The position numbers and the translations under genes are program-made. Below are positions 1 to 64,000 of a stretch of 64,000 nt of DNA, piece after piece (positions within the stretch are counted from its first letter, which is position 1; every line of letters starts with the position of its first letter). The notes beneath the pieces are model-generated. The model had not been told where the DNA came from. It saw only the letters and a list, made by a program, of their open reading frames with translations, and did not search any database. Origin of the DNA: Nostoc sp. 106C (lineage in GTDB: Bacteria > Cyanobacteriota > Cyanobacteriia > Cyanobacteriales > Nostocaceae); the NCBI RefSeq assembly GCF_002154725.1, contig NZ_MTAW01000127.1:1-64000 (forward strand). The letters are read 5' to 3'.

Positions 1-1
1 T

Positions 2-1276
2 TCGGTTTGGAGTGTCAGCTTCTCCCCCGACGGCAAGACAATTGCCTCTGCCAGTGATGACAACACCATCAAACTCTGGAGTCTGGATGGCAAAGAACTC
101 AAAACCTTCAAAGGGCACAGCGATTCGGTTTCTTGGGCCAGCTTCTCCCCCGATGGTAAGACAATAGCTTCTACCGGTCGTGATAAGACAATTAAACTCT
201 GGAATTTGGATGGCAAGGAACTCAAAACCTTCAAAGGGCACAGCGATTGGGTTTGGGGTGTCAGCTTCTCCCCTGATGGGCAGACCATCGCTTCCGCCAG
301 TGCTGACAAGACCATCAAACTCTGGAGTCTGGATGGCAAGGAACTCAAGACCTTTAAAAGGCATAGTGATGGGGTTTCTAGCGTCAGCTTCTCCCCAGAC
401 GGCAAGACGATCACTTCCGCCAGTCGTGACCACACGGTAATTCTCTGGGATTTGGATTTAGATAATCTTCTGATTTTGGGGTGCAATTGGCTGCAAGATT
501 ATTTGCATAATCATCCTGAAACTTTAGCTGAACTACAGCCATGCCAAAACAAGTCTATGCTAATAGCAGCAGCGCCAACTTTAGTTGCCGAAGGTGAGGA
601 GTTAGCCAGTGCAGGTGAATTTGAGAAAGCAGTTATCAAATTCAAACAAGCTAAAGAATGGAACCCTGAATTAGATATTAATCCAGAGACGAAAGCAGAA
701 ACTCTAAACTTGATTTTTCAAGGCAAAGAATTGGCGAAACAGATTGATATTCAGGGTGCAGTTGCTAAGTTCAAAAAAGCACAGCAGCTAACGCCTAACA
801 TCGACCCTGAGCCAGAAACAACAACCTTAGACAATAACCCAGAAGCATTTGCTAGAAAGCTTGCAATCTCAGAATTACTTAGTAAAGGAAAGGAACTAGT
901 AAGCAACGGCGATGTCAAACAAGCTATTTCAGCCTACGCTAACGCTGAAAAACTCGACGCAAAACTCGAAATCTCTGCTGACGATTGGAACAGCCTGTGT
1001 TGGAGGGGTAGCTTGCATGGGTATGCATCTGATGTGATGTTTGCCTGTGAAAAAGCTGTTACCCTTGCACCCACACATGGAGGTATTTTGGATAGCCGTG
1101 GACTTGCTAGGGCGCTAACTGGCGATAGTAAAGGCGCAATTGAAGATTTCCAAGCCTTTATTAAATGGTCTGACAATCCTGAGAGGAAATCACAGCGCCA
1201 AGGTTGGGTTAATGCTTTAAGTGCGGGGAAAAATCCGTTTACAAAAGAAGAGTTGCAGAAGCTACGCCAGCAGTAG
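2..1276 (+). CDS. WD40-repeat protein with TPR-like C-terminus (5' end outside window)
   Basis: The reading frame is open from the first bases, so the N-terminus lies upstream of the window. The visible part starts with about four WD40 blades, each with the pattern [14 protein letters not shown]...TIKLW followed by [14 protein letters not shown]; the nearly identical blades indicate recent internal duplication. After about residue 155 the propeller gives way to helical, TPR-like units (for example [22 protein letters not shown] and [21 protein letters not shown]). WD40 propellers in cyanobacteria are usually C-terminal sensor platforms of STAND ATPases or kinases, but the effector domain cannot be seen here. 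The stop codon TAG at 1274-1276 is shared with the target site and first base of the downstream IS630 element. Function is unknown beyond protein-protein interaction. Confidence 0.85.
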
Positions 1277-1289
1277 TGGACTGTCTAGG

Positions 1290-2018
1290 CTAAAATGTTG
1301 CATTAGGAACACCTGATTCTTGGGGTTCAAAAATCGGATAAAGATGTTTAAGTTTGACACGAGCATCTTCAGTAGTAAAACGCCAAATAACTTTACTAGC
1401 AGTGGAGTTGCGTTCCTGCTGCCAAGCTGCTAACTCCAGAGAAAGTTCTGCCACTGAAGAAATACGTCGCTCTAAACATTGTCGGCTTAAAACACTTAAT
1501 TCCATCTCCGCAACATTGAGCCAACTACCATTACGAGGGGTATAGTGAATCTCCAGTTTTCGAGCTAAACGATGAGCTTCTGGGGCGGGAAAAGCTTCAT
1601 ACAAAGAGGCAATATTGTGAGTGTTCAAGTTATCACAAAGTAATTTGACTTTGTGGGCATGAGGATAGTCTTCATCTAATAACCGACGCACTTCAATAGC
1701 CCAATCTACACGAGTTCGATGGTCACGATTGCTGACTCTTCGCCAACCTCGATTCGGATCGAAGAACATAAATAAAGCTTGGACTCCTTCACGAGTGTAG
1801 TGATAATCTTCTTTAGCATCATGACCTGGTTCGGCTTTAATTGGCTCACAAACATGTCCAGTTAACTGTATAGAAGCTTCATCCATACAGATTAGCGGTT
1901 CCAATTCACTATGTAGTTGACTATAAAGATCCAAAACTACTTCCATTTGGGAAATAAAACGTGCTAAATCCCGTTCTGGGATACAAAACCTTTGTATTTT
2001 CCACGGGCGTAGCTCGTT
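1290..2018 (-). CDS. IS630 transposase, orfB (DDE catalytic part, reached by -1 frameshift)
   Basis: This frame carries the catalytic core: first acidic residue in ICMDEASI, second in LLCDNLNTH and the glutamate in NGSWLNVAEMEL, the DDE pattern of IS630 transposases. The first in-frame ATG is at 1946, but the frame is open and family-like upstream (KNELRPWKIQRFCIPERD, beginning at 2018), so translation by a -1 shift on the A8 run from orfA is more likely than an independent start. Its C-terminus lies 14 bp from the inverted repeat. Confidence 0.8.
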   Translation of the reverse strand, partial: NELRPWKIQRFCIPERDLARFISQMEVVLDLYSQLHSELEPLICMDEASIQLTGHVCEPIKAEPGHDAKEDYHYTREGVQALFMFFDPNRGWRRVSNRDHRTRVDWAIEVRRLLDEDYPHAHKVKLLCDNLNTHNIASLYEAFPAPEAHRLARKLEIHYTPRNGSWLNVAEMELSVLSRQCLERRISSVAELSLELAAWQQERNSTASKVIWRFTTEDARVKLKHLYPIFEPQESGVPNATF

Positions 2019-2467
2019 TTTTTTAATATGCTTCTGACTGTCTCTACGGCAATTTCTGTGATGATATTTCTATTTTTAATTTCTTGAGTTAATAGTCTCA
2101 GACTCCAATGCGCTCTTCCTGTGGGTGGGTCAGAACAACACAGTGCGATGATTCGTGCTTCCGTATGACCATCAATTTTGGCTGGTACTGGTGGACTTTT
2201 TCGTTGACTGCGATTTAGAGCTGGTTGTTCACCTTGCTCCAAAAATCTTTTCCTTATTCTTCCTACTGTATTGCGATGTAAGTTGAGGGCTAAACTGATT
2301 TGTTCATCTGTCCATTTTTTCGTCGCACCCTCACCTTCATCACACATTAATAGCACTTGTGCGTGCAATATTTTTTTGGCTGGGGCATAACCATTACGAC
2401 TTATCTCTTCTAGCTTTCGCCTTTGCTCTGTATTTAAAAGCACTTTGTCTCTACGACCTTTGCCCAT
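1964..2467 (-). CDS. IS630 transposase, orfA (helix-turn-helix part)
   Basis: This frame encodes the N-terminal DNA-binding half of an IS630-type transposase. It has a helix-turn-helix region (ISLALNLHRNTVGRIRKRF, about residues 57-75) and a second winged-helix-like segment around LTQEIKNRNIITEIAVETVRSILKK. ATG 2467 is preferred; a TTG lies directly in front. Read without a shift the frame ends at 1964 with about 17 residues that look unrelated to a transposase. Slippage at the A8 run (2024-2017 on the minus strand) would join it to orfB and give one protein of about 392 residues. Confidence 0.8.
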   Translation of the reverse strand: MGKGRRDKVLLNTEQRRKLEEISRNGYAPAKKILHAQVLLMCDEGEGATKKWTDEQISLALNLHRNTVGRIRKRFLEQGEQPALNRSQRKSPPVPAKIDGHTEARIIALCCSDPPTGRAHWSLRLLTQEIKNRNIITEIAVETVRSILKKTSYARGKYKGFVSQNGI

Positions 2468-2524
2468 CAACTTACCCCAATTCTCTGTCTTTTTTATTGC
2501 ACTATTTTAGCCTAGACAGTCCAG

Positions 2525-2607
2525 TAGGGTGTGTTATGCCGTAGGCTAACGCACCTTGAATCGTTGATGATGCGTCGGTGCGTTGCGCTGCGCGACAACA
2601 CACCCTA
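2525..2607. repeat. TAGGGTGT-ended palindromic repeat (MITE-like)
   Basis: The sequence begins TAGGGTGTGTTATGCCG and ends with ACACCCTA, forming an imperfect inverted repeat of about 83 bp. A second member with the same ends lies at 33277-33351. It directly abuts the IS630 element, whose TA target is the first two bases of this repeat. Short TA-ended repeats like this could be non-autonomous derivatives of IS630-type elements; that origin is inferred. Confidence 0.55.
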
Positions 2608-2643
2608 CATTTACTACATTTACTTTTAAATTTCTCATTTTGA

Positions 2644-3000
2644 GCTTAGATATCGCGCTTGATGATTTCTTTAAATTAGCTACTCATTTTTATATTTTGA
2701 GTAAACAAAAAGGCTTGTAACTTTCTCATTTAGCTGTTTCAAGTAGGCAAAAAGCCATTTCACCTACCCAAAAAGCCATTTCATCTACTCAAAAAGCCAT
2801 TTCACCTACTCATTTTGGTGTTTTCCGCAAGCAAAAAGCCATTTCACCTACTTAAAAAGCCTTATCGCTTACTCATTTTAGTAAATCACGCACTCATTTT
2901 GGTGTTTTCCGCAAGTAAAAAGCCTTATCGCTTACTCATTTCGGTAAATCACGCACTCATTTTGGTGTTTTCCGCAAGTTTTTGGGCTGATTACTTGCTC
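2644..3000. repeat. Array of degenerate 21-bp repeats (17 units)
   Basis: From 2644 to 3000 the sequence divides without gaps into seventeen 21-bp blocks. From 2749 the blocks fall into recurring types: AAAAAGCCATTTCACCTACT(C), AAAAAGCCTTATCGCTTACT(C), ATTTTAGTAAATCACGCACT(C) and ATTTTGGTGTTTTCCGCAAG(T). Three of them form a nearly exact 63-bp higher-order unit that occurs twice (2854-2916 and 2917-2979). The 5' blocks are more decayed. The period equals two DNA turns or seven codons, but stop codons recur inside the units in the frames I examined, so no protein is called. Confidence 0.75.
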
Positions 3001-3055
3001 AAAAAGTGTGATGTCTGACAACACGCTGCTGTGCAGCTACGCTTTCTTGTTTTTT

Positions 3056-3084
3056 GCGATGCCTACGGCGGGCTACGCCTACGC
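3056..3084. repeat. Short GC-rich palindromic repeat (GCGATGCCTACGGCGGGCT family)
   Basis: The core GCGATGCCTACGGCGGGCT (3056-3074), followed by ACGCCTACGC, is identical over 19 bases to the segment at 48066-48084 inside a histidine kinase gene. A diverged relative lies near 10964. This is a dispersed small repeat typical of Nostocales genomes. Confidence 0.6.
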
Positions 3085-3198
3085 ATTTGTTCTCAAATCA
3101 AATTGGATAGTTGAATGTAGACACCCGAAGCGGGTTTCGGTGGGCAATGCCCACCCTACAGATACTCGTTTTTTACTATTAATTACAAATTACGTCTT

Positions 3199-3338
3199 AT
3201 ACCAATTTAATCTGAAGTTGCATATATCTTGATCCCCCTAAATCCCCCTTAAAAAGGGGGACTTTGATTCTAGTTCCCCCCTTTTTAAGGGGGGCTAGGG
3301 GGGATCAAATTCTATGCAAACTCATAAAAAATCGGTAT
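3199..3338. repeat. MITE-like element with ATACCAATTT ends
   Basis: The 140-bp segment starts ATACCAATTTAATCTGAAGT and ends with the imperfect complement, the two arms pairing over about 40 bases with several mismatches. The centre is a strong G/C hairpin (GATCCCCCTAAATCCCCC against GGGGGGCTAGGGGGGATC). It encodes nothing recognisable. A related element is at 27504-27603. Confidence 0.6.
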
Positions 3339-3481
3339 TACTAACTTGTACTCTTGCAAGTCGAAGTATGACGATTTCGTATTAATTGATTCCTGCTCCA
3401 AACTGGGGAATTACTAACAAAAATTTTTGCCTTTAATAATTGACAAGTATAAAATTATACTTTATATTAAGAAATATAAAG

Positions 3482-3694
3482 GCGATCGCCCTTATGTAAC
3501 ATCCAAAAGATAAAGGCGATCGCCCAATCCCGCGAAGAAGAAAGCGATTGCCCTTATGTAACATCCAAAAAATAAAGGCGATCGCCCAATCCCGCGAAGA
3601 AGAAAGCGATCGCCCTTATGTAACATCCAAAAAATAAAGGCGATCGCCCAATCCCGCAAAGAAGAAAGCGATCGCCTTTATGTAACATCCAAAA
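3482..3694. repeat. 62-bp tandem repeat with paired HIP1 sites
   Basis: Units begin at 3482, 3544, 3606 and 3668, an exact 62-bp spacing, giving about 3.4 copies. Each full unit has one GCGATCGC (or GCGATTGC) before CCTTATGTAACATCCAAAA and a second before CCAATCCCGCGAAGAAG. Copies differ at only a few positions. The array stops 15 bp before the start codon of the gene at 3710, so it forms that gene's upstream region. Confidence 0.85.
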
Positions 3695-3709
3695 CGGAGT
3701 ACGAATACC

Positions 3710-3988
3710 ATGATGGCACAATCAGAAGATTCCGCCCAGTCAAAATTAGTACAGTTCTTAGGCGAAGATTCAAATACACCAAAGCCACATCAACCAACTC
3801 AAAACCCGTTTCCCAACAGAAAACCGATAAAGCATCTGCTGATTGGTTCAGCCAAAGCTGTTACCAGTACAATTCACTACTTGCAAGTAGTTGGCTACGC
3901 AGGCGTGGGGGAATGGAGTCCACTGTTACCCACCGATAAACCAGATGAGGTGATGAGTATTTTAATCCGCCAAATTCTTATGCAATAA
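3710..3988 (+). CDS. Small conserved cyanobacterial protein of unknown function
   Basis: This 92-residue protein has a polar, low-complexity N-terminal third and a compact C-terminal part (HLLIGSAKAVTSTIHYLQ and VVGYAGVGEWSPLLP, ending in VMSILIRQILMQ). That C-terminal pattern resembles, from memory, a family of small cyanobacterial proteins; I know no function for it. A GGAG at 3696-3699 fits ATG 3710, with a second ATG directly after. The promoter region consists of the 62-bp tandem array, and a strong hairpin terminator follows, so it looks monocistronic. Confidence 0.6.
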   Translation: MMAQSEDSAQSKLVQFLGEDSNTPKPHQPTQNPFPNRKPIKHLLIGSAKAVTSTIHYLQVVGYAGVGEWSPLLPTDKPDEVMSILIRQILMQ

Positions 3989-3999
3989 ACCTCAATCTT

Positions 4000-4032
4000 A
4001 GATCCCCGACTTCTTTAAAAAGTCGGGGATCT
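4000..4032 (+). terminator. Rho-independent terminator
   Basis: AGATCCCCGACTT and AAGTCGGGGATCT form a perfect 13-bp stem around a short A/T loop, followed by a T-rich stretch (AAATCTTTTTAAG). It lies 12 bp after the stop codon of the gene ending at 3988. Confidence 0.75.
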
Positions 4033-4276
4033 AAATCTTTTTAAGTATTTTTGTCCTTGATTTATGAGGACTTTTTTTAAGAAAATGTTAAGGCTTAGAG
4101 TGTGTCGTGCTACACTCAACAGACCCTAATTGCCTTGCGATCGCGTAAATGCAGCAGTCTTTAGAATGAACCACAGCCACGTTAAGCTGGATAAAAGTAG
4201 CAATTTGTTGCACTTTTGAGGATAAAATTCGCGCTTTGCTGTTAATTTTTAATTTTCCCTGCTTGAGATACCTGGA

Positions 4277-5002
4277 ATGCTAGATCGAATTTTTGATTAT
4301 CTTCATTTTCACTTCAGCGTTGAAGCTCCTATAGTCCTGCTAATCCTCGTGTTGTTAGAGGCTGTGCTATCTGCTGATAACGCGATCGCCCTCGCTGCGA
4401 TCGCCCAAGGATTGGAAGACAAAAAGGTTGAGCGTCAAGCCCTTAACTTGGGTTTGGTTGTGGCTTATGTGCTGCGGATTACCCTAATTCTTACTGCCAC
4501 TTGGGTACAAAACCTCTGGCAATTTGAACTTTTGGGTGCTGTTTACCTCCTATGGCTAGTATTCCAACACTTTACTTCCCAAGAAACCGATGAGGACGAT
4601 CACCATCACGGGCCGCGCTTCAACTCTTTGTGGCAAGCGATACCTGTAATTGCCTTTACAGATATGGCATTTTCTTTAGATAGTGTGACAACTGCGATCG
4701 CTGTTTCTCAAGAAAGATGGCTAGTACTAACGGGCGCAACAATTGGGATCATTACCCTGCGCTTCATGGCTGAATTATTTATCCGTTGGCTAGATGAGTT
4801 TGAAAATCTAGAGGACGCAGGCTATATAACTGTGGCGTTAGTAGGTTTGCGTCTGTTATTGAAGGTGGTAAATGATAGTTTGGTTCCACCAGAATGGTTA
4901 ATGATTACTGCGATCGGTCTGATCCTAGCTTGGGGATTTTCCAAACGTACTCTCATTGAAGTACCCCAGGAAGTACCTGAAAAAACTGAAGTGTCGAAGT
5001 AG
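4277..5002 (+). CDS. TerC-family integral membrane protein
   Basis: A 241-residue inner-membrane protein with about seven hydrophobic segments and the two acidic TerC motifs: EAVLSADN early (about residues 28-35) and DMAFSLDS later (about 128-135), each within a membrane helix. A histidine- and acid-rich loop (TDEDDHHHG) lies between. TerC/Alx/YkoY relatives are linked to metal, notably manganese, efflux or metallation of exported proteins; the substrate here is not shown by sequence. It faces ndk convergently across a strong hairpin. The ATG at 4277 has only a weak ribosome-binding site. Confidence 0.85.
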   Translation: MLDRIFDYLHFHFSVEAPIVLLILVLLEAVLSADNAIALAAIAQGLEDKKVERQALNLGLVVAYVLRITLILTATWVQNLWQFELLGAVYLLWLVFQHFTSQETDEDDHHHGPRFNSLWQAIPVIAFTDMAFSLDSVTTAIAVSQERWLVLTGATIGIITLRFMAELFIRWLDEFENLEDAGYITVALVGLRLLLKVVNDSLVPPEWLMITAIGLILAWGFSKRTLIEVPQEVPEKTEVSK

Positions 5003-5127
5003 AAAAGGAAAAAGGGACATCAGGATACTATTGGCGAATGGTGGGTTTGAACCCTCAATTCAAATTAAAAAAGTTCTCTCGCACACCCGATCTACCGCCC
5101 GCAGGCTGGAAGCCTGGGGCTAACGCT

Positions 5128-5181
5128 ACAAAGCCCACCTTCGTGGGCTAAGAAAATTTAGCCCACGAAGGTGGGCTTTGT
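5128..5181. terminator. Perfect 24-bp inverted repeat between convergent genes
   Basis: ACAAAGCCCACCTTCGTGGG (5128-5147) plus CTAA is repeated exactly in inverted form at 5158-5181 around a 6-base loop (GAAAAT). Each arm also contains a smaller hairpin (CCCACCTTCGTGGG). The position between the convergent genes ending at 5002 and 5334 suits a bidirectional terminator, though such repeats are also dispersed elements in cyanobacteria. Confidence 0.6.
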
Positions 5182-5333
5182 TCGATTAGCCACACCCTTC
5201 TAGGGTGATGGCGAGATTGTGGAATAAGCGAGAGTATTACCTTTGATTCGCCAGATGCATCCATAGGGACGCGGGGAAACGGAGAAAATTTTTATCTCCG
5301 CGTCCCTGCGTCTTCCCCTCTCCGCGTCTTCTT

Positions 5334-5783
5334 CTACTCGCGCAACCAACGAGTTAATTCTGGTTGCCAGTTTACTAATTCTTCGTCCTTAAACCACAGA
5401 GCAACTTCCTTTTGTGCTGTCTCCGGAGCATCAGAACCGTGGATGATGTTACGACCGATGTTGATCCCCAAATCACCGCGAATAGTTCCTGGTTCTGCGT
5501 TTAAAGGATTAGTCGCACCAATTAACTTTCTAGCAGAGGCAATTACGCCATCACCTTCCCAAACCATCGCTACTACTGGGCCTGAGGTGATAAATTCTAC
5601 CAATCCTGCAAAAAAGGGTCTTTCGCGGTGAACGTCGTAGTGTTGTTCAGCTAATTCCCGGCTGGGTTTGAGCAATTTCAAACCAACAAGGGTAAAACCT
5701 TTTTTTTCCAAGCGACCGATAATTTCACTCACCAGTCCGCGCTGTACGCCATCGGGCTTAATTGCTAAAAATGTGCGTTCCAA
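5334..5783 (-). CDS. ndk: Nucleoside diphosphate kinase
   Basis: Cytosolic enzyme that transfers the gamma-phosphate of ATP to nucleoside diphosphates through a phosphohistidine. The 149-residue length is normal for the family. The start [17 protein letters not shown] is the conserved first strand and helix, and the active-site histidine is in NIIHGSD (about residue 115), with RPFF and GATNP motifs in between. It starts at ATG 5783. Heptamer repeats (TTTGTCC type) lie just upstream at about 5822-5850. No operon partner is evident. Confidence 0.97.
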
Positions 5784-6198
5784 AGCTATCTCCGAAAACT
5801 TAATAAATTTTTCAAGATCAATTGTCTTTTGTCCTTTGTCCTTTGCATTTAGTCATTTGTTGATAGTCTAGGGATTTCACCCATGTGACTAATGACTGAT
5901 GAATAATGACTAGTAACACACGACTCTTGACCAATCAGAGTTTATCTCAGAAATTATCACTGGGAGCATTTGCGATCGCAATTAAAGAGGGAACAGGGAA
6001 CTGGCAACGGGCAACAGGGCTTTATGTTAGGGAATACCTCATCCAAGACTCCTCCCAATAAGGGCTGTGAGAATTTCTGATTCCTATAAGGAAACAGAAA
6101 ATATAAAAATCTGTTCCCTGTTCCCTATTCCCTGTTCCCTTGTTCAATGAATGCGTTAAATTGAAAATTCGTGGGTGAAACACAGAGGTCAGGAAGAA
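5784..6198. other. Divergent spacer between ndk and speA with short repeats
   Basis: This 415-bp spacer holds heptamer repeats near 5822-5850 (TTTGTCC type) and 6111-6141 (repeated TGTTCCC). Both promoters must lie here, but I could not assign boxes with confidence. No further gene is visible. Confidence 0.5.
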
Positions 6199-8217
6199 AT
6201 GGGTGTTGAATCAACTGCTACATCTGAAGAGGTAGTTAAGCTGTCGTCCAATGGACACAAACCGGAAGTGAAGAACAATAAGCCCAAAAAGCTTTTACCA
6301 CCTAGTACTAGTACAGAAGATTCGCCTCGTTCCTGGAAAATAGAGGACAGCGAAGCCCTGTATCGGATCGAAGGTTGGGGACAACCTTATTTTTCGATTA
6401 GTGCTGCCGGTCATGTCACTGTTTCCCCCAAGGGCGATCGCGGCGGTTCGCTAGACTTGTTTGAATTAGTCAACGCTTTAAAGCAGCGCAATTTGGGGCT
6501 GCCGATGTTGATTCGCTTTTCTGATATTTTGGAAGATCGGATTGAGCGCTTAAACGCTTGTTTTGCCAAAGCGATCGCCCGGTATAACTATCCTGGCGTC
6601 TATCGTGGTGTATTTCCTGTCAAATGCAACCAGCAGCGCCATTTAATTGAAGATTTAGTCAAATTTGGCAAACCCCATCAATTTGGTTTAGAAGCCGGTT
6701 CCAAGCCCGAATTAATGATTGCTCTAGCTATCTTGGATACACCAGGAGCATTGTTAGTTTGCAATGGCTATAAAGACCAGGAATACATTGAAACGGCGAT
6801 GTTAGCCCAAAGGCTAGGACAAACGCCGATTATTGTCTTAGAACAAATTGAAGAAGTCGATCTAGTAATTGCTGCTAACCGTCAGTTAGGTATTAAACCT
6901 ATCTTAGGAGTACGGGCAAAACTCAGTACCCAAGGCATGGGACGCTGGGGAACCTCAAGCGGCGATCGCGCTAAGTTTGGTCTAACTATGCCTGAGGTTA
7001 TTGAGGCGGTTGACAAGTTACGCGAAGCTAACTTGCTAGATTCTTTGCAGTTGATGCATTTCCATATCGGCTCGCAAATCTCAGCCATTAATGTGATTAA
7101 AGATGCCATCCAAGAAGCCAGCCGCATCTACGTAGAGTTGGCAATGCTGGGGGCAGATATGAAATATCTCGATGTCGGTGGTGGCTTGGGCGTAGATTAC
7201 GATGGTTCTCAAACTAACTTCTACGCCTCGAAAAACTACAACATGCAAAACTATGCCAACGACATCGTGGCAGAGTTAAAAGATACCTGTGCCGAACGGC
7301 AAATTCCCGTACCAACCTTAATTAGTGAAAGTGGTAGAGCGATCGCTTCCCATCAATCAGTACTGATTTTTGATGTTCTCAGTACTAGCGATGTCCCTCT
7401 CGATACCCCAGAACCACCACAAGAGGGCGAATCCCCAATCATTAATTATCTGTGGGAAACCTACCAATCAATTAACAAAGAAAATTATCAAGAGTTCTAC
7501 CACGACGCCGCCCAATTTAAAGAAGAAGCCATTAGCCGTTTCAACTTGGGCATTTTGCGCTTAAGAGAACGGGCTAAAGCCGAACGCCTTTACTGGGCTT
7601 GCTGTCAAAAAATTCTTGAAATTACTAGGCAGCAAGAATACGTACCCGACGAACTAGAAGACCTAGAAAAAATTATGGCTTCTATTTACTACGCCAATAT
7701 GTCGGTGTTTCAATCCGCACCCGATTGTTGGGCGATCGACCAATTATTCCCGATTATGCCCATACACCGTTTAGATGAAGAACCGACGCGGCGGGGAATT
7801 TTGGCTGACCTCACCTGCGATAGTGATGGCAAAATCGATCGTTTTATTGATTTGCGTGATGTCAAATCTGTTTTAGAGCTGCACACCTATAAGCCAGGAG
7901 AACCTTACTATTTAGGGATGTTCCTCAGTGGAGCTTACCAAGAGATCATGGGTAATTTACACAACCTATTTGGCGACACTAATGCAGTTCACATTCAATT
8001 GACCCCCAAAGGTTACCAAATTGAACATGTCGTCAAAGGCGATACCATGAGCGAAGTGGTGAGCTACGTGCAGTATGACTCCGAAGATATGGTGGAAAAT
8101 ATCCGCCAGCGTTGCGAAAAAGCTTTGGAGGAAAAGCGGATCACCTTAGCCGAATCTCAGCGCCTTCTGCAAACCTACGAACAGAGCCTCAGGAGATATA
8201 CATACTTGAATAGTTAG
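6199..8217 (+). CDS. speA: Biosynthetic arginine decarboxylase
   Basis: PLP-dependent decarboxylase converting arginine to agmatine, the first step of putrescine/polyamine synthesis. Of the two possible starts, ATG 6199 (preceded by AGAGGTCAGGAAG) is preferred to GTG 6175, giving 672 residues, usual for bacterial SpeA. The PLP lysine is in PVKCNQQRH; the substrate-side helix is LEAGSKPEL; further motifs are MHFHIGSQI, LDVGGGLGVDY and ISESGRAI, followed by the C-terminal beta domain. A polar leader of about 50 residues precedes the fold. The gene stands alone; a heptamer repeat array follows its stop codon. Confidence 0.95.
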   Translation: MGVESTATSEEVVKLSSNGHKPEVKNNKPKKLLPPSTSTEDSPRSWKIEDSEALYRIEGWGQPYFSISAAGHVTVSPKGDRGGSLDLFELVNALKQRNLGLPMLIRFSDILEDRIERLNACFAKAIARYNYPGVYRGVFPVKCNQQRHLIEDLVKFGKPHQFGLEAGSKPELMIALAILDTPGALLVCNGYKDQEYIETAMLAQRLGQTPIIVLEQIEEVDLVIAANRQLGIKPILGVRAKLSTQGMGRWGTSSGDRAKFGLTMPEVIEAVDKLREANLLDSLQLMHFHIGSQISAINVIKDAIQEASRIYVELAMLGADMKYLDVGGGLGVDYDGSQTNFYASKNYNMQNYANDIVAELKDTCAERQIPVPTLISESGRAIASHQSVLIFDVLSTSDVPLDTPEPPQEGESPIINYLWETYQSINKENYQEFYHDAAQFKEEAISRFNLGILRLRERAKAERLYWACCQKILEITRQQEYVPDELEDLEKIMASIYYANMSVFQSAPDCWAIDQLFPIMPIHRLDEEPTRRGILADLTCDSDGKIDRFIDLRDVKSVLELHTYKPGEPYYLGMFLSGAYQEIMGNLHNLFGDTNAVHIQLTPKGYQIEHVVKGDTMSEVVSYVQYDSEDMVENIRQRCEKALEEKRITLAESQRLLQTYEQSLRRYTYLNS

Positions 8218-8269
8218 GCAAAAAGTCAAGAGTCAAGAATCTAAAGTCAAGAGTCCAGAGTCCAGAGTC

Positions 8270-8304
8270 AAATGACAAATGACAAATGACAAATGACAAA
8301 TGAC
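8270..8304. repeat. Heptamer STRR, (AAATGAC)5
   Basis: Five perfect consecutive AAATGAC heptamers lie between the convergent genes speA and the nucleotidyltransferase. The same heptamer, as its complement ATTTGTC, is repeated at 26093-26127, in line with the short tandem repeats of heterocystous cyanobacteria. Confidence 0.85.
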
Positions 8305-8317
8305 CCTTGACTCTTGA

Positions 8318-9487
8318 CTAAATCACAGTAGTATTGAGCAATTCTGCGATCGCTTGTCGCTCAGCTGGAGTATGAGATGGCGGTGTTTGACGGGCATCGG
8401 TAATTAACCAGTCTAAAGCCGCAGCTTGAACGTCAATAGTTGCCCCAGTTTTATCGACGCAGTAACGTCCAAACACGAGTTTATCAACCAAGCGGACTCC
8501 CGGGCCCAGACGCGACCATTCAAAAATCACGCTGTTTTCTACAGTCGCACCACTGCATATCCAACAGTTGGGGCCGATCATCGCTGGACCAACAATTTTG
8601 GCTCCGTCTTCGATTCTGGTCATAGCACCGATGTAAACTGGGCCTGTGATATCCACTTTGTCCCAATTTACAGCTACATTTAAGCCAGTGTAGATGCCAG
8701 GCGCAACTTCATACCCAGGGATTTGCACATTTTTAATTTCTCCTAACAGCACACCCTGAATTGCTCGCCAGTAGTCTGGTACTTTACCAATATCTACCCA
8801 TTCAAAGTCCATAGGGATAGCATAAAAAGGCGCACCAATTTCCACGAGTTTGGGAAATAGCTGGCTTCCAATGTCGTACTCTACTCCAGAAGGGATATAC
8901 TTAAATACTTCTGGCTCAAAGATGTAAATACCTGTATTAATGTTGGTGCTGAGAGCTTCTTCTGTTGAGGGTTTTTCTTGGAAAGCCTTAACACGTCCAT
9001 CTTCATCAGTAACCACTACACCGTAGCTCGAAACCTCTTCCAGAGGCACGGATTTCGTAATAATAGTAGCGATCGATCCTTTGGATCTATGCCACTTGAC
9101 AGCCGCTGTTAAATCTAAGTCAATCAACGCATCACCGCACAATACCACAAAGGTATCGTCAAAAAACGGGGAGAAATCTTGGATACGCCGCATTCCCCCA
9201 GCTGAACCAATTGCTTCCCCAACTAATTTACCGTCGTCATCAATTTTGCCTTCAAAAGAATAGGCAATCTGTACACCAAACCGCTGACCATCACGGAAAT
9301 AGTTTTCTATTTCTTCAGCTAAATGGCTAACGTTGACCATAATTTGGTCAAATCCATGCTGACGTAACAGTTCTAGTAAAAATTCCATCACTGGCTTTTG
9401 CAGGATAGGAATCATCGGTTTGGGAATTGTATAGGTAATCGGACGGACACGAGTACCTTTACCCGCCGCAAGAATCATCGCCTTCAT
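8318..9487 (-). CDS. Sugar nucleotidyltransferase (mannose-1-phosphate guanylyltransferase-like)
   Basis: A 389-residue cytosolic enzyme with an N-terminal nucleotidyltransferase fold and a C-terminal left-handed beta-helix. The signature MILAAGKGTRVRPIT is followed by KPMIPILQKP, and the metal/sugar-binding LCGDALIDLDL and FQEKP motifs are present. From about residue 260 hexapeptide repeats appear (GPVYIGAMTRIEDGAKIVGP). It most likely makes an NDP-sugar such as GDP-mannose for polysaccharide or glycolipid synthesis; the exact sugar and nucleotide cannot be told from motifs. ATG 9487 starts the glycine-rich loop almost immediately. Confidence 0.88.
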   Translation of the reverse strand: MKAMILAAGKGTRVRPITYTIPKPMIPILQKPVMEFLLELLRQHGFDQIMVNVSHLAEEIENYFRDGQRFGVQIAYSFEGKIDDDGKLVGEAIGSAGGMRRIQDFSPFFDDTFVVLCGDALIDLDLTAAVKWHRSKGSIATIITKSVPLEEVSSYGVVVTDEDGRVKAFQEKPSTEEALSTNINTGIYIFEPEVFKYIPSGVEYDIGSQLFPKLVEIGAPFYAIPMDFEWVDIGKVPDYWRAIQGVLLGEIKNVQIPGYEVAPGIYTGLNVAVNWDKVDITGPVYIGAMTRIEDGAKIVGPAMIGPNCWICSGATVENSVIFEWSRLGPGVRLVDKLVFGRYCVDKTGATIDVQAAALDWLITDARQTPPSHTPAERQAIAELLNTTVI

Positions 9488-9691
9488 AAAGATTTATTCC
9501 TCAACCACAAGCCAGTTTACTTTCAACGAGTTATACTTCATTGGTTTACTGTTTTATTCATCCCTGATAGCACAAATTAGGTGAATTTGCTGGTTGTTGC
9601 AACAAGCGGTAAAACGAAATAACAAGCGATCGGTTATATATTTAATTTACTTAGATTTTAGAGTTTGCTGATGCAACAAGATTAAAGTTGC

Positions 9692-10522
9692 TCAGTTTAT
9701 TGGTTGCTCCAAGGGTTGGCAGGTGCTAGCTGAATCTATAAGTAAGCGGATTTTAATTTCCTGGTAAAACTCCTCCTGCAATAGCTCTACCTTGGATTGA
9801 GCTGATAGCAGTAGCAGTGCCCAGAAAACACTAACTAAGTGGCTGTGTTCTGATACATGGGCTGAACCATTTTGGTATGGTTGTTTACTTTGAGTCCATA
9901 ACTCCACAAGCTGTTCTAAATTCAGCCAGTTTTGCTCTAAATGTAACTTTGTTGCCGAAAGATGCAACACTTGCTCTAATTCTCCAGCTACTTCTGTCAG
10001 ATTTTCCTGGTGAGCCAATTCTAGAGCTGCACGCATAGATTGGACAGTTGGCTGACGCCGAGGGCGGACAGGTTTGCTGGTTTTCTGTACAAGTTTTAGC
10101 TGATTCGCCATGACCTGCAATTGCTCAATTAACTCTTGCAGAGTCACGCGACGTTTCGGTGGTGGCATAGCTGCTGGACGACGACGCAAGTGATGCTCTA
10201 ATGGCAGGCGAGGGGTTGGATGTAACAACCCATCTTCACTTTCTAGCAGATCTTCGCCTAGTGCAATTGCTTGTTCATCTGCGGCTGATTGTAATTGCAT
10301 TAAGGTGTTGGCTTTAAACAATACCAACATTGATGCTGATAAGAAAGCCTGTCCAGATTGAGACAAGTCGGCTTCATAGCCTCTTGCTGTGGACTCCGGT
10401 GCCATTAGTTCTAAGTAACGGTCAATCACCTCAATGACCTGGACATCCCAAGGATCAATTTCTCCCTGCTCAGCTTGGTGGATCAGAAGTGTAATTGTTT
10501 CTAATAGCTCGGATGCATCCAT
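9692..10522 (-). CDS. scpA: Segregation and condensation protein A
   Basis: ScpA is the kleisin that links SMC dimers with ScpB in the bacterial condensin complex. The N-terminal helical domain has the typical LIHQAEQGEIDPWDVQVIEVIDRYLE, where family members have a DIxxIPI or similar patch, and the C-terminal part ends in a winged-helix-like segment (LVSVFWALLLLSAQSKVELLQ). The middle is a charged linker with PPPKRRVTLQELIEQL. The 276 residues are a normal length. ATG 10522 is chosen over the preceding TTG. No scpB or smc is adjacent. Confidence 0.88.
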   Translation of the reverse strand: MDASELLETITLLIHQAEQGEIDPWDVQVIEVIDRYLELMAPESTARGYEADLSQSGQAFLSASMLVLFKANTLMQLQSAADEQAIALGEDLLESEDGLLHPTPRLPLEHHLRRRPAAMPPPKRRVTLQELIEQLQVMANQLKLVQKTSKPVRPRRQPTVQSMRAALELAHQENLTEVAGELEQVLHLSATKLHLEQNWLNLEQLVELWTQSKQPYQNGSAHVSEHSHLVSVFWALLLLSAQSKVELLQEEFYQEIKIRLLIDSASTCQPLEQPIN

Positions 10523-10525
10523 CAA

Positions 10526-11088
10526 TTAGTTTCTGTAATTAAGTTAAAAGTACGTGGATTAACAGTCGAATTATAGAACGAGCAATTATGCTTCTTTGCT
10601 GAAAGCATCAGTTGCTACTATCTAGATAAAATTAGCACAAGGCTTACCAGTTGCATTAAGAATCAAAACTTACGTAGGAAATTATACTTAATTTTTCTCA
10701 AGATGTGCATTCAATTTCATTGTGAATTCTATTGTCAGCCATTTTGAAATATAGGTTAATTGCACTTTGACTAGCCAATGCTATGGTTCTTTGCTGAAAA
10801 ACTCAAGTATAATATGATATTTTTATAATTTTATCTATGTAAAAAATAGTAATTTTTAATACTTTTTTGGTGAAAATGTTAAGTATATTTAGTTGCTAAA
10901 GATGAGTAAGTTAAATAGAAATTTGATGAAATTGAAAGTAAAAACCTGAGTGAATTGAAATGGCGCGATGTCTACGACAAGCCGCTCCGCGTCTACGCTG
11001 TGTGCAATAAAATCCGATTCTAGAGGCTAGGTGTGGTTAGCGCAATTAAATTACAATTTTTCCTAGTCTTAAGATTACAAAAATTTTT
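10526..11088. other. Spacer between scpA and the AI-2E family gene
   Basis: This 563-bp, mostly A/T-rich stretch includes the scpA promoter region. It contains one GC-rich dispersed repeat near 10962-11013 (GGCGCGATGTCTACGAC... CGCGTCTACGCTGTG), a diverged relative of the repeats at 3056 and 48066. No gene or RNA is recognised. Confidence 0.5.
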
Positions 11089-12192
11089 TTAAGTTTTACC
11101 ATCTTCATCGCAGTCAGATTCATAAGTAATTCTAAAAGGTGATACAAATTCACCGGATTGGCCACTCTTAATCGCATCAAAAGTCCCTTTAATAGTACCG
11201 GCAATCGGGACAGCAACGAGTGTTCCCAACAAACCAGCGATTTCAAATCCCATGAGAATAGCAACAAAAATCCAGATGGGATTAAGCCCAATAAAATCAC
11301 CGAGTAACTTAGGCGCTAAGAGGTTATCTTTAAGCTGCTGCATCAGAATCGCCGCCAAAGCAACTTGAACTGCTAACCACCAATTTTGTAGCAGCACCAA
11401 AATTGTTACTAAACCAATAGCTAGAGTTGCTCCCACAAAGGGAATTAATTCACCTATGCCAATAACTATGGCAAATAGTAGGGCAAATGGAACCTTTAGA
11501 ACTAAGAAAATAGGAGTTAGGGTAACTACCATAAATAGCCCCAATAACAACTGACTAAGGAAAAAATTCTGAAAATTTAAGCGTAAGGATGTAGTTAAGG
11601 GGATTCTAATATTAGACGGTAACAGACTGATCAGACCAGACCAGACGCGATCGCCATACAGGAGCATGTAAAACGCCAGCACGACTACTAATACCAAATT
11701 TAGTAATCCTGATAATAGCGTTCCAGCAAATCCTACCGCACCAGAAGCTAGCTGCTGCACTAAATTTTGAATATTAGCATTAATTTGATTACTTACCACT
11801 CTCAAATCTATGGGTAAACGCCGCTGTCTTGCCAACGCCTCCACATTCTCCAGGTTTCTTTGACTGCTGCTTAACCAATCAGGGATTTTATTCAATAGTT
11901 GTATTGTTTGGTCAATTAGGATCGGCACTAAGGTTATGCCTAGAATCACCACCAGTGTTAAAGTAACGAGCAAAACCACGATCACAGCCTGAGCATGAGT
12001 GATCCGCGCACGTTGAAAAAACTGAACTGGATAATTTAATAAAAAAGCCAGAATTGCTGCAATGCTCAGAATAGTGAAGGGATGCTCGAAATAATGAAAC
12101 AGTACTGAGAGCAGCCAGACGTTGAGAGCGATAATCGGACCGCTCAGACCGTAAATTAATAAACGTTGAAGAGAGGCTGAACGGCGCATCAT
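11089..12192 (-). CDS. AI-2E family transporter (PerM-type permease)
   Basis: A 367-residue membrane protein with about eight hydrophobic segments, a polar soluble domain between the early and late helices (LNKIPDWLSSSQRNLENVEALA), and the family motif region GIGELIPFVGATLA followed by LKDNLLAPKLLGD. The family was named for putative autoinducer-2 export, but members also include Na+/H+ antiporters, so the substrate is open. Two ATG codons (12192, 12189) are possible. It is divergent from pdxH across 216 bp. Confidence 0.85.
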   Translation of the reverse strand: MMRRSASLQRLLIYGLSGPIIALNVWLLSVLFHYFEHPFTILSIAAILAFLLNYPVQFFQRARITHAQAVIVVLLVTLTLVVILGITLVPILIDQTIQLLNKIPDWLSSSQRNLENVEALARQRRLPIDLRVVSNQINANIQNLVQQLASGAVGFAGTLLSGLLNLVLVVVLAFYMLLYGDRVWSGLISLLPSNIRIPLTTSLRLNFQNFFLSQLLLGLFMVVTLTPIFLVLKVPFALLFAIVIGIGELIPFVGATLAIGLVTILVLLQNWWLAVQVALAAILMQQLKDNLLAPKLLGDFIGLNPIWIFVAILMGFEIAGLLGTLVAVPIAGTIKGTFDAIKSGQSGEFVSPFRITYESDCDEDGKT

Positions 12193-12281
12193 ACCAATTT
12201 TGGATTTTAGATTTTGGATTGCAAGCCTTGAGTGTAAGAATTCTCTAGCGATCTCAAATACTACCTATCTCAATTTGGTAT
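12191..12281. repeat. Possible short ATACCAA-ended inverted repeat
   Basis: ATACCAATTTT at 12191 and CAATTTGGTAT ending at 12281 share seven terminal bases in inverted order, resembling the ends of the elements at 3199-3338 and 27504-27603. The arms diverge quickly, so membership is tentative. It overlaps the start codon of the AI-2E family gene. Confidence 0.3.
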
Positions 12282-12408
12282 GTAATGCAATATTTTTTCG
12301 AGACTCCTAGAAAAAATTTGTTTAACTGGCATTGGTGCCAATCGCCATAATAGATATTTTGAACAAAGATGTATCTACCCATATTCGATCGCAAGGAAGT
12401 AAATCACG

Positions 12409-13053
12409 ATGCATCAACCCATTGCCGACCTTCGCAAAGATTACACATTACAAGATTTGAGCGAATCTGAGGTTGACCCTAATCCTTTTATACAATTTAA
12501 ACAATGGTTCGAGCAGGCATTGTCAGCCCAACTTCCTGAACCCAATGCTATGACTATAGCAACCGCTACACCAGACGGTAAGCCCTCGGCCAGAATGGTG
12601 CTACTTAAAGATTTTGATGAACGGGGCTTTGTTTTCTTCACCAACTATAACAGTCGTAAAGGGCAAGAACTGGCAGAAAATCCCCAAGCGGCATTGGTTT
12701 TTTGGTGGGCAGAATTAGAACGTCAAGTTCGGATTACTGGAAGGGTGGAGAAAGTTTCGCAAGCCGAGTCTGATCGGTATTTTTACAGCCGTCCCCAAAA
12801 CAGCCGTCTCGGTGCATGGGCATCTAATCAAAGTGAAGTGATAGCCAGCCGAGAATTCCTAGAGCAAGGCTTACAAGAGTTGCAGCATAAATATGAAAAT
12901 CAGGAAATTCCTCGCCCACCGCATTGGGGAGGATTGCGAGTAATTCCTACAGAAATTGAGTTTTGGCAAGGAAGGTCAAGCCGCCTGCATGATCGCTTGC
13001 TCTATAGTTACTTAGATGATGGCAGTTGGAAAATCGTGCGGTTATCACCTTAA
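12409..13053 (+). CDS. pdxH: Pyridoxamine 5'-phosphate oxidase
   Basis: FMN-dependent oxidase converting pyridoxine/pyridoxamine 5'-phosphate to PLP in the cytosol. The 214 residues cover the whole family: the N-terminal [12 protein letters not shown], the FMN-binding [21 protein letters not shown], the NSRKGQEL helix, and the C-terminal signature [14 protein letters not shown] good ribosome-binding site (AAGGAAG) precedes ATG 12409. A perfect 16-bp hairpin follows and probably terminates it. Confidence 0.96.
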
Positions 13054-13065
13054 TGAGTGCTAGTT

Positions 13066-13100
13066 TAGATCCGCGACTTTTTGTAAAAGTCGCGGATCTA
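13066..13100. terminator. Bidirectional hairpin terminator
   Basis: TAGATCCGCGACTTTT and AAAAGTCGCGGATCTA form a perfect 16-bp stem with a 3-base loop (TGT), placed between the convergent genes ending at 13053 and 13113. The stem ends in a T run on either strand. Confidence 0.8.
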
Positions 13101-13112
13101 AATTGAACTACT

Positions 13113-14051
13113 TTATTCAGCAACAGCACTTTGAGAAACTGTTGGTTTTGGTGCAAACTGAATCCTAGGATCTGGCATAAATGTATATCTAAGATAAATT
13201 CCACCCCAGACAAACAAGGCAATCAGCAACGCCCCAATACCGAGAGGACTGGGAAGCCAGAAAACTACTTCTATGTGGTTTAACTCACCAGTTCTCAACT
13301 TCCACACCAATTGATTTTTGTTCTTTTCCGGCTCGATCGCATTTTCTGCGATCGGAATGTTTTTAGCGCCGAAAGGAGTTTTCAAACTAAAATCCAAATC
13401 GAGAATTGAACCTGTGTTCGCTAGAACATTACCATTGCTGGCAATCAAAGATAGCGATCGCAAATCCAAATCATAAATTAAGCGATTGCGCACAAAGAGT
13501 AAAAAGTTATTCTGCTCGATTAGCAAGTTTGATTCAATTTTCGGCAGTTCTGAATTAGATCCAGACTGTACGGATTCAGGTTTTTGATTGGTACGGGAAT
13601 TAAAAAACTCGTTAAACTTCTCTTGCAGTTCCTGCCCATTACTAAAGGGAACTGTCACAATAATTTCTTCTGGAGAAATCCGTCGAGTTTTTCCTTCTAG
13701 TTTCCGCGCGCGACGTTCTATGCTGTTTAACCATTCATACACGTAATCGCCACTAAAACTAGTGAGCCGTTCTCCTAATTTAATATGTTGCACCAATTCG
13801 CCGTGATTGGAGTTGTCAAAGTTCACTCCTACGTCGTACTGGACACAACCAGATAACAGCAAGGATGCTAACAGTACCATCCACAAAATAGGTTTGGGGA
13901 TTTTGGCGTTCCGGCTGTTTCCCGGGGTAGGAAAGTTGTGGTTAATCGACTTGTAACGAGTAAATTTTGTAAACAATTCTCTTTTTTTACTCACAAAACT
14001 TAATGGTCTAATTAACCATACTAAAATCTTTCCTAAAAACGACCAATTCAT
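13113..14051 (-). CDS. DUF3153 membrane-anchored lipoprotein
   Basis: A 312-residue protein with a hydrophobic segment and lipobox ending in LLASLLLSGC (about residues 60-69), a soluble beta/alpha region starting YDVGVNFDNSNHGELVQHI, and a C-terminal membrane helix (PLGIGALLIALFVWGGIYL). This matches the DUF3153 family of cyanobacteria and plastids, whose function I do not know. The start at ATG 14051 has a GGAG ten bases upstream but gives an unusually long positively charged region before the signal, so a later start remains possible. Confidence 0.75.
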   Translation of the reverse strand: MNWSFLGKILVWLIRPLSFVSKKRELFTKFTRYKSINHNFPTPGNSRNAKIPKPILWMVLLASLLLSGCVQYDVGVNFDNSNHGELVQHIKLGERLTSFSGDYVYEWLNSIERRARKLEGKTRRISPEEIIVTVPFSNGQELQEKFNEFFNSRTNQKPESVQSGSNSELPKIESNLLIEQNNFLLFVRNRLIYDLDLRSLSLIASNGNVLANTGSILDLDFSLKTPFGAKNIPIAENAIEPEKNKNQLVWKLRTGELNHIEVVFWLPSPLGIGALLIALFVWGGIYLRYTFMPDPRIQFAPKPTVSQSAVAE

Positions 14052-14134
14052 TAGTATAAATCTCCGAAACTAGGGAATATTTAACCAATCTTTACTTCTA
14101 ACGCTTGGCACTGTTGATGTAAAGAAAGTTTTCC

Positions 14135-14656
14135 TTAAAAACTCAACCAAACCAAGTAAGAAAGCATTAATCCAATAACAATTAACGCTAGCCAGATAAA
14201 GCGATTATCTCTGGTATTGACTTGGCTGAGATCAACAAATTCCGGTTCCGCAGATTTCTTTTCCCCAGAAGATTGGCGAGGATTGACCGTTACACGAATT
14301 TGGGACTCATTTTCTGGTAATTTGCCCAAATCGGGAATTTCGGTCATCCACTCACTGGGTCTTTTAAGCTTTGGTGCTTTTAAGATGTAGAGTAAATGTC
14401 GAGCTTGCTTGTTAGTTTCTGAGTAGGGATGACGTTTAAGTTGTTCGCAAAGTGCGATCGCATCCTCAGTCCTTCCAGCAGCTTCATAAGCTGTCACTAG
14501 CCATATATCCACTTCACCCCCAAGGCGAGAATTGCGCGACAAGAGAGCGCTGGCTTTTTCCAGATTTTCTACAGCTTCTCGGTATTGCCCATTTTCAAAA
14601 GCAACTCTCCCAGCTTGGTAGCGAGATTTGGCTATTTCTAAACTTTCTGTATTCAC
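14135..14656 (-). CDS. TPR protein with C-terminal membrane anchor
   Basis: A 173-residue protein that begins at GTG 14656. Residues 5-85 form TPR-like helices (YQAGRVAFENGQYREAVENL and TAYEAAGRTEDAIALCEQL), followed by a polar, Pro/Lys-rich linker and one C-terminal transmembrane helix (FIWLALIVIGLMLSYLVWL). It therefore probably sits on a membrane with the TPR domain facing the cytosol. It lies 83 bp upstream of the DUF3153 gene on the same strand, so co-transcription is possible. Partner unknown. Confidence 0.7.
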   Translation of the reverse strand: MNTESLEIAKSRYQAGRVAFENGQYREAVENLEKASALLSRNSRLGGEVDIWLVTAYEAAGRTEDAIALCEQLKRHPYSETNKQARHLLYILKAPKLKRPSEWMTEIPDLGKLPENESQIRVTVNPRQSSGEKKSAEPEFVDLSQVNTRDNRFIWLALIVIGLMLSYLVWLSF

Positions 14657-14843
14657 GTTCTACACACAAATTAGTACTGCTTTAATTTATTTTGCCAATG
14701 TCAGTAATCTTTGTGGAATCTTTAATGAATCTGGCAAAATTAGATTAGATAGACATTTAAAATTTTCATTAAGTAGCTACAGGTATTTATTCGGTGTTTG
14801 TAGCTATTAATTCCAGGTTAACAAATTTACGGGGAAGCAAAAT

Positions 14844-15395
14844 ATGAATAACATCAAGAATTGGCTGGGCGCAGGTGTGACTCTAGCATTGATGAGCGCT
14901 ACAATTGCCCCCGCTGCTGCTCAAACAGTGAGGATTATTAATGGCGTCGTAAAAGAAGTACCAGCTGAGAGTTCGTATATTTACAGTAGCCCGATTGAGA
15001 CGTCCATACCTCTGAATCAAACCGAGAGTTCGTATATTTACAGTAGTCCAATTGCGACGCCCATACCTCTGAATCAAACCGAGAGTTCGTATATTTACAG
15101 TAGTCCGGTTGCACTTCCAATACCTTTAAATCGGGTAACGAACTATAGACGGTATAACAATGATTTCTACTATGGCCGTCGCTCTAATTACTACCATCCC
15201 AGAACCACTATTTACTCTTATCCGCAATACCAGCGAACCATCATCAATCCTAGTATTACTTACCCGAACATGGTTAATCCCATCTTCCGCAACGCACCGC
15301 TGAGAAATCCCGTGTTTGAAGAGCGTTCCAGGTATCATCAATACCGTCAACCATTTAGGGGAAGAACGCGGGGAGTTTTTATCTATCCGCGTTAA
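14844..15395 (+). CDS. Secreted Tyr/Pro/Arg-rich protein with 19-residue repeats
   Basis: I do not recognise this protein. It has a clear signal peptide (MNNIKNWLGAGVTLALMSA, cleavage near AAA-QTV). Three tandem copies of a 19-residue unit beginning ESSYIYSSPI and ending IPLNQT follow; the DNA repeat is 57 bp and nearly exact. The rest is rich in Tyr, Arg, Asn and Pro (YYGRRSNYYHPRTTIYSYPQY) and has no obvious globular domain. A GGGAAG precedes ATG 14844. A cell-surface or periplasmic structural role is a guess from composition only. Confidence 0.65.
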   Translation: MNNIKNWLGAGVTLALMSATIAPAAAQTVRIINGVVKEVPAESSYIYSSPIETSIPLNQTESSYIYSSPIATPIPLNQTESSYIYSSPVALPIPLNRVTNYRRYNNDFYYGRRSNYYHPRTTIYSYPQYQRTIINPSITYPNMVNPIFRNAPLRNPVFEERSRYHQYRQPFRGRTRGVFIYPR

Positions 15396-15466
15396 GCTGA
15401 ATTCCATCTCTGAAGGGAGTGAAATTTCAGTGCAAAATACCTTGGATTGCATGAAGATACAGGGCT

Positions 15467-15485
15467 AGGTGGGCGATGCCCACCT
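15467..15485. terminator. Short GTGGGC hairpin between convergent genes
   Basis: AGGTGGGCGATGCCCACCT is a compact perfect-stem hairpin between the genes ending at 15395 and 15522. A near-identical hairpin, GGTGGGCAATGCCCACC, is at 3139-3155, so it may be a dispersed repeat that happens to act as a terminator; no long T run follows. Confidence 0.4.
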
Positions 15486-15521
15486 TACGATTCTCTTGAT
15501 TATCCTAGCCCCTAGTTGGGA

Positions 15522-16415
15522 TTAGGACCTAAACTGGGAACTGAGAATCATTGTCCCAATCCCAACGTCGGTAAAGATTTCTAGTAGTAAAGCGTGGGGA
15601 ATACGACCATCAATAATATGTGCGGCTTTCACGCCTTGAGCAAGCGATCGCACACAACAATTCACTTTCGGAATCATCCCACCACTGACTACACCAGAGG
15701 CAATCAAATCACGGGCTTCTGGAATATCTACTTTTGGAATCAACGTGGAGGGATCTTTGTAATCTTTTAAAATCCCTCTGGTGTCAGTCAGTAAAATTAA
15801 CTTTTCTGCCCCTAGTGCTGCTGCTATCTCCCCAGCTACAGTATCAGCATTAATGTTGTAGGCTTGTCCTGTCTCATCTGCAGCGACACTTGAGACGACG
15901 GGAATATAGCCATTGCTAGCTAAAGTTTCCAAAATTTTGATATTCACATTGCTAACTTCGCCAACAAAGCCGATACCTTCTTGGCCTTGGGGACGAGCTG
16001 TAATTAAATTACCATCTTTACCACACAGTCCCACTGCCAAGCCGCCAGCTTGGTTAATCAGCTCGACAATTTCTTTATTAACTCGACCTACTAATACCAT
16101 TTCCACCACATCCATTGTGGGAGCATCAGTGACTCGCAGACCATTCTTAAATTGCGCTTCAATTCCCAGTTTATTTAGCCAACTGTTAATTTCTGGCCCG
16201 CCACCGTGAACGAGAATTGGTCGCAAGCCGACGCAAGATAAGAAGACAATATCGCGGATAACTTTATCTTTGAGGGTGCTATCTTTCATGGCCGCGCCAC
16301 CATATTTCACAACAACAGTGCGACCAGCGAATTGTTGAATATAAGGTAGCGCTTCACTTAGCACTTGTACACGAGTGGCTTCGGCTTGCCTAATGTACTC
16401 AGTATCGTTGACCAT
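15522..16415 (-). CDS. argB: Acetylglutamate kinase
   Basis: Second enzyme of arginine synthesis, phosphorylating N-acetylglutamate. The 297 residues show the amino-acid kinase fold: VVKYGGAAM near the N-terminus, LVHGGGPEI for the phosphate, and the C-terminal [25 protein letters not shown] region. An N-terminal helix (about the first 25 residues) is present, as in hexameric, arginine-inhibited enzymes that bind PII in cyanobacteria. Starts at ATG 16415. No other arg gene is adjacent. Confidence 0.96.
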
Positions 16416-16697
16416 TATGAGGAGCTTTTAAGAATTAACACCTATCCAGTCAGTGTAGAAGACTTTGGAACTGGTAACAATCTCTTACGCAAAATTCGAG
16501 TATCACATTTGTTATTAGTATATTTCTCTACCAAGTAATGAACCTATAAATCTGCATAATTTTTTTATGCTTATTTTGTTGCAACCCAGATATTAGTAAT
16601 AGAACAAGCTTACTTGTATTGCCAATTTTCATCTTTTTAACTGTAGTTAGCAAATTAAGTAATAATTCTAGCTAGCACTGTATTAATTAATCTATGA

Positions 16698-17027
16698 ATT
16701 CTCAAAAAGAAACTACCTGTAAGTTGGCATCCTCAGGCAATTCCAGGCAATCCTTTTCCGCAAAATGCTGTAAAACTTTGGGGTGGAAATGTCAATTGGC
16801 GCACAGCAACAGCTTATGATGCCACTATAGCGATCGCTAAATGTTTACAACAAGCTAATACCCGCGATGACTTGCAAAAGGTGCTGCATAGTTCTAGTTT
16901 TTCCGCCAATGGTGCCACAGGCAAGATTCAATTTCTTCCATCAAGCGATCGCAGTGGTACAGTTATATTAGTTAAGGTGCAACCAAGTAGTAAATCTGCT
17001 ACCGGCTATGACTTTGTGCCTTTTTAG
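16698..17027 (+). pseudogene. 3' remnant of an ABC-transporter substrate-binding protein gene
   Basis: A frame without start codon, entered after an upstream stop, encodes about 108 residues. They look like the C-terminal end of a LivK-type (Peripla_BP_6) binding protein: LWGGNVNWRTATAYDAT, then IAIAKCLQQANTRDDLQKVL, SSFSANGATGKIQFLPS, DRSGTVILVKVQPSS and TGYDFVPF before TAG. Such proteins normally exceed 400 residues. With no start or first lobe this is a gene relic, probably left by deletion. Family assignment is from motif recall. Confidence 0.6.
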
Positions 17028-17060
17028 TGCTGAGTGCTGAGTTGTGAGTGCTGAGTAAAG
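17028..17060. repeat. TGAGTGC-type heptamer repeats
   Basis: Several copies of TGAGTGC or close variants follow the pseudogene stop codon (TGCTGAGTGCTGAGTTGTGA GTGCTGAGTA). The same heptamer family is inserted in the coding region of recF at 59020-59054. Confidence 0.6.
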
Positions 17061-17180
17061 AGTAATTGTCAGTTTCATCGGCGGTTAATTATTCACAATT
17101 TTAGACTTTTTCAACTTTCATCTCTTGAGAAATTTCATAATTTTCTTCTTTTTCAGAACTCAGTATTCGTTACTCAGTAC

Positions 17181-17735
17181 TTAATTTTGTTGGTGAACAA
17201 CAGGCTTTTTCAAAATGCTAGGTATAGCTGCAACTACTTTAGTAGCAATTTGTTCTGGTGTTTCCCCTGCGCTGATGGTAATGTGCAAATCTGCTTGAGA
17301 GTAAAGCCGTTGTCTTTGTTCGAGAAGCGATCGCAATTTGCCTTGAGGATCGACATCTTGCAGTAACGGTCTTGTGCTATCTTCTTGCAAGCGGCTATAG
17401 AGTAGCTCTACTGGTGCGTCTAGCCAAACAATCAAACCGTGATGCAGGTAACTCCAGTTTTCTTGTCGCATTACAATACCCCCACCAGTCGCTATAGTCA
17501 ACTTGGTAAAAGCACAAATCTGTGCTAGCACATCACTTTCTAACTGACGAAACACCGCTTCTCCTGATTCGGCAAATAGCTTATTGATGGATTTTCCAGC
17601 AGCTTGGACAATAACATCATCAGTATCCACAAATCCATAACCTAGATGTTTTGCCAACAAGCGTCCTACTGTCGTCTTACCACTACCCATCATGCCAATT
17701 AGGTATAGGTTAACCCCTTGCAATAAGCTACTCAC
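17181..17735 (-). CDS. aroK: Shikimate kinase
   Basis: ATP-dependent kinase making shikimate 3-phosphate for chorismate and aromatic amino acids. The 184 residues contain the P-loop GMMGSGKTTVG (about 14-24), the shikimate/Mg site FVDTDDVI, the ATGGGIVMR loop and the lid region with DSTRPLLQ. It starts with GTG 17735. No aro operon partner is nearby. Confidence 0.95.
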   Translation of the reverse strand: MSSLLQGVNLYLIGMMGSGKTTVGRLLAKHLGYGFVDTDDVIVQAAGKSINKLFAESGEAVFRQLESDVLAQICAFTKLTIATGGGIVMRQENWSYLHHGLIVWLDAPVELLYSRLQEDSTRPLLQDVDPQGKLRSLLEQRQRLYSQADLHITISAGETPEQIATKVVAAIPSILKKPVVHQQN

Positions 17736-17895
17736 GAGTCACTGTGCTCCAGTTATAAATTGTCTTAACTCCTATCTGTTACTTTAACAGTTATCAGTTA
17801 TCAGAGCTTCATTGCTTACTTAAACAACACTAATCAGTGGTAATCGGGTTCTGTAATTTCTAACCCCGCCATCACTCTGGCAAATCTTCGCTAAT

Positions 17896-19515
17896 TTAAT
17901 ACTCAATTTCTGCGTTGAGACCATTATCTCTAATATAATTTTTGAGGTGTTCTGCAAAAATTGTATGATTCATAAATAAGTTGCCATCTTTGTCTTTGCT
18001 TAATTGAAAGTTTTCTTCAATTAATCGTTCAACTATGTACTCGCTCAAAACTGGAGTCAGGGAAAAGCGAGATGCTTGTTTTTCAATTAGAGAGCGTCTT
18101 TGCAATAATTCCATACCCTCCAATATTAATCTGCGCGACATTTGCGGCGATAATCCTGGTAGTATTATATTTCTTTGTAAATCTCTAACTGAAATAAAAC
18201 TTGGATGCAGAGACAGCCAGTATAACAAGTGTTTTTCTAACTGCGACAAACGATTGAACTGCTGATCGAAAATACCTCGTATGTTTCCAAAAACTATGGT
18301 TCCCTGTTCTATAAACTCAGCTATATTTCCATCAAATAATTCTTGAATTGTACTGGCAATAAATTTAATAAATAAAGGATTGCCTGCATACCTATCAAGT
18401 AATACTTTACATTCCTCGAGTGAGGATTTATTGATTAATCCTTTAGCTTTGAGAATTAAAATACCTTCTTCTGGATTTAAACCACTTAATTTTAAAGAAC
18501 GAACAGGTAATTCTTGCCCTTCGAGAGCAGCAATTTCCTGAGGTTTTTCTCGACTAGTAAATACTACACAGCTTTGATGTGGCAAATCTCCTAATCTTCT
18601 AATTAGTTCGCCGTAACCTTCATATCCTTGACGATACCGGATTGAGGTAATAAGGTGAGTAGTCAAATTTTTTATACCTGTGCTGCTTAACCCATCACTA
18701 TCATCACAGCCTAAAATCGAGTCCAAATGATCTAATACAATCAAACACCGAGAAGAACGCAAACGCTCAATCAGTTGCGAAATTCTACTTTCTAGTGCTT
18801 CTGCAATATTTATATTTGTATTGGCCGCTGGAGATACAAGTTGAATCAGTTGATCTAAGAGTAGCTCTAGAGGTGGCGCAAATCGTAGCGATCGCCAGAT
18901 AACATATTCAAACTGATCCTTAATCTCGTCTAAGATCTGAACTGAAAAAGCAGTTTTACCAATTCCACCCATACCCAAGATTACCAGTACCTGACAGCGC
19001 TCTTGCACAATCGATTCTTGAACTTGAGCAAGTTCTTTCCGCCGCCCATAGAACACACTGGTATTAATGGATTCACTGTTATTTTGGGTCAGAGTTGATT
19101 GATCAGACAATAAATCCAAGTCCATATCTTTGTTGACTTTGATTGGACTAGTTATTGGTTGTAAGTGAAACCAACCTTTTTTATAACCCGCCTTTTCTAG
19201 CAAATGAGTAACCCGACTCCAAGTTTTAACTTTTACTGAGTCTCCCACCTGATTACTCAGCATTTCTTCTATATATTTATATAGTCCGTTAGATAGATAA
19301 ACTCTCACAGTACTGCTACTGCCACTTTGGTAAACTACCTTGGCAATTTCCGCAGGACTACAACCACAAAGCAGACCTCTGAGAAATTTTTTTTCTACAG
19401 GTGTCAGAGCTTTTCCCTTCGCTGATGCTAAATCTACGTATAATTTTTCTAACTCCCAATTATTTCTAGCTTCTATAAAGTCTTCTTCTAGGCGATGAGA
19501 ATCCCCTGCTGCCAT
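17896..19515 (-). CDS. NB-ARC-type STAND ATPase with N-terminal helical domain
   Basis: A 539-residue signalling ATPase. Residues 1-110 form a helical, HTH-like domain (LTPVEKKFLRGLLCGCSPAE, VRVYLSNGLYKYIEEML) commonly fused to NB-ARC modules in cyanobacteria. The Walker A loop GMGGIGKT is at about 181-188, Walker B is CLIVLDHLDSILG, and CVVFTSREKP matches the sensor strand, followed by GxP-like NPLFIKF and a winged-helix region. STAND proteins switch between ADP and ATP states on ligand sensing. Unlike many relatives this one stops after the winged helix and lacks a WD40 or TPR sensor. No toxic effector is recognised. Confidence 0.8.
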   Translation of the reverse strand: MAAGDSHRLEEDFIEARNNWELEKLYVDLASAKGKALTPVEKKFLRGLLCGCSPAEIAKVVYQSGSSSTVRVYLSNGLYKYIEEMLSNQVGDSVKVKTWSRVTHLLEKAGYKKGWFHLQPITSPIKVNKDMDLDLLSDQSTLTQNNSESINTSVFYGRRKELAQVQESIVQERCQVLVILGMGGIGKTAFSVQILDEIKDQFEYVIWRSLRFAPPLELLLDQLIQLVSPAANTNINIAEALESRISQLIERLRSSRCLIVLDHLDSILGCDDSDGLSSTGIKNLTTHLITSIRYRQGYEGYGELIRRLGDLPHQSCVVFTSREKPQEIAALEGQELPVRSLKLSGLNPEEGILILKAKGLINKSSLEECKVLLDRYAGNPLFIKFIASTIQELFDGNIAEFIEQGTIVFGNIRGIFDQQFNRLSQLEKHLLYWLSLHPSFISVRDLQRNIILPGLSPQMSRRLILEGMELLQRRSLIEKQASRFSLTPVLSEYIVERLIEENFQLSKDKDGNLFMNHTIFAEHLKNYIRDNGLNAEIEY

Positions 19516-19964
19516 TAGCGTTATTTATGTAATTAAAGTAACTCAGGCAATATATTAACGATTCTTTTATAAAATCAGAATAAATTAACGATGAATTTCT
19601 AACGAATTTAATAACAATCGTTAGGTGACTAGGTAGTTGTTGCTTGGTTATCTTTGGCTTAACTGAAATTTAATAAAGATTGTTTGAAACTTTAAGTGAA
19701 CAAATCCTGTCTATCTGAATAGCTAATACTCTGTTTGCTGGAAAGATTTTAGTTTTACAAAATACTGTGTTTCTAGTAACACAATACAAACAATGTAAAA
19801 TTGACTTCTTGCAAGCTTTTATTCCTAAATCTGGCAGATAAAGGTGTAAATAATGACTCACTTTCTAACTGAATATTGTACTAAAAAGTTTTGCCAACTT
19901 GACGGTTTCGTCGCAAAAATTACTGTAAATCTCACCTGAGTCAGTCCAGATCAATAAATGTGGT
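19516..19964. other. Divergent spacer, nothing recognised
   Basis: This 449-bp A/T-rich spacer separates the divergently transcribed NB-ARC gene and the small gene at 19983. I see no repeat family, RNA gene or credible coding region; a short minus-strand frame at 19670-19861 lacks any recognisable features. Confidence 0.4.
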
Positions 19965-19982
19965 ATGTATGAGGTGCCGATG

Positions 19983-20177
19983 ATGACTCGAATTCGTGAC
20001 GTTGTGCAAAAAGCTTTAGCAAGTGGCTATTTAACTGTGGAGGCAGAAAATCAATTACGGCGTCTGTTAACCACTAGGTATGATTTAGAAGATTTGAATG
20101 CTTTCATGACTTTGCAAGAAGCCGCTATGAATGGTAATGTCAGGCAGGAATCCCGCGAGCGTTGTGGGATTAAGTAA
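19983..20177 (+). CDS. Small conserved cyanobacterial protein
   Basis: A 64-residue, probably all-helical cytosolic protein (MTRIRDVVQKALASGYLTVE, EDLNAFMTLQEAAMNG, ending VRQESRE). The pattern recalls short conserved cyanobacterial proteins of unknown function that often occur as several paralogs. GAGGTG at 19971-19976 places the start at ATG 19983, or the ATG just before it; an upstream in-frame ATG at 19965 is less likely. It ends 8 bp before the convergent gene at 20186. Confidence 0.6.
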   Translation: MTRIRDVVQKALASGYLTVEAENQLRRLLTTRYDLEDLNAFMTLQEAAMNGNVRQESRERCGIK

Positions 20178-20185
20178 GCATGGTT

Positions 20186-20875
20186 TTACCGACGGGGTCG
20201 CTCATCCTCATCCTCAGAATCTTCGTCATCAAAAAAGCCCCAATCATCATCATCAGCTTGATTAGTGGTCGGAGGTTGATAGGGGGGGATGATCACTCGG
20301 TAATCAGCATCGTAAATTGATTCAGTTTTTCCAACTGCTGTATTTTTCGGCTCGCGATAGTTGTATGAGTAAACAGAACCAGATTGAGAAGAACTTTGAG
20401 GTTGTTGTTGACGCTCGTAGGTTTTAGAGTCTGAAAAATCTTGAGTTTGCTGTCTAGTCTGAGATGCTTCCCGTGGCTTTTCATCAAAGTTCCAGTCATT
20501 ATCTTGAGTATTTGTATTCCAATCATCAAAAGCATCACTGGAACTATTATCTGTTTTACTAGCTGACGGTGGCGAACTAGCGGGGGGAGGACTTGGTTGT
20601 GGCCGATAGGTTGTCTTGGTACGCGGTGAGGCTGCTTTAGAGCGAGTTTGGCGTTGTTGTCTGCCAAAATAAGTTGATAATTTAAACAAAGTAGTAATAA
20701 ATAGAGAAGTCAAAGCACCTGCGGTAGTAGCAAGTAACATCCACATGGCCAGTGGTAATGGTTGAGTCCGCATACCTAAAAATACTAACGATATGACAGG
20801 CGACCAATTTTGGGTTAACAACAGTGTTAGTCCCCCCAATATAGCCACCAACAGAATTAAGCGAATTACAGTCAT
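20186..20875 (-). CDS. LapA-like membrane protein with long disordered tail
   Basis: The first 70 residues contain two hydrophobic helices (IRLILLVAILGGLTLLLTQN and LAMWMLLATTAGALTSLFIT) separated by a short LVFLGMRTQPLPL hairpin, the layout of LapA/DUF1049 proteins. The remaining 160 residues are low-complexity, rich in Pro, Ser, Gln and Asp, and end in a very acidic run before RPRR. LapA-type proteins take part in envelope assembly in proteobacteria; that role is not established here. Starts at ATG 20875. Confidence 0.65.
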   Translation of the reverse strand: MTVIRLILLVAILGGLTLLLTQNWSPVISLVFLGMRTQPLPLAMWMLLATTAGALTSLFITTLFKLSTYFGRQQRQTRSKAASPRTKTTYRPQPSPPPASSPPSASKTDNSSSDAFDDWNTNTQDNDWNFDEKPREASQTRQQTQDFSDSKTYERQQQPQSSSQSGSVYSYNYREPKNTAVGKTESIYDADYRVIIPPYQPPTTNQADDDDWGFFDDEDSEDEDERPRR

Positions 20876-21131
20876 AACAATTTTGTCAGTTGTCAGTTGT
20901 TAGGTGTCAGTTGTCAGGTTTTTTAGTATTGGCCATATACTACTGATAACTTAAAGGCAATTAGCTATTAGTTATGCTCACATCTTGCAGCAAAATCTGG
21001 CGATAATCATCGACAAGTGATCCTTTGAAAATCTGTTGGTAAAGCTTCAAAACATCAGGTCTGCGATTTTTGATTGCCAAGTGCAAGATGTGAGCATTTC
21101 CATCATTACCTTTTTCGGACTACCTGAAAAT

Positions 21132-21776
21132 TCATGATGAATTCTTTGACGGTTCTTCGCGACGACCTTGCCATCGCTGAATCGGAATGCAGTCAATATC
21201 GAGTTGATCTAAAACACGAGCAACTACAAAATCAACTAAATCCTCAATGGTTTGAGGTTTGTGATACCAAGCAGGAATTGCAGGGACAACTCGAACTCCA
21301 GCTTCTGCTAAAGCAGTTAAGTTACGTAAGTGAATTAGGCTAAAAGGAGTTTCACGAGGCACAATTACCAACTTCCGACCTTCTTTGAGCTGCACATCCG
21401 CTGCCCGTTCTAGTAGATCAGAACTCAAGCCAACTGCTAGTTTAGCAACGGTGCTCATGCTGCACGGCATAACAATCATGCCTAAGGTACGAAAGGAACC
21501 ACTAGCAATCCCAGCGCCAACATCGCTCCAAGGATGACAGCGTAGTTTACCAGAGACGCTGACTTGGGCTTGCTCGCGCCAGAATTGCTCTTGAGCGGCG
21601 GTTTCTGCTGGCATTCGGATATCCTGTTCCGATTGCCAAACCATGTAGGTTGATCTGGAGGCAACCAGTTCAATCTGATAATCTGCTTCTAGCAAAAATT
21701 TGAGAGCACGAACAGCGTAAATCAGACCAGATGCACCTGATACGCCGAGAATTAAAGGAAGTGTATTATTCGGCAC
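21132..21776 (-). CDS. ubiX: Flavin prenyltransferase
   Basis: UbiX attaches a dimethylallyl group to FMN, producing the prenyl-FMN cofactor of UbiD decarboxylases. The 214 residues contain the flavoprotein signature LGVSGASGLIYAVRAL at the N-terminus, the GSFRTLGMIVMPCSMSTVAK region and VIVPRETPFSLIHLRNL. GTG 21776 is the start. It follows the exonuclease stop codon by only 17 bp, so the two are probably co-transcribed. Confidence 0.93.
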   Translation of the reverse strand: MPNNTLPLILGVSGASGLIYAVRALKFLLEADYQIELVASRSTYMVWQSEQDIRMPAETAAQEQFWREQAQVSVSGKLRCHPWSDVGAGIASGSFRTLGMIVMPCSMSTVAKLAVGLSSDLLERAADVQLKEGRKLVIVPRETPFSLIHLRNLTALAEAGVRVVPAIPAWYHKPQTIEDLVDFVVARVLDQLDIDCIPIQRWQGRREEPSKNSS

Positions 21777-21793
21777 TTTTCTAAAACGTTTAT

Positions 21794-24148
21794 TTACTCA
21801 TCCTCCTCGTAAGGTTCTAAGTCAGTAGGATCGAGATGGGATGCTAAGTAAATGTCTGACAAATCATCATTCTGGTTGCTGATATCTAAACCTTTAGCTA
21901 CACCATCGCTACCAACAGTTACTAAATCGATTTGCTGACGGTAGTAATCGACACTTTTTACTTGTACAGAGACGCGATCGCCCAGTCTGTAAGAAGCACG
22001 ATTTTTCCGCCCAAATAAGGCCTGTTGTCTGGCGCGATATTCATACCAATCGTCTTTGAGAGAACTGACATGTACTAGTCCTTCTACCCGTAACGGTACA
22101 CCCAGATGACCGCTGGCTTCAACTTCCGCGGCAGGGACTTCAATTTCTACAAAGAAACCGTAGGATTGCACACCAGTAATTACTCCCTGAAAAACTTGAC
22201 CGATCCGCTGTTTCATCAGTTGGGCTTTTTGCAGCCCGGCTAAATCGGCTTCTGCTTCTTGAACTTCTTTTTCCCGATCGTTAATTTGGATAATTACCCG
22301 CGTTAAATCGCTTTGGAGTTCCTGTTGTAATTCCGGAGGTAAGACGTTCCAGTTGATTTCTAAGTGGGAAGAGGAGTGGCGCAAGTTCACACGGTCTTTG
22401 ACACGAGTGTTACGGCGATCGCGTCCGTGTTCTAGTAACGTGTAATACACTCTCTGCAAAAGCAAATCTGGATACCGTCGCAAGGGCGCACTAAAGTGGA
22501 GATATTGCGGTAACGCCAGTCCAAAGTGCGGGGCTTTGGTGGTACTGTAACTCGATGGCTTGAGGGTATCCTGCAACAAGTAAGTCAGCACTTGCTCAGA
22601 TGCAGATTCTACAAAAGCTCTGGTTAAATGTTGATAATCTAGGGGTTGGATATCTACTTCTGGCTCTAAGGCTAGTTCCACACCAAGATTGATCGCTAAT
22701 TTCAGCATTTCTTGGACATCTTCAGCATCGGGTGTACCCTGGACTCGCCAGATGGCTGGGACTCCCAAAGCGCTGAAATGGCTTGCTATCAGTTGATTTA
22801 CCAATAGTACCAACTCTGTCAGCAGAGAATGCACGGGTAAATCATTTACCACCACAGCTCCCAAAATCCCCTCATCGTAGTAGGGGTTTTGACTAGGCGG
22901 CAAATTTAACTGCAAACTACCACGAGCCAAACGCACCTGTTTCACAGCTTTGCGTAATCCTTCCAGGTTTTGTAATGTCTGAACAACCTGTTCAGATTGA
23001 TCTACAGATTGACCTGTGAGAATTGCTTGGGCTTGTTGTTTATTTAGGGACGTATCTACATTAATGACGCTAGGTTGAATCTCCCACTCTTCTATCTCTC
23101 CCGATTTGGGGTCGATATTAATCAAAAATGAGAGAGTTAAGCGATCGCTACCCGCTACTAAAGAACAGCGATCGGCTACAGTATCTGGCAACATCGGTAG
23201 TACTAATTCTCCCAGATACACTGACCTACCACGCTTCAGTGCTTCGCGATCAAGCGCTTCGTCTGGTTGGATATAGTGGGAAACATCGGTAATATGTACT
23301 CCCAAACGCCAAAAGCCAGCAGCGGTTTTTTCCAAACTAAAGGCATTTTCTACAACTTTCGGGTCACCGTTCACCCCCGCAATGGTGAAGGTAAATAAAC
23401 TTCGTAAATCGAGGCGATTTTTCAGGTCTGCTTTCAGTAGTCTTTTTGGTAACTTTGTAGCTGCTTCCTGAACGCTATCAGGGAAATTACGAGCAAGATC
23501 GTGCTTGCAGGTGACCAAATCTATATCAGCAGCGGCTTCCGCGTCGCTACCGAGGATTTGCACCACCCGACCCAGTGGGGGATATTGTGCTAGGGGGTAA
23601 CGTAGCACTTCTACGTGGGCCAGGTGATCGAGCGCCTCTTCTAATTTCATGCCATTTGTTTGCAGTTTGAGTTCAAACAGCAGGCGATCGTCTAGAGGAA
23701 CCGCACGAAAGCCACTTTCTACTTGCTTAATCCGTGCCAGTAAAGTGTGATTGGAGCGTTCGAGAATCAGCTTAACTTCGCCTTCAGGAGAACGGCGGCG
23801 ACTACCTTCTTTGAGAACTCTTACCAATACGCGATCGCCATTCCAAGCATTACTGAGATGGCTTTCACGGATGTAAATATCCTCAGCACCTTCCACATCT
23901 TGAATTGCGAAGCAAAAGCCTTTACTAGAACAACGGAGTTTTGCTTCGATCAATCCTTCTTCTACAACCCGGCGATACTTGCCGCGTTCCTTCACTAAAA
24001 TCCCGATTTTCTCTAAAATATCTAGGGCAATGTGAAGTTTTTGTAAACTAATGTCATCCTCGCAGCCAAGTTTCTTTTCCAAAACTTTACGAGCTACCAA
24101 TTTATCATCGGTGAAATTGGCAAGGAGTGTAGCGATTGAAAATTCCAT
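21794..24148 (-). CDS. rnr: RNase R/RNase II-type 3'-5' exoribonuclease
   Basis: A 784-residue processive exonuclease for structured RNA and mRNA decay. It has an N-terminal winged-helix/cold-shock region (about 1-170), the RNB catalytic domain with DLRSLFTFTI, the metal-binding region around GVHITDVSHYIQPDEALD and KRGRSVYLGELVLPMLP, and a C-terminal S1 domain (VFQGVITGVQSYGFFVEI). The APLRRYPDLLLQRV motif completes the family signature. The long acidic C-terminus ends in YEEDE. It starts at ATG 24148 and is followed at 17 bp by ubiX. Confidence 0.92.
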   Translation of the reverse strand: MEFSIATLLANFTDDKLVARKVLEKKLGCEDDISLQKLHIALDILEKIGILVKERGKYRRVVEEGLIEAKLRCSSKGFCFAIQDVEGAEDIYIRESHLSNAWNGDRVLVRVLKEGSRRRSPEGEVKLILERSNHTLLARIKQVESGFRAVPLDDRLLFELKLQTNGMKLEEALDHLAHVEVLRYPLAQYPPLGRVVQILGSDAEAAADIDLVTCKHDLARNFPDSVQEAATKLPKRLLKADLKNRLDLRSLFTFTIAGVNGDPKVVENAFSLEKTAAGFWRLGVHITDVSHYIQPDEALDREALKRGRSVYLGELVLPMLPDTVADRCSLVAGSDRLTLSFLINIDPKSGEIEEWEIQPSVINVDTSLNKQQAQAILTGQSVDQSEQVVQTLQNLEGLRKAVKQVRLARGSLQLNLPPSQNPYYDEGILGAVVVNDLPVHSLLTELVLLVNQLIASHFSALGVPAIWRVQGTPDAEDVQEMLKLAINLGVELALEPEVDIQPLDYQHLTRAFVESASEQVLTYLLQDTLKPSSYSTTKAPHFGLALPQYLHFSAPLRRYPDLLLQRVYYTLLEHGRDRRNTRVKDRVNLRHSSSHLEINWNVLPPELQQELQSDLTRVIIQINDREKEVQEAEADLAGLQKAQLMKQRIGQVFQGVITGVQSYGFFVEIEVPAAEVEASGHLGVPLRVEGLVHVSSLKDDWYEYRARQQALFGRKNRASYRLGDRVSVQVKSVDYYRQQIDLVTVGSDGVAKGLDISNQNDDLSDIYLASHLDPTDLEPYEEDE

Positions 24149-25187
24149 GCAGTGAACCGACCTTTGGTCAAAACATCATTTTTCTTTTAATCTGGTTGTT
24201 TCCTGTATACCCTCATGGACTACAGACACTAGCTAGAAACTAAATACCCGCAAGCAGGGATTCTGAAGTTCCAAGGGATGTTGCCGACCCACCCTGCGAA
24301 AATCCGCAGAAGTGTCTACATTCTCACTGCACGACAATCTCAGAGTTCATCTGCATTTGAGTTCCTTCATCCAGTCCAACTGACAAAGCACGCCTGATAA
24401 GATTTTGCCCCACGAGGTAATTACGCGACCGATTTTTGAGAGGCTTGGTTGGTAGAACTATCCATGCTACCCAAAAATGTTATACAGGGGAACAGGTGTT
24501 TAATTGTCTAGACTCAAGGTACTTTTACGCCATTAGACTCTGATTTTTAACTAGGAGAAACTGCCGATAAACCTAACTTTCCCATATGTAGAATCGGTAA
24601 CAATTAGGTAAGCAGCTTAACAGGCAGTGAGGGCGAACCTTATCTTCATTATTGTAGATTTAGAGCGCACTTCCAGAAAATAGTTCTGCATATCGAATTG
24701 GGTAATTAGTATAGCATTGAAGGCGATCCTACTCAGATTTAGCTCTCAGTAGCCAAAAATGTTTTTGCAAAAGAGCTACTGCTACAATCGGGACACAGGA
24801 GTGAGGTAAGAACAGTACTTTGATCCATGAGAGCATGGCAAAGTAAATCATCATCTAGCCAAAGTGTCAACTCAAGCCAAGCTGCTTGAGAAATTTAGGC
24901 TGGAGAGGATGTCCAATCCTAGTAATCAACCAAAGTAACTTTGTCTCGTGCGTAGTAAGCACACTTTGTGCTTAAGAGAGCGTTTAAGCACTCACTACAT
25001 ACTCGCAAAATTTGTTTGGCAAAATACTAGTACATCACGCTAAAAATCAACATATCATCTGAAAAAGTCTTAAGAGCTACACAATACAATTCTTTTGACT
25101 TTTGACTTACTCGGCAGCGGTACTAGCTTGTATATATAGGTAGTATCAACCCCCTTATTCAACAGACTTAAAATTGGTGGCAGTATT
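24149..25187. other. 1-kb spacer with a probable IS200/IS605 remnant
   Basis: No complete gene is visible in this 1039-bp spacer. The part at 24242-24480 looks like an IS605 remnant, annotated separately. The rest (24481-25187) has no recognised repeat or RNA. A direct T-rich stretch and a TATATATAG element precede the gene at 25188. Motifs of rnpB, tmRNA or SRP RNA were not found by eye. Confidence 0.5.
24242..24480 (-). mobile_element. Possible IS200/IS605 (tnpB) 3'-end remnant
   Basis: On the minus strand a frame open after a stop encodes about 50 residues (including YLVGQNLIRRALSVGLDEGT) and ends at a TGA at about 24327. It is followed by CATCCCTTGGAACTTCAGAA and TCCCTGCTTGCGGG, which resembles the conserved 3' end of IS605-family elements, where the guide RNA of TnpB lies. 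No catalytic part remains. The assignment rests on recall of IS605 ends, not on an alignment. Confidence 0.4.
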
Positions 25188-26081
25188 ATGTTGGCTCAAT
25201 TCCAGAGCTTGTATCCCAAAGGTAGTCTTATTTCTGAGTTAGTGCAAATTTTTCAAGGAAAATATATTGTCCGTGCTAGCGTGCAAATTGAAGGTGTTAC
25301 CCGCGCCACCGGTTTAGCAGCAGCAGAAACAGTAGAAGCAGCAGAAGACCAAGCACGAAATAGGGCGCTGATGGTTTTGGGAATAGCAAACGTGCCTCAG
25401 CAAACAGTAGCGTTTTCCCCACAACTCACACCACAAATGCAGGCTAACCCTTCCTTAAGCAAAACTCGTGGGTCGAATGAGTCTGCCTATACTTCTGCAA
25501 AAGAGACAGACTTTGTTAGCAGTGATTGGTCAGTAGCAAGTAGTAAGGAAGTATTGATACCGCCTTCCAGTGGACAGCACAGCCCACCAAATTCTGTTAC
25601 CACTGACAAGGAAAAATTACCTACAGACAGCCACAGCACAAGTAAAAGTGATATCTACAGCCAAGACTTAGATGAGCATTTTCCTATAACTACAGAGCTA
25701 GAAGCTCAATTTGATACCCCAATCGAAAATTTAGAAATTACATCTCGTAACCAACCTGAAAGTCAACCCTTATTAGGGATTACGGCTAGTAATGTCACCC
25801 CGTTTACACCGCGCAGTTATAGTTCCTCAGAAGATGTAGGTACGCCAACAGCGACGGGGAAGAAAAAGAAGAAAAGCGAACCCGTGGATTTATCTGATGT
25901 AATTGCCAAAACTGATGTTGAACTTCAGCGCTTAGGTTGGACACCAGAACAGGGGCGGGAGCATTTAATTAAAACTTACGGTAAACGAGGGCGGACTTTG
26001 CTTACAGAAGATGAATTACATGGATTTCTCAAATATTTGGAATCTCAACCGACACCAAAAGACCCGTTAATGGGATTTTAA
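25188..26081 (+). CDS. Conserved protein with two small domains and a disordered linker
   Basis: I do not recognise a named family. Residues 1-65 form a compact domain (LISELVQIFQGKYIVRASVQ, GVTRATGLAAAETVEAAEDQ) whose pattern of a beta-hairpin followed by an E...A..RAL helix recalls ssDNA-annealing or recombination mediators. About 150 residues of Ser/Thr/Pro-rich linker follow. The C-terminal 60 residues (VELQRLGWTPEQGREHLIKT, then YGKRGRTLLTEDELHGFLKY) form a helical domain similar to the tails of Rad52-like proteins. A lysine-rich GKKKKKSE precedes it. A nucleic-acid role is inferred only. ATG 25188 is the first in-frame start. Confidence 0.65.
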   Translation: MLAQFQSLYPKGSLISELVQIFQGKYIVRASVQIEGVTRATGLAAAETVEAAEDQARNRALMVLGIANVPQQTVAFSPQLTPQMQANPSLSKTRGSNESAYTSAKETDFVSSDWSVASSKEVLIPPSSGQHSPPNSVTTDKEKLPTDSHSTSKSDIYSQDLDEHFPITTELEAQFDTPIENLEITSRNQPESQPLLGITASNVTPFTPRSYSSSEDVGTPTATGKKKKKSEPVDLSDVIAKTDVELQRLGWTPEQGREHLIKTYGKRGRTLLTEDELHGFLKYLESQPTPKDPLMGF

Positions 26082-26092
26082 TCGGTTTGTCT

Positions 26093-26127
26093 ATTTGTCA
26101 TTTGTCATTTGTCATTTGTCATTTGTT
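26093..26127. repeat. Heptamer STRR, (ATTTGTC)4-5
   Basis: Four perfect ATTTGTC units plus ATTTGTT follow the stop codon of the gene ending at 26081. It is the complement of the heptamer array at 8270-8304. Confidence 0.8.
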
Positions 26128-26136
26128 ATTAACAAA

Positions 26137-26187
26137 GACCCCCCTTAACTTTTCCTCGTTGTTAGTGAAGAGGGTTGAAGGGGGGTC
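26137..26187. terminator. Hairpin between convergent genes
   Basis: GACCCCCCTTAAC and GTTGAAGGGGGGTC pair with one bulge across a loop of about 24 bases, between the convergent genes ending at 26081 and 26263. It could terminate transcription from both sides, although no long T tract follows. Confidence 0.45.
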
Positions 26188-26262
26188 AATGGCATAGATG
26201 AAGGTCTATAACCACCAGTCAATTACAACGAATGACCAATGACAGTGACCAATAACTTATAA

Positions 26263-26868
26263 CTAAACAACAGCCATTGGTCGGCTACCTGCGGAATGAC
26301 GGTCAATCACTTGGTCGATTAAGCCATAGTCTCTAGCTTCTTCTGGCGACATGAAAAAGTCGCGTTCAGTATCTTCCGCAATGCGCTCAAGGGGCTGACC
26401 CGTATGTTCGGCTAAATAGTCATTTAACCGCTTTTTGTGGTACAAAATTTCCCGCGCCTGAATTTCAATATCAGTTGCTTGTCCTTGAGCACCACCTAGA
26501 GGTTGATGAATCATAATCCGGGAATGGGGTAAACTCATTCGCTTACCCTTAGTACCTGCACTGAGTAAGAAAGCACCCATGCTGGCAGCTAATCCGGTAC
26601 AAATGGTACAGACATCAGGGCGAATATGCTTCATAGTGTCAAAAATGCCCATACCAGCCGTCACCGAACCGCCTGGAGAATTGATGTACAAATAAATATC
26701 TTTCTCCGAATCTTCAGCATCTAAAAACAGTAGTTGGGCAACAATCAAGTTCGCTATGGAATTATCAACCTGTTGTCCTAAAAAGATGATCCGCTCACGC
26801 AACAGCCGTGAGTAAATATCAAAGGCGCGTTCGCCGCGACCCGATTGTTCAATGACTATAGGAATCAT
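26263..26868 (-). CDS. clpP: ATP-dependent Clp protease proteolytic subunit
   Basis: Serine peptidase subunit of the Clp complex. The 201 residues include the catalytic serine in GLAASMGAF, histidine in SRIMIHQP and aspartate in EDTERDFF, with [10 protein letters not shown] for substrate binding, so it is a catalytic ClpP and not a ClpR variant. Starts at ATG 26868. Cyanobacteria usually carry several clpP paralogs, some paired with clpR; this copy stands alone. Confidence 0.96.
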
Positions 26869-27155
26869 GCAGCCTGCTTGTAGCTATTTAAATCCATTTT
26901 ATCGAGGACAACGGCTAATTGCTGTCTCTCACTACAGTAGAGCTTATTTTTTCTTTGTTTGACAAAGAAGATTAATTTCAACGGGCACTTTTTATCCGTA
27001 GGTTGGGTCTTAGCAAGTATCACCCAATCATCAGTAGTCACTAACCCTCTAATTTTAGGGTCTGCTGCACAATATTTGTAGCTTAGTGACCAAAGTAACC
27101 AACACATCCACATTAATAGTGGAAACTTGTCAAGTATTGGTAACTTTTTAAACAT
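26865..27155 (-). CDS. Doubtful small ORF upstream of clpP
   Basis: A 96-residue frame overlaps the clpP start by an ATGA. It begins with a hydrophobic stretch ([19 protein letters not shown]) followed by a basic, cysteine-containing tail, with no recognised domain and no ribosome-binding site. The overlap is suggestive of translational coupling, but the frame may equally be chance. Confidence 0.22.
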
Positions 27156-27281
27156 TTTTTCAATATTACTATGAGTAATTATCCGGAATGTCTATCAAAA
27201 TCCGGTAATTCAATAGTAAAGGGTGTAGTTAAACAAACCAATTCTATCGAGAAATGCTGTCCACCAACAGGGAGACCTGCC

Positions 27282-27437
27282 ATGCTGGAAAAACTTGTGC
27301 AAGCCGCCATCATCACCTTTTTACTTCACCTCATAGCAGGACTCAGCCCAAATACTAGAGTTCAGACAAAAGTAGCCATGCCTTTGCCGGAAACACCAGC
27401 CGCAATTGTCGGCTCGTTGTTTTCTTCTTTGCGGTAA
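27282..27437 (+). CDS. Short hydrophobic peptide, possibly a conserved cyanobacterial family
   Basis: A 51-residue frame starts at ATG 27282 with GGGAG seven bases upstream. The peptide is one membrane helix or uncleaved signal (MLEKLVQAAIITFLLHLIAG) with a short polar tail (LPETPAAIVGSLFSSL). Similar short MLEKL-starting peptides are, to my memory, frequent in Nostocales. The frame is also open upstream to ATG 27171, but that part is less plausible. Confidence 0.4.
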   Translation: MLEKLVQAAIITFLLHLIAGLSPNTRVQTKVAMPLPETPAAIVGSLFSSLR

Positions 27438-27503
27438 TAAGATTTTGTGAACTACCACCCACTGGTTCTGCATTCTCTACACTTTGGCCTCTTGACCTTA
27501 GTC

Positions 27504-27603
27504 ATACCAATTCAAATAATGTTTGCGACACATCAATATATTCTAGAGGTCACGGCAGTGCCGTGCCCCTACAATCTGTCGCATTCTTTTTTCAAATTGG
27601 TAT
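27504..27603. repeat. MITE-like element with ATACCAATT ends
   Basis: ATACCAATTCAAATAATGTT TGCGACA pairs imperfectly with the complement of the right end (about 19 of 27 positions). The centre contains CACGGCAGTGCCGTGCCCCT, a frequent cyanobacterial palindrome. It is related by its ends to the element at 3199-3338. Confidence 0.55.
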
Positions 27604-27718
27604 CACTACATATTGCTGCCAGAAACTCTATTGCCCCTTTAACTCATCATGCTCATGCTTGATATTGCTAAAGGGGCAACTCGGTTTTATATCAATACGG
27701 TTCAGTCATAGCAAAATT

Positions 27719-27844
27719 AGGACTTACGCAAAAGTCATGGAATTACGTCATTACGAGCGAAGCGACGTAATCGCCCCAAACTCTGCGATTGCTTTCCTAC
27801 ACTACGTTCCGGTCGCAATGACAAATTTTGCTTGCGTAAGTCCT
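27719..27844. repeat. MITE-like palindromic element, AGGACTTACGCAA ends
   Basis: Perfect 13-bp terminal inverted repeats, AGGACTTACGCAA (27719-27731) and TTGCGTAAGTCCT (27832-27844), enclose an inner inverted repeat GTCATTACGAGCGAAGCGA / CGGTCGCAATGAC. No coding capacity. Confidence 0.65.
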
Positions 27845-28316
27845 GAAAATTTCAGAGGATGCTTTATGCAGTCCGGTAGTGAGTGCATTGAACTCTTGCT
27901 GCATCTGTAATGTTAGGGATCTTAAAAAGAGAACTTAGTGCTGCAAAAAATAAATTATCCAAATTTCTGAACTCAACACGACTTTTCCTCCCTCCTGCTC
28001 CCTTGCAAAAAGAGCGATGGGATATTTTTTTATTTGGAAGTTCCTTAATGCGTTGAAGTTCAAAAATTGTACGTACTTCTAACCCCTCAACAATCAGCTT
28101 TTGAACCCAGTGATTAAATATCCAGCGACCGAGTGCATCTAAGGGTAAGATAGCGATCGCCACAAGATCAGCAATGTAGTTGTTAGTACTTAGCCCTATA
28201 ATGCGGAAAATCTCAATAAACAAGGCAATCGAGTTTTTGTAGCTAAATGTTGACTTCTTCGCTAACGCTTTTGAACGATAGACTGAGCAAAGAAGGCAAC
28301 TCACTCCCATCCGCTC

Positions 28317-30392
28317 ATGACTAATCGTCTTATTGAAGCTAAGAGTCTCTACCTCCGCAAACACGCACTAAACCCTATTGATTGGTGGCCTTGGTCTGAA
28401 GAAGCTCTCGCAACTGCAAGAGCAAAAAATCGACCGATCTTTCTCTCTATTGGGTACTCTAGTTGTCACTGGTGTACTGTCATGGAAGGTGAGGCTTTTT
28501 CTGACCTCGCTATTGCTGAGTATATGAATGCCAATTTCCTCCCCATCAAAGTAGATAGGGAAGAAAGACCTGATATTGATAGCATCTATATGCAAGCTTT
28601 GCAAATGATGAGCGGTCAGGGAGGTTGGCCATTAAATGTGTTTCTTTCTCCAGAAGATTTAGTACCGTTCTACGCTGGTACTTATTTTCCTTTAGAGCCG
28701 CGCTACGGTCGTCCTGGGTTTTTGCAAGTGCTGCAAGCGATTCGTCGTTACTACGATTCAGAAAAAGATGATTTACAGCAACGCAAAGCTGCAATGGTCG
28801 AAGCATTACTCACCTCGGCTGTGTTACAAGATGGTCAGGCGGGGGATGTTGCAGAAAATGAATTACTCCGCCAAGGCTGGAAAACTAGCACAGCGATACT
28901 TGCTCATAATGAAACTAGTAATAGCTTCCCGATGATTCCCTATGGGGAATTAGTATTGCGCTTAAATCGATTGAATATTGCCTCTGAGTATGATGGCGTA
29001 CAAATTGTTACCCAGAGAGGTCTAGATTTAGCCTTGGGTGGAATTTACGATCATGTCGGTGGTGGCTTTCACCGCTATACTGTTGACCCTACTTGGACAG
29101 TACCCCATTTTGAAAAGATGCTCTACGACAACGGTCAGATTGTCGAGTATCTAGCAAATTTGTGGAGTGCAGGAGTACAAGAACCAGCATTTGAACGAGC
29201 GATCGCTAAAACTGTAGAATGGCTCAAAAGAGAAATGACTGCGCCTGAAGGTTATTTCTACGCAGCTCAAGATGCTGATAGTTTCACCAACTCTACAGCA
29301 GCAGAATCAGAGGAAGGCGCATTTTACGTTTGGAGATACAGCGAATTAGAACAACTGCTCACCACTGAAGAACTTACCGAATTACAACAGCAATTTACTG
29401 TCAGTCCTCATGGCAACTTTGAAGGGCAAAATGTGTTGCAAAGGCGACATCTTGGGCAACTAAGCGACAAGCTAGAAATCGCTTTAGAAAAGTTATTTAT
29501 TGCTAGGTACGGTGTAAATGCTGAATCGCTAGATACTTTCCCACCCGCACGCGATAACCAAGAAGCTAAAACCACCAACTGGCCAGGACGCATTCCCTCG
29601 GTGACAGATACCAAGATGATTGTGGCTTGGAATAGCTTAATGATTTCTGGTTTAGCAAGAGCGGCGGCGGTATTTCAACAACCATCGTACTTGGAAATAG
29701 CAGCAAAGGCGGCAAACTTTATTTTGGTGCATCAGTTTGTCGATGGGCGTTTTCATCGACTCAATTATGACAAGCAACCCCACGTTTTAGCTCAATCTGA
29801 AGATTACGCCTTTTTTATTAAAGCTTTGTTGGATTTACACCAAGCTTCTTTGGGGATGGGAAATGTCTCTTCCCCTGCTTTCTGGTTAGAAAAAGCGATC
29901 GCACTGCAAGATGAATTCAACGAATTTCTTTGGAGTGTAGAATTAGGTGGCTACTACAACGCCTCATTTGATGCTAGTCAAGATTTAATTGTCCGCGAAC
30001 GCAGCTATGCAGATAATGCTACACCATCAGCCAATGGCATTGCGATCGCTAATCTTGTCCGGCTCACTTTACTCAGCGATAATCTGCATTATCTAAATTT
30101 AGCCGAACAAGGTTTGAAAGCATTTAAGAGTGTTATGGGTCGTGCGCCTCAAGCTTGTCCCAGTTTATTTACGGCTTTAGATTGGTATCGAAACTCAACC
30201 TTGATTCGCAGCAATCCTGAACAAATCCATTCTCTTACCCCCAAGTATTTGCCTACTGTAGTATTTTCTGCGGTATCAAATTTACCAGAAAATAGCGTTG
30301 GCTTAGTATGCCAAGGTTTAAAATGCCTAGCACCAGCAGAAAATATAGAGCATTTGTGGCAGCAAGTGCAGCAGAGTCAAAGTAGGGGATAA
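28317..30392 (+). CDS. DUF255/YyaL-type thioredoxin-domain protein
   Basis: A 691-residue cytosolic protein with an N-terminal thioredoxin-fold domain ([40 protein letters not shown]) and a C-terminal alpha/alpha-toroid like those of sugar epimerases or glycosidases ([45 protein letters not shown]). The CHWC motif retains two cysteines. This is the YyaL/SPATA20 family, universal but with no settled function. ATG 28317 is used; its first 48 bases overlap a doubtful minus-strand frame. Confidence 0.9.
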
Positions 30393-30446
30393 GGCAGATG
30401 AGGGAGATGAGGAGGACATAGAGAAGCGGGGACGCGGGAAAATGAA

Positions 30447-30480
30447 CAATGACCAATGACTATTGACTATTGACCAATGA
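30447..30480. repeat. Heptamer STRR containing the next start codon
   Basis: CAATGAC, CAATGAC, TATTGAC, TATTGAC and CAATGA run in 7-base steps from 30447. The ATG of the following gene (30477) is part of the last unit. Confidence 0.7.
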
Positions 30481-30860
30481 ATAAACAACCTGTACTGAAA
30501 AACATTAGTCCCTTAATTCCGGCTGGTAGCGATCTGGAAAAATCCATTGCTTTTTATGAACAAAAGCTTGGCTTTAAAACAGTACATAAAGAAGGCAATC
30601 CAGTCAAGATGGCAATTGTCAAACGCGACTTTGCAGAAATTTTTCTGCTGGAGAATGACGATAGACATCTTGCAGAAGGGACATCCTTTCGCATCCAAGT
30701 TGATAATATTGAGCAACTGTATGAAGAATTCCAAGCAAAAGGCGGAGAAATTATTCATCCAAATGACCAGTTACAAACAAAACCTTGGGGAATGAAAGAG
30801 TTTGCGATTACTGATATAGCTGGCGTATGCATTACATTTTGTGAGCCGGTAAATTTATGA
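30477..30860 (+). CDS. VOC (glyoxalase/bleomycin-resistance) family protein
   Basis: A 127-residue single VOC module: IPAGSDLEKSIAFYEQKLGF at the N-terminus, LLENDDRHLAEGTSFRIQVD in the middle and WGMKEFAITDIAGVCITFCE at the end. VOC proteins bind metal and catalyse varied reactions or bind antibiotics; the substrate is unknown. The start ATG lies in a heptamer repeat without a ribosome-binding site. Its stop overlaps the mobA start (ATGA at 30857), so the two are translationally coupled. Confidence 0.8.
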   Translation: MNKQPVLKNISPLIPAGSDLEKSIAFYEQKLGFKTVHKEGNPVKMAIVKRDFAEIFLLENDDRHLAEGTSFRIQVDNIEQLYEEFQAKGGEIIHPNDQLQTKPWGMKEFAITDIAGVCITFCEPVNL

Positions 30861-31456
30861 TTACCAGCAGCGAATTAACTGCTATTGTGCTAGCAGGTGG
30901 ACAAAGTTCGCGCATGGGTGAAGATAAAGCCCTGATCCAAATTCAAGGAATACCTTTGCTACAGAGTGTTTGTAGCATTGCGATAGCTTGTGCTGACACC
31001 GTTTATGTAGTCACTCCCTGGCCGGAACGTTATCAACACTTGCTTCTACCTGGTTGCCAATTTATCCCAGAAATCCCCTCATCCCCCTCATCCCTCCCAT
31101 CCCACGGACCACTGGTAGGATTTGCTCAAGGAATGGCACAGGTACAAACAGATTGGGTACTTTTGCTGGCTTGCGATTTGCCCAGGTTAAGAGTTGAGAT
31201 GTTGCAAGAATGGATAATTAGACTTGATAGCGTAGGGGATGATGCGATCGCAGCTTTGGCTCATCATGCTAAAGGATGGGAACCTCTATGTGGTTTTTAT
31301 CACCGTCGCTGTTTACCAGAACTCCTAAATTTTATCAATCAAGGCGGGCGATCGTTTCAAAAGTGGTTAAAACAACATCCTGTGCAAGTTTTACCAGTGC
31401 TAGAACCAGAAATGCTCTTTAACTGTAATACACCAGAAGATTTGGCTGGTAATTAA
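30857..31456 (+). CDS. mobA: Molybdenum cofactor guanylyltransferase
   Basis: MobA joins GMP to molybdopterin to give the bis-MGD cofactor. The 199 residues start with the nucleotidyltransferase signature AIVLAGGQSSRMGEDKALI, followed by LVGFAQGMAQVQTDWVLLLA and CDLPRL, with the C-terminal FNCNTPEDL typical of MobA. The substrate could be another nucleotidyl acceptor, but this motif set fits MobA best. Overlaps the VOC gene by 4 bp. Confidence 0.87.
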   Translation: MITSSELTAIVLAGGQSSRMGEDKALIQIQGIPLLQSVCSIAIACADTVYVVTPWPERYQHLLLPGCQFIPEIPSSPSSLPSHGPLVGFAQGMAQVQTDWVLLLACDLPRLRVEMLQEWIIRLDSVGDDAIAALAHHAKGWEPLCGFYHRRCLPELLNFINQGGRSFQKWLKQHPVQVLPVLEPEMLFNCNTPEDLAGN

Positions 31457-31985
31457 TAAACTTCACGCAGAAGTTAGAGAAAGGGTAAGGACTGAAAGCA
31501 AGTTAATTTTTTTACATTTAATTTTTCCTTAACCCTGGCAAAAGCTGTTTACCTTTAAAAGGTTAGATTTTCTGTATTAAAAATAGCAATTATCCTCAGC
31601 GTCAAAGTTAAAGATTAAAAATTTTGGAATTATTAATGAAGGTAAAAAAATTTACTAAAAACTCTTGAAAACCTTAAAATATTTGTTTTTGGATAGCAAT
31701 AATCTATGGAACTAATAAACTATATTAAAAATAGGATTTCTCACTAAACCTTGTATAGATGCTAGCGAGTAACGCAGTCATGTCTTCCAGAAAGATTTTG
31801 ACTTGTGTCTGTACTCGCTTTTTCTTTAGATAGTTTTGTATAATAATTTACAAAAAAAATATCAGATACTTTTTAAGTCTTTAACACCAATTCACTAAAC
31901 TTAGACTATTTATAATTTGCTAAATTTGATTAATATAATACTGAGTTTGCTATTTATTACATAGATAATCACTAAGGATTTTATA
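31457..31985. other. A/T-rich spacer upstream of a binding-protein gene
   Basis: This 529-bp spacer has one possible stem, AGCGAGTA (31764-31771) with TACTCGCT (31812-31819), followed by TTTTTCTTT, which could act as a terminator or attenuator. No gene or repeat family is seen. Confidence 0.35.
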
Positions 31986-32885
31986 ATGTATCATCGTTTG
32001 ATATTATCTGCATTAGCACTTTTATTAAGTATGTTTTTAGCTGCTTGTAACACTGCAACCATTCAGCAGCCATTAACAAAAATACCTACTAACACTAGCT
32101 CTCAAGAATTACCAAAACAATCTGCTAAGAGAGTTGTAGCTCTCTCTTCGCTTTCTGGTGATATTATTTATCAACTTGATAAAACAAAGCTAGTAGGTAT
32201 TACTGGCAGCAAATTGTTTAAAGATGACTCAAGATTAACCAATATTCCTCGTGTGAGTGAGGGACAAAGTCCACCTAATTTAGAAAAAATTATCGCCCTG
32301 CAACCAGATTTAGTTATTGGTGCGGAAGGGTTTTCTAATCAACCAATTCAAAAATTGCAAGAGCTAGGTATTCCGACTTTGCTCACGCAGGTTAATAGTT
32401 GGGAATCGCTAGAGAAATTGACTCAAAAACTTGCTGAGTTAATTAATGCCGATCCTCAGCCTTTATTAAACAGCTACAAAAGTTTCTTGGCAAATAAACC
32501 GACTCATAGCCCTTCCACTTTAGTACTGGTTAGTCGCCAACCGATTTTGGCACCAAATAAAAATAGTTGGGCTGGGGATTTACTGACGAAGTTCCAAGCA
32601 AAAAACCTTGTAGCAGAATTACAAGGAAAAAGCCCTATCAATGGGTATGTGACGCTTTCAGCAGAGAAAGTTCTAGAAGCAAATCCAGATGTTTTAATAG
32701 TAGTTAATAATGCCGATCCGCAACTTCTAGAGTCTCTGAAAAAACAAAGTTTTTGGCAGCAACTCAAAGCCACTAAAAATAATCATGTCTATACTTTTGA
32801 CTATTACGGACTTGTGAATCCAGGTAGTATAGATACAATTAAAAAAACTTGTCAGCAACTAGCACAAGCATTATCTGCGCAATAA
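31986..32885 (+). CDS. Periplasmic binding lipoprotein for ferric chelate or cobalamin
   Basis: A 299-residue BtuF/FhuD-like (class III) binding protein. The lipobox is LLSMFLAAC (about residues 13-21). The mature protein has the two-lobe pattern with RVVALSSLSGDIIYQLDKTK, LEKIIALQPDLVIGAEGF, IPTLLTQ and a C-terminal VYTFDYYGLVNPGS. Such proteins deliver iron-siderophore, haem or B12 to an ABC importer; no permease or ATPase is adjacent here. The neighbouring iron genes favour an iron substrate, but that is inference. Confidence 0.82.
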   Translation: MYHRLILSALALLLSMFLAACNTATIQQPLTKIPTNTSSQELPKQSAKRVVALSSLSGDIIYQLDKTKLVGITGSKLFKDDSRLTNIPRVSEGQSPPNLEKIIALQPDLVIGAEGFSNQPIQKLQELGIPTLLTQVNSWESLEKLTQKLAELINADPQPLLNSYKSFLANKPTHSPSTLVLVSRQPILAPNKNSWAGDLLTKFQAKNLVAELQGKSPINGYVTLSAEKVLEANPDVLIVVNNADPQLLESLKKQSFWQQLKATKNNHVYTFDYYGLVNPGSIDTIKKTCQQLAQALSAQ

Positions 32886-32937
32886 CGAAATTTAGCTTTC
32901 AACTTAACGCTCTTCCGTCACTTTGGGCAGAGAAAAT

Positions 32938-33065
32938 AAATGTAGGTTGGGGAGCCACTCACGTGGGCGGGTTTCCCGACTTGAGTGAAGTGGCGTTTGA
33001 ACGCAGTGAAACCCAACTAGATCAAGGTTTAAGGATGTTGGGTTTCGTTCCTCAACCCAACCTAC
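32938..33065. repeat. GTAGGTTGGG-ended inverted repeat
   Basis: GTAGGTTGGG (32942-32951) is matched by CCCAACCTAC (33056-33065), with a longer imperfect fold inside (GGGTTTCCCGACTTGAG, GTTGGGTTTCGTTCC). MITE-like, non-coding. Confidence 0.6.
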
Positions 33066-33276
33066 GCCTAAATTTATAAAAGTCCGGCATAATAAGGGTG
33101 GTAGATTTTTATCTCACGAGAGTGATTAAAGAGCGTTAAGTAGGTCGGCGTGAATATTTATCGTTGGGATGAGGCAGGAGGCAGGAGGAAAGAGGGTTTA
33201 AGCCTATTTGATTTTTCTTAACATAGTTTTGTTTTTCCACACCGTTCTACTTAGTATGTTTAATCAAATTAAATTG

Positions 33277-33351
33277 TAGGGTGTATTATGCCGCATTCTT
33301 ATCACCATCAGCAATCAAAGGTGCGTTATGCTAAAGCGATAACACACCCTA
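33277..33351. repeat. TAGGGTGT-ended palindromic repeat
   Basis: TAGGGTGTATTATGCCGC at the left and ACACCCTA at the right, 75 bp apart, match the repeat at 2525-2607 in ends and inner motif. Confidence 0.55.
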
Positions 33352-33396
33352 ATTCTAATTTTTTATTTTGAATTTTGAACTGCTTATCTTATATTT

Positions 33397-34365
33397 TTAA
33401 TCTTTTACTGGAGCAATTGGTTTATGTGCAGATTTGATAGTTTTTGCATTTTGAGGAGAACTACCAGTTATACTGCGCAAATAAGTACCTCCGACGGTAA
33501 GCAAAAATGTTAGGTAACCTACTGCTTGTACAAGGTAGAGATTTTCTCTATAGCCAAACAAAGTTTTGAGAATGATACCCGGGAACTGTTCATCAGGTAA
33601 GATTTTAGAAGTATTCCAAACCATTGGGCCCAAAATACAAGAGTGAACTTTAGTAAAGCGCTCGTAATAGAAACAATAGCTTTCTGTAGCACGACTACTA
33701 AGGGCGAGATTAGCTACAGATTCGTCAAAATGTTTCAACGCAGAAACTACCAAACCAGCAACTATCAAAACTAATAAAATGCCCATTACTTGAAAAAATT
33801 GGCGAATATTAATTTTGACACCCCATTTAAATAACAGTACTCCAATGGCAACTGCTGTCATTAAACCAGCAATAGCGCCCAAAGCGGGCATAAATCCTTG
33901 TTGAAAATTAGCAGCAATAAATAGAACAGTTTCAAAACCTTCACGAACAACTGCAACTAAAATTAAGGTAAAAACGCCCCAACCTGCATTTGAATTTTGT
34001 GTTAGCGCTTCCGTTACAGCTCCCTCAACATTAGCTTTCATGAATCTGGCTTGTTTAGTCATCCAGATCAACATCCAGCTGAGCATGATAATTGCTAATA
34101 CGCTGAATATACCTTCCAACATCGGCTCAACTACAGAGGTGTATTGAGGATTAATTGCACCTAATGCTTGAATTACCCAGCTAAAAAGTACGCCTATCAG
34201 CGCACTGACGACAATACCAACACCAACACCAGCATATACCCAAGAGTTAAGTCGAGATTGTTTGCCTTTTTTCAGTAACGCCAGCACAATTCCAACAACA
34301 AGGGCTGCTTCTACTCCTTCTCGGAGTGTAATTACAAAAGTAGGTAAGGCAGTACTAAAATTCAT
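33397..34365 (-). CDS. FTR1-family high-affinity iron permease
   Basis: A 322-residue plasma-membrane permease with seven or so helices. Two REGxE motifs, TLREGVEAALVVG near the N-terminus and AVVREGFETVLF in the middle, are the iron-binding signatures of Ftr1/EfeU transporters. A hydrophilic segment with two cysteines (YCFYYERFTKVHSCILGP) and a C-terminal helix follow. In yeast, Ftr1 works only with a multicopper ferroxidase, and such an oxidase is encoded 3.7 kb upstream on the same strand. It imports iron after oxidation, by family knowledge. Starts at ATG 34365. Confidence 0.9.
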   Translation of the reverse strand: MNFSTALPTFVITLREGVEAALVVGIVLALLKKGKQSRLNSWVYAGVGVGIVVSALIGVLFSWVIQALGAINPQYTSVVEPMLEGIFSVLAIIMLSWMLIWMTKQARFMKANVEGAVTEALTQNSNAGWGVFTLILVAVVREGFETVLFIAANFQQGFMPALGAIAGLMTAVAIGVLLFKWGVKINIRQFFQVMGILLVLIVAGLVVSALKHFDESVANLALSSRATESYCFYYERFTKVHSCILGPMVWNTSKILPDEQFPGIILKTLFGYRENLYLVQAVGYLTFLLTVGGTYLRSITGSSPQNAKTIKSAHKPIAPVKD

Positions 34366-34396
34366 CTTTTGTCCTTTGTTCTTCTCTTACAAAGTT

Positions 34397-34568
34397 GAGG
34401 CAGTCCGGTGGCGGGGTTCCTCCGCTTAAAGGAACTGCCGTCTGTTCGCCGGAAGCCGGCGCTCAAAGCCAGTACTCTCCGAGAAGCCGCCCGGAGGGCG
34501 TCTACGTTCAAGTCGGGAAACCCTTTCGGCAGTTCCTCCTGGGGGAACCCCCAAGATCGGACTGCCTC
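34397..34568. repeat. GC-rich palindromic element with 11-bp inverted ends
   Basis: GAGGCAGTCCG (34397-34407) and CGGACTGCCTC (34558-34568) bound 172 bp that are much richer in G+C than their surroundings. Nested inner stems (GGAACTGCC with GGCAGTTCC) suggest one long hairpin. It lies between the FTR1 and ferritin-like genes of the iron locus. MITE-like; short frames in it look meaningless. Confidence 0.65.
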
Positions 34569-34650
34569 ACCACACGACTGGCTCGACTTTGCGATTTGTC
34601 ATTAGTCATTAGTCATCACTTATTAGCTAATGACTAATGACTATTAACTA

Positions 34651-35085
34651 TTAACTAAAATCGCGTAACATTTTTTTCAGTTCAAGATTATGCATCTCTT
34701 CTTGACCAATCATGCCACGAGCGAACTCTTCTAGATAAATGCTGGCATTGGTGACAGTTTCTAGGAGAGTTTTATACAAATCTAGCGCCTTCTTTTCATG
34801 GGATAAACTTTCTGCCAAGATATCCTTAACTGAGTGTTGATAAGTTTCTTCCATTTGAGCAATTTTCAGGGAAGGATGCCCATCCAAACCAGTGAGAATT
34901 TCTCCTACTTGTTGCGCATGAAGGAGAGATTCACTGGCTTGTGCTTTAAAAAAAGCCACAATTGGTATACGGTTAGGACCAGTCACCATCAGGGAATAAT
35001 GTGTATAGCGCACTACTCCAGCTAATTCAAATTCCATGATGGCGTTTAGTAGGTCAATGGTCTTTTTGTGGTCAAGCTCTTGCAT
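34651..35085 (-). CDS. Ferritin-like (bacterioferritin-type) protein
   Basis: A 144-residue four-helix-bundle protein. Candidate di-iron ligands are in MEFELAGVVRYTHY, SESLLHAQQVGE, SLSHEKKALDLYK and GQEEMHNLELKKML, the E...ExxH rhythm of ferritins and bacterioferritins. It probably stores or buffers iron in the cytosol. Family members differ in haem binding and assembly, which I cannot decide. Its place downstream of the lipoprotein and upstream of the FTR1 gene supports an iron role. Starts at ATG 35085. Confidence 0.8.
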   Translation of the reverse strand: MQELDHKKTIDLLNAIMEFELAGVVRYTHYSLMVTGPNRIPIVAFFKAQASESLLHAQQVGEILTGLDGHPSLKIAQMEETYQHSVKDILAESLSHEKKALDLYKTLLETVTNASIYLEEFARGMIGQEEMHNLELKKMLRDFS

Positions 35086-35259
35086 CAGTTGTTAAGTTAA
35101 ACAAAGGTTACGAATGTAGAGTCATGAGTAAGAAGTTAGGAGTGATACTCTTTTGAAGTGTTAAAAGTTGAGATGGTCTTCACTCTTAGCTCCTAACTAT
35201 TTCCTCACTATTTAATCATTTTAAACTCCTCTCTCTACATCTTTAATGCAGGCAAATTG

Positions 35260-36300
35260 CTATTGCTGTGCTTGGGTGCTGGCTTTGTCAATTACTTGTT
35301 GAGAGTTTTGTTCAATGGTTTTCACTAGCTTGGTGACATCTTCAGGGGTTTTAACTGGCTTGGCTGGTGGGATAGCGGCGGGCCAAACTTTCAACAGGTC
35401 AGCAAAACTCGCTTCAATTGCTTTGTTTGCATCCGGGCTTGTTTGTGCTACTTGGCTAGAAATACTTTTATACAAATCATTCGCGTAGATGACAAAGCCA
35501 CGAGAGTCTTGATATTCAATGGCAGCAGCTATTTTACCATTGGCGATCGCAGCTCCATATTCTGAATTTGCGGCATCTAACAATTCGTTAATTACCTGGA
35601 GCACAAATTCCGGTTTCGAGCGTTGAGATTCTGGTAAAGTGGCGATCGCTCCATCAACAGCTTGCACTGAAGAAGTAAAATTAGTTTTGACTTTGGCATT
35701 CTTGGGATTGGATTTAACTAAATCTTGCAAACTTACCAAAGTTGTTTTAAATTCTTTAACCTTGCGCTCATTCAATTGATCTTCTACATCAACATAAATC
35801 TCCTCAACTGGATGTCCAATATGAGGTTCAGCCTGTTTTGGTTGATTTTGATCCAAAAGTTCTTGAGCTACTAAAAGATGCCCTTTCATTAAGCCCAACT
35901 TGGTCATGTAATCAACATCTTTTGCCTCTCCTGTAAGTACTACTTCCTGAACGCTAACTAAGTCTTTGATTTGGTCAAATTGCTCTTGAGTAATTACCTT
36001 TTTACTCACTAAATCTTCTGGAGCAGCGTAGGGACGGCTAGCTTGAATTTTATTTGATAATGCTGGCACACCCAGCTTGGCTTCAAACTTATCTAACTCC
36101 GACAAAATCGCAGTATTAATATTAATTTTTGCTTTGCTACCGTGGCTATTGTGACTTGCTGCTTCAGTAACTTGAGCAGGAGAGTTAGCAGCCGAAGGTA
36201 AAGGTGAATTATTTGCAGTAGGCGTACCATCACTACAAGAACTTAGAGAAACTATGGCACAAGCAGTAATAGCCAAGCAGATATAGCGTAATTTGATCAT
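35260..36300 (-). CDS. Helix-hairpin-helix lipoprotein in iron locus
   Basis: A 346-residue exported protein. The signal ends in a lipobox (IVSLSSC, about residues 16-22), followed by a Ser/Asn-rich linker. About residues 58-115 form a ComEA-like helix-hairpin-helix module (KININTAILSELDKFEAKLG, YAAPEDLVSKKVITQEQFDQ). The remaining helical domain (LLVAQELLDQNQPKQAEPHI, GHPVEEIYVDVEDQL, KTPEDVTKLVKTIEQ) vaguely recalls EfeO/imelysin proteins, which pair with FTR1-type permeases. A DNA-binding fold outside the cytoplasm of a metal locus is odd; it may instead serve protein binding. Function unknown. Confidence 0.7.
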   Translation of the reverse strand: MIKLRYICLAITACAIVSLSSCSDGTPTANNSPLPSAANSPAQVTEAASHNSHGSKAKININTAILSELDKFEAKLGVPALSNKIQASRPYAAPEDLVSKKVITQEQFDQIKDLVSVQEVVLTGEAKDVDYMTKLGLMKGHLLVAQELLDQNQPKQAEPHIGHPVEEIYVDVEDQLNERKVKEFKTTLVSLQDLVKSNPKNAKVKTNFTSSVQAVDGAIATLPESQRSKPEFVLQVINELLDAANSEYGAAIANGKIAAAIEYQDSRGFVIYANDLYKSISSQVAQTSPDANKAIEASFADLLKVWPAAIPPAKPVKTPEDVTKLVKTIEQNSQQVIDKASTQAQQ

Positions 36301-36608
36301 TTTTGTTCCTAGAGAGTTTGCAAGCAGATAATTTCAAAGAATTCCAACTATTACTAGCAGGTAAAATTGATAGGATTTTTTAGTAGTTACTATTTTCATT
36401 TATCACAAATGATATTTCCTATCAACTAAGTCATAAAAATTTGATAGTAATTTAATAGTTTTTACAACTTTTTCGAGTTGGTACATATCAAAATTTAGAC
36501 AAATTAATTTTTATTCCCAGGTTAAAGCCTGGGAATGCTAACATTAAAAAACAAGAAAAATTAATTAGGCTCCATATCAGCTATCTGTATTGATACTGTA
36601 TGGGGTCT
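36301..36608. promoter_or_regulatory. Spacer with hairpin and paired inverted repeat upstream of the lipoprotein gene
   Basis: This 308-bp spacer splits the minus-strand iron group. ATTCCCAGG (36513-36521) and CCTGGGAAT (36528-36536) form a 9-bp stem that could end the upstream oxidase unit, though no T run follows on the minus strand. TTGATAGGA (36367-36375) and TCCTATCAA (36417-36425) form a second perfect inverted repeat, possibly part of the lipoprotein promoter region. Confidence 0.35.
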
Positions 36609-36803
36609 TTACTTTACAGAATCATTGCTGATTTTGCCGTCTATCTGTAAAGATTTCACATGAAAACCTTGAAACTTAGGCTTTTGACTAACACGAATCA
36701 TTGCTGTTGGGTAGCTGGCAGCTAATAAAGTAAAAACCCCTACCAATATCCAGATATATTTATGCATATCGCGGGAGGAAATTCGACTTGGTTGTTTCTC
36801 CAT
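36609..36803 (-). CDS. Single-helix membrane peptide in iron locus
   Basis: A 64-residue peptide with a basic start (EKQPSRISSRDMHK), one membrane helix (YIWILVGVFTLLAASYPTAM) and a short polar outer part. It lies 25 bp downstream of the membrane-protein gene on the same strand, which supports it being real despite its size and a weak ribosome-binding site. No family recognised. Confidence 0.5.
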   Translation of the reverse strand: MEKQPSRISSRDMHKYIWILVGVFTLLAASYPTAMIRVSQKPKFQGFHVKSLQIDGKISNDSVK

Positions 36804-36828
36804 AACTCAAATTTTTCTTGACTTTTGA

Positions 36829-37302
36829 TTAACTCAACGGTAGATAAGGAAATAGAGGATGCCAACTCATAGCAGTGGCAGCAATAATTAAGGTAGACAT
36901 CCAAAAAAATATTGTTCTGGATGTAATTTTTTTGCTATTCCATAGCACAGAAAGAATAGACCAACTTACAAGCCAGCCCAGTAGCAACATCGTTTCTTTG
37001 CCAGTATAACTGCCAATATTTCCCCATAGTTTACTAGGGTTATGGCTTCCCGGTATCCAACTACCTAGTCCCCAAACTATATTTTCGATATCTTTAGATG
37101 TATCTGATAAATGGTGGGTAACCATCATCGCAAAACATCCAATGCCAACACTGAGCAATGCTGCTGCTGCGGGGCCAGAAACAGTTGGAGGATTATTTGA
37201 ACCTGCGGCTAAAATTCTGGGAAAACCTTTCAATTTTTCCCAAATTCGGGTGTATAAAGGTGGAAATTTTAATTTCTCACTACGATATATTTGTCTACTC
37301 AT
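36829..37302 (-). CDS. Uncharacterised membrane protein A of the oxidase group
   Basis: A 157-residue protein with a soluble N-terminus, then about three membrane helices (AAALLSVGIGCFAMMVTHHL, ETMLLLGWLVSWSILSVLW and TIFFWMSTLIIAATAMSW). Histidines sit at helix ends (MVTHHLSD, SWHPLFPYL), possible metal or haem ligands, but this is speculation. It is 52 bp downstream of the membrane protein gene at 37355 and close to the small peptide gene, so it belongs to the multicopper-oxidase unit. No family is recognised. Confidence 0.65.
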   Translation of the reverse strand: MSRQIYRSEKLKFPPLYTRIWEKLKGFPRILAAGSNNPPTVSGPAAAALLSVGIGCFAMMVTHHLSDTSKDIENIVWGLGSWIPGSHNPSKLWGNIGSYTGKETMLLLGWLVSWSILSVLWNSKKITSRTIFFWMSTLIIAATAMSWHPLFPYLPLS

Positions 37303-37354
37303 TTAATCATCCGCAATGTGAATTTTTTGTCATCCAAGTTTTTGTATTTACATA

Positions 37355-37978
37355 TTACAAAGCATGGATTTTGGCAACACCAATTCCTGTGACTAACCCA
37401 CCCATAGCAAAAAACATCATCGCCATCAAAGCCACACAAGTAGCTGTTAGAATCGAGCGATTTTGCTTCTCCAAAATTGAGTCACCATACTTCCATAAAA
37501 TCCAAGTACAAGCTACGCCTAATGGCAAGGTAAACAATACGCTAAATTCGTGATATTCCATAAGTACGTATTGAGCCAAAGGCGAGTTTTCTTTTAGCCA
37601 AGCTCTAGCACCACCAACTTCTGCACCTGCACGGTAGCGCATATATGCTAAGTTGCCAGTGGCAATCCCCAAAAAGGCGATCGCACTTGACCAAAATGTT
37701 AAAGTACGCATCTGAGGCAAAATTTGACCGACTCCCCGCAATAAGGGAAAGGCTAAATGCCCGGTATATACAGTAACTACTGTGGCAAGTAATGCGCCAA
37801 AGCCATGTATTGTTCCTAGCCATCGCTGCCAAGGACTAGGATGCAATAGATTAATGAAGGGTAAAAATAAAAACATTCCCGCTGACAAAATGCTTAATCC
37901 ATAAACAGCCACCTTTGCGATATCAAACTGTCTGGGAAAAGGGCTGGAAACCGAATCAACCTGTGAATCTACCGCCAT
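37355..37978 (-). CDS. Uncharacterised membrane protein B of the oxidase group
   Basis: A 207-residue protein with about five membrane helices. Start ATG 37978 (AVDSQVDSVSSPFP) is preferred to an in-frame TTG 18 bases earlier. Conserved-looking polar residues inside or next to helices are histidines in TIHGFGALLATVV, VYTGHLAFPLLRG and LMEYHEFSVLF, a spacing compatible with b-type haem ligation, as in small cytochrome b-like membrane proteins. The family is not recognised. It lies 76 bp downstream of the multicopper oxidase. Confidence 0.65.
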   Translation of the reverse strand: MAVDSQVDSVSSPFPRQFDIAKVAVYGLSILSAGMFLFLPFINLLHPSPWQRWLGTIHGFGALLATVVTVYTGHLAFPLLRGVGQILPQMRTLTFWSSAIAFLGIATGNLAYMRYRAGAEVGGARAWLKENSPLAQYVLMEYHEFSVLFTLPLGVACTWILWKYGDSILEKQNRSILTATCVALMAMMFFAMGGLVTGIGVAKIHAL

Positions 37979-38054
37979 AACAAAACTACCAAGCAATTGA
38001 AAATTGAAAATTCAGAGTCTCATCACAAATGACAAATGGCCCTTGATCCATAAC

Positions 38055-39050
38055 TCATGAATTCATGACTTCAAATACACCCATGCAACCGTTCTCTGCG
38101 ATCGCATCTTGATGGGGATGAAACATATACTTACCTGGATAGCGAAAAGCAAATTCCAAGATGTGTCTTTCTGCTACACCCATCGTGATTACATCGGTTT
38201 TCTCGCTAGGAGTCAAAGTCATCCCTGTGCGATAGACATTAAAGAAATTGGCATGAAGGTGAAATGTCACTGCCGGATCGTATTCAATGATGTTAAGGAC
38301 ATACAGCCGAATTAACTGATCTTTGTAAATTCGGATGGGATTGTCCATGTAGTGGTGAGGCAGTCCATTGAAAGCGTAATATTCATTGTGGCTATCGTCA
38401 TTTACGTCATACCCAGCCATCACTAGTACGATCTCATCAGCTGGCGGACGGGGAGTTGGCGGATCGATGATAAACATCCCGTATAGCCCCTTGGCAATGT
38501 GACGAGTAACGGGTTCAATGTGGCAGTGATACAAATGAACGCCGTAAGGTTCAGCATCAAATTCATAAATTGTGGCAGTACCGTTACTGACTGGGCGAAT
38601 ACCATCCATGTCTGATGAATGAATCCCATGAAAATGTAAAGAGTGGGAATGTCCTGCATTATTGAGAAATAGTATCCGCACTCGTTCGCCCTGTTTGACC
38701 CTGAGTGTCGGCCCTGGTATATGACCGTTTAAATCCCAGATGTTGTAAGAGACAGCACTATTGAGCTGAATTACAGAAGTACCCGCAGTTAACCGAAATT
38801 CTCGGATAGTGCGTCCATTTTCTTGCTTTAGCGTCCCATAATCGAAATTTCTTAGCATCTTCATGGGTTGAGCCACGCCTTCAGGTGCTGCAATTTCGAG
38901 ATCTGGCACTTTGACTATTGACTTACTTTTGGCATTTGCCATGTGCCAAAGTGCTGCCACTCCTGTCACACCAGTACTACATAGACCCAGCTTCAGCAGT
39001 TGACGACGGCTCCAAAATGTTTCTTTCCCCAAAGCTAAGTTGTTGGGCAT
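38055..39050 (-). CDS. Tat-exported two-domain multicopper oxidase (candidate ferroxidase)
   Basis: A 331-residue periplasmic copper oxidase. A twin-arginine signal (SRRQLLKLG, about residues 14-22) precedes two cupredoxin domains. Copper-ligand motifs are HSHSLHFHGIHSSD, LYHCHIEPVTRHIAKGLYGM and, in domain 2, TFHLHANFF and MFHPHQDAI. This is the size of two-domain laccase/nitrite-reductase-like oxidases, not the usual three-domain laccases. With FTR1 nearby, a role as ferroxidase is the best inference, but nitrite or phenol oxidation cannot be excluded. First gene of a minus-strand unit; a palindrome lies 35 bp upstream. Confidence 0.87.
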   Translation of the reverse strand: MPNNLALGKETFWSRRQLLKLGLCSTGVTGVAALWHMANAKSKSIVKVPDLEIAAPEGVAQPMKMLRNFDYGTLKQENGRTIREFRLTAGTSVIQLNSAVSYNIWDLNGHIPGPTLRVKQGERVRILFLNNAGHSHSLHFHGIHSSDMDGIRPVSNGTATIYEFDAEPYGVHLYHCHIEPVTRHIAKGLYGMFIIDPPTPRPPADEIVLVMAGYDVNDDSHNEYYAFNGLPHHYMDNPIRIYKDQLIRLYVLNIIEYDPAVTFHLHANFFNVYRTGMTLTPSEKTDVITMGVAERHILEFAFRYPGKYMFHPHQDAIAENGCMGVFEVMNS

Positions 39051-39084
39051 GACATTAAATAACGGTTAGCGCTACAATGAAAAG

Positions 39085-39101
39085 TTGCAAATTATTTGCA
39101 A
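39085..39101. promoter_or_regulatory. Perfect 17-bp palindrome, candidate Fur-type operator
   Basis: TTGCAAATTATTTGCAA is a perfect 8-1-8 inverted repeat, centred about 43 bp upstream of the oxidase start codon. Fur-family operators are short A/T-rich inverted repeats with a one-base centre, and ATTTGC half-sites occur in some Fur boxes. The position suits iron-dependent control, which is inferred. Confidence 0.5.
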
Positions 39102-39439
39102 TTACTCTTGTGTATATTAGAGGACTTAGGAATTATTGTCAATAATCCTCAAATATTTTCCAATAGCTAATATGAGACGTTAATCAAGTTAATTCGCTAC
39201 AGCAAACTAGAAAAACGACCTCAAATTATCTCTTATTTATTGACTTACGTAATTATTTTTACTGATTTGTAAGTCAGATATTTTACTAATAAATCTTCTT
39301 ATTTTATATAGATTCCTGATACCGATGTTTTTTAGCTGTTGACGCTTCTTTCCTGTAAATATTTTAGTTACGTTACTAAATCAGTAAATTATATTGAATA
39401 TTCTGCTATCAAGAAAAATTTTATTTGTAAAGTTTAAAT

Positions 39440-39455
39440 TGTGATATTAATCACT
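39440..39455. promoter_or_regulatory. CRP/FNR-like palindrome
   Basis: TGTGATATTAATCACT matches TGTGA-N6-TCACA at nine of ten fixed positions. It lies about 465 bp upstream of cbiM, far for direct activation, and may be a chance match. Confidence 0.3.
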
Positions 39456-39809
39456 TACTAAAGATAAATGTGCAAAGAAAATCAAGCCTAAAGAAGTAAT
39501 TAGACACTATTGAAGATCACTATTTTGTCTTATGAGAATTGTTGACTATAGTTAGATATTTATTTTTGGCCACCTGCTGAGAAAAATAGATAAATATCAA
39601 ATGAATCTGTGGCTAAAGATAGATAAATATAAATAATCGTCACTTATAAAAAGCTGAAATACAGTTCATAGCACCCTGTAGCAGTGTAAATCTAGCCAGT
39701 TTCTTACTTAATCTAAAAATAAACTTAACAAAAATTTAAATATTAAAAAATAAGTATATTATTTAACGCATATTTTATTGTCAATCTGCCAGAAGAATCA
39801 CTATAAAAT

Positions 39810-39821
39810 CCCCCAAGGGGG
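39810..39821. promoter_or_regulatory. CCCCCAAGGGGG palindrome upstream of cbiM
   Basis: A perfect 12-bp G/C palindrome in very A/T-rich sequence, about 100 bp before the cbiM start. It could be an operator or a short attenuator stem; there is no direct evidence for either. Confidence 0.3.
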
Positions 39822-39919
39822 CATTGTAAAAAGAGTTAAATTTCTGCTTTTTATTAATTTAATGCCGCAGTTACATTGAGTAATTTGTGTGAATAAAAAC
39901 ATGACACACGGGGCACATC

Positions 39920-40843
39920 ATGCATATTCCTGATGGATTTGTTTCTGTACCAGTGGCAGGGGCTACGGGTCTAGCGAGTGCGGCTGCACTCGTAATTGCT
40001 TTAAGGCGATCGCAAGCAGCTTTTGGAATTCGTCGCGCTCCAGTACTGGGTTTAACTACAGCCTTTATTTTTGCTGCTCAGATGATTAATTTTCCAGTGG
40101 CCGGGGGCACCAGTGGACACTTATTAGGAGGAACCTTAGCAGCAGTTATTTTAGGTAGCCCTTGGGCAGGAACATTGTGCATCGCTACAGTATTAATTAT
40201 TCAAGCTGTGCTATTTGCCGATGGTGGAATCACAGCTTTAGGAGCAAATATTTTCAACATGGCAGTTATTGGTGTTTGGGTAGGCTGGGGCTTAACACAT
40301 ACATTGCAAAGGTTATTTGGTGGATCGAGAGGGCGCTTACCCCTAGCGGCTGGTATTGCCGCAGGTGTGAGTGTAGTAGTAGCAGCAGTAGCTTGTGCCA
40401 TTGAGTTAGCGCTTTCAAGAACAGCGCCAGCAGGCATAGTTTTACCAGCAATGACTGGTACTCATATCCTGATTGGTATTGGTGAAGGACTAATTACTGG
40501 AGGCGTGTTGACGTACCTCGCTAGAGAAAGACCTGATTTATTACCAGGGGAACAACACCAATTTCGTGGTTGGTTAGTACCTATTGTCAGCATTGTTTTA
40601 GTGGCTGGGGTACTCTCACTGTTTGCCTCAGCTTGGCCTGATGGCTTAGAAAGAGTTGCCGAAAACTTAGGGTTTATCCACTTAGCCGACAAAGTGCGAG
40701 TGATTGTCCCAACGCCCTTAGCTGATTACAGTATTCCGGGTTTAGGAACAATTGGCACCAGTATCGCTGGGCTTGTAGGAGCTGCGGTTTGCTTTGCTGT
40801 CGCTTTTGGGATAGCCAAGGTGGTGAAACCGAATAATGCTTAA
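39920..40843 (+). CDS. cbiM: Cobalt/nickel ECF transporter substrate subunit CbiM with PDGLE domain
   Basis: A 307-residue membrane protein. The N-terminal MHIPDGF is the metal-binding start typical of CbiM/NikM, followed by QMINFPVAGGTSGHLLGG and VLFADGGITALGANIFNMA. From about residue 210 a second part contains ASAWPDGLERVAENLGF, the PDGLE (CbiN/NikN-like) domain, so CbiM and its accessory subunit are fused. It binds Co2+ or Ni2+ for B12, hydrogenase or urease; the metal is not distinguishable by motif. The start must be ATG 39920, since the methionine and His2 are functional. It overlaps cbiQ by 8 bp. Confidence 0.92.
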   Translation: MHIPDGFVSVPVAGATGLASAAALVIALRRSQAAFGIRRAPVLGLTTAFIFAAQMINFPVAGGTSGHLLGGTLAAVILGSPWAGTLCIATVLIIQAVLFADGGITALGANIFNMAVIGVWVGWGLTHTLQRLFGGSRGRLPLAAGIAAGVSVVVAAVACAIELALSRTAPAGIVLPAMTGTHILIGIGEGLITGGVLTYLARERPDLLPGEQHQFRGWLVPIVSIVLVAGVLSLFASAWPDGLERVAENLGFIHLADKVRVIVPTPLADYSIPGLGTIGTSIAGLVGAAVCFAVAFGIAKVVKPNNA

Positions 40844-41501
40844 AATTTCCTTACCTTTACGCTTGCAACTTTCCCTAGTGATTGTCATCGGGGCAGCTTT
40901 GTTAAAGCATCATGCTTGGTATAACTTGGGTACATACGGAGCGATCGCAATTTTGTGGGCTTGGGTGTTACGTGTACGCCTTCCCCAGCTAGGAAAATTA
41001 CTCGGCACTGAATTAATCTTTCTATCTTTGCTGGCTTTGCCCTTGGGATGGGAGCGCGCTAGTTTTTTGCTAGTTCGTTCTCTCATCTGCCTGATCGTTA
41101 TGAATAGTTTTTTGTTAACCTTACCAGCTCATAGCTTCGGCATCGCACTCAAAAGCTTAACCCTACCATTACCGTTAAAAGAAAATTTGCTCTTAGCTGG
41201 ACAATACTTGGAAATTTTGCTGTCAGAAGTCAAAAGAATGCAGCGTAGCGCTCAATTACGAGGTTTAAATGGTTCGGCTGGCTGGCTGCGCTACGCCAGT
41301 GCTGCCATGATTGGAGCCTTGTATCTCCGTAGCCTCGATAGGGCAGAGCGCGTTTACACCGCGATGGTAACTCGTGGTTACAACGGGCAGTTACCCATAG
41401 ACTCGACATTAAGACTAAAAGAGCGTTTTGTGCTGTTAGCAGCTTGTGCGATCGTTGCTTGTTTAACCATCAGTTCCTACCAGTTAACCGTTAACAGTTA
41501 A
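40836..41501 (+). CDS. cbiQ: ECF transporter T component CbiQ
   Basis: A 221-residue transmembrane coupling protein linking CbiM to the ATPase. It has several helices in the N-terminal half (LQLSLVIVIGAALL, AIAILWAWVL, LLALPLGW) and the cytoplasmic coupling helices with MQRSAQLRGL and AERVYTAMVTRGY, the family motif. ATG 40836 overlaps the end of cbiM. The spacer to cbiO is 41 bp. Confidence 0.9.
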   Translation: MLKISLPLRLQLSLVIVIGAALLKHHAWYNLGTYGAIAILWAWVLRVRLPQLGKLLGTELIFLSLLALPLGWERASFLLVRSLICLIVMNSFLLTLPAHSFGIALKSLTLPLPLKENLLLAGQYLEILLSEVKRMQRSAQLRGLNGSAGWLRYASAAMIGALYLRSLDRAERVYTAMVTRGYNGQLPIDSTLRLKERFVLLAACAIVACLTISSYQLTVNS

Positions 41502-41542
41502 CACTTAGTAGAAGTGCAGTTGTAAATTTTGAGTTGTGAATC

Positions 41543-42307
41543 TTGGAATCTTTAACTTCTAATCCCAAATCTTCAACCCGTAACCCCCAGGCTGCTGTAG
41601 TAGAGGTGCAAAATCTGGTATATGCTTATGCCAACTCCGAAGCAGTATTAAAAGACATTTCTTTTAAATTGAATCCAGGCGATCGCGTGGCGTTGATGGG
41701 TGCAACTGGTTCTGGCAAAAGCACCTTACTAGAAAATCTCATTGGCTTAAAACAACCACAAAGCGGGAAAATTTGGATTAATAACATTCCCGTAGAACAC
41801 AAAACACTATCTCAAGTACGTCGTCAAATTGGTTTTAGCTTCCAAGATGCCAACGATCAGTTATTTATGCCGACTATCTTAGAAGATGTGACCTTTGGGC
41901 CCCGCAATTATGGTGTACCACCAGCCATAGCAATTGATCGAGCACGCCAGTTATTAGCTGATTTTGGGCTTGAAGCCTATGCCAACCGTTCTGCTCATCA
42001 ACTCTCTGGAGGACAAAGACGCTTGGCTGCTTTAGCAGCAATCTTAGCCTTAGAGCCTACTATTTTGATTTTAGATGAGCCAACTAACGGTCTAGATCCT
42101 GCATGGCGGCGTCACTTGGCGCAGGTGTTATTAAATTTGCCAGTGCAAGTGATGTTAATTGCCTCCCATGACCTCAATTGGTTGGGTAAAGTGACTCAAC
42201 GTGCTTTAGTGCTGGCTGGTGGCCGCATTCCCATAGATAAAGACATTCAACCACTTTTACAAGATGGCAATACTTTAGATGAGTTGGGTTTGCCAGTAGA
42301 TTGGTAA
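41543..42307 (+). CDS. cbiO: ECF transporter ATPase CbiO
   Basis: A 254-residue ABC ATPase energising the Co/Ni importer. Walker A is GATGSGKST (about 53-61), the Q-loop FSFQDANDQL, the signature LSGGQRR, Walker B ILILDEPTNGLDPA and the H-loop ASHDLNW. No ATG lies before the core, so the start is TTG 41543 or GTG 41606 (directly in front of the first strand). The gene completes cbiMQO. Confidence 0.92.
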   Translation: MESLTSNPKSSTRNPQAAVVEVQNLVYAYANSEAVLKDISFKLNPGDRVALMGATGSGKSTLLENLIGLKQPQSGKIWINNIPVEHKTLSQVRRQIGFSFQDANDQLFMPTILEDVTFGPRNYGVPPAIAIDRARQLLADFGLEAYANRSAHQLSGGQRRLAALAAILALEPTILILDEPTNGLDPAWRRHLAQVLLNLPVQVMLIASHDLNWLGKVTQRALVLAGGRIPIDKDIQPLLQDGNTLDELGLPVDW

Positions 42308-42321
42308 TCCGCAATCATAAT

Positions 42322-42340
42322 GCGGGATACTTCATCCCGC
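42322..42340 (+). terminator. Possible terminator after cbiO
   Basis: GCGGGAT and ATCCCGC form a 7-bp stem with a 5-base loop, followed by TTCTTGTT. It lies 15 bp after the cbiO stop codon. Confidence 0.5.
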
Positions 42341-42528
42341 TTCTTGTTACTGTTTGGTAGATTGCTGGCAAAACTGCAAAACATGAATTGTTAACTGCTG
42401 TTCCACACCCATGATCTACTTCAAGATAGAAGCAGTAATTTGATTGATGTATCCAATTAGTTTAATTCATCACAAAATTACTGAATTATTGGATACTATG
42501 GTTGGGATTTTACTGCTGGTGGGTCTTC

Positions 42529-43008
42529 ATGTTTGTTTTGCGTAAATATAACGTTATTGTTCCTGTTAGCCTGAGTATCGCTTTGCTGATGAGTGGTTGC
42601 AATCAGAATAAAGTTACCCAGTGTCAGCGATTGATTCAGGCGGTGAATGAAGGAAATTCTCTAATTGATAAAAATAAAGGGCAGCAGGTGATCACAAGCT
42701 TGCAACTGTCCAAGGATTTAGAAGCTGTTACCAAATCTATAGAGGATCTGAACTTACAAGATCCCAAGTTAAAACAATACCAAAGTCGTTTTGCGAAGGT
42801 ATTCAGGAATCTTAGTCAAGCGATCGCTAAAGCAGCTAAAGCTCTTAGCGCAGCTAAGACAGCCGAAGCCTCGGAATCTGGTAGGGAAAAACTGCAAAAA
42901 GCTAGAACAGAAATCGACACAGCACTGACAGCAGTCAGCAAAACTGCTGGTAAAGATTCCGATAAGTTAGTGGGTGAACTTAATAAATACTGTAGCCAAC
43001 CTGAGTAA
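42529..43008 (+). CDS. Helical lipoprotein of unknown function
   Basis: A 159-residue lipoprotein: from ATG 42529 the signal runs FVLRKYNVIVPVSLSIALLM with lipobox ALLMSGC. A TTG 27 bases upstream in the same frame is less likely. The mature part is helical and lysine-rich (CQRLIQAVNEGNSLIDKNKG, SQAIAKAAKALSAAKTAEAS), and two cysteines (TQCQRL and KYCSQPE) could form a disulfide. I do not recognise the family. It sits between the metal locus and the kinase cluster. Confidence 0.65.
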   Translation: MFVLRKYNVIVPVSLSIALLMSGCNQNKVTQCQRLIQAVNEGNSLIDKNKGQQVITSLQLSKDLEAVTKSIEDLNLQDPKLKQYQSRFAKVFRNLSQAIAKAAKALSAAKTAEASESGREKLQKARTEIDTALTAVSKTAGKDSDKLVGELNKYCSQPE

Positions 43009-43235
43009 ATGAAAGCTACTGAACTTTTAAATTAATAGGAGCAATTAGCAGATGAAATCCAGTTATATTTAATGATATTTGGTGAAATGACTAGGTTTAC
43101 GACTTTTAAAGTTAATCTACGAGTTGCAAAACTTGATTCCCGAGTCGCAAACTTGCTCTGCTTTGGATAAAGCTGTTCTTGTTAAATGAAATTAGGACAA
43201 ACTTAACTGTTCAGCTTTTCCAGTAGTGTTACCAA

Positions 43236-45215
43236 ATGCTGCAAATTACTCAAGTTGCATTCAGGCGGAGGTTGATCAGCGCGATCACTCTGCCGATTAT
43301 TTTGTTATTGCTATTGTCAGGAGCCTCGATCTGGCAAATTACCCGCCTGCTTTCAGCTATGCAGTGGGTTGATCATACCGATCGAGTGATTGCTCGGGCA
43401 AATCATTTGCAAAAATTGCTGCTGGATATAGAAACTGGAGTCCGGGGTTATCAGATCGCAGGTACTCCAGAGTTTTTGGAACCCTACCAGCAAGCTAGCT
43501 CTCAGATTAATACTGCTTTTGATCAATTGGGTGACTTAGTTACCGATAATCCTGGACAGGGTAAACGCTTAACTCAGATCAAATCAGAGCAAACAGTATG
43601 GAAAAGCTCCATTACCCAAGCGATCGCTCGTAAACAACGCGGTGAAGTTGAACTTGTATCAGAGCTGAAGTCTCGCAAACAGAGAATGGATGCAATGCGC
43701 CGCCAGATTGCTGATTTTATCGCTACCGAAGAGCAGCTACGCAATCAGCGTGCTCAAACAGCACAAAAGACTACTGAGCGAGTCATCTTCACCAGTGTTA
43801 GTTTATCAATCGGAATTGGTAGTTTTCTTAGCTACTTTATCAGGTGGCAGTTGGCAAAAGTTTCCCAGAGTTATGAAAAAGCTCTCTCAACTGCCCAAGA
43901 ACAAACAGAAATTGCTCAACGTTCGGCTCAAAGACTGGTTGCTTTACATGACATTGATCTGGCAATTTTAGCAGCCGAGTCTATTGAATTGCTAATCCGA
44001 ACTGCTCTCACAAAAATGCATCAATTAGTACCCTATCAGCAGGCATTTGTTGCCCTGTTCGACTTTGATACAGGAGTTGGTCGGATTATAGCTGGTAACA
44101 GTGTCACTGGAGAATTACAAATTCCTGAAGGTACTCAGATGTCACTGACAGACTTTGCAGCTGAGCAAAACTTGCAGCAAGCTATCTATTATATAGAAGA
44201 CTTGACAACTGCCAATTCCTATCCGCTGATTTTAGCTCAGCTACGCTCAGAGGGAATTCGCTGTTGTCTGTGTATTCCGATGCTGGTTGAAGAAACGCTG
44301 CTTGGGGAACTCTATCTAACCACGTCTGAAATCGCCGCCTTTGATACTCAGACTCAGGATATTGCTCGTGAAGTCAGCGCGCAATTGGCGATCGCTATTC
44401 AACAATCTCTGCTACGTGAGCAACTCCAACGCTACGCCTCAGAGTTAGAGCAACGTGTTAGCGATCGCACTGCCGATTTGCAAGCAGCAAATCAAGAGTT
44501 AAAAGCTTTTACTTATTCCATTTCCCACGATTTACGGGCACCATTACGCACTATGCAAGGTTTTGCCCAAGCATTACTAGAAGACTATGGCAACCAACTT
44601 GACTCGGTGGGGCAAGAATACATTGAGTATATTACTGAAGGCGCTGTGCAGATGGATACTTTAATCAATGATTTACTCACATACAGTCGCCTCAGTCGTG
44701 TTGACATTCAACTGCAACCTGTGGATTTAACTTCTGTTGTAGAAGAAGCGTTAAAGCAAATTAGCAGCCAAATTCAGGAGCAACAGGCCAAGGTAACAAT
44801 AATTCCACCGCTGCCAAAAGTAATAGCGCACCGCCCTACCCTAACCCAAGTAGTCACAAATTTACTAAGTAATGCGATTAAGTTTGTCAAGCCAGGAATA
44901 CAGCCAAAAGTCGAGGTTTATGCACAGGAACAACAGAATTGGATACACTTATGGGTGATAGACAACGGCATTGGCATTGCGCCCGAACATCAGGAGCGCA
45001 TCTTCAATGTCTTTGAACGACTGCATGGTGTTGAAACTTACCCCGGTACAGGGATTGGTTTAGCCATTGTGCGGAAAAGTATTGAGCGCATGGGTGGCCG
45101 AACTGGGGTTGAGTCACAACTAGGTATCGGCAGTCGTTTTTGGATTGCTCTACCAAAAGCTACTTTTCATCCTTATGCCACAAGGAACTCAAGCACTCCG
45201 CATTCTAGTAATTGA
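43236..45215 (+). CDS. CHASE3-GAF sensor histidine kinase
   Basis: A 659-residue membrane-bound kinase. TM1 (ALITLPIILLLLLSG-like region, about 16-30) and TM2 (about 185-203) enclose a CHASE3 sensor domain (LDIETGVRGYQIAGTPEFLE). A GAF domain follows (about 245-390), then HisKA with phospho-acceptor FTYSISHDLRAPLR and HATPase with NLLSNAIKFV, DNGIGIAPEHQ and GTGIGLAIVRKSI. The kinase core resembles that of cyanobacterial phytochromes. It overlaps the next gene by 41 bp, so they are co-translated and probably act in one pathway. Ligand unknown. Confidence 0.88.
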   Translation: MLQITQVAFRRRLISAITLPIILLLLLSGASIWQITRLLSAMQWVDHTDRVIARANHLQKLLLDIETGVRGYQIAGTPEFLEPYQQASSQINTAFDQLGDLVTDNPGQGKRLTQIKSEQTVWKSSITQAIARKQRGEVELVSELKSRKQRMDAMRRQIADFIATEEQLRNQRAQTAQKTTERVIFTSVSLSIGIGSFLSYFIRWQLAKVSQSYEKALSTAQEQTEIAQRSAQRLVALHDIDLAILAAESIELLIRTALTKMHQLVPYQQAFVALFDFDTGVGRIIAGNSVTGELQIPEGTQMSLTDFAAEQNLQQAIYYIEDLTTANSYPLILAQLRSEGIRCCLCIPMLVEETLLGELYLTTSEIAAFDTQTQDIAREVSAQLAIAIQQSLLREQLQRYASELEQRVSDRTADLQAANQELKAFTYSISHDLRAPLRTMQGFAQALLEDYGNQLDSVGQEYIEYITEGAVQMDTLINDLLTYSRLSRVDIQLQPVDLTSVVEEALKQISSQIQEQQAKVTIIPPLPKVIAHRPTLTQVVTNLLSNAIKFVKPGIQPKVEVYAQEQQNWIHLWVIDNGIGIAPEHQERIFNVFERLHGVETYPGTGIGLAIVRKSIERMGGRTGVESQLGIGSRFWIALPKATFHPYATRNSSTPHSSN

Positions 45216-46719
45216 TGATAATCCAGGTGATCGCGCTTTAGTCATTCGACAATTGCGACGAGAATTGACGCAACTTCAAGCACAAGAAATTCGCGATGCC
45301 GCAGAATTATCAAATGCGATCGCAATAGATAATTTTGACTTAGCGATCACTGACTATCAACTGCTCTGGAGTAATGGGCTAGAAGTACTACGAACCATTA
45401 AGCAGCACTATCCTTCCTGTCCGGTGATTATGTTTACCAATACAGGCAGTGAGGAGATTGCGGTAGAGGCGATGAAATCAGGGTTAGACGACTATGTTCT
45501 TAAACAACCCAATCGCTACACGCGTCTAGCAACTACTGTCCGAGTGGTTTTAGAACGGGTAGAAATTCAACGACGAGCTAACCTAGTCGAAATTCGCCTT
45601 CAAGGATTACTTAACCAACTGAAGTTGGGTGTTTTTCGTTCCAATTCCTTGGGAGAGTTATTAGAGTACAACAGAGCATTTCTGGAATTATTGGGTGTAA
45701 ATTCATTGGCGCAAGCTCAGGCAATGCAGCCGTTGAATTTGCAGGAGAATTATGCACAACTCATAAGCCTGTCTCCGCCTCAGCAGCAAGAACTTGAAGT
45801 ACAGTTACGCCGTGCTGATGGAACGCTGATGTGGGCTTTGTTAACTACAACCTTGAGCGTGATTCAAGGTGAAACCGTAATTGATGGCTTAATCGAAGAT
45901 ATTACTGCTCGCAAACAGGCTGAAATTGAAAAGTCTCAACTCAACGAAATCTTAGAGCAGCGAGTCAGGGAGCGTACCAGACAGTTAGAGGATACAAATC
46001 ACCAGTTGGCTGAGACGAATCAGAAATTAGCTGTTGCCAATCAAGATTTGGAAGAATTTGCTTACACTATTTCCCACGACTTACAAGAACCATTACGTGC
46101 TATCTCTGGGTTCAGTTCCATCTTGCTCAGTAACCAAAGCGAACAATCCCGAGTCAACCGTCAAGACTATTTGCGCCGGATTATTAGCAGTACACAGCAA
46201 GCAGACCGACTCATTGAAGATTTACTGGCTTATAGTCGTCTCAGCCGCACTGATATCCCACTACAACCGATTAATTTAGCCTTATTAATTCCAGAAATTC
46301 TCAGGCAGTTACAACCAGAAATACAGCAGCGTCAGGCACAAGTGCGGATTGAAGCGCCTTTAGCTGAAGTTATCGGCAACCGCACCATTTTGATACAAGT
46401 TCTGACCAACCTTCTAACTAACGCTATCAAGTTTGTCTCACTAGGAATGAAACCCCAGGTACGTGTGTGGAGTGAACAACGAGATAGCTTAATCCGCCTT
46501 TGGGTGGAAGACAACGGCATTGGGATTGCACAACAGTATCAACAGCAAGTGTTTCAAGTATTTAATCGCTTACATAGTAATGAAGTTTATCCTGGCACAG
46601 GCATCGGTTTAGCTATTGTGCGCAAAGGAGTTGAACGTCTGGGAGGAAACGTTGGTGTGGAATCCCAGCTGCAACAGGGAAGCCAATTTTGGATAGAATT
46701 ACCAAAAGCTTTAGATTGA
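45175..46719 (+). CDS. REC-PAS-histidine kinase
   Basis: A 514-residue cytosolic protein. The N-terminal receiver (LRILVIDDNPGDRALVIRQL, acceptor aspartate in LAITDYQL, lysine in DYVLKQ) is followed by a PAS domain (about 145-260), a coiled coil rich in Gln/Asn (about 270-300), HisKA (FAYTISHDLQEPLR) and HATPase (NLLTNAIKFV, DNGIGIAQQYQ, GTGIGLAIVRKGV). ATG 45175 is preferred to an in-frame TTG at 45145. The kinase half is close to that of the upstream gene. The receiver may accept phosphate from that kinase. Confidence 0.88.
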   Translation: MPQGTQALRILVIDDNPGDRALVIRQLRRELTQLQAQEIRDAAELSNAIAIDNFDLAITDYQLLWSNGLEVLRTIKQHYPSCPVIMFTNTGSEEIAVEAMKSGLDDYVLKQPNRYTRLATTVRVVLERVEIQRRANLVEIRLQGLLNQLKLGVFRSNSLGELLEYNRAFLELLGVNSLAQAQAMQPLNLQENYAQLISLSPPQQQELEVQLRRADGTLMWALLTTTLSVIQGETVIDGLIEDITARKQAEIEKSQLNEILEQRVRERTRQLEDTNHQLAETNQKLAVANQDLEEFAYTISHDLQEPLRAISGFSSILLSNQSEQSRVNRQDYLRRIISSTQQADRLIEDLLAYSRLSRTDIPLQPINLALLIPEILRQLQPEIQQRQAQVRIEAPLAEVIGNRTILIQVLTNLLTNAIKFVSLGMKPQVRVWSEQRDSLIRLWVEDNGIGIAQQYQQQVFQVFNRLHSNEVYPGTGIGLAIVRKGVERLGGNVGVESQLQQGSQFWIELPKALD

Positions 46720-46721
46720 AA

Positions 46722-47174
46722 ATGAATCCAGATCCAGACCAGATTCTGCTTGTAGAAGATAATCCTAAAGATGTTTTGCTGATGCAACGAGCGCTGCGTA
46801 AGGCCAACATCTTCAATTCGCTTCAAGTGGTAAACGATGGCGATGCCGCAGTGTTGTATCTGTCTGGAAAGGAACCTTATAGCGATCGCATTCTTTATCC
46901 TTTACCTGTGCTCATTTTACTTGATCTCAAACTACCGCGTAGGTCAGGGCATGAAGTGTTAATGTGGTTACGACAGCAACCAGTACTCAAGCGCATCCCT
47001 GTGGTAGTTCTCACCTCTTCTAAGGAGTATGCCGACATTAATCTTGTTTACGACCTGGGTGTCAATGCTTACATAGTTAAACCTGTTGCCTTCAACGATC
47101 TAGTAGAAATAGTTAAAACCCTTAACTTACATTGGATCATTTTTAATGAAAAGCCACAAGTCGGAACTGTGTAA
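46722..47174 (+). CDS. Rcp1-like response regulator
   Basis: A 150-residue single receiver domain: ILLVEDNPKDVLLMQRALRK, acceptor aspartate in ILLDLKLPRRSGHEV, VVVLTSSKEYADI and the lysine in AYIVKPVAFNDL. The LPRRSGHEVL loop is like that of Rcp1, the response regulator of cyanobacterial phytochrome Cph1. No output domain. ATG 46722 lies 2 bp after the preceding stop codon, so it is the likely phosphate target of the adjacent kinases. Confidence 0.9.
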   Translation: MNPDPDQILLVEDNPKDVLLMQRALRKANIFNSLQVVNDGDAAVLYLSGKEPYSDRILYPLPVLILLDLKLPRRSGHEVLMWLRQQPVLKRIPVVVLTSSKEYADINLVYDLGVNAYIVKPVAFNDLVEIVKTLNLHWIIFNEKPQVGTV

Positions 47175-47458
47175 CATTATGAAGAAAGGCAGAGGGCAGT
47201 GGTTCGGCTCTCTTTGGCTACCCTCAGGGCAAGTCGCTTACCAAGCAGGCAGGGGGCAGAAGGCTGTCTCAATGAAAAAATTTCACAGCCATAAATAAAA
47301 ACCTCTCTTGTGTCTGTGTGGTTTGATATTTTTTTACCACAAAGACACGAAGGCACAAAGTATTTTGAAGTTAGGCATTCACGCCCTGTTTTGAACCAAG
47401 CTAGAAAATTCTTACCGCTTCCTCCTGCTCCATTTCCCAGCTACTTCATAGAACCTCG

Positions 47459-50017
47459 ATGTTACGCATTCTCCTAATTGATGACAATCCTAATGACCGT
47501 CATCTGGCTATTTATGCCCTAAAGCAAGAGTTCTCTGATCTTCAAATTCAAGAGATTGGTCAAGCACAAGATTTAGAGCAGGCATTGGCGGTAGGGCAAT
47601 TTGACTTGGTAATTACCGACTACCAACTGCGGTGGAGTGATGGCTTGACTGTGCTCAAGGCAATTAAAAGCCGCTATCCTGACTGTCCAGTGGTGATGTT
47701 TACCAATAGTGGCACCCAGGAAATCGCTGTTGAAGCGATGAAGTTAGGCTTGGACGACTACGTAATCAAGTCAGCTAGCCAATTGCGTTTACCCAAAGCC
47801 GTGCGTCGTGCTTGGGAAAATACTGAAGCTAAACGCAAAGTAGCAGGACTAGAGACACGCTTGCAAACCCTGCTGAATAATTTAAATGTGGGGGTATATC
47901 GTTTACAGGCGGATGGAACTTTATTAGAAGGTAATCCCGCGTTTTTCCGTCTAGTCGGTTTAAACCACCTCAATAATCTCCCCGAAAGTAAAACTCTTGA
48001 GTCTTATTTTCAGCCAGAAGAGTATGCCGAACTGCTGAGTCAATTAAAACACAATAGCCAAGGGCGCGATGCCTACGGCGGGCTTTCCTGCGGAACGCTA
48101 CGCGTAGCTTGCTTCCCCGAAGGGGTACACCTACACCAAGTTCCAGAGAAAGAGGTGCGCGAAATCCCACTGCGACGAGCTGATGGCACAGTAGTATGGG
48201 TACGGCTCAGTAAAACCTTCACTACAGTTAATGGCATCATCATAATTGACGGGTTGATGGAAGATATTACCGAGCGCAAACTCTCTGAGCAGCAACTGCG
48301 GGAATCGCTGGCACGTGAACAAATACTTCGTACTAAAGCTGAGGCACTAGAGCACCGCTCCAGTTTTCTGGCTGAGGCCAGTCGGCTGTTGGTTTCTTCT
48401 TTAGACTACCGCACAACCTTAGCTCTGGTGGCATGTTTGGCAGTGCCTACTCTCGCTGATTTATGTCTGGTAGATGTTGTTGGCGACAATAAGTTAATTA
48501 CGTATAGCGAACCAATTGTCGCAGCATCTAACTCAGAACTAGAAGCACTAGCACTCGAACTCAGGCGCAGCAACCCACCGCCAGCCAACGCCAATTATGG
48601 CTCCCCCAAAGTACTACGAACTCAACAGCCAGAGTTGGTAATGGAAATTCCTGATACGTCAACGCTCGCTACTGTAGAAGATGCAGCACATGTCAACTTT
48701 ATTCAACAACTAAATATCACCTCTTACCTGATCGTGCCACTGATAGCACGGGAGCGAAAACTAGGCACAATGACATTTGCTTTAGTTCAGTCGCAACGTC
48801 ATTATGGTCGAGCAGAGCTAGAAATATGTCAAGAACTAGCTCAACGAGTTGCCTTGGCAATTGATAACGTCAGACTTTACCTTGATGCCCAAAAAGCTAA
48901 CCGAGTAAAGGACGAGTTTTTAGCGATCGTTTCCCACGAACTGCGCACACCACTCAACGCGATGCTGGGATGGACGAACTTGCTCAGAACTCGGCAGATG
49001 GATGCCGTAACTCAGGCAAAAGCGTTGGAGACTATGGAGCGCAATGCCAAACTCCAAAGCAAGCTCATTAATGACATTCTGGACATTTCCCGCATCACTC
49101 AAAAAAGCCTGCATTTGAATCTACACCCTCTTTACCTGCCTCCAGTTGTCAAGGCTGTGATTGATGACTTACAGCTAATCGCCCAAGCTAAATCCATCAT
49201 TGTTGAGTCGAGTTTTGATGCTGCGGTTGATCGAGTATTAGGCGATACAGATAGATTACAACAAATAGTGTGGAATTTACTATCAAATGCTCTCAAGTTC
49301 ACTCCGCAAGGCGGACGGGTAAGCGTTGAACTCAAGCAAATTAATTCTTGCGCTCAGCTCACTGTGAGTGACACTGGGCAAGGAATTAGTGCTGACTTTC
49401 TCCCCTATGTATTCGATGCCTTCCGGCAGGCAGATGCAACCACGACTCGAATACATACAGGATTGGGATTAGGATTAGCGATCGTTCAACATTTAGTTGA
49501 AATGCATAACGGCAGAGTTTTTGCCACTAGTGATGGCGTAGGCAAGGGAGCCACATTCACAGTGCAATTGCCTATGTATCAGCCTAAACTTAGGCAGCCC
49601 AATCAGGACAACCAAGCCAGAAGAGAGAATTTTCCATCTCTTCATGGCTTACGGATACTAGTAGTAGATGACGATCAAGACACCCGTGAAATGCTCACGT
49701 TCATCCTTGAGCAATGCGAAATACAGGTGAGCACAGCAGCATCTGCCACTGAAGCTTTAAAAGTACTTTCCCAATCCAAACCTGATATTCTGCTATGTGA
49801 TGTGGGAATGCCAAATGAAGATGGTTACTCGTTGATTAGCAAGGTAAGAAACCAAGAAAAAGACAGCGAAATGATCCCAGCCGTTGCCTTAACTGCCTTT
49901 GCTAGAGATGAAGATCAAGAAAAGGCAATAGCAGCAGGGTTTACCAAACACATAGCTAAACCTGTCAATCCCTTTGAATTAGTGACAGTAGTTGCCAGCT
50001 TAGCTCAACGTACTTAA
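47459..50017 (+). CDS. REC-PAS-GAF-histidine kinase-REC hybrid
   Basis: An 852-residue hybrid kinase: receiver 1 (LRILLIDDNPNDRHLAIYAL, DLVITDYQLRW, DYVIKS), PAS (about 140-270), GAF (about 310-480), HisKA (FLAIVSHELRTPLNAML), HATPase (IVWNLLSNALKF, GLGLGLAIVQHLVE) and receiver 2 (RILVVDDDQDTREML, ILLCDVGMPNEDGY, HIAKPVNPFEL). Receiver 1 is clearly paralogous to that of the gene at 45175. The PAS domain is interrupted by about 24-30 residues encoded by a palindromic repeat (48061-48150). It is separated from the upstream regulator by 284 bp. Confidence 0.88.
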   Translation: MLRILLIDDNPNDRHLAIYALKQEFSDLQIQEIGQAQDLEQALAVGQFDLVITDYQLRWSDGLTVLKAIKSRYPDCPVVMFTNSGTQEIAVEAMKLGLDDYVIKSASQLRLPKAVRRAWENTEAKRKVAGLETRLQTLLNNLNVGVYRLQADGTLLEGNPAFFRLVGLNHLNNLPESKTLESYFQPEEYAELLSQLKHNSQGRDAYGGLSCGTLRVACFPEGVHLHQVPEKEVREIPLRRADGTVVWVRLSKTFTTVNGIIIIDGLMEDITERKLSEQQLRESLAREQILRTKAEALEHRSSFLAEASRLLVSSLDYRTTLALVACLAVPTLADLCLVDVVGDNKLITYSEPIVAASNSELEALALELRRSNPPPANANYGSPKVLRTQQPELVMEIPDTSTLATVEDAAHVNFIQQLNITSYLIVPLIARERKLGTMTFALVQSQRHYGRAELEICQELAQRVALAIDNVRLYLDAQKANRVKDEFLAIVSHELRTPLNAMLGWTNLLRTRQMDAVTQAKALETMERNAKLQSKLINDILDISRITQKSLHLNLHPLYLPPVVKAVIDDLQLIAQAKSIIVESSFDAAVDRVLGDTDRLQQIVWNLLSNALKFTPQGGRVSVELKQINSCAQLTVSDTGQGISADFLPYVFDAFRQADATTTRIHTGLGLGLAIVQHLVEMHNGRVFATSDGVGKGATFTVQLPMYQPKLRQPNQDNQARRENFPSLHGLRILVVDDDQDTREMLTFILEQCEIQVSTAASATEALKVLSQSKPDILLCDVGMPNEDGYSLISKVRNQEKDSEMIPAVALTAFARDEDQEKAIAAGFTKHIAKPVNPFELVTVVASLAQRT
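48066..48127. repeat. Palindromic repeat inserted in frame in a coding region
   Basis: GCGATGCCTACGGCGGGCT (48066-48084) is identical to the intergenic repeat at 3056-3074. It continues with AACGCTACGCGTAGCTTGCT, whose GCTACGCGTAGC is a palindrome, and CCCCGAAGGGG. In the coding frame it reads GRDAYGGLSCGTLRVACFPE, a segment absent from the paralogous PAS domain of the gene at 45175. Confidence 0.7.
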
Positions 50018-50461
50018 ACTACCTGAGTATGTATTGATAGCTAATAAATAACTTAATTTTTAATAAACGGTAGTTATGAATCAAAACATGAATTTATTTA
50101 TTACGTGTTATTACTTGATAGAGTCGTAATATTTAACACTTTATTATCTTTTTAAGTCCAACGGATTTGCCTCTAATAATTTTCTAGCTATACTAATGGA
50201 TTAACCCGCTTAATTCAGCAATGAGATAGTGGCTATTTTCTTTATTTGAGTTAGAACTTACCGTAACCCTTTAATTTTGCTCATATCATTCTGTGTATTA
50301 GGTTTGTAAGAACCTAAAAATCTTGTTTGCAGTCTAAGAAAATAGATTTTATTGGAGATTCACAAAAACAGCAGTTCGATTTGAAATTTTTATTAGTATA
50401 TAACTGAAATTCACACCATATAGCAAATCCACATTAATCACACCATTGCGAGTCAGCATCT
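50018..50461. other. A/T-rich spacer, nothing recognised
   Basis: This 444-bp stretch after the kinase cluster is strongly A/T-rich and shows no repeat, RNA or coding region that I could support. Confidence 0.4.
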
Positions 50462-51118
50462 ATGAAAGCGGAATTGATAGAATTGATAGCCAGATTTCTC
50501 CAGGTCTTACGAATTAATATGAGATGGATGACTTGGAATCTGTTCCTAGCTTTTATTCCTTTGGCCTTGAGTGTTTGGCTATTTCGGAGAAATCGTGGAC
50601 GGTCTTGGGTGTGGTGGTTAGGATTCATAGTTTTCTATGCTTTTTTACCAAATGCACCTTACTTATTGACCGATGTCATTCATTTGATAGATGATATCCG
50701 CACAATTCAATCAGTGTGGGTAATTACCTTGGTGTTAATTCCTCTTTATTTATTAGTAATCTTGGCTGGATTTGAAGCTTACGTAATATCTTTAATTAAT
50801 TTAGGTTATTATTTACACCGGATTGGCAAGAGTCAATGGATTCTATGGGTTGAGTTGATTACCCATGCTCTCTCTGCTGTGGGTATTTATTGGGGCCGCT
50901 TCTTGCGTTTCAATAGTTGGGATTTCATTACACAGCCAGATGCTGTGCTGACCAAAGGTGTGGAAGAACTTCTGGGCAAACAGCCCTTAGTTATTATTTT
51001 GATCACTTTTGTGATCCTTATAGGTTTGTACGCGATTATGAAACGAGTGACTTTAGGGTGGGTTCGACAACCACAAACTGAGATACCCATCAATTCACAA
51101 CAAACGAAAAATGGGTAG
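50462..51118 (+). CDS. DUF1361 membrane protein
   Basis: A 218-residue membrane protein with about six helices (WNLFLAFIPLALSVWLF, WWLGFIVFYAFLPNAPY, ITLVLIPLYLLVILAGFE, LVIILITFVILIGLYAI). The loop FLPNAPYLLTDVIHL and the later GRFLRFNSWD are conserved features of DUF1361, a family without known function. Starts at ATG 50462. No operon neighbour. Confidence 0.8.
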   Translation: MKAELIELIARFLQVLRINMRWMTWNLFLAFIPLALSVWLFRRNRGRSWVWWLGFIVFYAFLPNAPYLLTDVIHLIDDIRTIQSVWVITLVLIPLYLLVILAGFEAYVISLINLGYYLHRIGKSQWILWVELITHALSAVGIYWGRFLRFNSWDFITQPDAVLTKGVEELLGKQPLVIILITFVILIGLYAIMKRVTLGWVRQPQTEIPINSQQTKNG

Positions 51119-51366
51119 CAGAAGAGCTGGAGGAGACAAAGGAGAAATAACCAATGACTATTGCCTTTTGACCTCAATAACAAAAGATATATGTACCAGT
51201 TGGGTAAGTCTTAAGAAAGATGAAACTTCTCCCTCCTTGACGTGAAATAAATCCAGGTAAAACGGTTGTGGCTTCAAATGCCGCATCTAGAACACATTTC
51301 ATCAGACTTAGAAATATTAACGTTCTGATGTGATGTGTCTAGTCTCGTTGCTAGGAGGGAGATCAT

Positions 51367-52539
51367 ATGCAAATAATTTCTAGAGAAGAAATCAAGCCGC
51401 TGCTAGAACAGCCAAAGGGAAATTGCGTTTCAATTTATATGCCAACGCATCCAGCTGGGCCAGAAGTGCGACAAGACCCAATTCGGTTTAAAAATTTAAT
51501 TAAAGAAGCTGAAGCTCGGCTGATTGATGCTGGTCTGGAACCGCAAGCAGCAACGGCATTGTTGCAACAAGCCATTGATCTTGATACCCAAGAATTTTGG
51601 GAGCAAATGGGAGAGTTGGGACTGGCAATTTTTATCTCTAAAGATTTTTTTCGTTACTATACCCTGCCAGTCAATTTTCAAGAGTTGGTTGTAGTTACAG
51701 ACAGATTTCACATCAAGCCACTGCTACCGATTTTGAATGGTAATGGTCGTTTCTACCTCTTAGCTTTAAGCCAACAAGATGTCAGGTTTTTTGAGGGCAC
51801 ACACTACACCATTAACAAAGTGGAGGTAGAAAATCTGCCTAAAAGCCTAGAACAAGCTCTTAATCAAGATGAAACTGCCAAAGAAGGTCAGTTCCGCATT
51901 GCCACATCTAAGGGAGGAACTGCTAATTCCTTTGTACAGCCAGGTGCGTTTCACGGACAAGGAAGTCCTGATAGAGATCAGCACCAGGAAGAAATTCGAC
52001 AATTCTTTTTCGTGATTGATAAAGCATTGCATGAGAAACTGCGAGACGAAACAGCGCCTTTGGTGATAGCTGGGGTAGAGTATCTTCTACCTTTGTACAG
52101 ACAGGCGAATTCTTATCAGCATTTGATGGAAGAAGGTATTACTGGTAATCCAGAAATTCTCAACGCTCAAGAGTTACATGACAAAGCTTGGCCGATTGTT
52201 GAGGCTGATTTTCAAAAGTCACAACAAGAATTTATGGAGCGTTTCCAGCAATTGTTTGGTGGTGATAGTGACAAAGCTACCAACGACCTTAAACAAATCA
52301 TTCCCGCGGCTTATTATCAACGAGTAGATTCATTGTTGGTTGCAGTTGGTCAGCAGCAATGGGGTTTGTTCGATCCGAGTTCGGAAACTGTTTATCTACA
52401 CGAAGAAAAAGAAACTGGTGATGAGGATTTGTTAGATTTGGTTGCTACTCATACCTTATTAAACGGTGGTACTGTCTACGCCGTTCCACCAGAACAAATA
52501 CCTTACAGCACTCCTGTTGCAGCAATTTTCCGATATTGA
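51367..52539 (+). CDS. baeRF family 3 protein (release-factor-like)
   Basis: A 390-residue cytosolic protein starting CVSIYMPTHPAGPEVRQDPI, with FRYYTLPVNFQELVVVTDRF, FYLLALSQQDVRFFEG and the C-terminal THTLLNGGTVYAVPPEQIP. This matches the bacterial archaeo-eukaryotic release factor (baeRF) superfamily, family 3, proposed to act on ribosomes or in stress, without experimental proof that I know of. An unusually strong ribosome-binding site (AGGAGG, 51353-51358) precedes ATG 51367, suggesting abundant expression, perhaps under stress. Confidence 0.78.
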   Translation: MQIISREEIKPLLEQPKGNCVSIYMPTHPAGPEVRQDPIRFKNLIKEAEARLIDAGLEPQAATALLQQAIDLDTQEFWEQMGELGLAIFISKDFFRYYTLPVNFQELVVVTDRFHIKPLLPILNGNGRFYLLALSQQDVRFFEGTHYTINKVEVENLPKSLEQALNQDETAKEGQFRIATSKGGTANSFVQPGAFHGQGSPDRDQHQEEIRQFFFVIDKALHEKLRDETAPLVIAGVEYLLPLYRQANSYQHLMEEGITGNPEILNAQELHDKAWPIVEADFQKSQQEFMERFQQLFGGDSDKATNDLKQIIPAAYYQRVDSLLVAVGQQQWGLFDPSSETVYLHEEKETGDEDLLDLVATHTLLNGGTVYAVPPEQIPYSTPVAAIFRY

Positions 52540-52590
52540 AGATTATCATGGTGTTGTATAAAATCGGTCTTCATATATACAACACCAATA

Positions 52591-53412
52591 ATGATTTCTA
52601 TTCGTTCCAGCTTCAATCATTCTTTAATCGCTTTTGCGCTTGTGAGTGCTGCGGCTGTATTGGCTCAAACTGCTACAGCTGCAACAATAACTGGCAAATC
52701 CGGTAATGTACAAGCACAAATATCCTATGAGAAACCACAGGAATATCAGTATAAAAATGTGCGGTTAAAAATTATCCGCTCAGGTCAAACGGTTTTAGAT
52801 CAAAAGCTGCCCCAAGACAGTGAATATGACCGACCTGTGGGGGATTTGTTGGCAGCGCCAGACAATAAGTTACCAGTGCTAGATTTAGACGGTAATAAAG
52901 AACCAGAAATAATTGCTGATTTCTTTACAGGGGGAGCACATTGCTGTACTTATTCACTAATTTACCGTTACGACAGTAAATCGAAGCAGTACAAAAAGAT
53001 TCGTCATGAATGGGGTAATGGTGGCTATCGACTCCGAGATTTAGACAAGGATGGATTACCAGAGTTTGATAGCCGAGACGATCGCTTTGCTGCTGCTTTC
53101 ACTGCTTATGCGGCTTCTGGCTACCCACTGCAAATTTGGCAGTATCGGCAAGGCAAGATGGTTGATGTTACGCGTCGCTATCCCAAGTTAATTGCCAATA
53201 ATGCCACAGAGCTGTGGCAAACTTACACTCAGGCACGCCAACAAGGCGATGATGGTAAGGGATTTCTCTCAGCATACTTGGCAGATAAATATATGCTGGG
53301 TCAAGGAGAGGATGGTTGGCAGCGGGTGCAGCAAGCTTATAAAAAAAGCGATCGCTCTCAATTTTTCGCGGAATTACGTAAGTTTTTACGTGAAACTGGA
53401 TACATTAAATAG
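52591..53412 (+). CDS. Secreted protein with FG-GAP-like calcium motif
   Basis: A 273-residue exported protein with a signal peptide (FALVSAAAVLAQTATA, cleavage near ATA-ATI). The mature part contains an Asp-rich loop (LDLDGNKEPEIIADFFTGG) and AHCCTYSLIYRYD with adjacent cysteines, then a second loop DLDKDGLPEFDSRDDRF, resembling FG-GAP/VCBS calcium loops. The C-terminal 80 residues are helical. It follows the baeRF gene by 51 bp. Function unknown. Confidence 0.65.
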   Translation: MISIRSSFNHSLIAFALVSAAAVLAQTATAATITGKSGNVQAQISYEKPQEYQYKNVRLKIIRSGQTVLDQKLPQDSEYDRPVGDLLAAPDNKLPVLDLDGNKEPEIIADFFTGGAHCCTYSLIYRYDSKSKQYKKIRHEWGNGGYRLRDLDKDGLPEFDSRDDRFAAAFTAYAASGYPLQIWQYRQGKMVDVTRRYPKLIANNATELWQTYTQARQQGDDGKGFLSAYLADKYMLGQGEDGWQRVQQAYKKSDRSQFFAELRKFLRETGYIK

Positions 53413-53454
53413 TCATTTGTCATTTGTTCTTCCTGTCCCCCTGCTCTCTACTCC

Positions 53455-55851
53455 TTAACCCTTGAGTTGACGCCGTGCGGCTTCTAAAATTAGGCGTTGT
53501 TCGGCACGGGCGATCGCCTGATATGTTCGCTCTACTGCTTCTGGCTCTACAGAAATTGCTGTAATGCCCCATTCCACCAGCCGATCGATGATTTCTGGAT
53601 ACAGTGCTGGTGCTTGACCGCAGATTGCACAAGGAATTCCGGCATCTTTGGACATCTTAATCAGTTGGGCGATCGCACCCATGACGGCGGGATGCAGTTC
53701 ATTAAATCTTCTTGCTAGCTGTTCTTGCTCTCGATCTACTCCCAGCAAGAGTTGTGTGAGGTCATTTGTCCCAATTGAAATTCCAGCTACACCTGCTTTG
53801 ACATAATCTGGAAGCAAAAACAGTACGCTTGGGACTTCTGCCATAATCCATAGTTGAAACTGCGGTACTTGGGTTAATCCTGCTTGCTCAACTTTTTGGC
53901 GGCAAAGGGAAAACTCTTCTACACTGCGAACAAAGGGCAACAACAGCTGGATATTGGTGTAACCGGCTTTTTGTACGGCTGCTAAGGCAGACAATTCCAA
54001 CTCGAACACTGCGGGATTAAGTAAATAGCTAAAGATGCCGCGTTCACCCAAGACAGACTTTGGCGAAGATTGGGCTAGATTAGGAAACGATGGCAACTCA
54101 TGCGATCGCCAATCCAAAGAGCGATATAGAACTGGTCGCGGTGTAAAGCCACGGGCAAATTGCATAATCTGCTCAGTCCAGCGTTCTAATAATTCTGCCT
54201 GACGCCCGTCTGCTAGCCAGCTATTGGGGTGTTGTCCGTCTAGTATGGTTAGCATCATCAGTTCTGAGCGCAATAAACCTACCCCATCCACAGGTAAATT
54301 TTGTAATTGTTCTATTAAGCTGGTTTGGCTCAAATTCAAGAGCAGTTGGGTCGCAATTATCGTTTGCGGGCGAGTTAAGTCAGAACCAGGCGCTAGAGGT
54401 TGCCAAGAATTGGAAGACAATGAGGGTACGGAGGAATGAGAGTCATTAAAGTGTAGATTTTCCCTTGCACCCCATTTTTGCGGAATGCCTTCTGATGCTA
54501 TATGTTCTTTAATCCGAGAAACTTCTCCGCGATCGCCATCTACGAGTAGTCTTTCTCCAGATTGAATTAAGGCAGTGACATCTATTGCACTAACAACTGC
54601 CGGGATTCCTAATTCTCTAGCGAGGATTGCGGCATGGCTGGTCAATCCTCCTTGTTCTGTAATAATACCTACAACTTTTTGTAATAATGGCAACCAATCA
54701 GGTTTGAGCGTGCGTGCAACTAAAATCACACCTTGGGGTAGCTGTTCTAGTTTTGATGAAGAATTACTAGCAATCACATAGGCAGTTGCCGTCACCCGTC
54801 CTCTTGCTGCCCCTAGCCCTTTGATGATCTGTAGATGGGGTATTGCAGATTGGGGGGCGCTAACTTGTGTGAGGTAGAGCTTAGGAGTTAAAGCTTCCTG
54901 TGAAATAGTCCATTTGATATAAAAATTTTTACCTAATTCATTTACAAGTTGATTTCCTAAAACAATTACTTGTTGCAAGAAATCTTCAGGCAAAGCATAC
55001 TGTTTTTGTTGAGTTTCCTCAAGCAGATAAGCAACTAAACAAGCATTATCTAATGTCAATATTGATTGTGGTAATGATTGCAAGTCATCTTTAGTTGCTG
55101 TATTGTCAACACGATAAGCTAAAATTTTACTGCCTAGCTGTTGCTCTATTAACTTCCCGGTTTCTGGTTGGATATAGTAAACATCTGGTAAGACTTCACC
55201 ATTAGCGATCGCCACTCCCAATCCCCAAGTAGCTGCAATTTCCCATCCAGAGGTATTGGCGTTGAATAAGCCGCTAGCAATGGCATTGCGGATAGGTTGT
55301 ACCAAAACTGCCAAATTAACTTGTTGCAAGTTAGTACCTAAGCGTTGCCAATATAGTAGACTTCTCGCACGAAATAGCTGACTCCAAGTACGCTTTAATC
55401 CGAGAGCGATCGCCTCCTCATTACAAGGGCAAAATACTGACTCTAGCAAACCAGATATATTCCCTACTGGCTGTGTAGTATTTGACACTATCACAGTTGG
55501 GCGCAAAATTAGATAGTTACTTTCCCAATCTCTGGCTGCTGTGAGAATTTTGCCCACCCAAGGCGATGGTACAGTGGCAGTAATAATTTCTTGACGCAAG
55601 CGATTAGCTACCTGCTGAAGTTGCCGCCAATTAGCGACATCTAAATGCAATGAAGAATGGGGTAAGTCGGCGACTAATGACTCTGAACTATTAAGAGTTT
55701 CTAAAAATTGTTGCAGAATTTCTGTCCCAACTACAAAGCCAGGTACTACAGGATAGCCGCGCTGCATAATTCGGCTCAAGTAAAACGCTTTATCACCTAC
55801 TTTGTCGCGGTCTTGAAATTTAATTTGGTCAAGCCAGTAGAGTTTGTCCAC
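53455..55851 (-). CDS. ppsA: Phosphoenolpyruvate synthase-like enzyme
   Basis: A 798-residue protein of PEP-synthase size. The phosphohistidine motif GGLTSHAAILARELGIPAVV (about residue 400) and the C-terminal TIM barrel with GVGLLRSELMML, ISIGTNDLTQLLLGVDRE and the catalytic cysteine in CAICGQAP are present. The N-terminal nucleotide-binding part begins VGDKAFYLSRIMQRGYPVVP but its usual VRSSAxxED and SFAGQ motifs are altered (LRPTVIVSNTTQPVGNISGL), so ATP-dependent activity is not certain. Starts at GTG 55851. Confidence 0.75.
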   Translation of the reverse strand: MDKLYWLDQIKFQDRDKVGDKAFYLSRIMQRGYPVVPGFVVGTEILQQFLETLNSSESLVADLPHSSLHLDVANWRQLQQVANRLRQEIITATVPSPWVGKILTAARDWESNYLILRPTVIVSNTTQPVGNISGLLESVFCPCNEEAIALGLKRTWSQLFRARSLLYWQRLGTNLQQVNLAVLVQPIRNAIASGLFNANTSGWEIAATWGLGVAIANGEVLPDVYYIQPETGKLIEQQLGSKILAYRVDNTATKDDLQSLPQSILTLDNACLVAYLLEETQQKQYALPEDFLQQVIVLGNQLVNELGKNFYIKWTISQEALTPKLYLTQVSAPQSAIPHLQIIKGLGAARGRVTATAYVIASNSSSKLEQLPQGVILVARTLKPDWLPLLQKVVGIITEQGGLTSHAAILARELGIPAVVSAIDVTALIQSGERLLVDGDRGEVSRIKEHIASEGIPQKWGARENLHFNDSHSSVPSLSSNSWQPLAPGSDLTRPQTIIATQLLLNLSQTSLIEQLQNLPVDGVGLLRSELMMLTILDGQHPNSWLADGRQAELLERWTEQIMQFARGFTPRPVLYRSLDWRSHELPSFPNLAQSSPKSVLGERGIFSYLLNPAVFELELSALAAVQKAGYTNIQLLLPFVRSVEEFSLCRQKVEQAGLTQVPQFQLWIMAEVPSVLFLLPDYVKAGVAGISIGTNDLTQLLLGVDREQEQLARRFNELHPAVMGAIAQLIKMSKDAGIPCAICGQAPALYPEIIDRLVEWGITAISVEPEAVERTYQAIARAEQRLILEAARRQLKG

Positions 55852-56848
55852 TCAATTTTGTTGTTCTCATTTGTCATTGATTTGCTAGAGCCACCGTTGT
55901 GACCATCACTGTAACAATTCGGATCAAATTATCTCTGGTACTTAACGTCAAATGGCTCTTTTTTCTCTGACTGTGCCTTAAACTTCACGTTGTCTGAGCA
56001 TGTAAGTTTCCTCATCTTTATCTGGGAATAAGTGCTTTACCAGAATATAGCCTGGGTCACTTTACCTAGAGCACTATAGTTCTTCGTGGAGTTTGACTAT
56101 CCTTAGAACTGCTGGCTCTCTTACCGATGTACGTCTAATTTTTTACCCAGTGTCTGGCACAACTAAATTTATAGAGAATCAGAAGTCAAGTCTGAAAACT
56201 ATACCAGTATTAGTTTTTTCCAAATTTAACACTCTTAGTTATTGCCTGAGTCTCATTACCTTGTAAATGCATAGTTTTCTTTGATTCATGCTATCTGCAC
56301 TCCCCAAAAGTGATATCTCATTCATTTAATTATTGAGTCTATAGTTAAATCTAGTAATTTGCAGTAAAATGTTAGGATTAGATGATTTTACAGAATTCAA
56401 TATTCTTAGAACCAATAAGCCTTAATTGACTAGCTTTACCAATAGCATAAATATTACTGTGACTGTTGATTAGAATCATCTATCCCTAGTCGAAATCATC
56501 AGTTCTTGTTTTATAATCTGCAAAATTATAAATTTTTATTAAGTATTTTTAAAAAATATCATACTCAACATTTCAGTATGACTTAGGTTTGAGATATTCT
56601 CATCCAGACAGTGGAGTTAAACTCATCAAATAAGTTAGATTATTTTTTTCTTAATTTTAATAACTAAATTACCAATTAACATAAGATATAATTACCTATA
56701 CCCAAAGCAAGTACTGTTCATTACTAACTACATAATAATCTGATTTGATTCCTTAACTACTCATAGAGGATGGGGAGCAGAAAAGAACAAAGATATAAAT
56801 GTACCTAGCTTCGCAAAAATTAAATAGAAGTATTATATTTGAAGTTCG
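55852..56848. other. 1-kb spacer, nothing recognised
   Basis: A long divergent spacer, increasingly A/T-rich towards the MgtC-like gene. I looked for a Mg2+-sensing leader and for structural RNAs and saw no convincing motif. GTGCTTTACCAG and AGAGCACTATAG near 56030-56090 could pair loosely but do not match a known class. No repeats or genes. Confidence 0.4.
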
Positions 56849-57292
56849 ATGAGCAATGATGATCTGCTAAATATCACCTTTAGGCTATGCATGGCACTAC
56901 TGTGTGGGGCAATTATCGGCTTAGAACGGCAGCTGAGACACAAGCCAGCAGGTTTAAGAACTCATATGTTAGTCAGTCTAGGTTCAGCTCTATTTACTGT
57001 CATACCTCTGCATACAGTAGGGCTAAAACCCAGTGCAGACGCTCTTAGTCGAGTTATTCAAGGTATTGCAGCTGGCGTAGGATTTCTTGGTGCTGGAGAG
57101 ATCTTGCGCGAATCTTCTCAAGACTCACAGCGATCTGAAGTTCACGGATTGACATCAGCTGCGGCTGTTTGGGTTTCGGCAGCTCTAGGAATTGCTGCTG
57201 GATGTGGCTTGTGGCAATTAGGGTTAATGGGCGCTTTGCTAACTTTTTTAGTTCTCAATGTTTTCAAAAAATTTGAAAAAAGAAATAAGTGA
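56849..57292 (+). CDS. MgtC/SapB-family membrane protein
   Basis: A 147-residue membrane protein with about four helices: FRLCMALLCGAIIGLERQL with the family GLERQLRHKPAGLRTHMLVS motif, VIQGIAAGVGFLGAGEILR and GLTSAAAVWVSAALGIAAG. It lacks the C-terminal cytosolic ACT-like domain of Salmonella MgtC. MgtC proteins affect Mg2+ homeostasis and F-ATPase in pathogens; the role in cyanobacteria is open. Starts at ATG 56849. Confidence 0.88.
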   Translation: MSNDDLLNITFRLCMALLCGAIIGLERQLRHKPAGLRTHMLVSLGSALFTVIPLHTVGLKPSADALSRVIQGIAAGVGFLGAGEILRESSQDSQRSEVHGLTSAAAVWVSAALGIAAGCGLWQLGLMGALLTFLVLNVFKKFEKRNK

Positions 57293-57338
57293 TAGGTCAT
57301 TAGTAAATATGACTATCAACTGACAAATAAGTAAAAGC

Positions 57339-57752
57339 TTAATCAAACAATTTTAAGACTTTAGCAAAAATATTTTCTGCCGATCTAGTTTCAAGAATTA
57401 ATCTGACTAAGTTAACAAATTCCCAATTAGTTTGAATATCATTTTCAATTGTTTTACTAGCCGCATAAAAGCTGACATCGTTGTAATTTAGTTCATTAGT
57501 AGTGCCAGTTTGAAATCGCGCTCTTCTACTATCCCAAGAAAGGGATTTACCACGTAAAGTAAATTGAAACCATAAAATTTCATCATTTTTTAATTCAAAG
57601 AAAACATCAAAATACGGTTCTTCTCCTTGGAACCACATTCTAGTTGTACCTGTTTGCTGTGATTGTTTAAGTAGCTTCTGCTCAATTCCTCTTAATGATG
57701 CACCTAGTGCAGCAATCTCATCTTTATTTAATATCTGATTTTGTTGAGACAT
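57339..57752 (-). CDS. Conserved hypothetical protein
   Basis: A 137-residue cytosolic protein starting at ATG 57752 (SQQNQILNKDEIAALGASLR); the frame extends 15 codons upstream to a TTG. It has a helical N-terminus, a beta-rich middle (MWFQGEEPYFDVFFELKNDE, WFQFTLRGKSLSWDS) and a helical end (WEFVNLVRLILETR). No family recognised. Convergent with the MgtC-like gene at 46 bp. Confidence 0.55.
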   Translation of the reverse strand: MSQQNQILNKDEIAALGASLRGIEQKLLKQSQQTGTTRMWFQGEEPYFDVFFELKNDEILWFQFTLRGKSLSWDSRRARFQTGTTNELNYNDVSFYAASKTIENDIQTNWEFVNLVRLILETRSAENIFAKVLKLFD

Positions 57753-58419
57753 ATCTAAATGTACTGTAAATCTATAGCGTTTATGGGTTGGAAACAATTT
57801 GCTCTAGTAAAGGCATAGGTAATAGTACTGCTAGCCAATGACAACCCTTCAGGAAATGCGGAATTGAAAATTCGCAAACTTTATTTTAGGCTTTCTAGCT
57901 CTTTTATTAGACTATCTGTATTGCTGCTGAGGTGTACTAAATTATTGTATTCCATCCACATAAAGTCGCTGGAATTTATGATAAACGAAAACTAAGTTAG
58001 TGTGAAATAATCCTAAAAGACCATTTATAAAGTAAATATTAAGTAGGGTCTGTTACAGCTATGCAAAGATTTGGGAGTTTGAGAGAGGGATTATTTAGCC
58101 GTAGAACACCATCTTTCTCGGTGCGTTAAACTTTGCTATAACGCAACGCCAGTTGCTACAACGGAGGGAACCTCCTCAACGCACTGGCTCCCCTACGATT
58201 TAAACTTTACTTTATAAATAACCTCTAAATAACTTCAGTGAATTCAACTAGAAAATTAGAGTTTTTACTAATAAAAAAATTTGTTAATAAATAATATTTT
58301 TCTTCAAATTTATCAAACAATATTATGACCAATTGCGGAACGAATAGAAAAAATATTCAACAGTGACTTTATACGCATATTGATAATTGCCAGCAACAAT
58401 TTAATTTTTGTGTCTGGAT
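57753..58419. other. Spacer with a MITE-like element
   Basis: This 667-bp spacer includes the element at 58023-58219. The remainder is A/T-rich with no support for genes. Confidence 0.45.
58023..58219. repeat. MITE-like element with ATTTATAAAGTAAA ends
   Basis: ATTTATAAAGTAAA (58023-58036) and its perfect complement TTTACTTTATAAAT (58206-58219) bound 197 bp. The interior contains GGTGCGTTAAACTTTGC, and CTCCTCAACGCACTGGCTC, recalling the GTGCGTT repeats elsewhere. No coding capacity. Confidence 0.6.
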
Positions 58420-59553
58420 TTAGCAAATAGGATTTGGCAATGAGATCTCTCCTGACTTGACAAGCAAAATTTGGGATGAATTCAACCACTGTGAGTCAAA
58501 AGAGCCTAGGTGAGTTGTCGTAATTAAAGTTTGAAATCGGTCTTGAATTGCATCAAGTAACTGATTTTGACGGTAGAGATCTAATTCTGCTAAAACATCA
58601 TCTAGCAATAACAGTGGTGCCTCTCCCACAACTTCTTCAATGAGTTGTAATTCGGCTAGTTTGAGGGCTAAAACTAAGGTTCGCTGCTGACCTTGAGAAC
58701 CGTATTGACGAGCGGGCGTTTGGTTAATAATTAATTCTACTTCGTCACGATGAGGGCCAACAAGAGTAGTGCCTTGGCGAAGTTCAGCAACTGCTCGCTG
58801 CTGAATTTTTTCTAGAAAAGCTTGCTGCACTTCTTGGGGATAGTTTTCCCCCAAAGGCACACTAGGCGCATACTTGATCTCAAGTATTTCCGTACTACCA
58901 CTGATAATAGAGTGCCACTTAGTAGCAATCGGTGCCAATCTTTGTATAGCTCGTTCGCGCCGTCTAATGACTCTTGTACCTGTGGTAGCTAATTGTGCAT
59001 CCCAGACAGCCAATTGTTCTGAGTGCTGAGTACTGAGTGCTGAGTCTTGAGTACTTTTTAAATAAGCATTGCGTTGCCGCAAAACTTGATTGTACTGCTG
59101 CAAAATATGAGCATAAACAGGTTCAAGTTGAATTAATAGAGTATCGAGCCAGCTGCGACGACCTTCGGGACCGCCACGCACTAGATCTAAATCTAAACTA
59201 GAAAACTCCACTGCATTCAAAATGCCAAGAAAGTCCATTTGACGGCGCACAGACTCGCCATTAAGAGCAACGCTGCGACGACCATTACGGCGGAAACTTA
59301 AGGTGAGGTCACTAACACCAGCTTTCCGTTCTAAGGAGGCATTAATTTGGGCGATCTCCTCGCCTTCTTGAACTAAATCACGATCGCGCGCCATCCGATG
59401 CGATCGCAATGTTGCCAACAACTCCACCGCCTCCAACAAATTTGACTTTCCCTGAGCATTATTGCCTACCAAAATCGTTTTGGCAGCAGTAAACTCCACT
59501 TTTTGGTCTTTATAATTGCGAAACTGTCGGAGGTGAATGGATTTGAGATACAT
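58420..59553 (-). CDS. recF: DNA replication and repair protein RecF
   Basis: SMC-like ATPase that loads RecA at gaps with RecO/RecR. From ATG 59553 ([20 protein letters not shown]) the protein has 377 residues; the frame continues upstream but that part is low-complexity and unlike RecF. Walker A is [15 protein letters not shown], the signature region [15 protein letters not shown], and Walker [16 protein letters not shown] heptamer repeat array (59020-59054) adds the stretch [14 protein letters not shown] in frame after RNAYLK, in the coiled region. Located downstream of the Ca2+-ATPase gene by about 115 bp. Confidence 0.93.
59020..59054. repeat. Heptamer STRR inside recF
   Basis: Five consecutive heptamers TGAGTGC, TGAGTAC, TGAGTGC, TGAGTCT, TGAGTAC lie in the recF coding sequence. 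The same heptamer family is intergenic at 17028-17060. It adds about 12-14 residues to RecF. Confidence 0.8.
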
Positions 59554-59668
59554 AGTGGAGAAATTACAAGATGGGGAAGAGAACGCGGAGACACAGGGAC
59601 AGAAAGACGCGGGGAAATTGCTCTTTGCGTCCCCGCGTCCCCCTTTCTTTGCGTCTTTCCAATCACCC

Positions 59669-62527
59669 TCACACAGTCTTTTTGCCAACTAATCGGAAGA
59701 ATATCTTCTCCAATTCCACCCAAACAAACATCAAGGCACTAAAACCAATACAAATAGCTAATTCTGTACTATCTAGCAAGTGAGTACCAAAGAAATCTCG
59801 CAGGGGTGGAACGTAAATTAGCATCAGCTGCAAAATTGTGGTGACAACCACAGCTCCTAATACAAAGAGATTAGAGAACGGATTCATCTCTATGGTTAGT
59901 CGGTTATTTGAGCGAATAGCTATGGCATGACCCATTTGGGCAATACATAGGGTAGTAAATACCATAGTTTTCCAAGCATCGCGATCGCCTCGATATCCTG
60001 GTGCATGAGTATGGCTGTAAGCCCACCACATTAAAGCTATGGTAATAATCGCAAAGATAATACCAATGCGAATCATATAAGAACCCAAACCCCTAGCAAA
60101 AATACTTTCTCGGGGGCTGAAAGGTGGACGCTTCATCACATCTGGCTCAGGAGGTTCCACTGCTAATGCTAGGGCTGGTAAACCGTCTGTGACCAAGTTC
60201 ATCCAAAGAATTTGTAGAGGTGTAAGCGGAACGCCTCCCAGACCAATTAATGGCGCAGCGGCAATTGTCAGTACTTCACCAATGTTACTGCCCAGGATGT
60301 ATTTGATAAAACGGCGAATGTTGGTGTAAACGACTCTACCTTCTCTAGTGGCGGCGACAATTGTAGCGAAGTTGTCATCTAGCAGCACCATGTCGCTGGC
60401 TTCTTTACTGACATCGGTGCCGGTGATGCCCATCGCAATGCCGATGTCTGCTTGTTTTAACGCTGGGGCATCATTTACACCATCACCTGTCATCGCCACA
60501 AATCTACCCCGACGTTGCAGCGCTTTGACAATTCGCAGTTTGTGTTCTGGGGAAACACGAGCGTAGATACTTACCAAGTCAACATTTTGCTCTAGTTCTT
60601 CATCGCTCATCCGTTGCAATTCTTGACCTGTAAGAACGCGAGCGCCTTCCTCGGCTATACCTAGATCGGTAGCAATAGCCCTTGCTGTCAATTGGTGGTC
60701 ACCAGTAATCATTACTGGACGAATACCAGCTTCGCGACATTCTTGAACTGCTGCTCTTACTTCTGGACGTGGTGCGTCTAGCATTCCCACTAATCCCAAC
60801 CACACCAAACCTTGCTCTGAGGTTTCATCTGAACCTTCTGGCGGGATTTCCGCAAGGGGTTTGTAGGCAAAACCCAGCACCCGCAAACCTTTACTCGCCA
60901 TTTGGTCGTTTTCTGCCAAGATTTTTTGGCTTTGTGCCTCTGTTAAGGAGACTGGGTGCGTACCCAAATAAATTTGACTGCAACGCGCCAAAATTAATTC
61001 TGGGGAACCTTTGGTAAACATCAGGTAATTTTCAGATTGCAAAAAGCCAGAAATTGCTGGATCAATTCCTGTCAACGAAGATTCACCTGTAGCGACTTCT
61101 TCAACTTGGGAAATTACGCTCATGCGCTTGCGTTCTGAAGAAAAGGGAAACTCTGCAACTCTAGGTAATTTACTACCCCACTGATCTTTTTCGATACCGG
61201 CTTTTCCTGCCAAGGTGAGTAAAGCCCCTTCCGTGGGGTCGCCTAAAATTGCCCATTCCCCTTTTTCTTTTTGCAGCACAGAATCGTTACAAACGGCACA
61301 AGCGACTAGCAAAGCAGCAATTTCGGGATATTCATCTACAGAAATTCTTTGCCCATTTAATTGAAAATCGCCTGTAGGTGCGTAACCTTCGCCTGTAATC
61401 CGAAAAGTAGAATTATTTGTATAAATTGATTGCACTACCATTTTGTTCTGAGTCAGCGTGCCAGTTTTATCAGAACAGATGGTAGTTACAGAACCCAAAG
61501 TTTCCACTGCTGGCAGTTTGCGAATCAAGGCATTGCGGCGTACCATGCGCTGAGTTCCCAATGCCAGTGTCACAGTGATTACGGCAGGTAAACCTTCTGG
61601 TACTACAGCCACCGCCATACTTAAGGAAACTTCCAAAAGTTCTTGTAAGTTGCTAAAACCTCTAGCCTGGATGATACCGCCGATGACAACGATCGCTACA
61701 AGAATCAAAGAACCAGTCACCAGGACATTGCCTAGTTGAGTCATTCGCTGCTGTAAAGGCGTAGGTTCACTTTCCACCGATTGCAACATGGTAGCAATTT
61801 TGCCTAGTTCCGTTTGCATACCAGTGTTGGTGACTAGCACCTTACCTCGTCCTTGGACAACTTCCGTTCCTTGAAAGACGACATTGAGGCGATCGCCTAA
61901 TGATGTTTCTTCTGGCAATTGTAATTTTGCCTGTTTATTTACAGCTTCGGCTTCACCAGTTAACGCCGATTCCCGGATTTGCAAATTAGATTGTTCAATT
62001 AAGCGTCCATCTGCGGCTATCTGCACCCCAGCTTCCAGCAGCATTACATCCCCTGGGACTAATTCCTTAGCTGCTACGTCTACCAGTTTGCGATCGCGGA
62101 TGACTCGCACTAAGGGAGAGGAGAGTTTTTTCAGGGCTGCTAGGGCTTTTTCTGCACGGCTTTCTTGCACATAGCCCAGGATGCCGTTGAGGATGACAAT
62201 TGCCATGATGGCGATCGTATCTTTGAATGGCACTTCACCTGGCTTTAAGTTGCCTCCTCGCCAAGCCACTAGGTCTAAAACCCCAGAAATTATAGCTACA
62301 GCAATCAGCATCAACAACATAACGTTCTTGAACTGATCCCACAGAATCTCCCAAGCGCTACGGCCACCATGTTCTTCAAGTTCATTGGGGCCGTATTTAT
62401 GCAACCGCTGTTCAACTTCTTGGGGTGTCAAGCCACTGTCTGCATTACTATCAAGCAGGTCTAGCGCTTTATCAACTTCTAAACTATGCCAAACGGCGGC
62501 ACCTTCAGGCAGAGAATTAGCAGACAT
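59669..62527 (-). CDS. PacL-type Ca2+-transporting P-type ATPase
   Basis: A 952-residue P2A ATPase, SERCA-like. The actuator motif is [11 protein letters not shown], the phosphorylation motif [12 protein letters not shown], and the hinge [13 protein letters not shown]. Calcium-site residues are preserved: VPEGLPAV in M4, SNIGEV in M5 and [10 protein letters not shown] in M6, matching E309, N768/E771 and N796/T799/D800 of SERCA. Ten membrane helices are apparent. It should export Ca2+ from the cytoplasm. ATG 62527 is preferred to GTG 62539. recF follows on the same strand. Confidence 0.94.
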
Positions 62528-62818
62528 CGTGTAAGTCACAGGAAATGGTTACAAAATTCGATCATAATTTAGTGATGGCAGGAATTCCATCAACTAAAGT
62601 AACATTAAGGCTTTCGCCAAGCTGTATTAGTGTAGATGTGATTCCTGGCATTTGTCACTTTCTCCTCTGGGGATTTGTGTGTGTTATTTCCTACGGAAGA
62701 GTTTTTTTGGAACACATTGCACTGATAATTGTAAGTAACACCAGTCTGAAGCTTGGTCACATGGGACGTACCACAATTTATTCTAGGCGTGCTAAACGGT
62801 TAAATGAATATGCTTAAT

Positions 62819-64000
62819 ATGAGTTTTGCACTTCCCAGTATGACCGTTAGCCAGATGTTTGGGCAAAGAACAATTCGACCGCTAAGTGCTGCCGCATTGG
62901 GTGGCATTGCTTTCATTAAAGATACACTCATTGCTATTGATACTGTTAAAGGTCATCTGCTAGAAATTGACCCCATATCTGATAACAGCAAAATTCTTAA
63001 TTCTCATCAAGTCAAAGAATTTACTGAAGTCACAGGTCTAGCAGTTTGGGAAGATACCCTTTGGGTTACCCGTGGCAACAGTGTTTATCGCTGTAAGCTG
63101 AATGCTTTAGGTCTAGAACATTTCGTAACATTGCCTTATCCGGCTGACGGTGTTGCTGTTTGGGAATCAACCATCTATGTCAGCTGCCAAAAGTTAGGCT
63201 ACATCTTGATTTTTGAATCCGATAGCCGCAAAGAAATTACTAGATTTTATGCACCTGGAGTTGGTGTCGAAAATTTAGCAGTTAGTCAAGACACTCTGTG
63301 GGTCAGCGATCGCACAGAACAAACAGTTTATTGTATCGATCGGGCAACAGGGGAAATTCAATTCAGTGTGCTGACGCCCTTTGACTCGCCTACAGGTATA
63401 GCTATACATAAAGACGCTGAGACAGCCAAAGAAAGTCTTTATGTCGCTTATGCCTCTGAGGAACCTTATATCCGGGATAATCCTAATGCCGATCCCAATC
63501 ATGAGCTAACATATCGCGATCGCACTTTTATTCATCCCCTGTATTATCATTACGAGCCAGAGAAGCGTTACGCCCTCTCTAATGGCTATCTCATTGAAAT
63601 GTCCTACGCTGAGGAAATTTCACCCTTAGAAGAGGTTTATTTAACAAATTTAGAGTGGCGGATAGCCTTACCTTCAGAAACCGAACGCCAAAAGGTCAAA
63701 CAAGTTGAACCCATTGGCTTACCTTTTACAGAAGAAGCGATCGATGGGCAACGGGTAGCTGTATTTAAATTTGATACCCTTACCCCCGGCGAACGGCATA
63801 TATTTGGCTGGAAAGCAATTTTGGAAGTACGCGGGATTAAGTATCGCATCACACCTAAAGATGTAGAAAATATTCCTGAACTAGCACCAGAATTTGAAAC
63901 CCGCTACCTGGTGGATGATGATGATTTAGCAATGGATACTACCATTGTCCGCCGTGCTTCTCGGGACGCAGTCGGCTCGGAAACCAATCTGTTGCGGAAA
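62819..64000 (+). CDS. Beta-propeller protein, probably with downstream transglutaminase-like domain (3' end outside window)
   Basis: The frame starts at ATG 62819 (SFALPSMTVSQMFGQRTIRP) and stays open to the last base, 394 codons. Residues 20-230 form repeating strands of an NHL/SMP-30-like propeller (LGGIAFIKDTLIAIDTVKG, GLAVWEDTLWVTRGN, NLAVSQDTLWVSDRT, GIAIHKDA). From about residue 265 a beta-rich part begins (NLEWRIALPSETERQKVKQV, ITPKDVENIPELAPEF, YLVDDDDLAMDTTIVRRAS), which in similar cyanobacterial proteins precedes a transglutaminase-like domain; that domain would lie beyond the window. Divergent from the Ca2+-ATPase gene. Confidence 0.75.
   Translation, partial: MSFALPSMTVSQMFGQRTIRPLSAAALGGIAFIKDTLIAIDTVKGHLLEIDPISDNSKILNSHQVKEFTEVTGLAVWEDTLWVTRGNSVYRCKLNALGLEHFVTLPYPADGVAVWESTIYVSCQKLGYILIFESDSRKEITRFYAPGVGVENLAVSQDTLWVSDRTEQTVYCIDRATGEIQFSVLTPFDSPTGIAIHKDAETAKESLYVAYASEEPYIRDNPNADPNHELTYRDRTFIHPLYYHYEPEKRYALSNGYLIEMSYAEEISPLEEVYLTNLEWRIALPSETERQKVKQVEPIGLPFTEEAIDGQRVAVFKFDTLTPGERHIFGWKAILEVRGIKYRITPKDVENIPELAPEFETRYLVDDDDLAMDTTIVRRASRDAVGSETNLLRK

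Follow-up and report, generated by a model that had tools for sequence, protein, structure and literature searches.

The window analyzed here, a stretch of 64,000 nucleotides from the genome of Nostoc sp. 106C, contains seven consecutive open reading frames on the minus strand between positions 33397 and 39050, just as a preliminary description of this DNA had proposed (Table 1). Four of the genes, encoding a multicopper oxidase, a lipoprotein, a ferritin-like protein, and an FTR1 permease, make up the core of the cluster; the membrane proteins TM213 and TM157 and the one-helix peptide S64 form a separable cassette. Gaps of 308, 174, and 285 bp precede the lipoprotein, ferritin, and FTR1 genes, respectively, which leaves room for internal promoters.

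Table 1. Genes of the cluster and sequence elements ahead of the oxidase gene, with window positions
Feature	Position	Strand	Basis
FTR1 iron permease, 322 aa, two RExxE motifs	33397..34365	-	Pfam, motif count
Short ferritin-like protein, 144 aa, Bfr-like	34651..35085	-	Pfam, alignment, literature, synteny
Lipoprotein, 346 aa, lipobox Cys22, helix-hairpin-helix (HHH) 56-118, helical domain 126-345	35260..36300	-	Homologue comparison, structure model
One-helix peptide S64, accessory cassette gene 3	36609..36803	-	Homologues
Membrane protein TM157, accessory cassette gene 2	36829..37302	-	Homologues; invariant H64, H148
Membrane protein TM213, 207 aa, accessory cassette gene 1	37355..37978	-	Homologues; invariant H64, H80, H149
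Two-domain multicopper oxidase, Tat signal, 331 aa	38055..39050	-	Pfam, 3gdc match, aligned ligands, motif counts
Palindrome TTGCAAA-N3-TTTGCAA, just past -10 box	39085..39101	-	Sole exact copy in genome
Predicted sigma-70 promoter TTGACA-17-TAATAT, ahead of oxidase	39114..39142	-	Conserved in genus
Inverted repeat ATTATTG-A-CAATAAT (7-1-7), over -35 box	39132..39146	-	Sole exact copy in genome

The oxidase matches Pfam families Cu-oxidase_2 (2.4e-27) and Cu-oxidase_3 (8.4e-22), with type-1 copper ligands C176 and H184 in domain 1 and a full trinuclear ligand set; the His/Cys set was invariant in an alignment of 13 homologues. Among 61 homologues, the twin-arginine pattern was found in 60, the motifs HFHG, HCH, and FHPHQD in all 61, and H[LI]HAN[FM] in 59 (motif counts here and below include only homologues aligned over 300 residues for the oxidase, 250 for FTR1, and 200 for the lipoprotein). 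The Pfam domains, twin-arginine pattern, and copper motifs bear out the earlier claim of a Tat-exported two-domain multicopper oxidase. Its closest solved structure is 3gdc (1.8e-86), a two-domain oxidase from Arthrobacter, and further PDB matches were mostly copper nitrite reductases. Since the copper sites are complete, Fe(II) is probably the substrate.

The permease has an FTR1 domain above the Pfam cut-off (PF03239, 2e-55), and two RExxE motifs recur in 83 of 84 homologues. It is the sole FTR1 match found in the 106C genome, and its score against the EfeU equivalog model NF041756 was 195.7 bits versus a cut-off of 255, with the TIGR00145 cut-off likewise missed. The ferritin-like protein matches the Pfam Ferritin family at 3.6e-19. 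NpDps5 (Npun_F6212) of Nostoc punctiforme is reported to be heterocyst specific and coexpressed with an iron permease. The ferritin gene of N. punctiforme NIES-2108 lies in matching synteny, and this synteny, together with the published description, suggests that the ferritin of the cluster is an orthologue of NpDps5.

The lipoprotein had been put forward, as an HHH protein, as a possible stand-in for EfeO. The protein itself retains that candidacy, but the HHH domain is not the relevant part: the HHH_3 Pfam match (1.6e-06) is confined to residues 56 to 115, the domain is optional in the family, and what is conserved is the helical domain with its HxxHPxEE motif. The invariant residues of this domain are H141, H160xxH163xxE166E167, E247, and Y263-Q-D265-S-R267. 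Because members without HHH retain the helical domain, we rejected a ComEA-type DNA-uptake protein as its identity. The structure model is all-helical (mean pLDDT, 80.7). A Foldseek search with the helical domain returned nothing at an E value of ≤0.001, and EfeO-type matches appeared at E values of 0.8 to 3 among unrelated bundles such as vinculin and catenin. Comparison with an M75 profile gave a probability of 34 over 50 columns that did not cover the GxHxxE motif, and Pfam M75 had no match in the lipoprotein. The GxHxxE motif of imelysin/M75 is absent from the protein, which has HxxHPxEE there, with a Gly immediately preceding the second His. That the helical domain is homologous to EfeO is thus unproven. 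Pfam profile searches of the 106C genome found neither EfeO/imelysin (PF09375) nor the EfeB DyP peroxidase (PF04261), in keeping with the earlier proposal that the EfeUOB partners have been replaced. The lipoprotein family also has a second link to FTR1. Its copies in three loci (L160, L161, and L172) end in an additional domain, which matches the N-terminal and presumably periplasmic domain of large FTR1s. This match reached E<1e-6 in 10 of 15 pairs (best, 3e-12) and was weaker or absent in the other 5, with neither composition correction nor a low-complexity filter applied in the comparison; in L172, the copy adjoins a large FTR1 gene. Altogether, we regard this new conserved lipoprotein family as a likely stand-in for EfeO.

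The preliminary description had made its reading depend on conserved co-occurrence of these genes in other genomes, and the association of oxidase, lipoprotein, and ferritin with FTR1 proved to be conserved. Of the best 80 of 335 named loci fetched via the lipoprotein, a selection that leans to close relatives, all 80 had FTR1, 78 had the ferritin, and 70 had the oxidase (counting, for each gene, the best match no more than 7 kb from the lipoprotein), and the order oxidase-lipoprotein-ferritin-FTR1 on one strand was fixed in 70. Among the 10 loci without an oxidase are 5 that end within 3.5 kb of the lipoprotein start. Across 98 relatives, 48 of 65 oxidase genes have FTR1 within 7 kb and 53 have it within 20 kb, with 51 of these 53 neighbors on the same strand; by chance, two single-copy genes in a genome of ~6.5 Mb would be expected within 7 kb of each other in about 0.2% of genomes. 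The oxidase list omits second partial matches in G070 and G236 and a fragment in G121, and the FTR1 list omits fragments in G210, matches at ≤37% identity, and large FTR1s. Imelysin was rarer among relatives with the oxidase (2 of 66, G121 being counted in) than among those without it (6 of 32; Fisher p=0.014), and the two oxidase-bearing genomes with imelysin both carry an EfeU-EfeO-EfeB locus. Canonical EfeUOB loci lie apart from the cluster family in G195, a member of the same genus that also has the cluster, and in G227, where the oxidase stands alone (L054).

Parts of the cluster also occur in other settings. Oxidase-lipoprotein pairs with no FTR1 in the fetched stretch were found at L152 to L154, L158, L160, and L161, three of these being short contigs, and the neighbors of such pairs away from FTR1 are presumably PKHD/PiuC hydroxylase, bacterioferritins, and FeoB/FeoC. 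Ferritin-FTR1 pairs occur without the oxidase at, e.g., L124, L125, L128 to L130, L132 to L134, L140, and L148. At L122, where oxidase and lipoprotein are absent, such a pair is oriented divergently to an imelysin gene, after which comes a gene for a two-CxxCH protein that we take to be of the DUF1111 type.

The membrane proteins and one-helix peptide, by comparison, are not the constant members that they had been supposed to be. TM213 was present in 11 of the 80 best-matching named loci, 4 of 12 genomes (G048, G064, G103, and G097, the contig of the last ending just upstream) carry the cassette apart from the cluster, and in the nearest relative, G199, TM213 is all that is left of it; we therefore rejected the cassette as a fixed component. 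In the other 8 of the 12 genomes the cassette lies inside the FTR1 cluster, in broken form in one (G099), and a second copy in G191 adjoins an oxidase (L077). All three proteins (213, 157, and 64 aa) were below Pfam cut-offs. The TM213 frame is open from a TTG at 37996 (213 aa), but the ATG at 37978 (207 aa) is the likelier start since relatives favor it. Structure search with the TM213 model (pLDDT, 70.9) gave nothing useful, and comparison with a CcsA profile gave a probability of 0.5. TM157, which has the conserved stretches GSYxGKETxLLxxWLxSW and WHPLFPYLP, showed sub-cut-off matches to Cytochrom_C_asm in 6 of 15 members (best E value, 0.001; 19.2 bits versus a cut-off of 29.9) and an hhalign probability of 25 over 38 columns against a CcsA-type profile. 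However, MASE1 (three members; best E value, 2e-4) and other families score equally well, so this CcsA-like signal may be due to chance.

Ahead of the oxidase gene, the promoter call rests on conservation within the genus, since the sigma-70 scan as a whole recovered 17 sites versus 19.0 in shuffled sequences. The palindrome past the -10 box may be an operator or a 5′ untranslated region hairpin. One-mismatch copies of the 7-1-7 repeat occur at 10 other sites, 7 within open reading frames and 3 between them; no iron genes were recognized by eye at these sites, and a Fur-type regulon was rejected. Searches for heterocyst promoter signs in the 69 of 80 loci with a usable oxidase upstream region found an NtcA box in 2 and a DIF motif in 2, versus 4.2 and 1.1 in a control of 20 plain base shuffles.

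We consider it probable that these genes together specify a ferric-iron importer that depends on the oxidase, a further form of FTR1 import. The exported oxidase would oxidize periplasmic Fe(II), consuming O2, and the helical lipoprotein, which bears the HxxHxxEE and YQDSR clusters, would take the ferric product and pass it on in place of EfeO, a role suggested by its position, by the residues that do not vary, and by the association of its family with FTR1 of two kinds. As FTR1 proteins transport iron, the permease, with its two RExxE motifs, would carry it into the cytoplasm. The Bfr/NpDps5-like ferritin would store or detoxify the iron that enters, as ferritins do and as published work on NpDps5 suggests. 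TM213-TM157-S64 would be an optional addition that perhaps handles heme or serves membrane redox reactions, and transcription would begin, at least partly, at the conserved promoter with its two inverted repeats, from a predicted start near 39107. If so, iron uptake in such cells would hinge on copper and O2. A fuller version, in which the cluster is a complete oxidase-permease importer of nitrogen-fixing cyanobacteria, linked to heterocysts by its NpDps5-like ferritin, with the HxxHPxEE lipoprotein replacing EfeO, the optional redox cassette swapping electrons with the oxidase or rereducing iron, and a regulator of its own, strikes us as rather doubtful, although it would tie the loading of N2-fixing cells with iron to copper and to the consumption of O2 at a single locus.

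The separate occurrence of the two gene pairs raises another reading, namely, that the cluster holds two uncoupled iron modules, with oxidase and lipoprotein guarding the periplasm against Fe(II) or reactive oxygen while FTR1 and ferritin import and store iron oxidized by O2. The gaps inside the cluster could hold the necessary promoters, and a review citing Xu et al. 2016 attributes the reoxidation of iron in cyanobacteria to oxygen, as proposed for the iron used by Synechocystis cFTR1 (slr0964). Given the order and strand fixed in 70 of the 80 best-matching loci, and locus L172, which ties the lipoprotein family to FTR1 without an adjacent oxidase, we find this reading unlikely. Still less likely, in our judgment, is a general metal-stress locus whose oxidase acts mainly on another substrate, such as Cu(I), Mn(II), or phenolics. 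Two-domain oxidases as a class can be laccases, which counts against an iron importer, and those of cyanobacteria are catalogued as type C laccase-like. Many loci have CbiM-like genes upstream of the oxidase, and a nickel/cobalt CbiM gene flanks the cluster here, but on the opposite strand and across an 869-bp gap. A neighbor in L161 is presumably a UPF0016-type manganese exporter. Against this reading, the oxidase scores far under the cut-offs of the NCBIfam copper-resistance oxidase and nitrite reductase models, and its constant neighbors are ferritin and FTR1. As for the cassette, it is plausible, though we lean slightly the other way, that it is an unrelated insertion (e.g., for heme/cytochrome assembly) that has landed repeatedly in the locus, as its four separate occurrences and the CcsA-like stretch of TM157 would allow; its place inside the FTR1 cluster in 8 of 12 genomes and beside an oxidase in G191 argues otherwise.

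A literature search, mostly among papers open without subscription, found no description of an oxidase-lipoprotein link to cyanobacterial FTR1. The cluster supplies a named oxidase candidate for the ferric iron of FTR1, widespread in Nostoc and its kin, and a close homologue of the oxidase exists in N. punctiforme, a species open to mutagenesis. NpDps5 resembles the ferritin of the cluster as a Bfr-like ferritin tied to an iron permease and would now be joined to an importer; the oxidase and lipoprotein go unmentioned in the available part of the NpDps5 work.

Among known systems, EfeUOB/EfeUOM likewise combines an FTR1-family permease with a secreted oxidoreductase and a secreted helical protein, but the cluster lacks a DyP peroxidase and any M75/imelysin match, and its FTR1 falls under the EfeU and TIGR00145 cut-offs. 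Synechocystis cFTR1 is also a cyanobacterial FTR1 iron permease and is not known to have a named oxidase partner. FtrABCD of Brucella has an FTR1-type permease thought to depend on Fe(II) oxidation, but differs in its P19, small cupredoxin, and ferredoxin parts; P19 and the FtrD ferredoxin had no Pfam match among the seven proteins of the cluster. The ferrous oxidase of FtrABCD is called unknown in its paper, with FtrA and FtrB as candidates. Yeast Fet3p-Ftr1p shares with the cluster an RExxE FTR1 permease and a neighboring multicopper oxidase. Fet3p has a membrane anchor and three domains, whereas the oxidase of the cluster is a two-domain protein with a Tat signal and is accompanied by a lipoprotein and a ferritin in an operon-like arrangement. 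The cluster as a whole points to a counterpart of the yeast-type iron importer that has so far gone unstudied.

The seven consecutive minus-strand genes proposed in the preliminary description were recovered in full, with every ORF found, and our best reading of the group is a candidate oxidase-coupled FTR1 importer. The host genome (8.66 Mb in 240 contigs) yields a single FTR1 match. Pfam recognized FTR1, the ferritin, both oxidase domains, and, of the lipoprotein, the helix-hairpin-helix (HHH) part only, while TM213, TM157, and the one-helix peptide S64 matched no family above cut-off. Among 98 relatives, the oxidase was present in 66 (E ≤ 1e-20) and FTR1 in 89 (E ≤ 1e-10). FTR1 lay within 7 kb of 48 of the 65 full oxidase genes and within 20 kb of 53, on the same strand in 51 of these 53 pairs. 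Twelve oxidase genes had no FTR1 nearby; three of them belong to genomes with no FTR1 in the list used (G240, G253, and G116), and at another (G048) the contig stops after the ferritin. The expectation that these genes would co-occur in other genomes was borne out when a species-genome collection was scanned with the lipoprotein alignment, which found 335 relatives: in the best 80, all with cyanobacterial names, FTR1 accompanied the lipoprotein in 80/80, ferritin in 78/80, and oxidase in 70/80, with constant order and strand. At five of the ten loci without oxidase, the lipoprotein starts less than 3.5 kb from the end of the locus. Across 60 + 40 compared loci, the group resolves into an oxidase-lipoprotein pair, a ferritin-FTR1 pair, and a three-gene membrane cassette.

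Coordinates of the cluster, its surroundings, and related arrangements in fetched loci (L-numbers)
Sequence	Positions	Strand	Feature
Window	31986-32885	+	Periplasmic binding protein (Peripla_BP_2), convergent to FTR1; retained in 22 places across 60 fetched loci
Window	33397-39050	-	Seven-gene group, oxidase to FTR1
Window	34395-34650		Ferritin-FTR1 spacer with partly self-complementary repeats, making this gap longer than in several relatives; similar pieces in 32 fetched loci
Window	39920-42307	+	CbiM gene ending in a CbiN-like part; the next two genes, for a membrane protein and an ABC ATPase, resemble the remainder of a nickel/cobalt ECF importer; the run is directed away from the oxidase promoter, and many loci have CbiM-like genes on the upstream side of the oxidase
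L080	8465-12070		Cassette followed by a repeat protein (~650 aa), judged by eye
L081	9118-12726		Cassette followed by a repeat protein (~650 aa), RTX by Pfam
L106	199-3789		Cassette followed by a repeat protein (~650 aa), judged by eye; oxidase group a few kb away
L106	4982-10475		OprB-type porin, lipoprotein, ferritin, oxidase, and FTR1 in a single row, which suggests an outer-membrane entry step
L083	9051-9794		S64 with long C-terminal extension, no Pfam family
L099	6603-7292		S64 with long C-terminal extension, no Pfam family
L166	4422-7811		Canonical EfeU-EfeO-EfeB locus in a genome of the window's family; such loci are rare among the relatives
L167	603-3985		Canonical EfeU-EfeO-EfeB locus in a second genome of that family
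L172	746-3939		Large FTR1 (502 aa) and, divergent from it, a lipoprotein; both bear the same kind of domain, which in the FTR1 is helical and N-terminal

The oxidase retains its Tat motif and copper-ligand motifs. Its top solved relative is 3gdc (1.8e-86), followed by 7rab and then mainly by copper nitrite reductases. Type C enzymes carry their type-1 copper ligands in domain 1. According to a published survey, the two-domain cyanobacterial laccase-like enzymes that it found were all type C (8/8), consistent with the type-1 ligands of the window oxidase being in domain 1. Upstream lies a conserved predicted promoter, TTGACA-17-TAATAT. Its -35 box is spanned by a 7-1-7 repeat (ATTATTGACAATAAT), and its -10 box is followed by a palindrome (TTGCAAANNNTTTGCAA). 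The promoter call rests on conservation, since the whole scan was no richer than shuffles (17 sites versus 19.0). Allowing two mismatches or fewer, the 7-1-7 repeat occurred in 65 of 69 named oxidase upstream regions (0.3 in shuffles) and the palindrome in 66 (0.1 in shuffles), counts partly inflated by shared descent because these are orthologous promoters. At the same tolerance, 80 lipoprotein upstream regions held one repeat and two palindromes, and neither element was found in 78 ferritin or 80 FTR1 upstream regions. Each exact element has one copy in the host genome. The exact palindrome was found in 17 of 39 genomes, directly before the oxidase in 10 (the window's genus, G101, and G068) and elsewhere in the other 7, plus second sites in G194 and G195. 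Published work discusses a 7-1-7 geometry for Fur-family proteins, but the window repeat differs in sequence from the FurA consensus given there.

The lipoprotein family was found in 41 of 194 genomes sampled across the phylum, all 41 recorded as the same class or closer; the closest match among the named relatives listed is in Nostoc sp. T09 (95%). GHLxxAxEL, PHxGHPxEExY, and YQDSRGF are kept in 15/15 aligned members and GHP[VI]EE in 59/59 homologues, while HHH is missing entirely from some (L152 to L154 and L158). The structure model is confident and all-helical beyond about residue 126. Foldseek returned no match to it at E ≤ 0.001; EfeO, EfeM, and Algp7 came up repeatedly at E values of 0.8 to 3, alongside helical proteins unrelated to them. 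For the HHH part, the match was a photosystem II chain, which we take to be PsbU (E of 0.6, Foldseek probability 1.00). In three members, a C-terminal domain matches the N-terminal domain of large FTR1s (10 of 15 pairs below 1e-6, best 3e-12, two without a match, against six target sequences with composition correction off), and this shared domain ties the family to FTR1 by a second line. One of the three, at L172, adjoins such an FTR1 and so forms a second type of FTR1-lipoprotein pair. At L152 to L154, oxidase-lipoprotein pairs without a near FTR1 have in their vicinity a short protein resembling a PiuC/PKHD-type hydroxylase.

TM213 was found in 13 of the 194 genomes, including one weak match (G016). 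With that set aside, it lies inside the FTR1 cluster in 8 of 12 (the G099 copy is broken) and away from it in G048, G064, G103, and G097, where the contig ends just upstream. Of eight genomes in the window's genus, six have the complete cassette and G199 keeps TM213 alone, while the cassette is missing at the G195 locus. Three histidines are invariant in TM213 and two in TM157, and a stretch of TM157 is weakly CcsA-like, with unrelated families scoring equally well. Our guess is that the cassette is a membrane redox or heme unit.

From gene order and the published description, the window ferritin is probably the orthologue of NpDps5, a ferritin of Nostoc punctiforme reported as heterocyst specific, and the oxidase-lipoprotein-ferritin-FTR1 order is unbroken in N. 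punctiforme NIES-2108. PMC6675082 likens the NpDps5 metal site to that of Bfr, and published work had already connected this ferritin with an iron permease through their reported co-expression. A heterocyst-only role for the cluster is nonetheless disfavored, because similar clusters occur in several further families of the order (taken regardless of heterocyst formation) and NtcA and DIF motifs showed no enrichment over shuffles in oxidase upstream regions.

The preliminary description further proposed that the copper oxidase replaces EfeB and the lipoprotein perhaps EfeO. Gene distribution is consistent with this proposal: a family search of the host genome gave no imelysin (EfeO-type) or DyP (EfeB-type) match, and oxidase and imelysin tend to alternate among the 98 relatives (P = 0.014, relatedness ignored). 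Homology of the lipoprotein to EfeM/M75 was not established by profile comparison. Imelysin occurred in 8 of the 98 and DyP in 3, one barely above cut-off. Six of the eight imelysin genomes lack the oxidase; the other two, G195 and G227, have an EfeU-EfeO-EfeB locus (EfeB named by PF04261), in G195 separate from an intact oxidase cluster (L051) and in G227 besides a lone oxidase (L054). At L122, imelysin and a two-CxxCH protein adjoin ferritin-FTR1, with oxidase and lipoprotein absent. Since imelysin genomes mostly lack the oxidase and L122 shows this arrangement, the oxidase pair and an EfeO/EfeB-type pair look like alternatives for one permease family, although the statistics are modest.

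We found no report linking the oxidase and lipoprotein to FTR1 in cyanobacteria in the literature searched. The published EfeM site consists of HXXE together with the acidic loop GEEDRY, with which HxxHxxEE and YQDSR of the lipoprotein might be compared. Oxidase-dependent FTR1 transport itself is already known; what would be new here is the Tat two-domain oxidase together with an unclassified lipoprotein.
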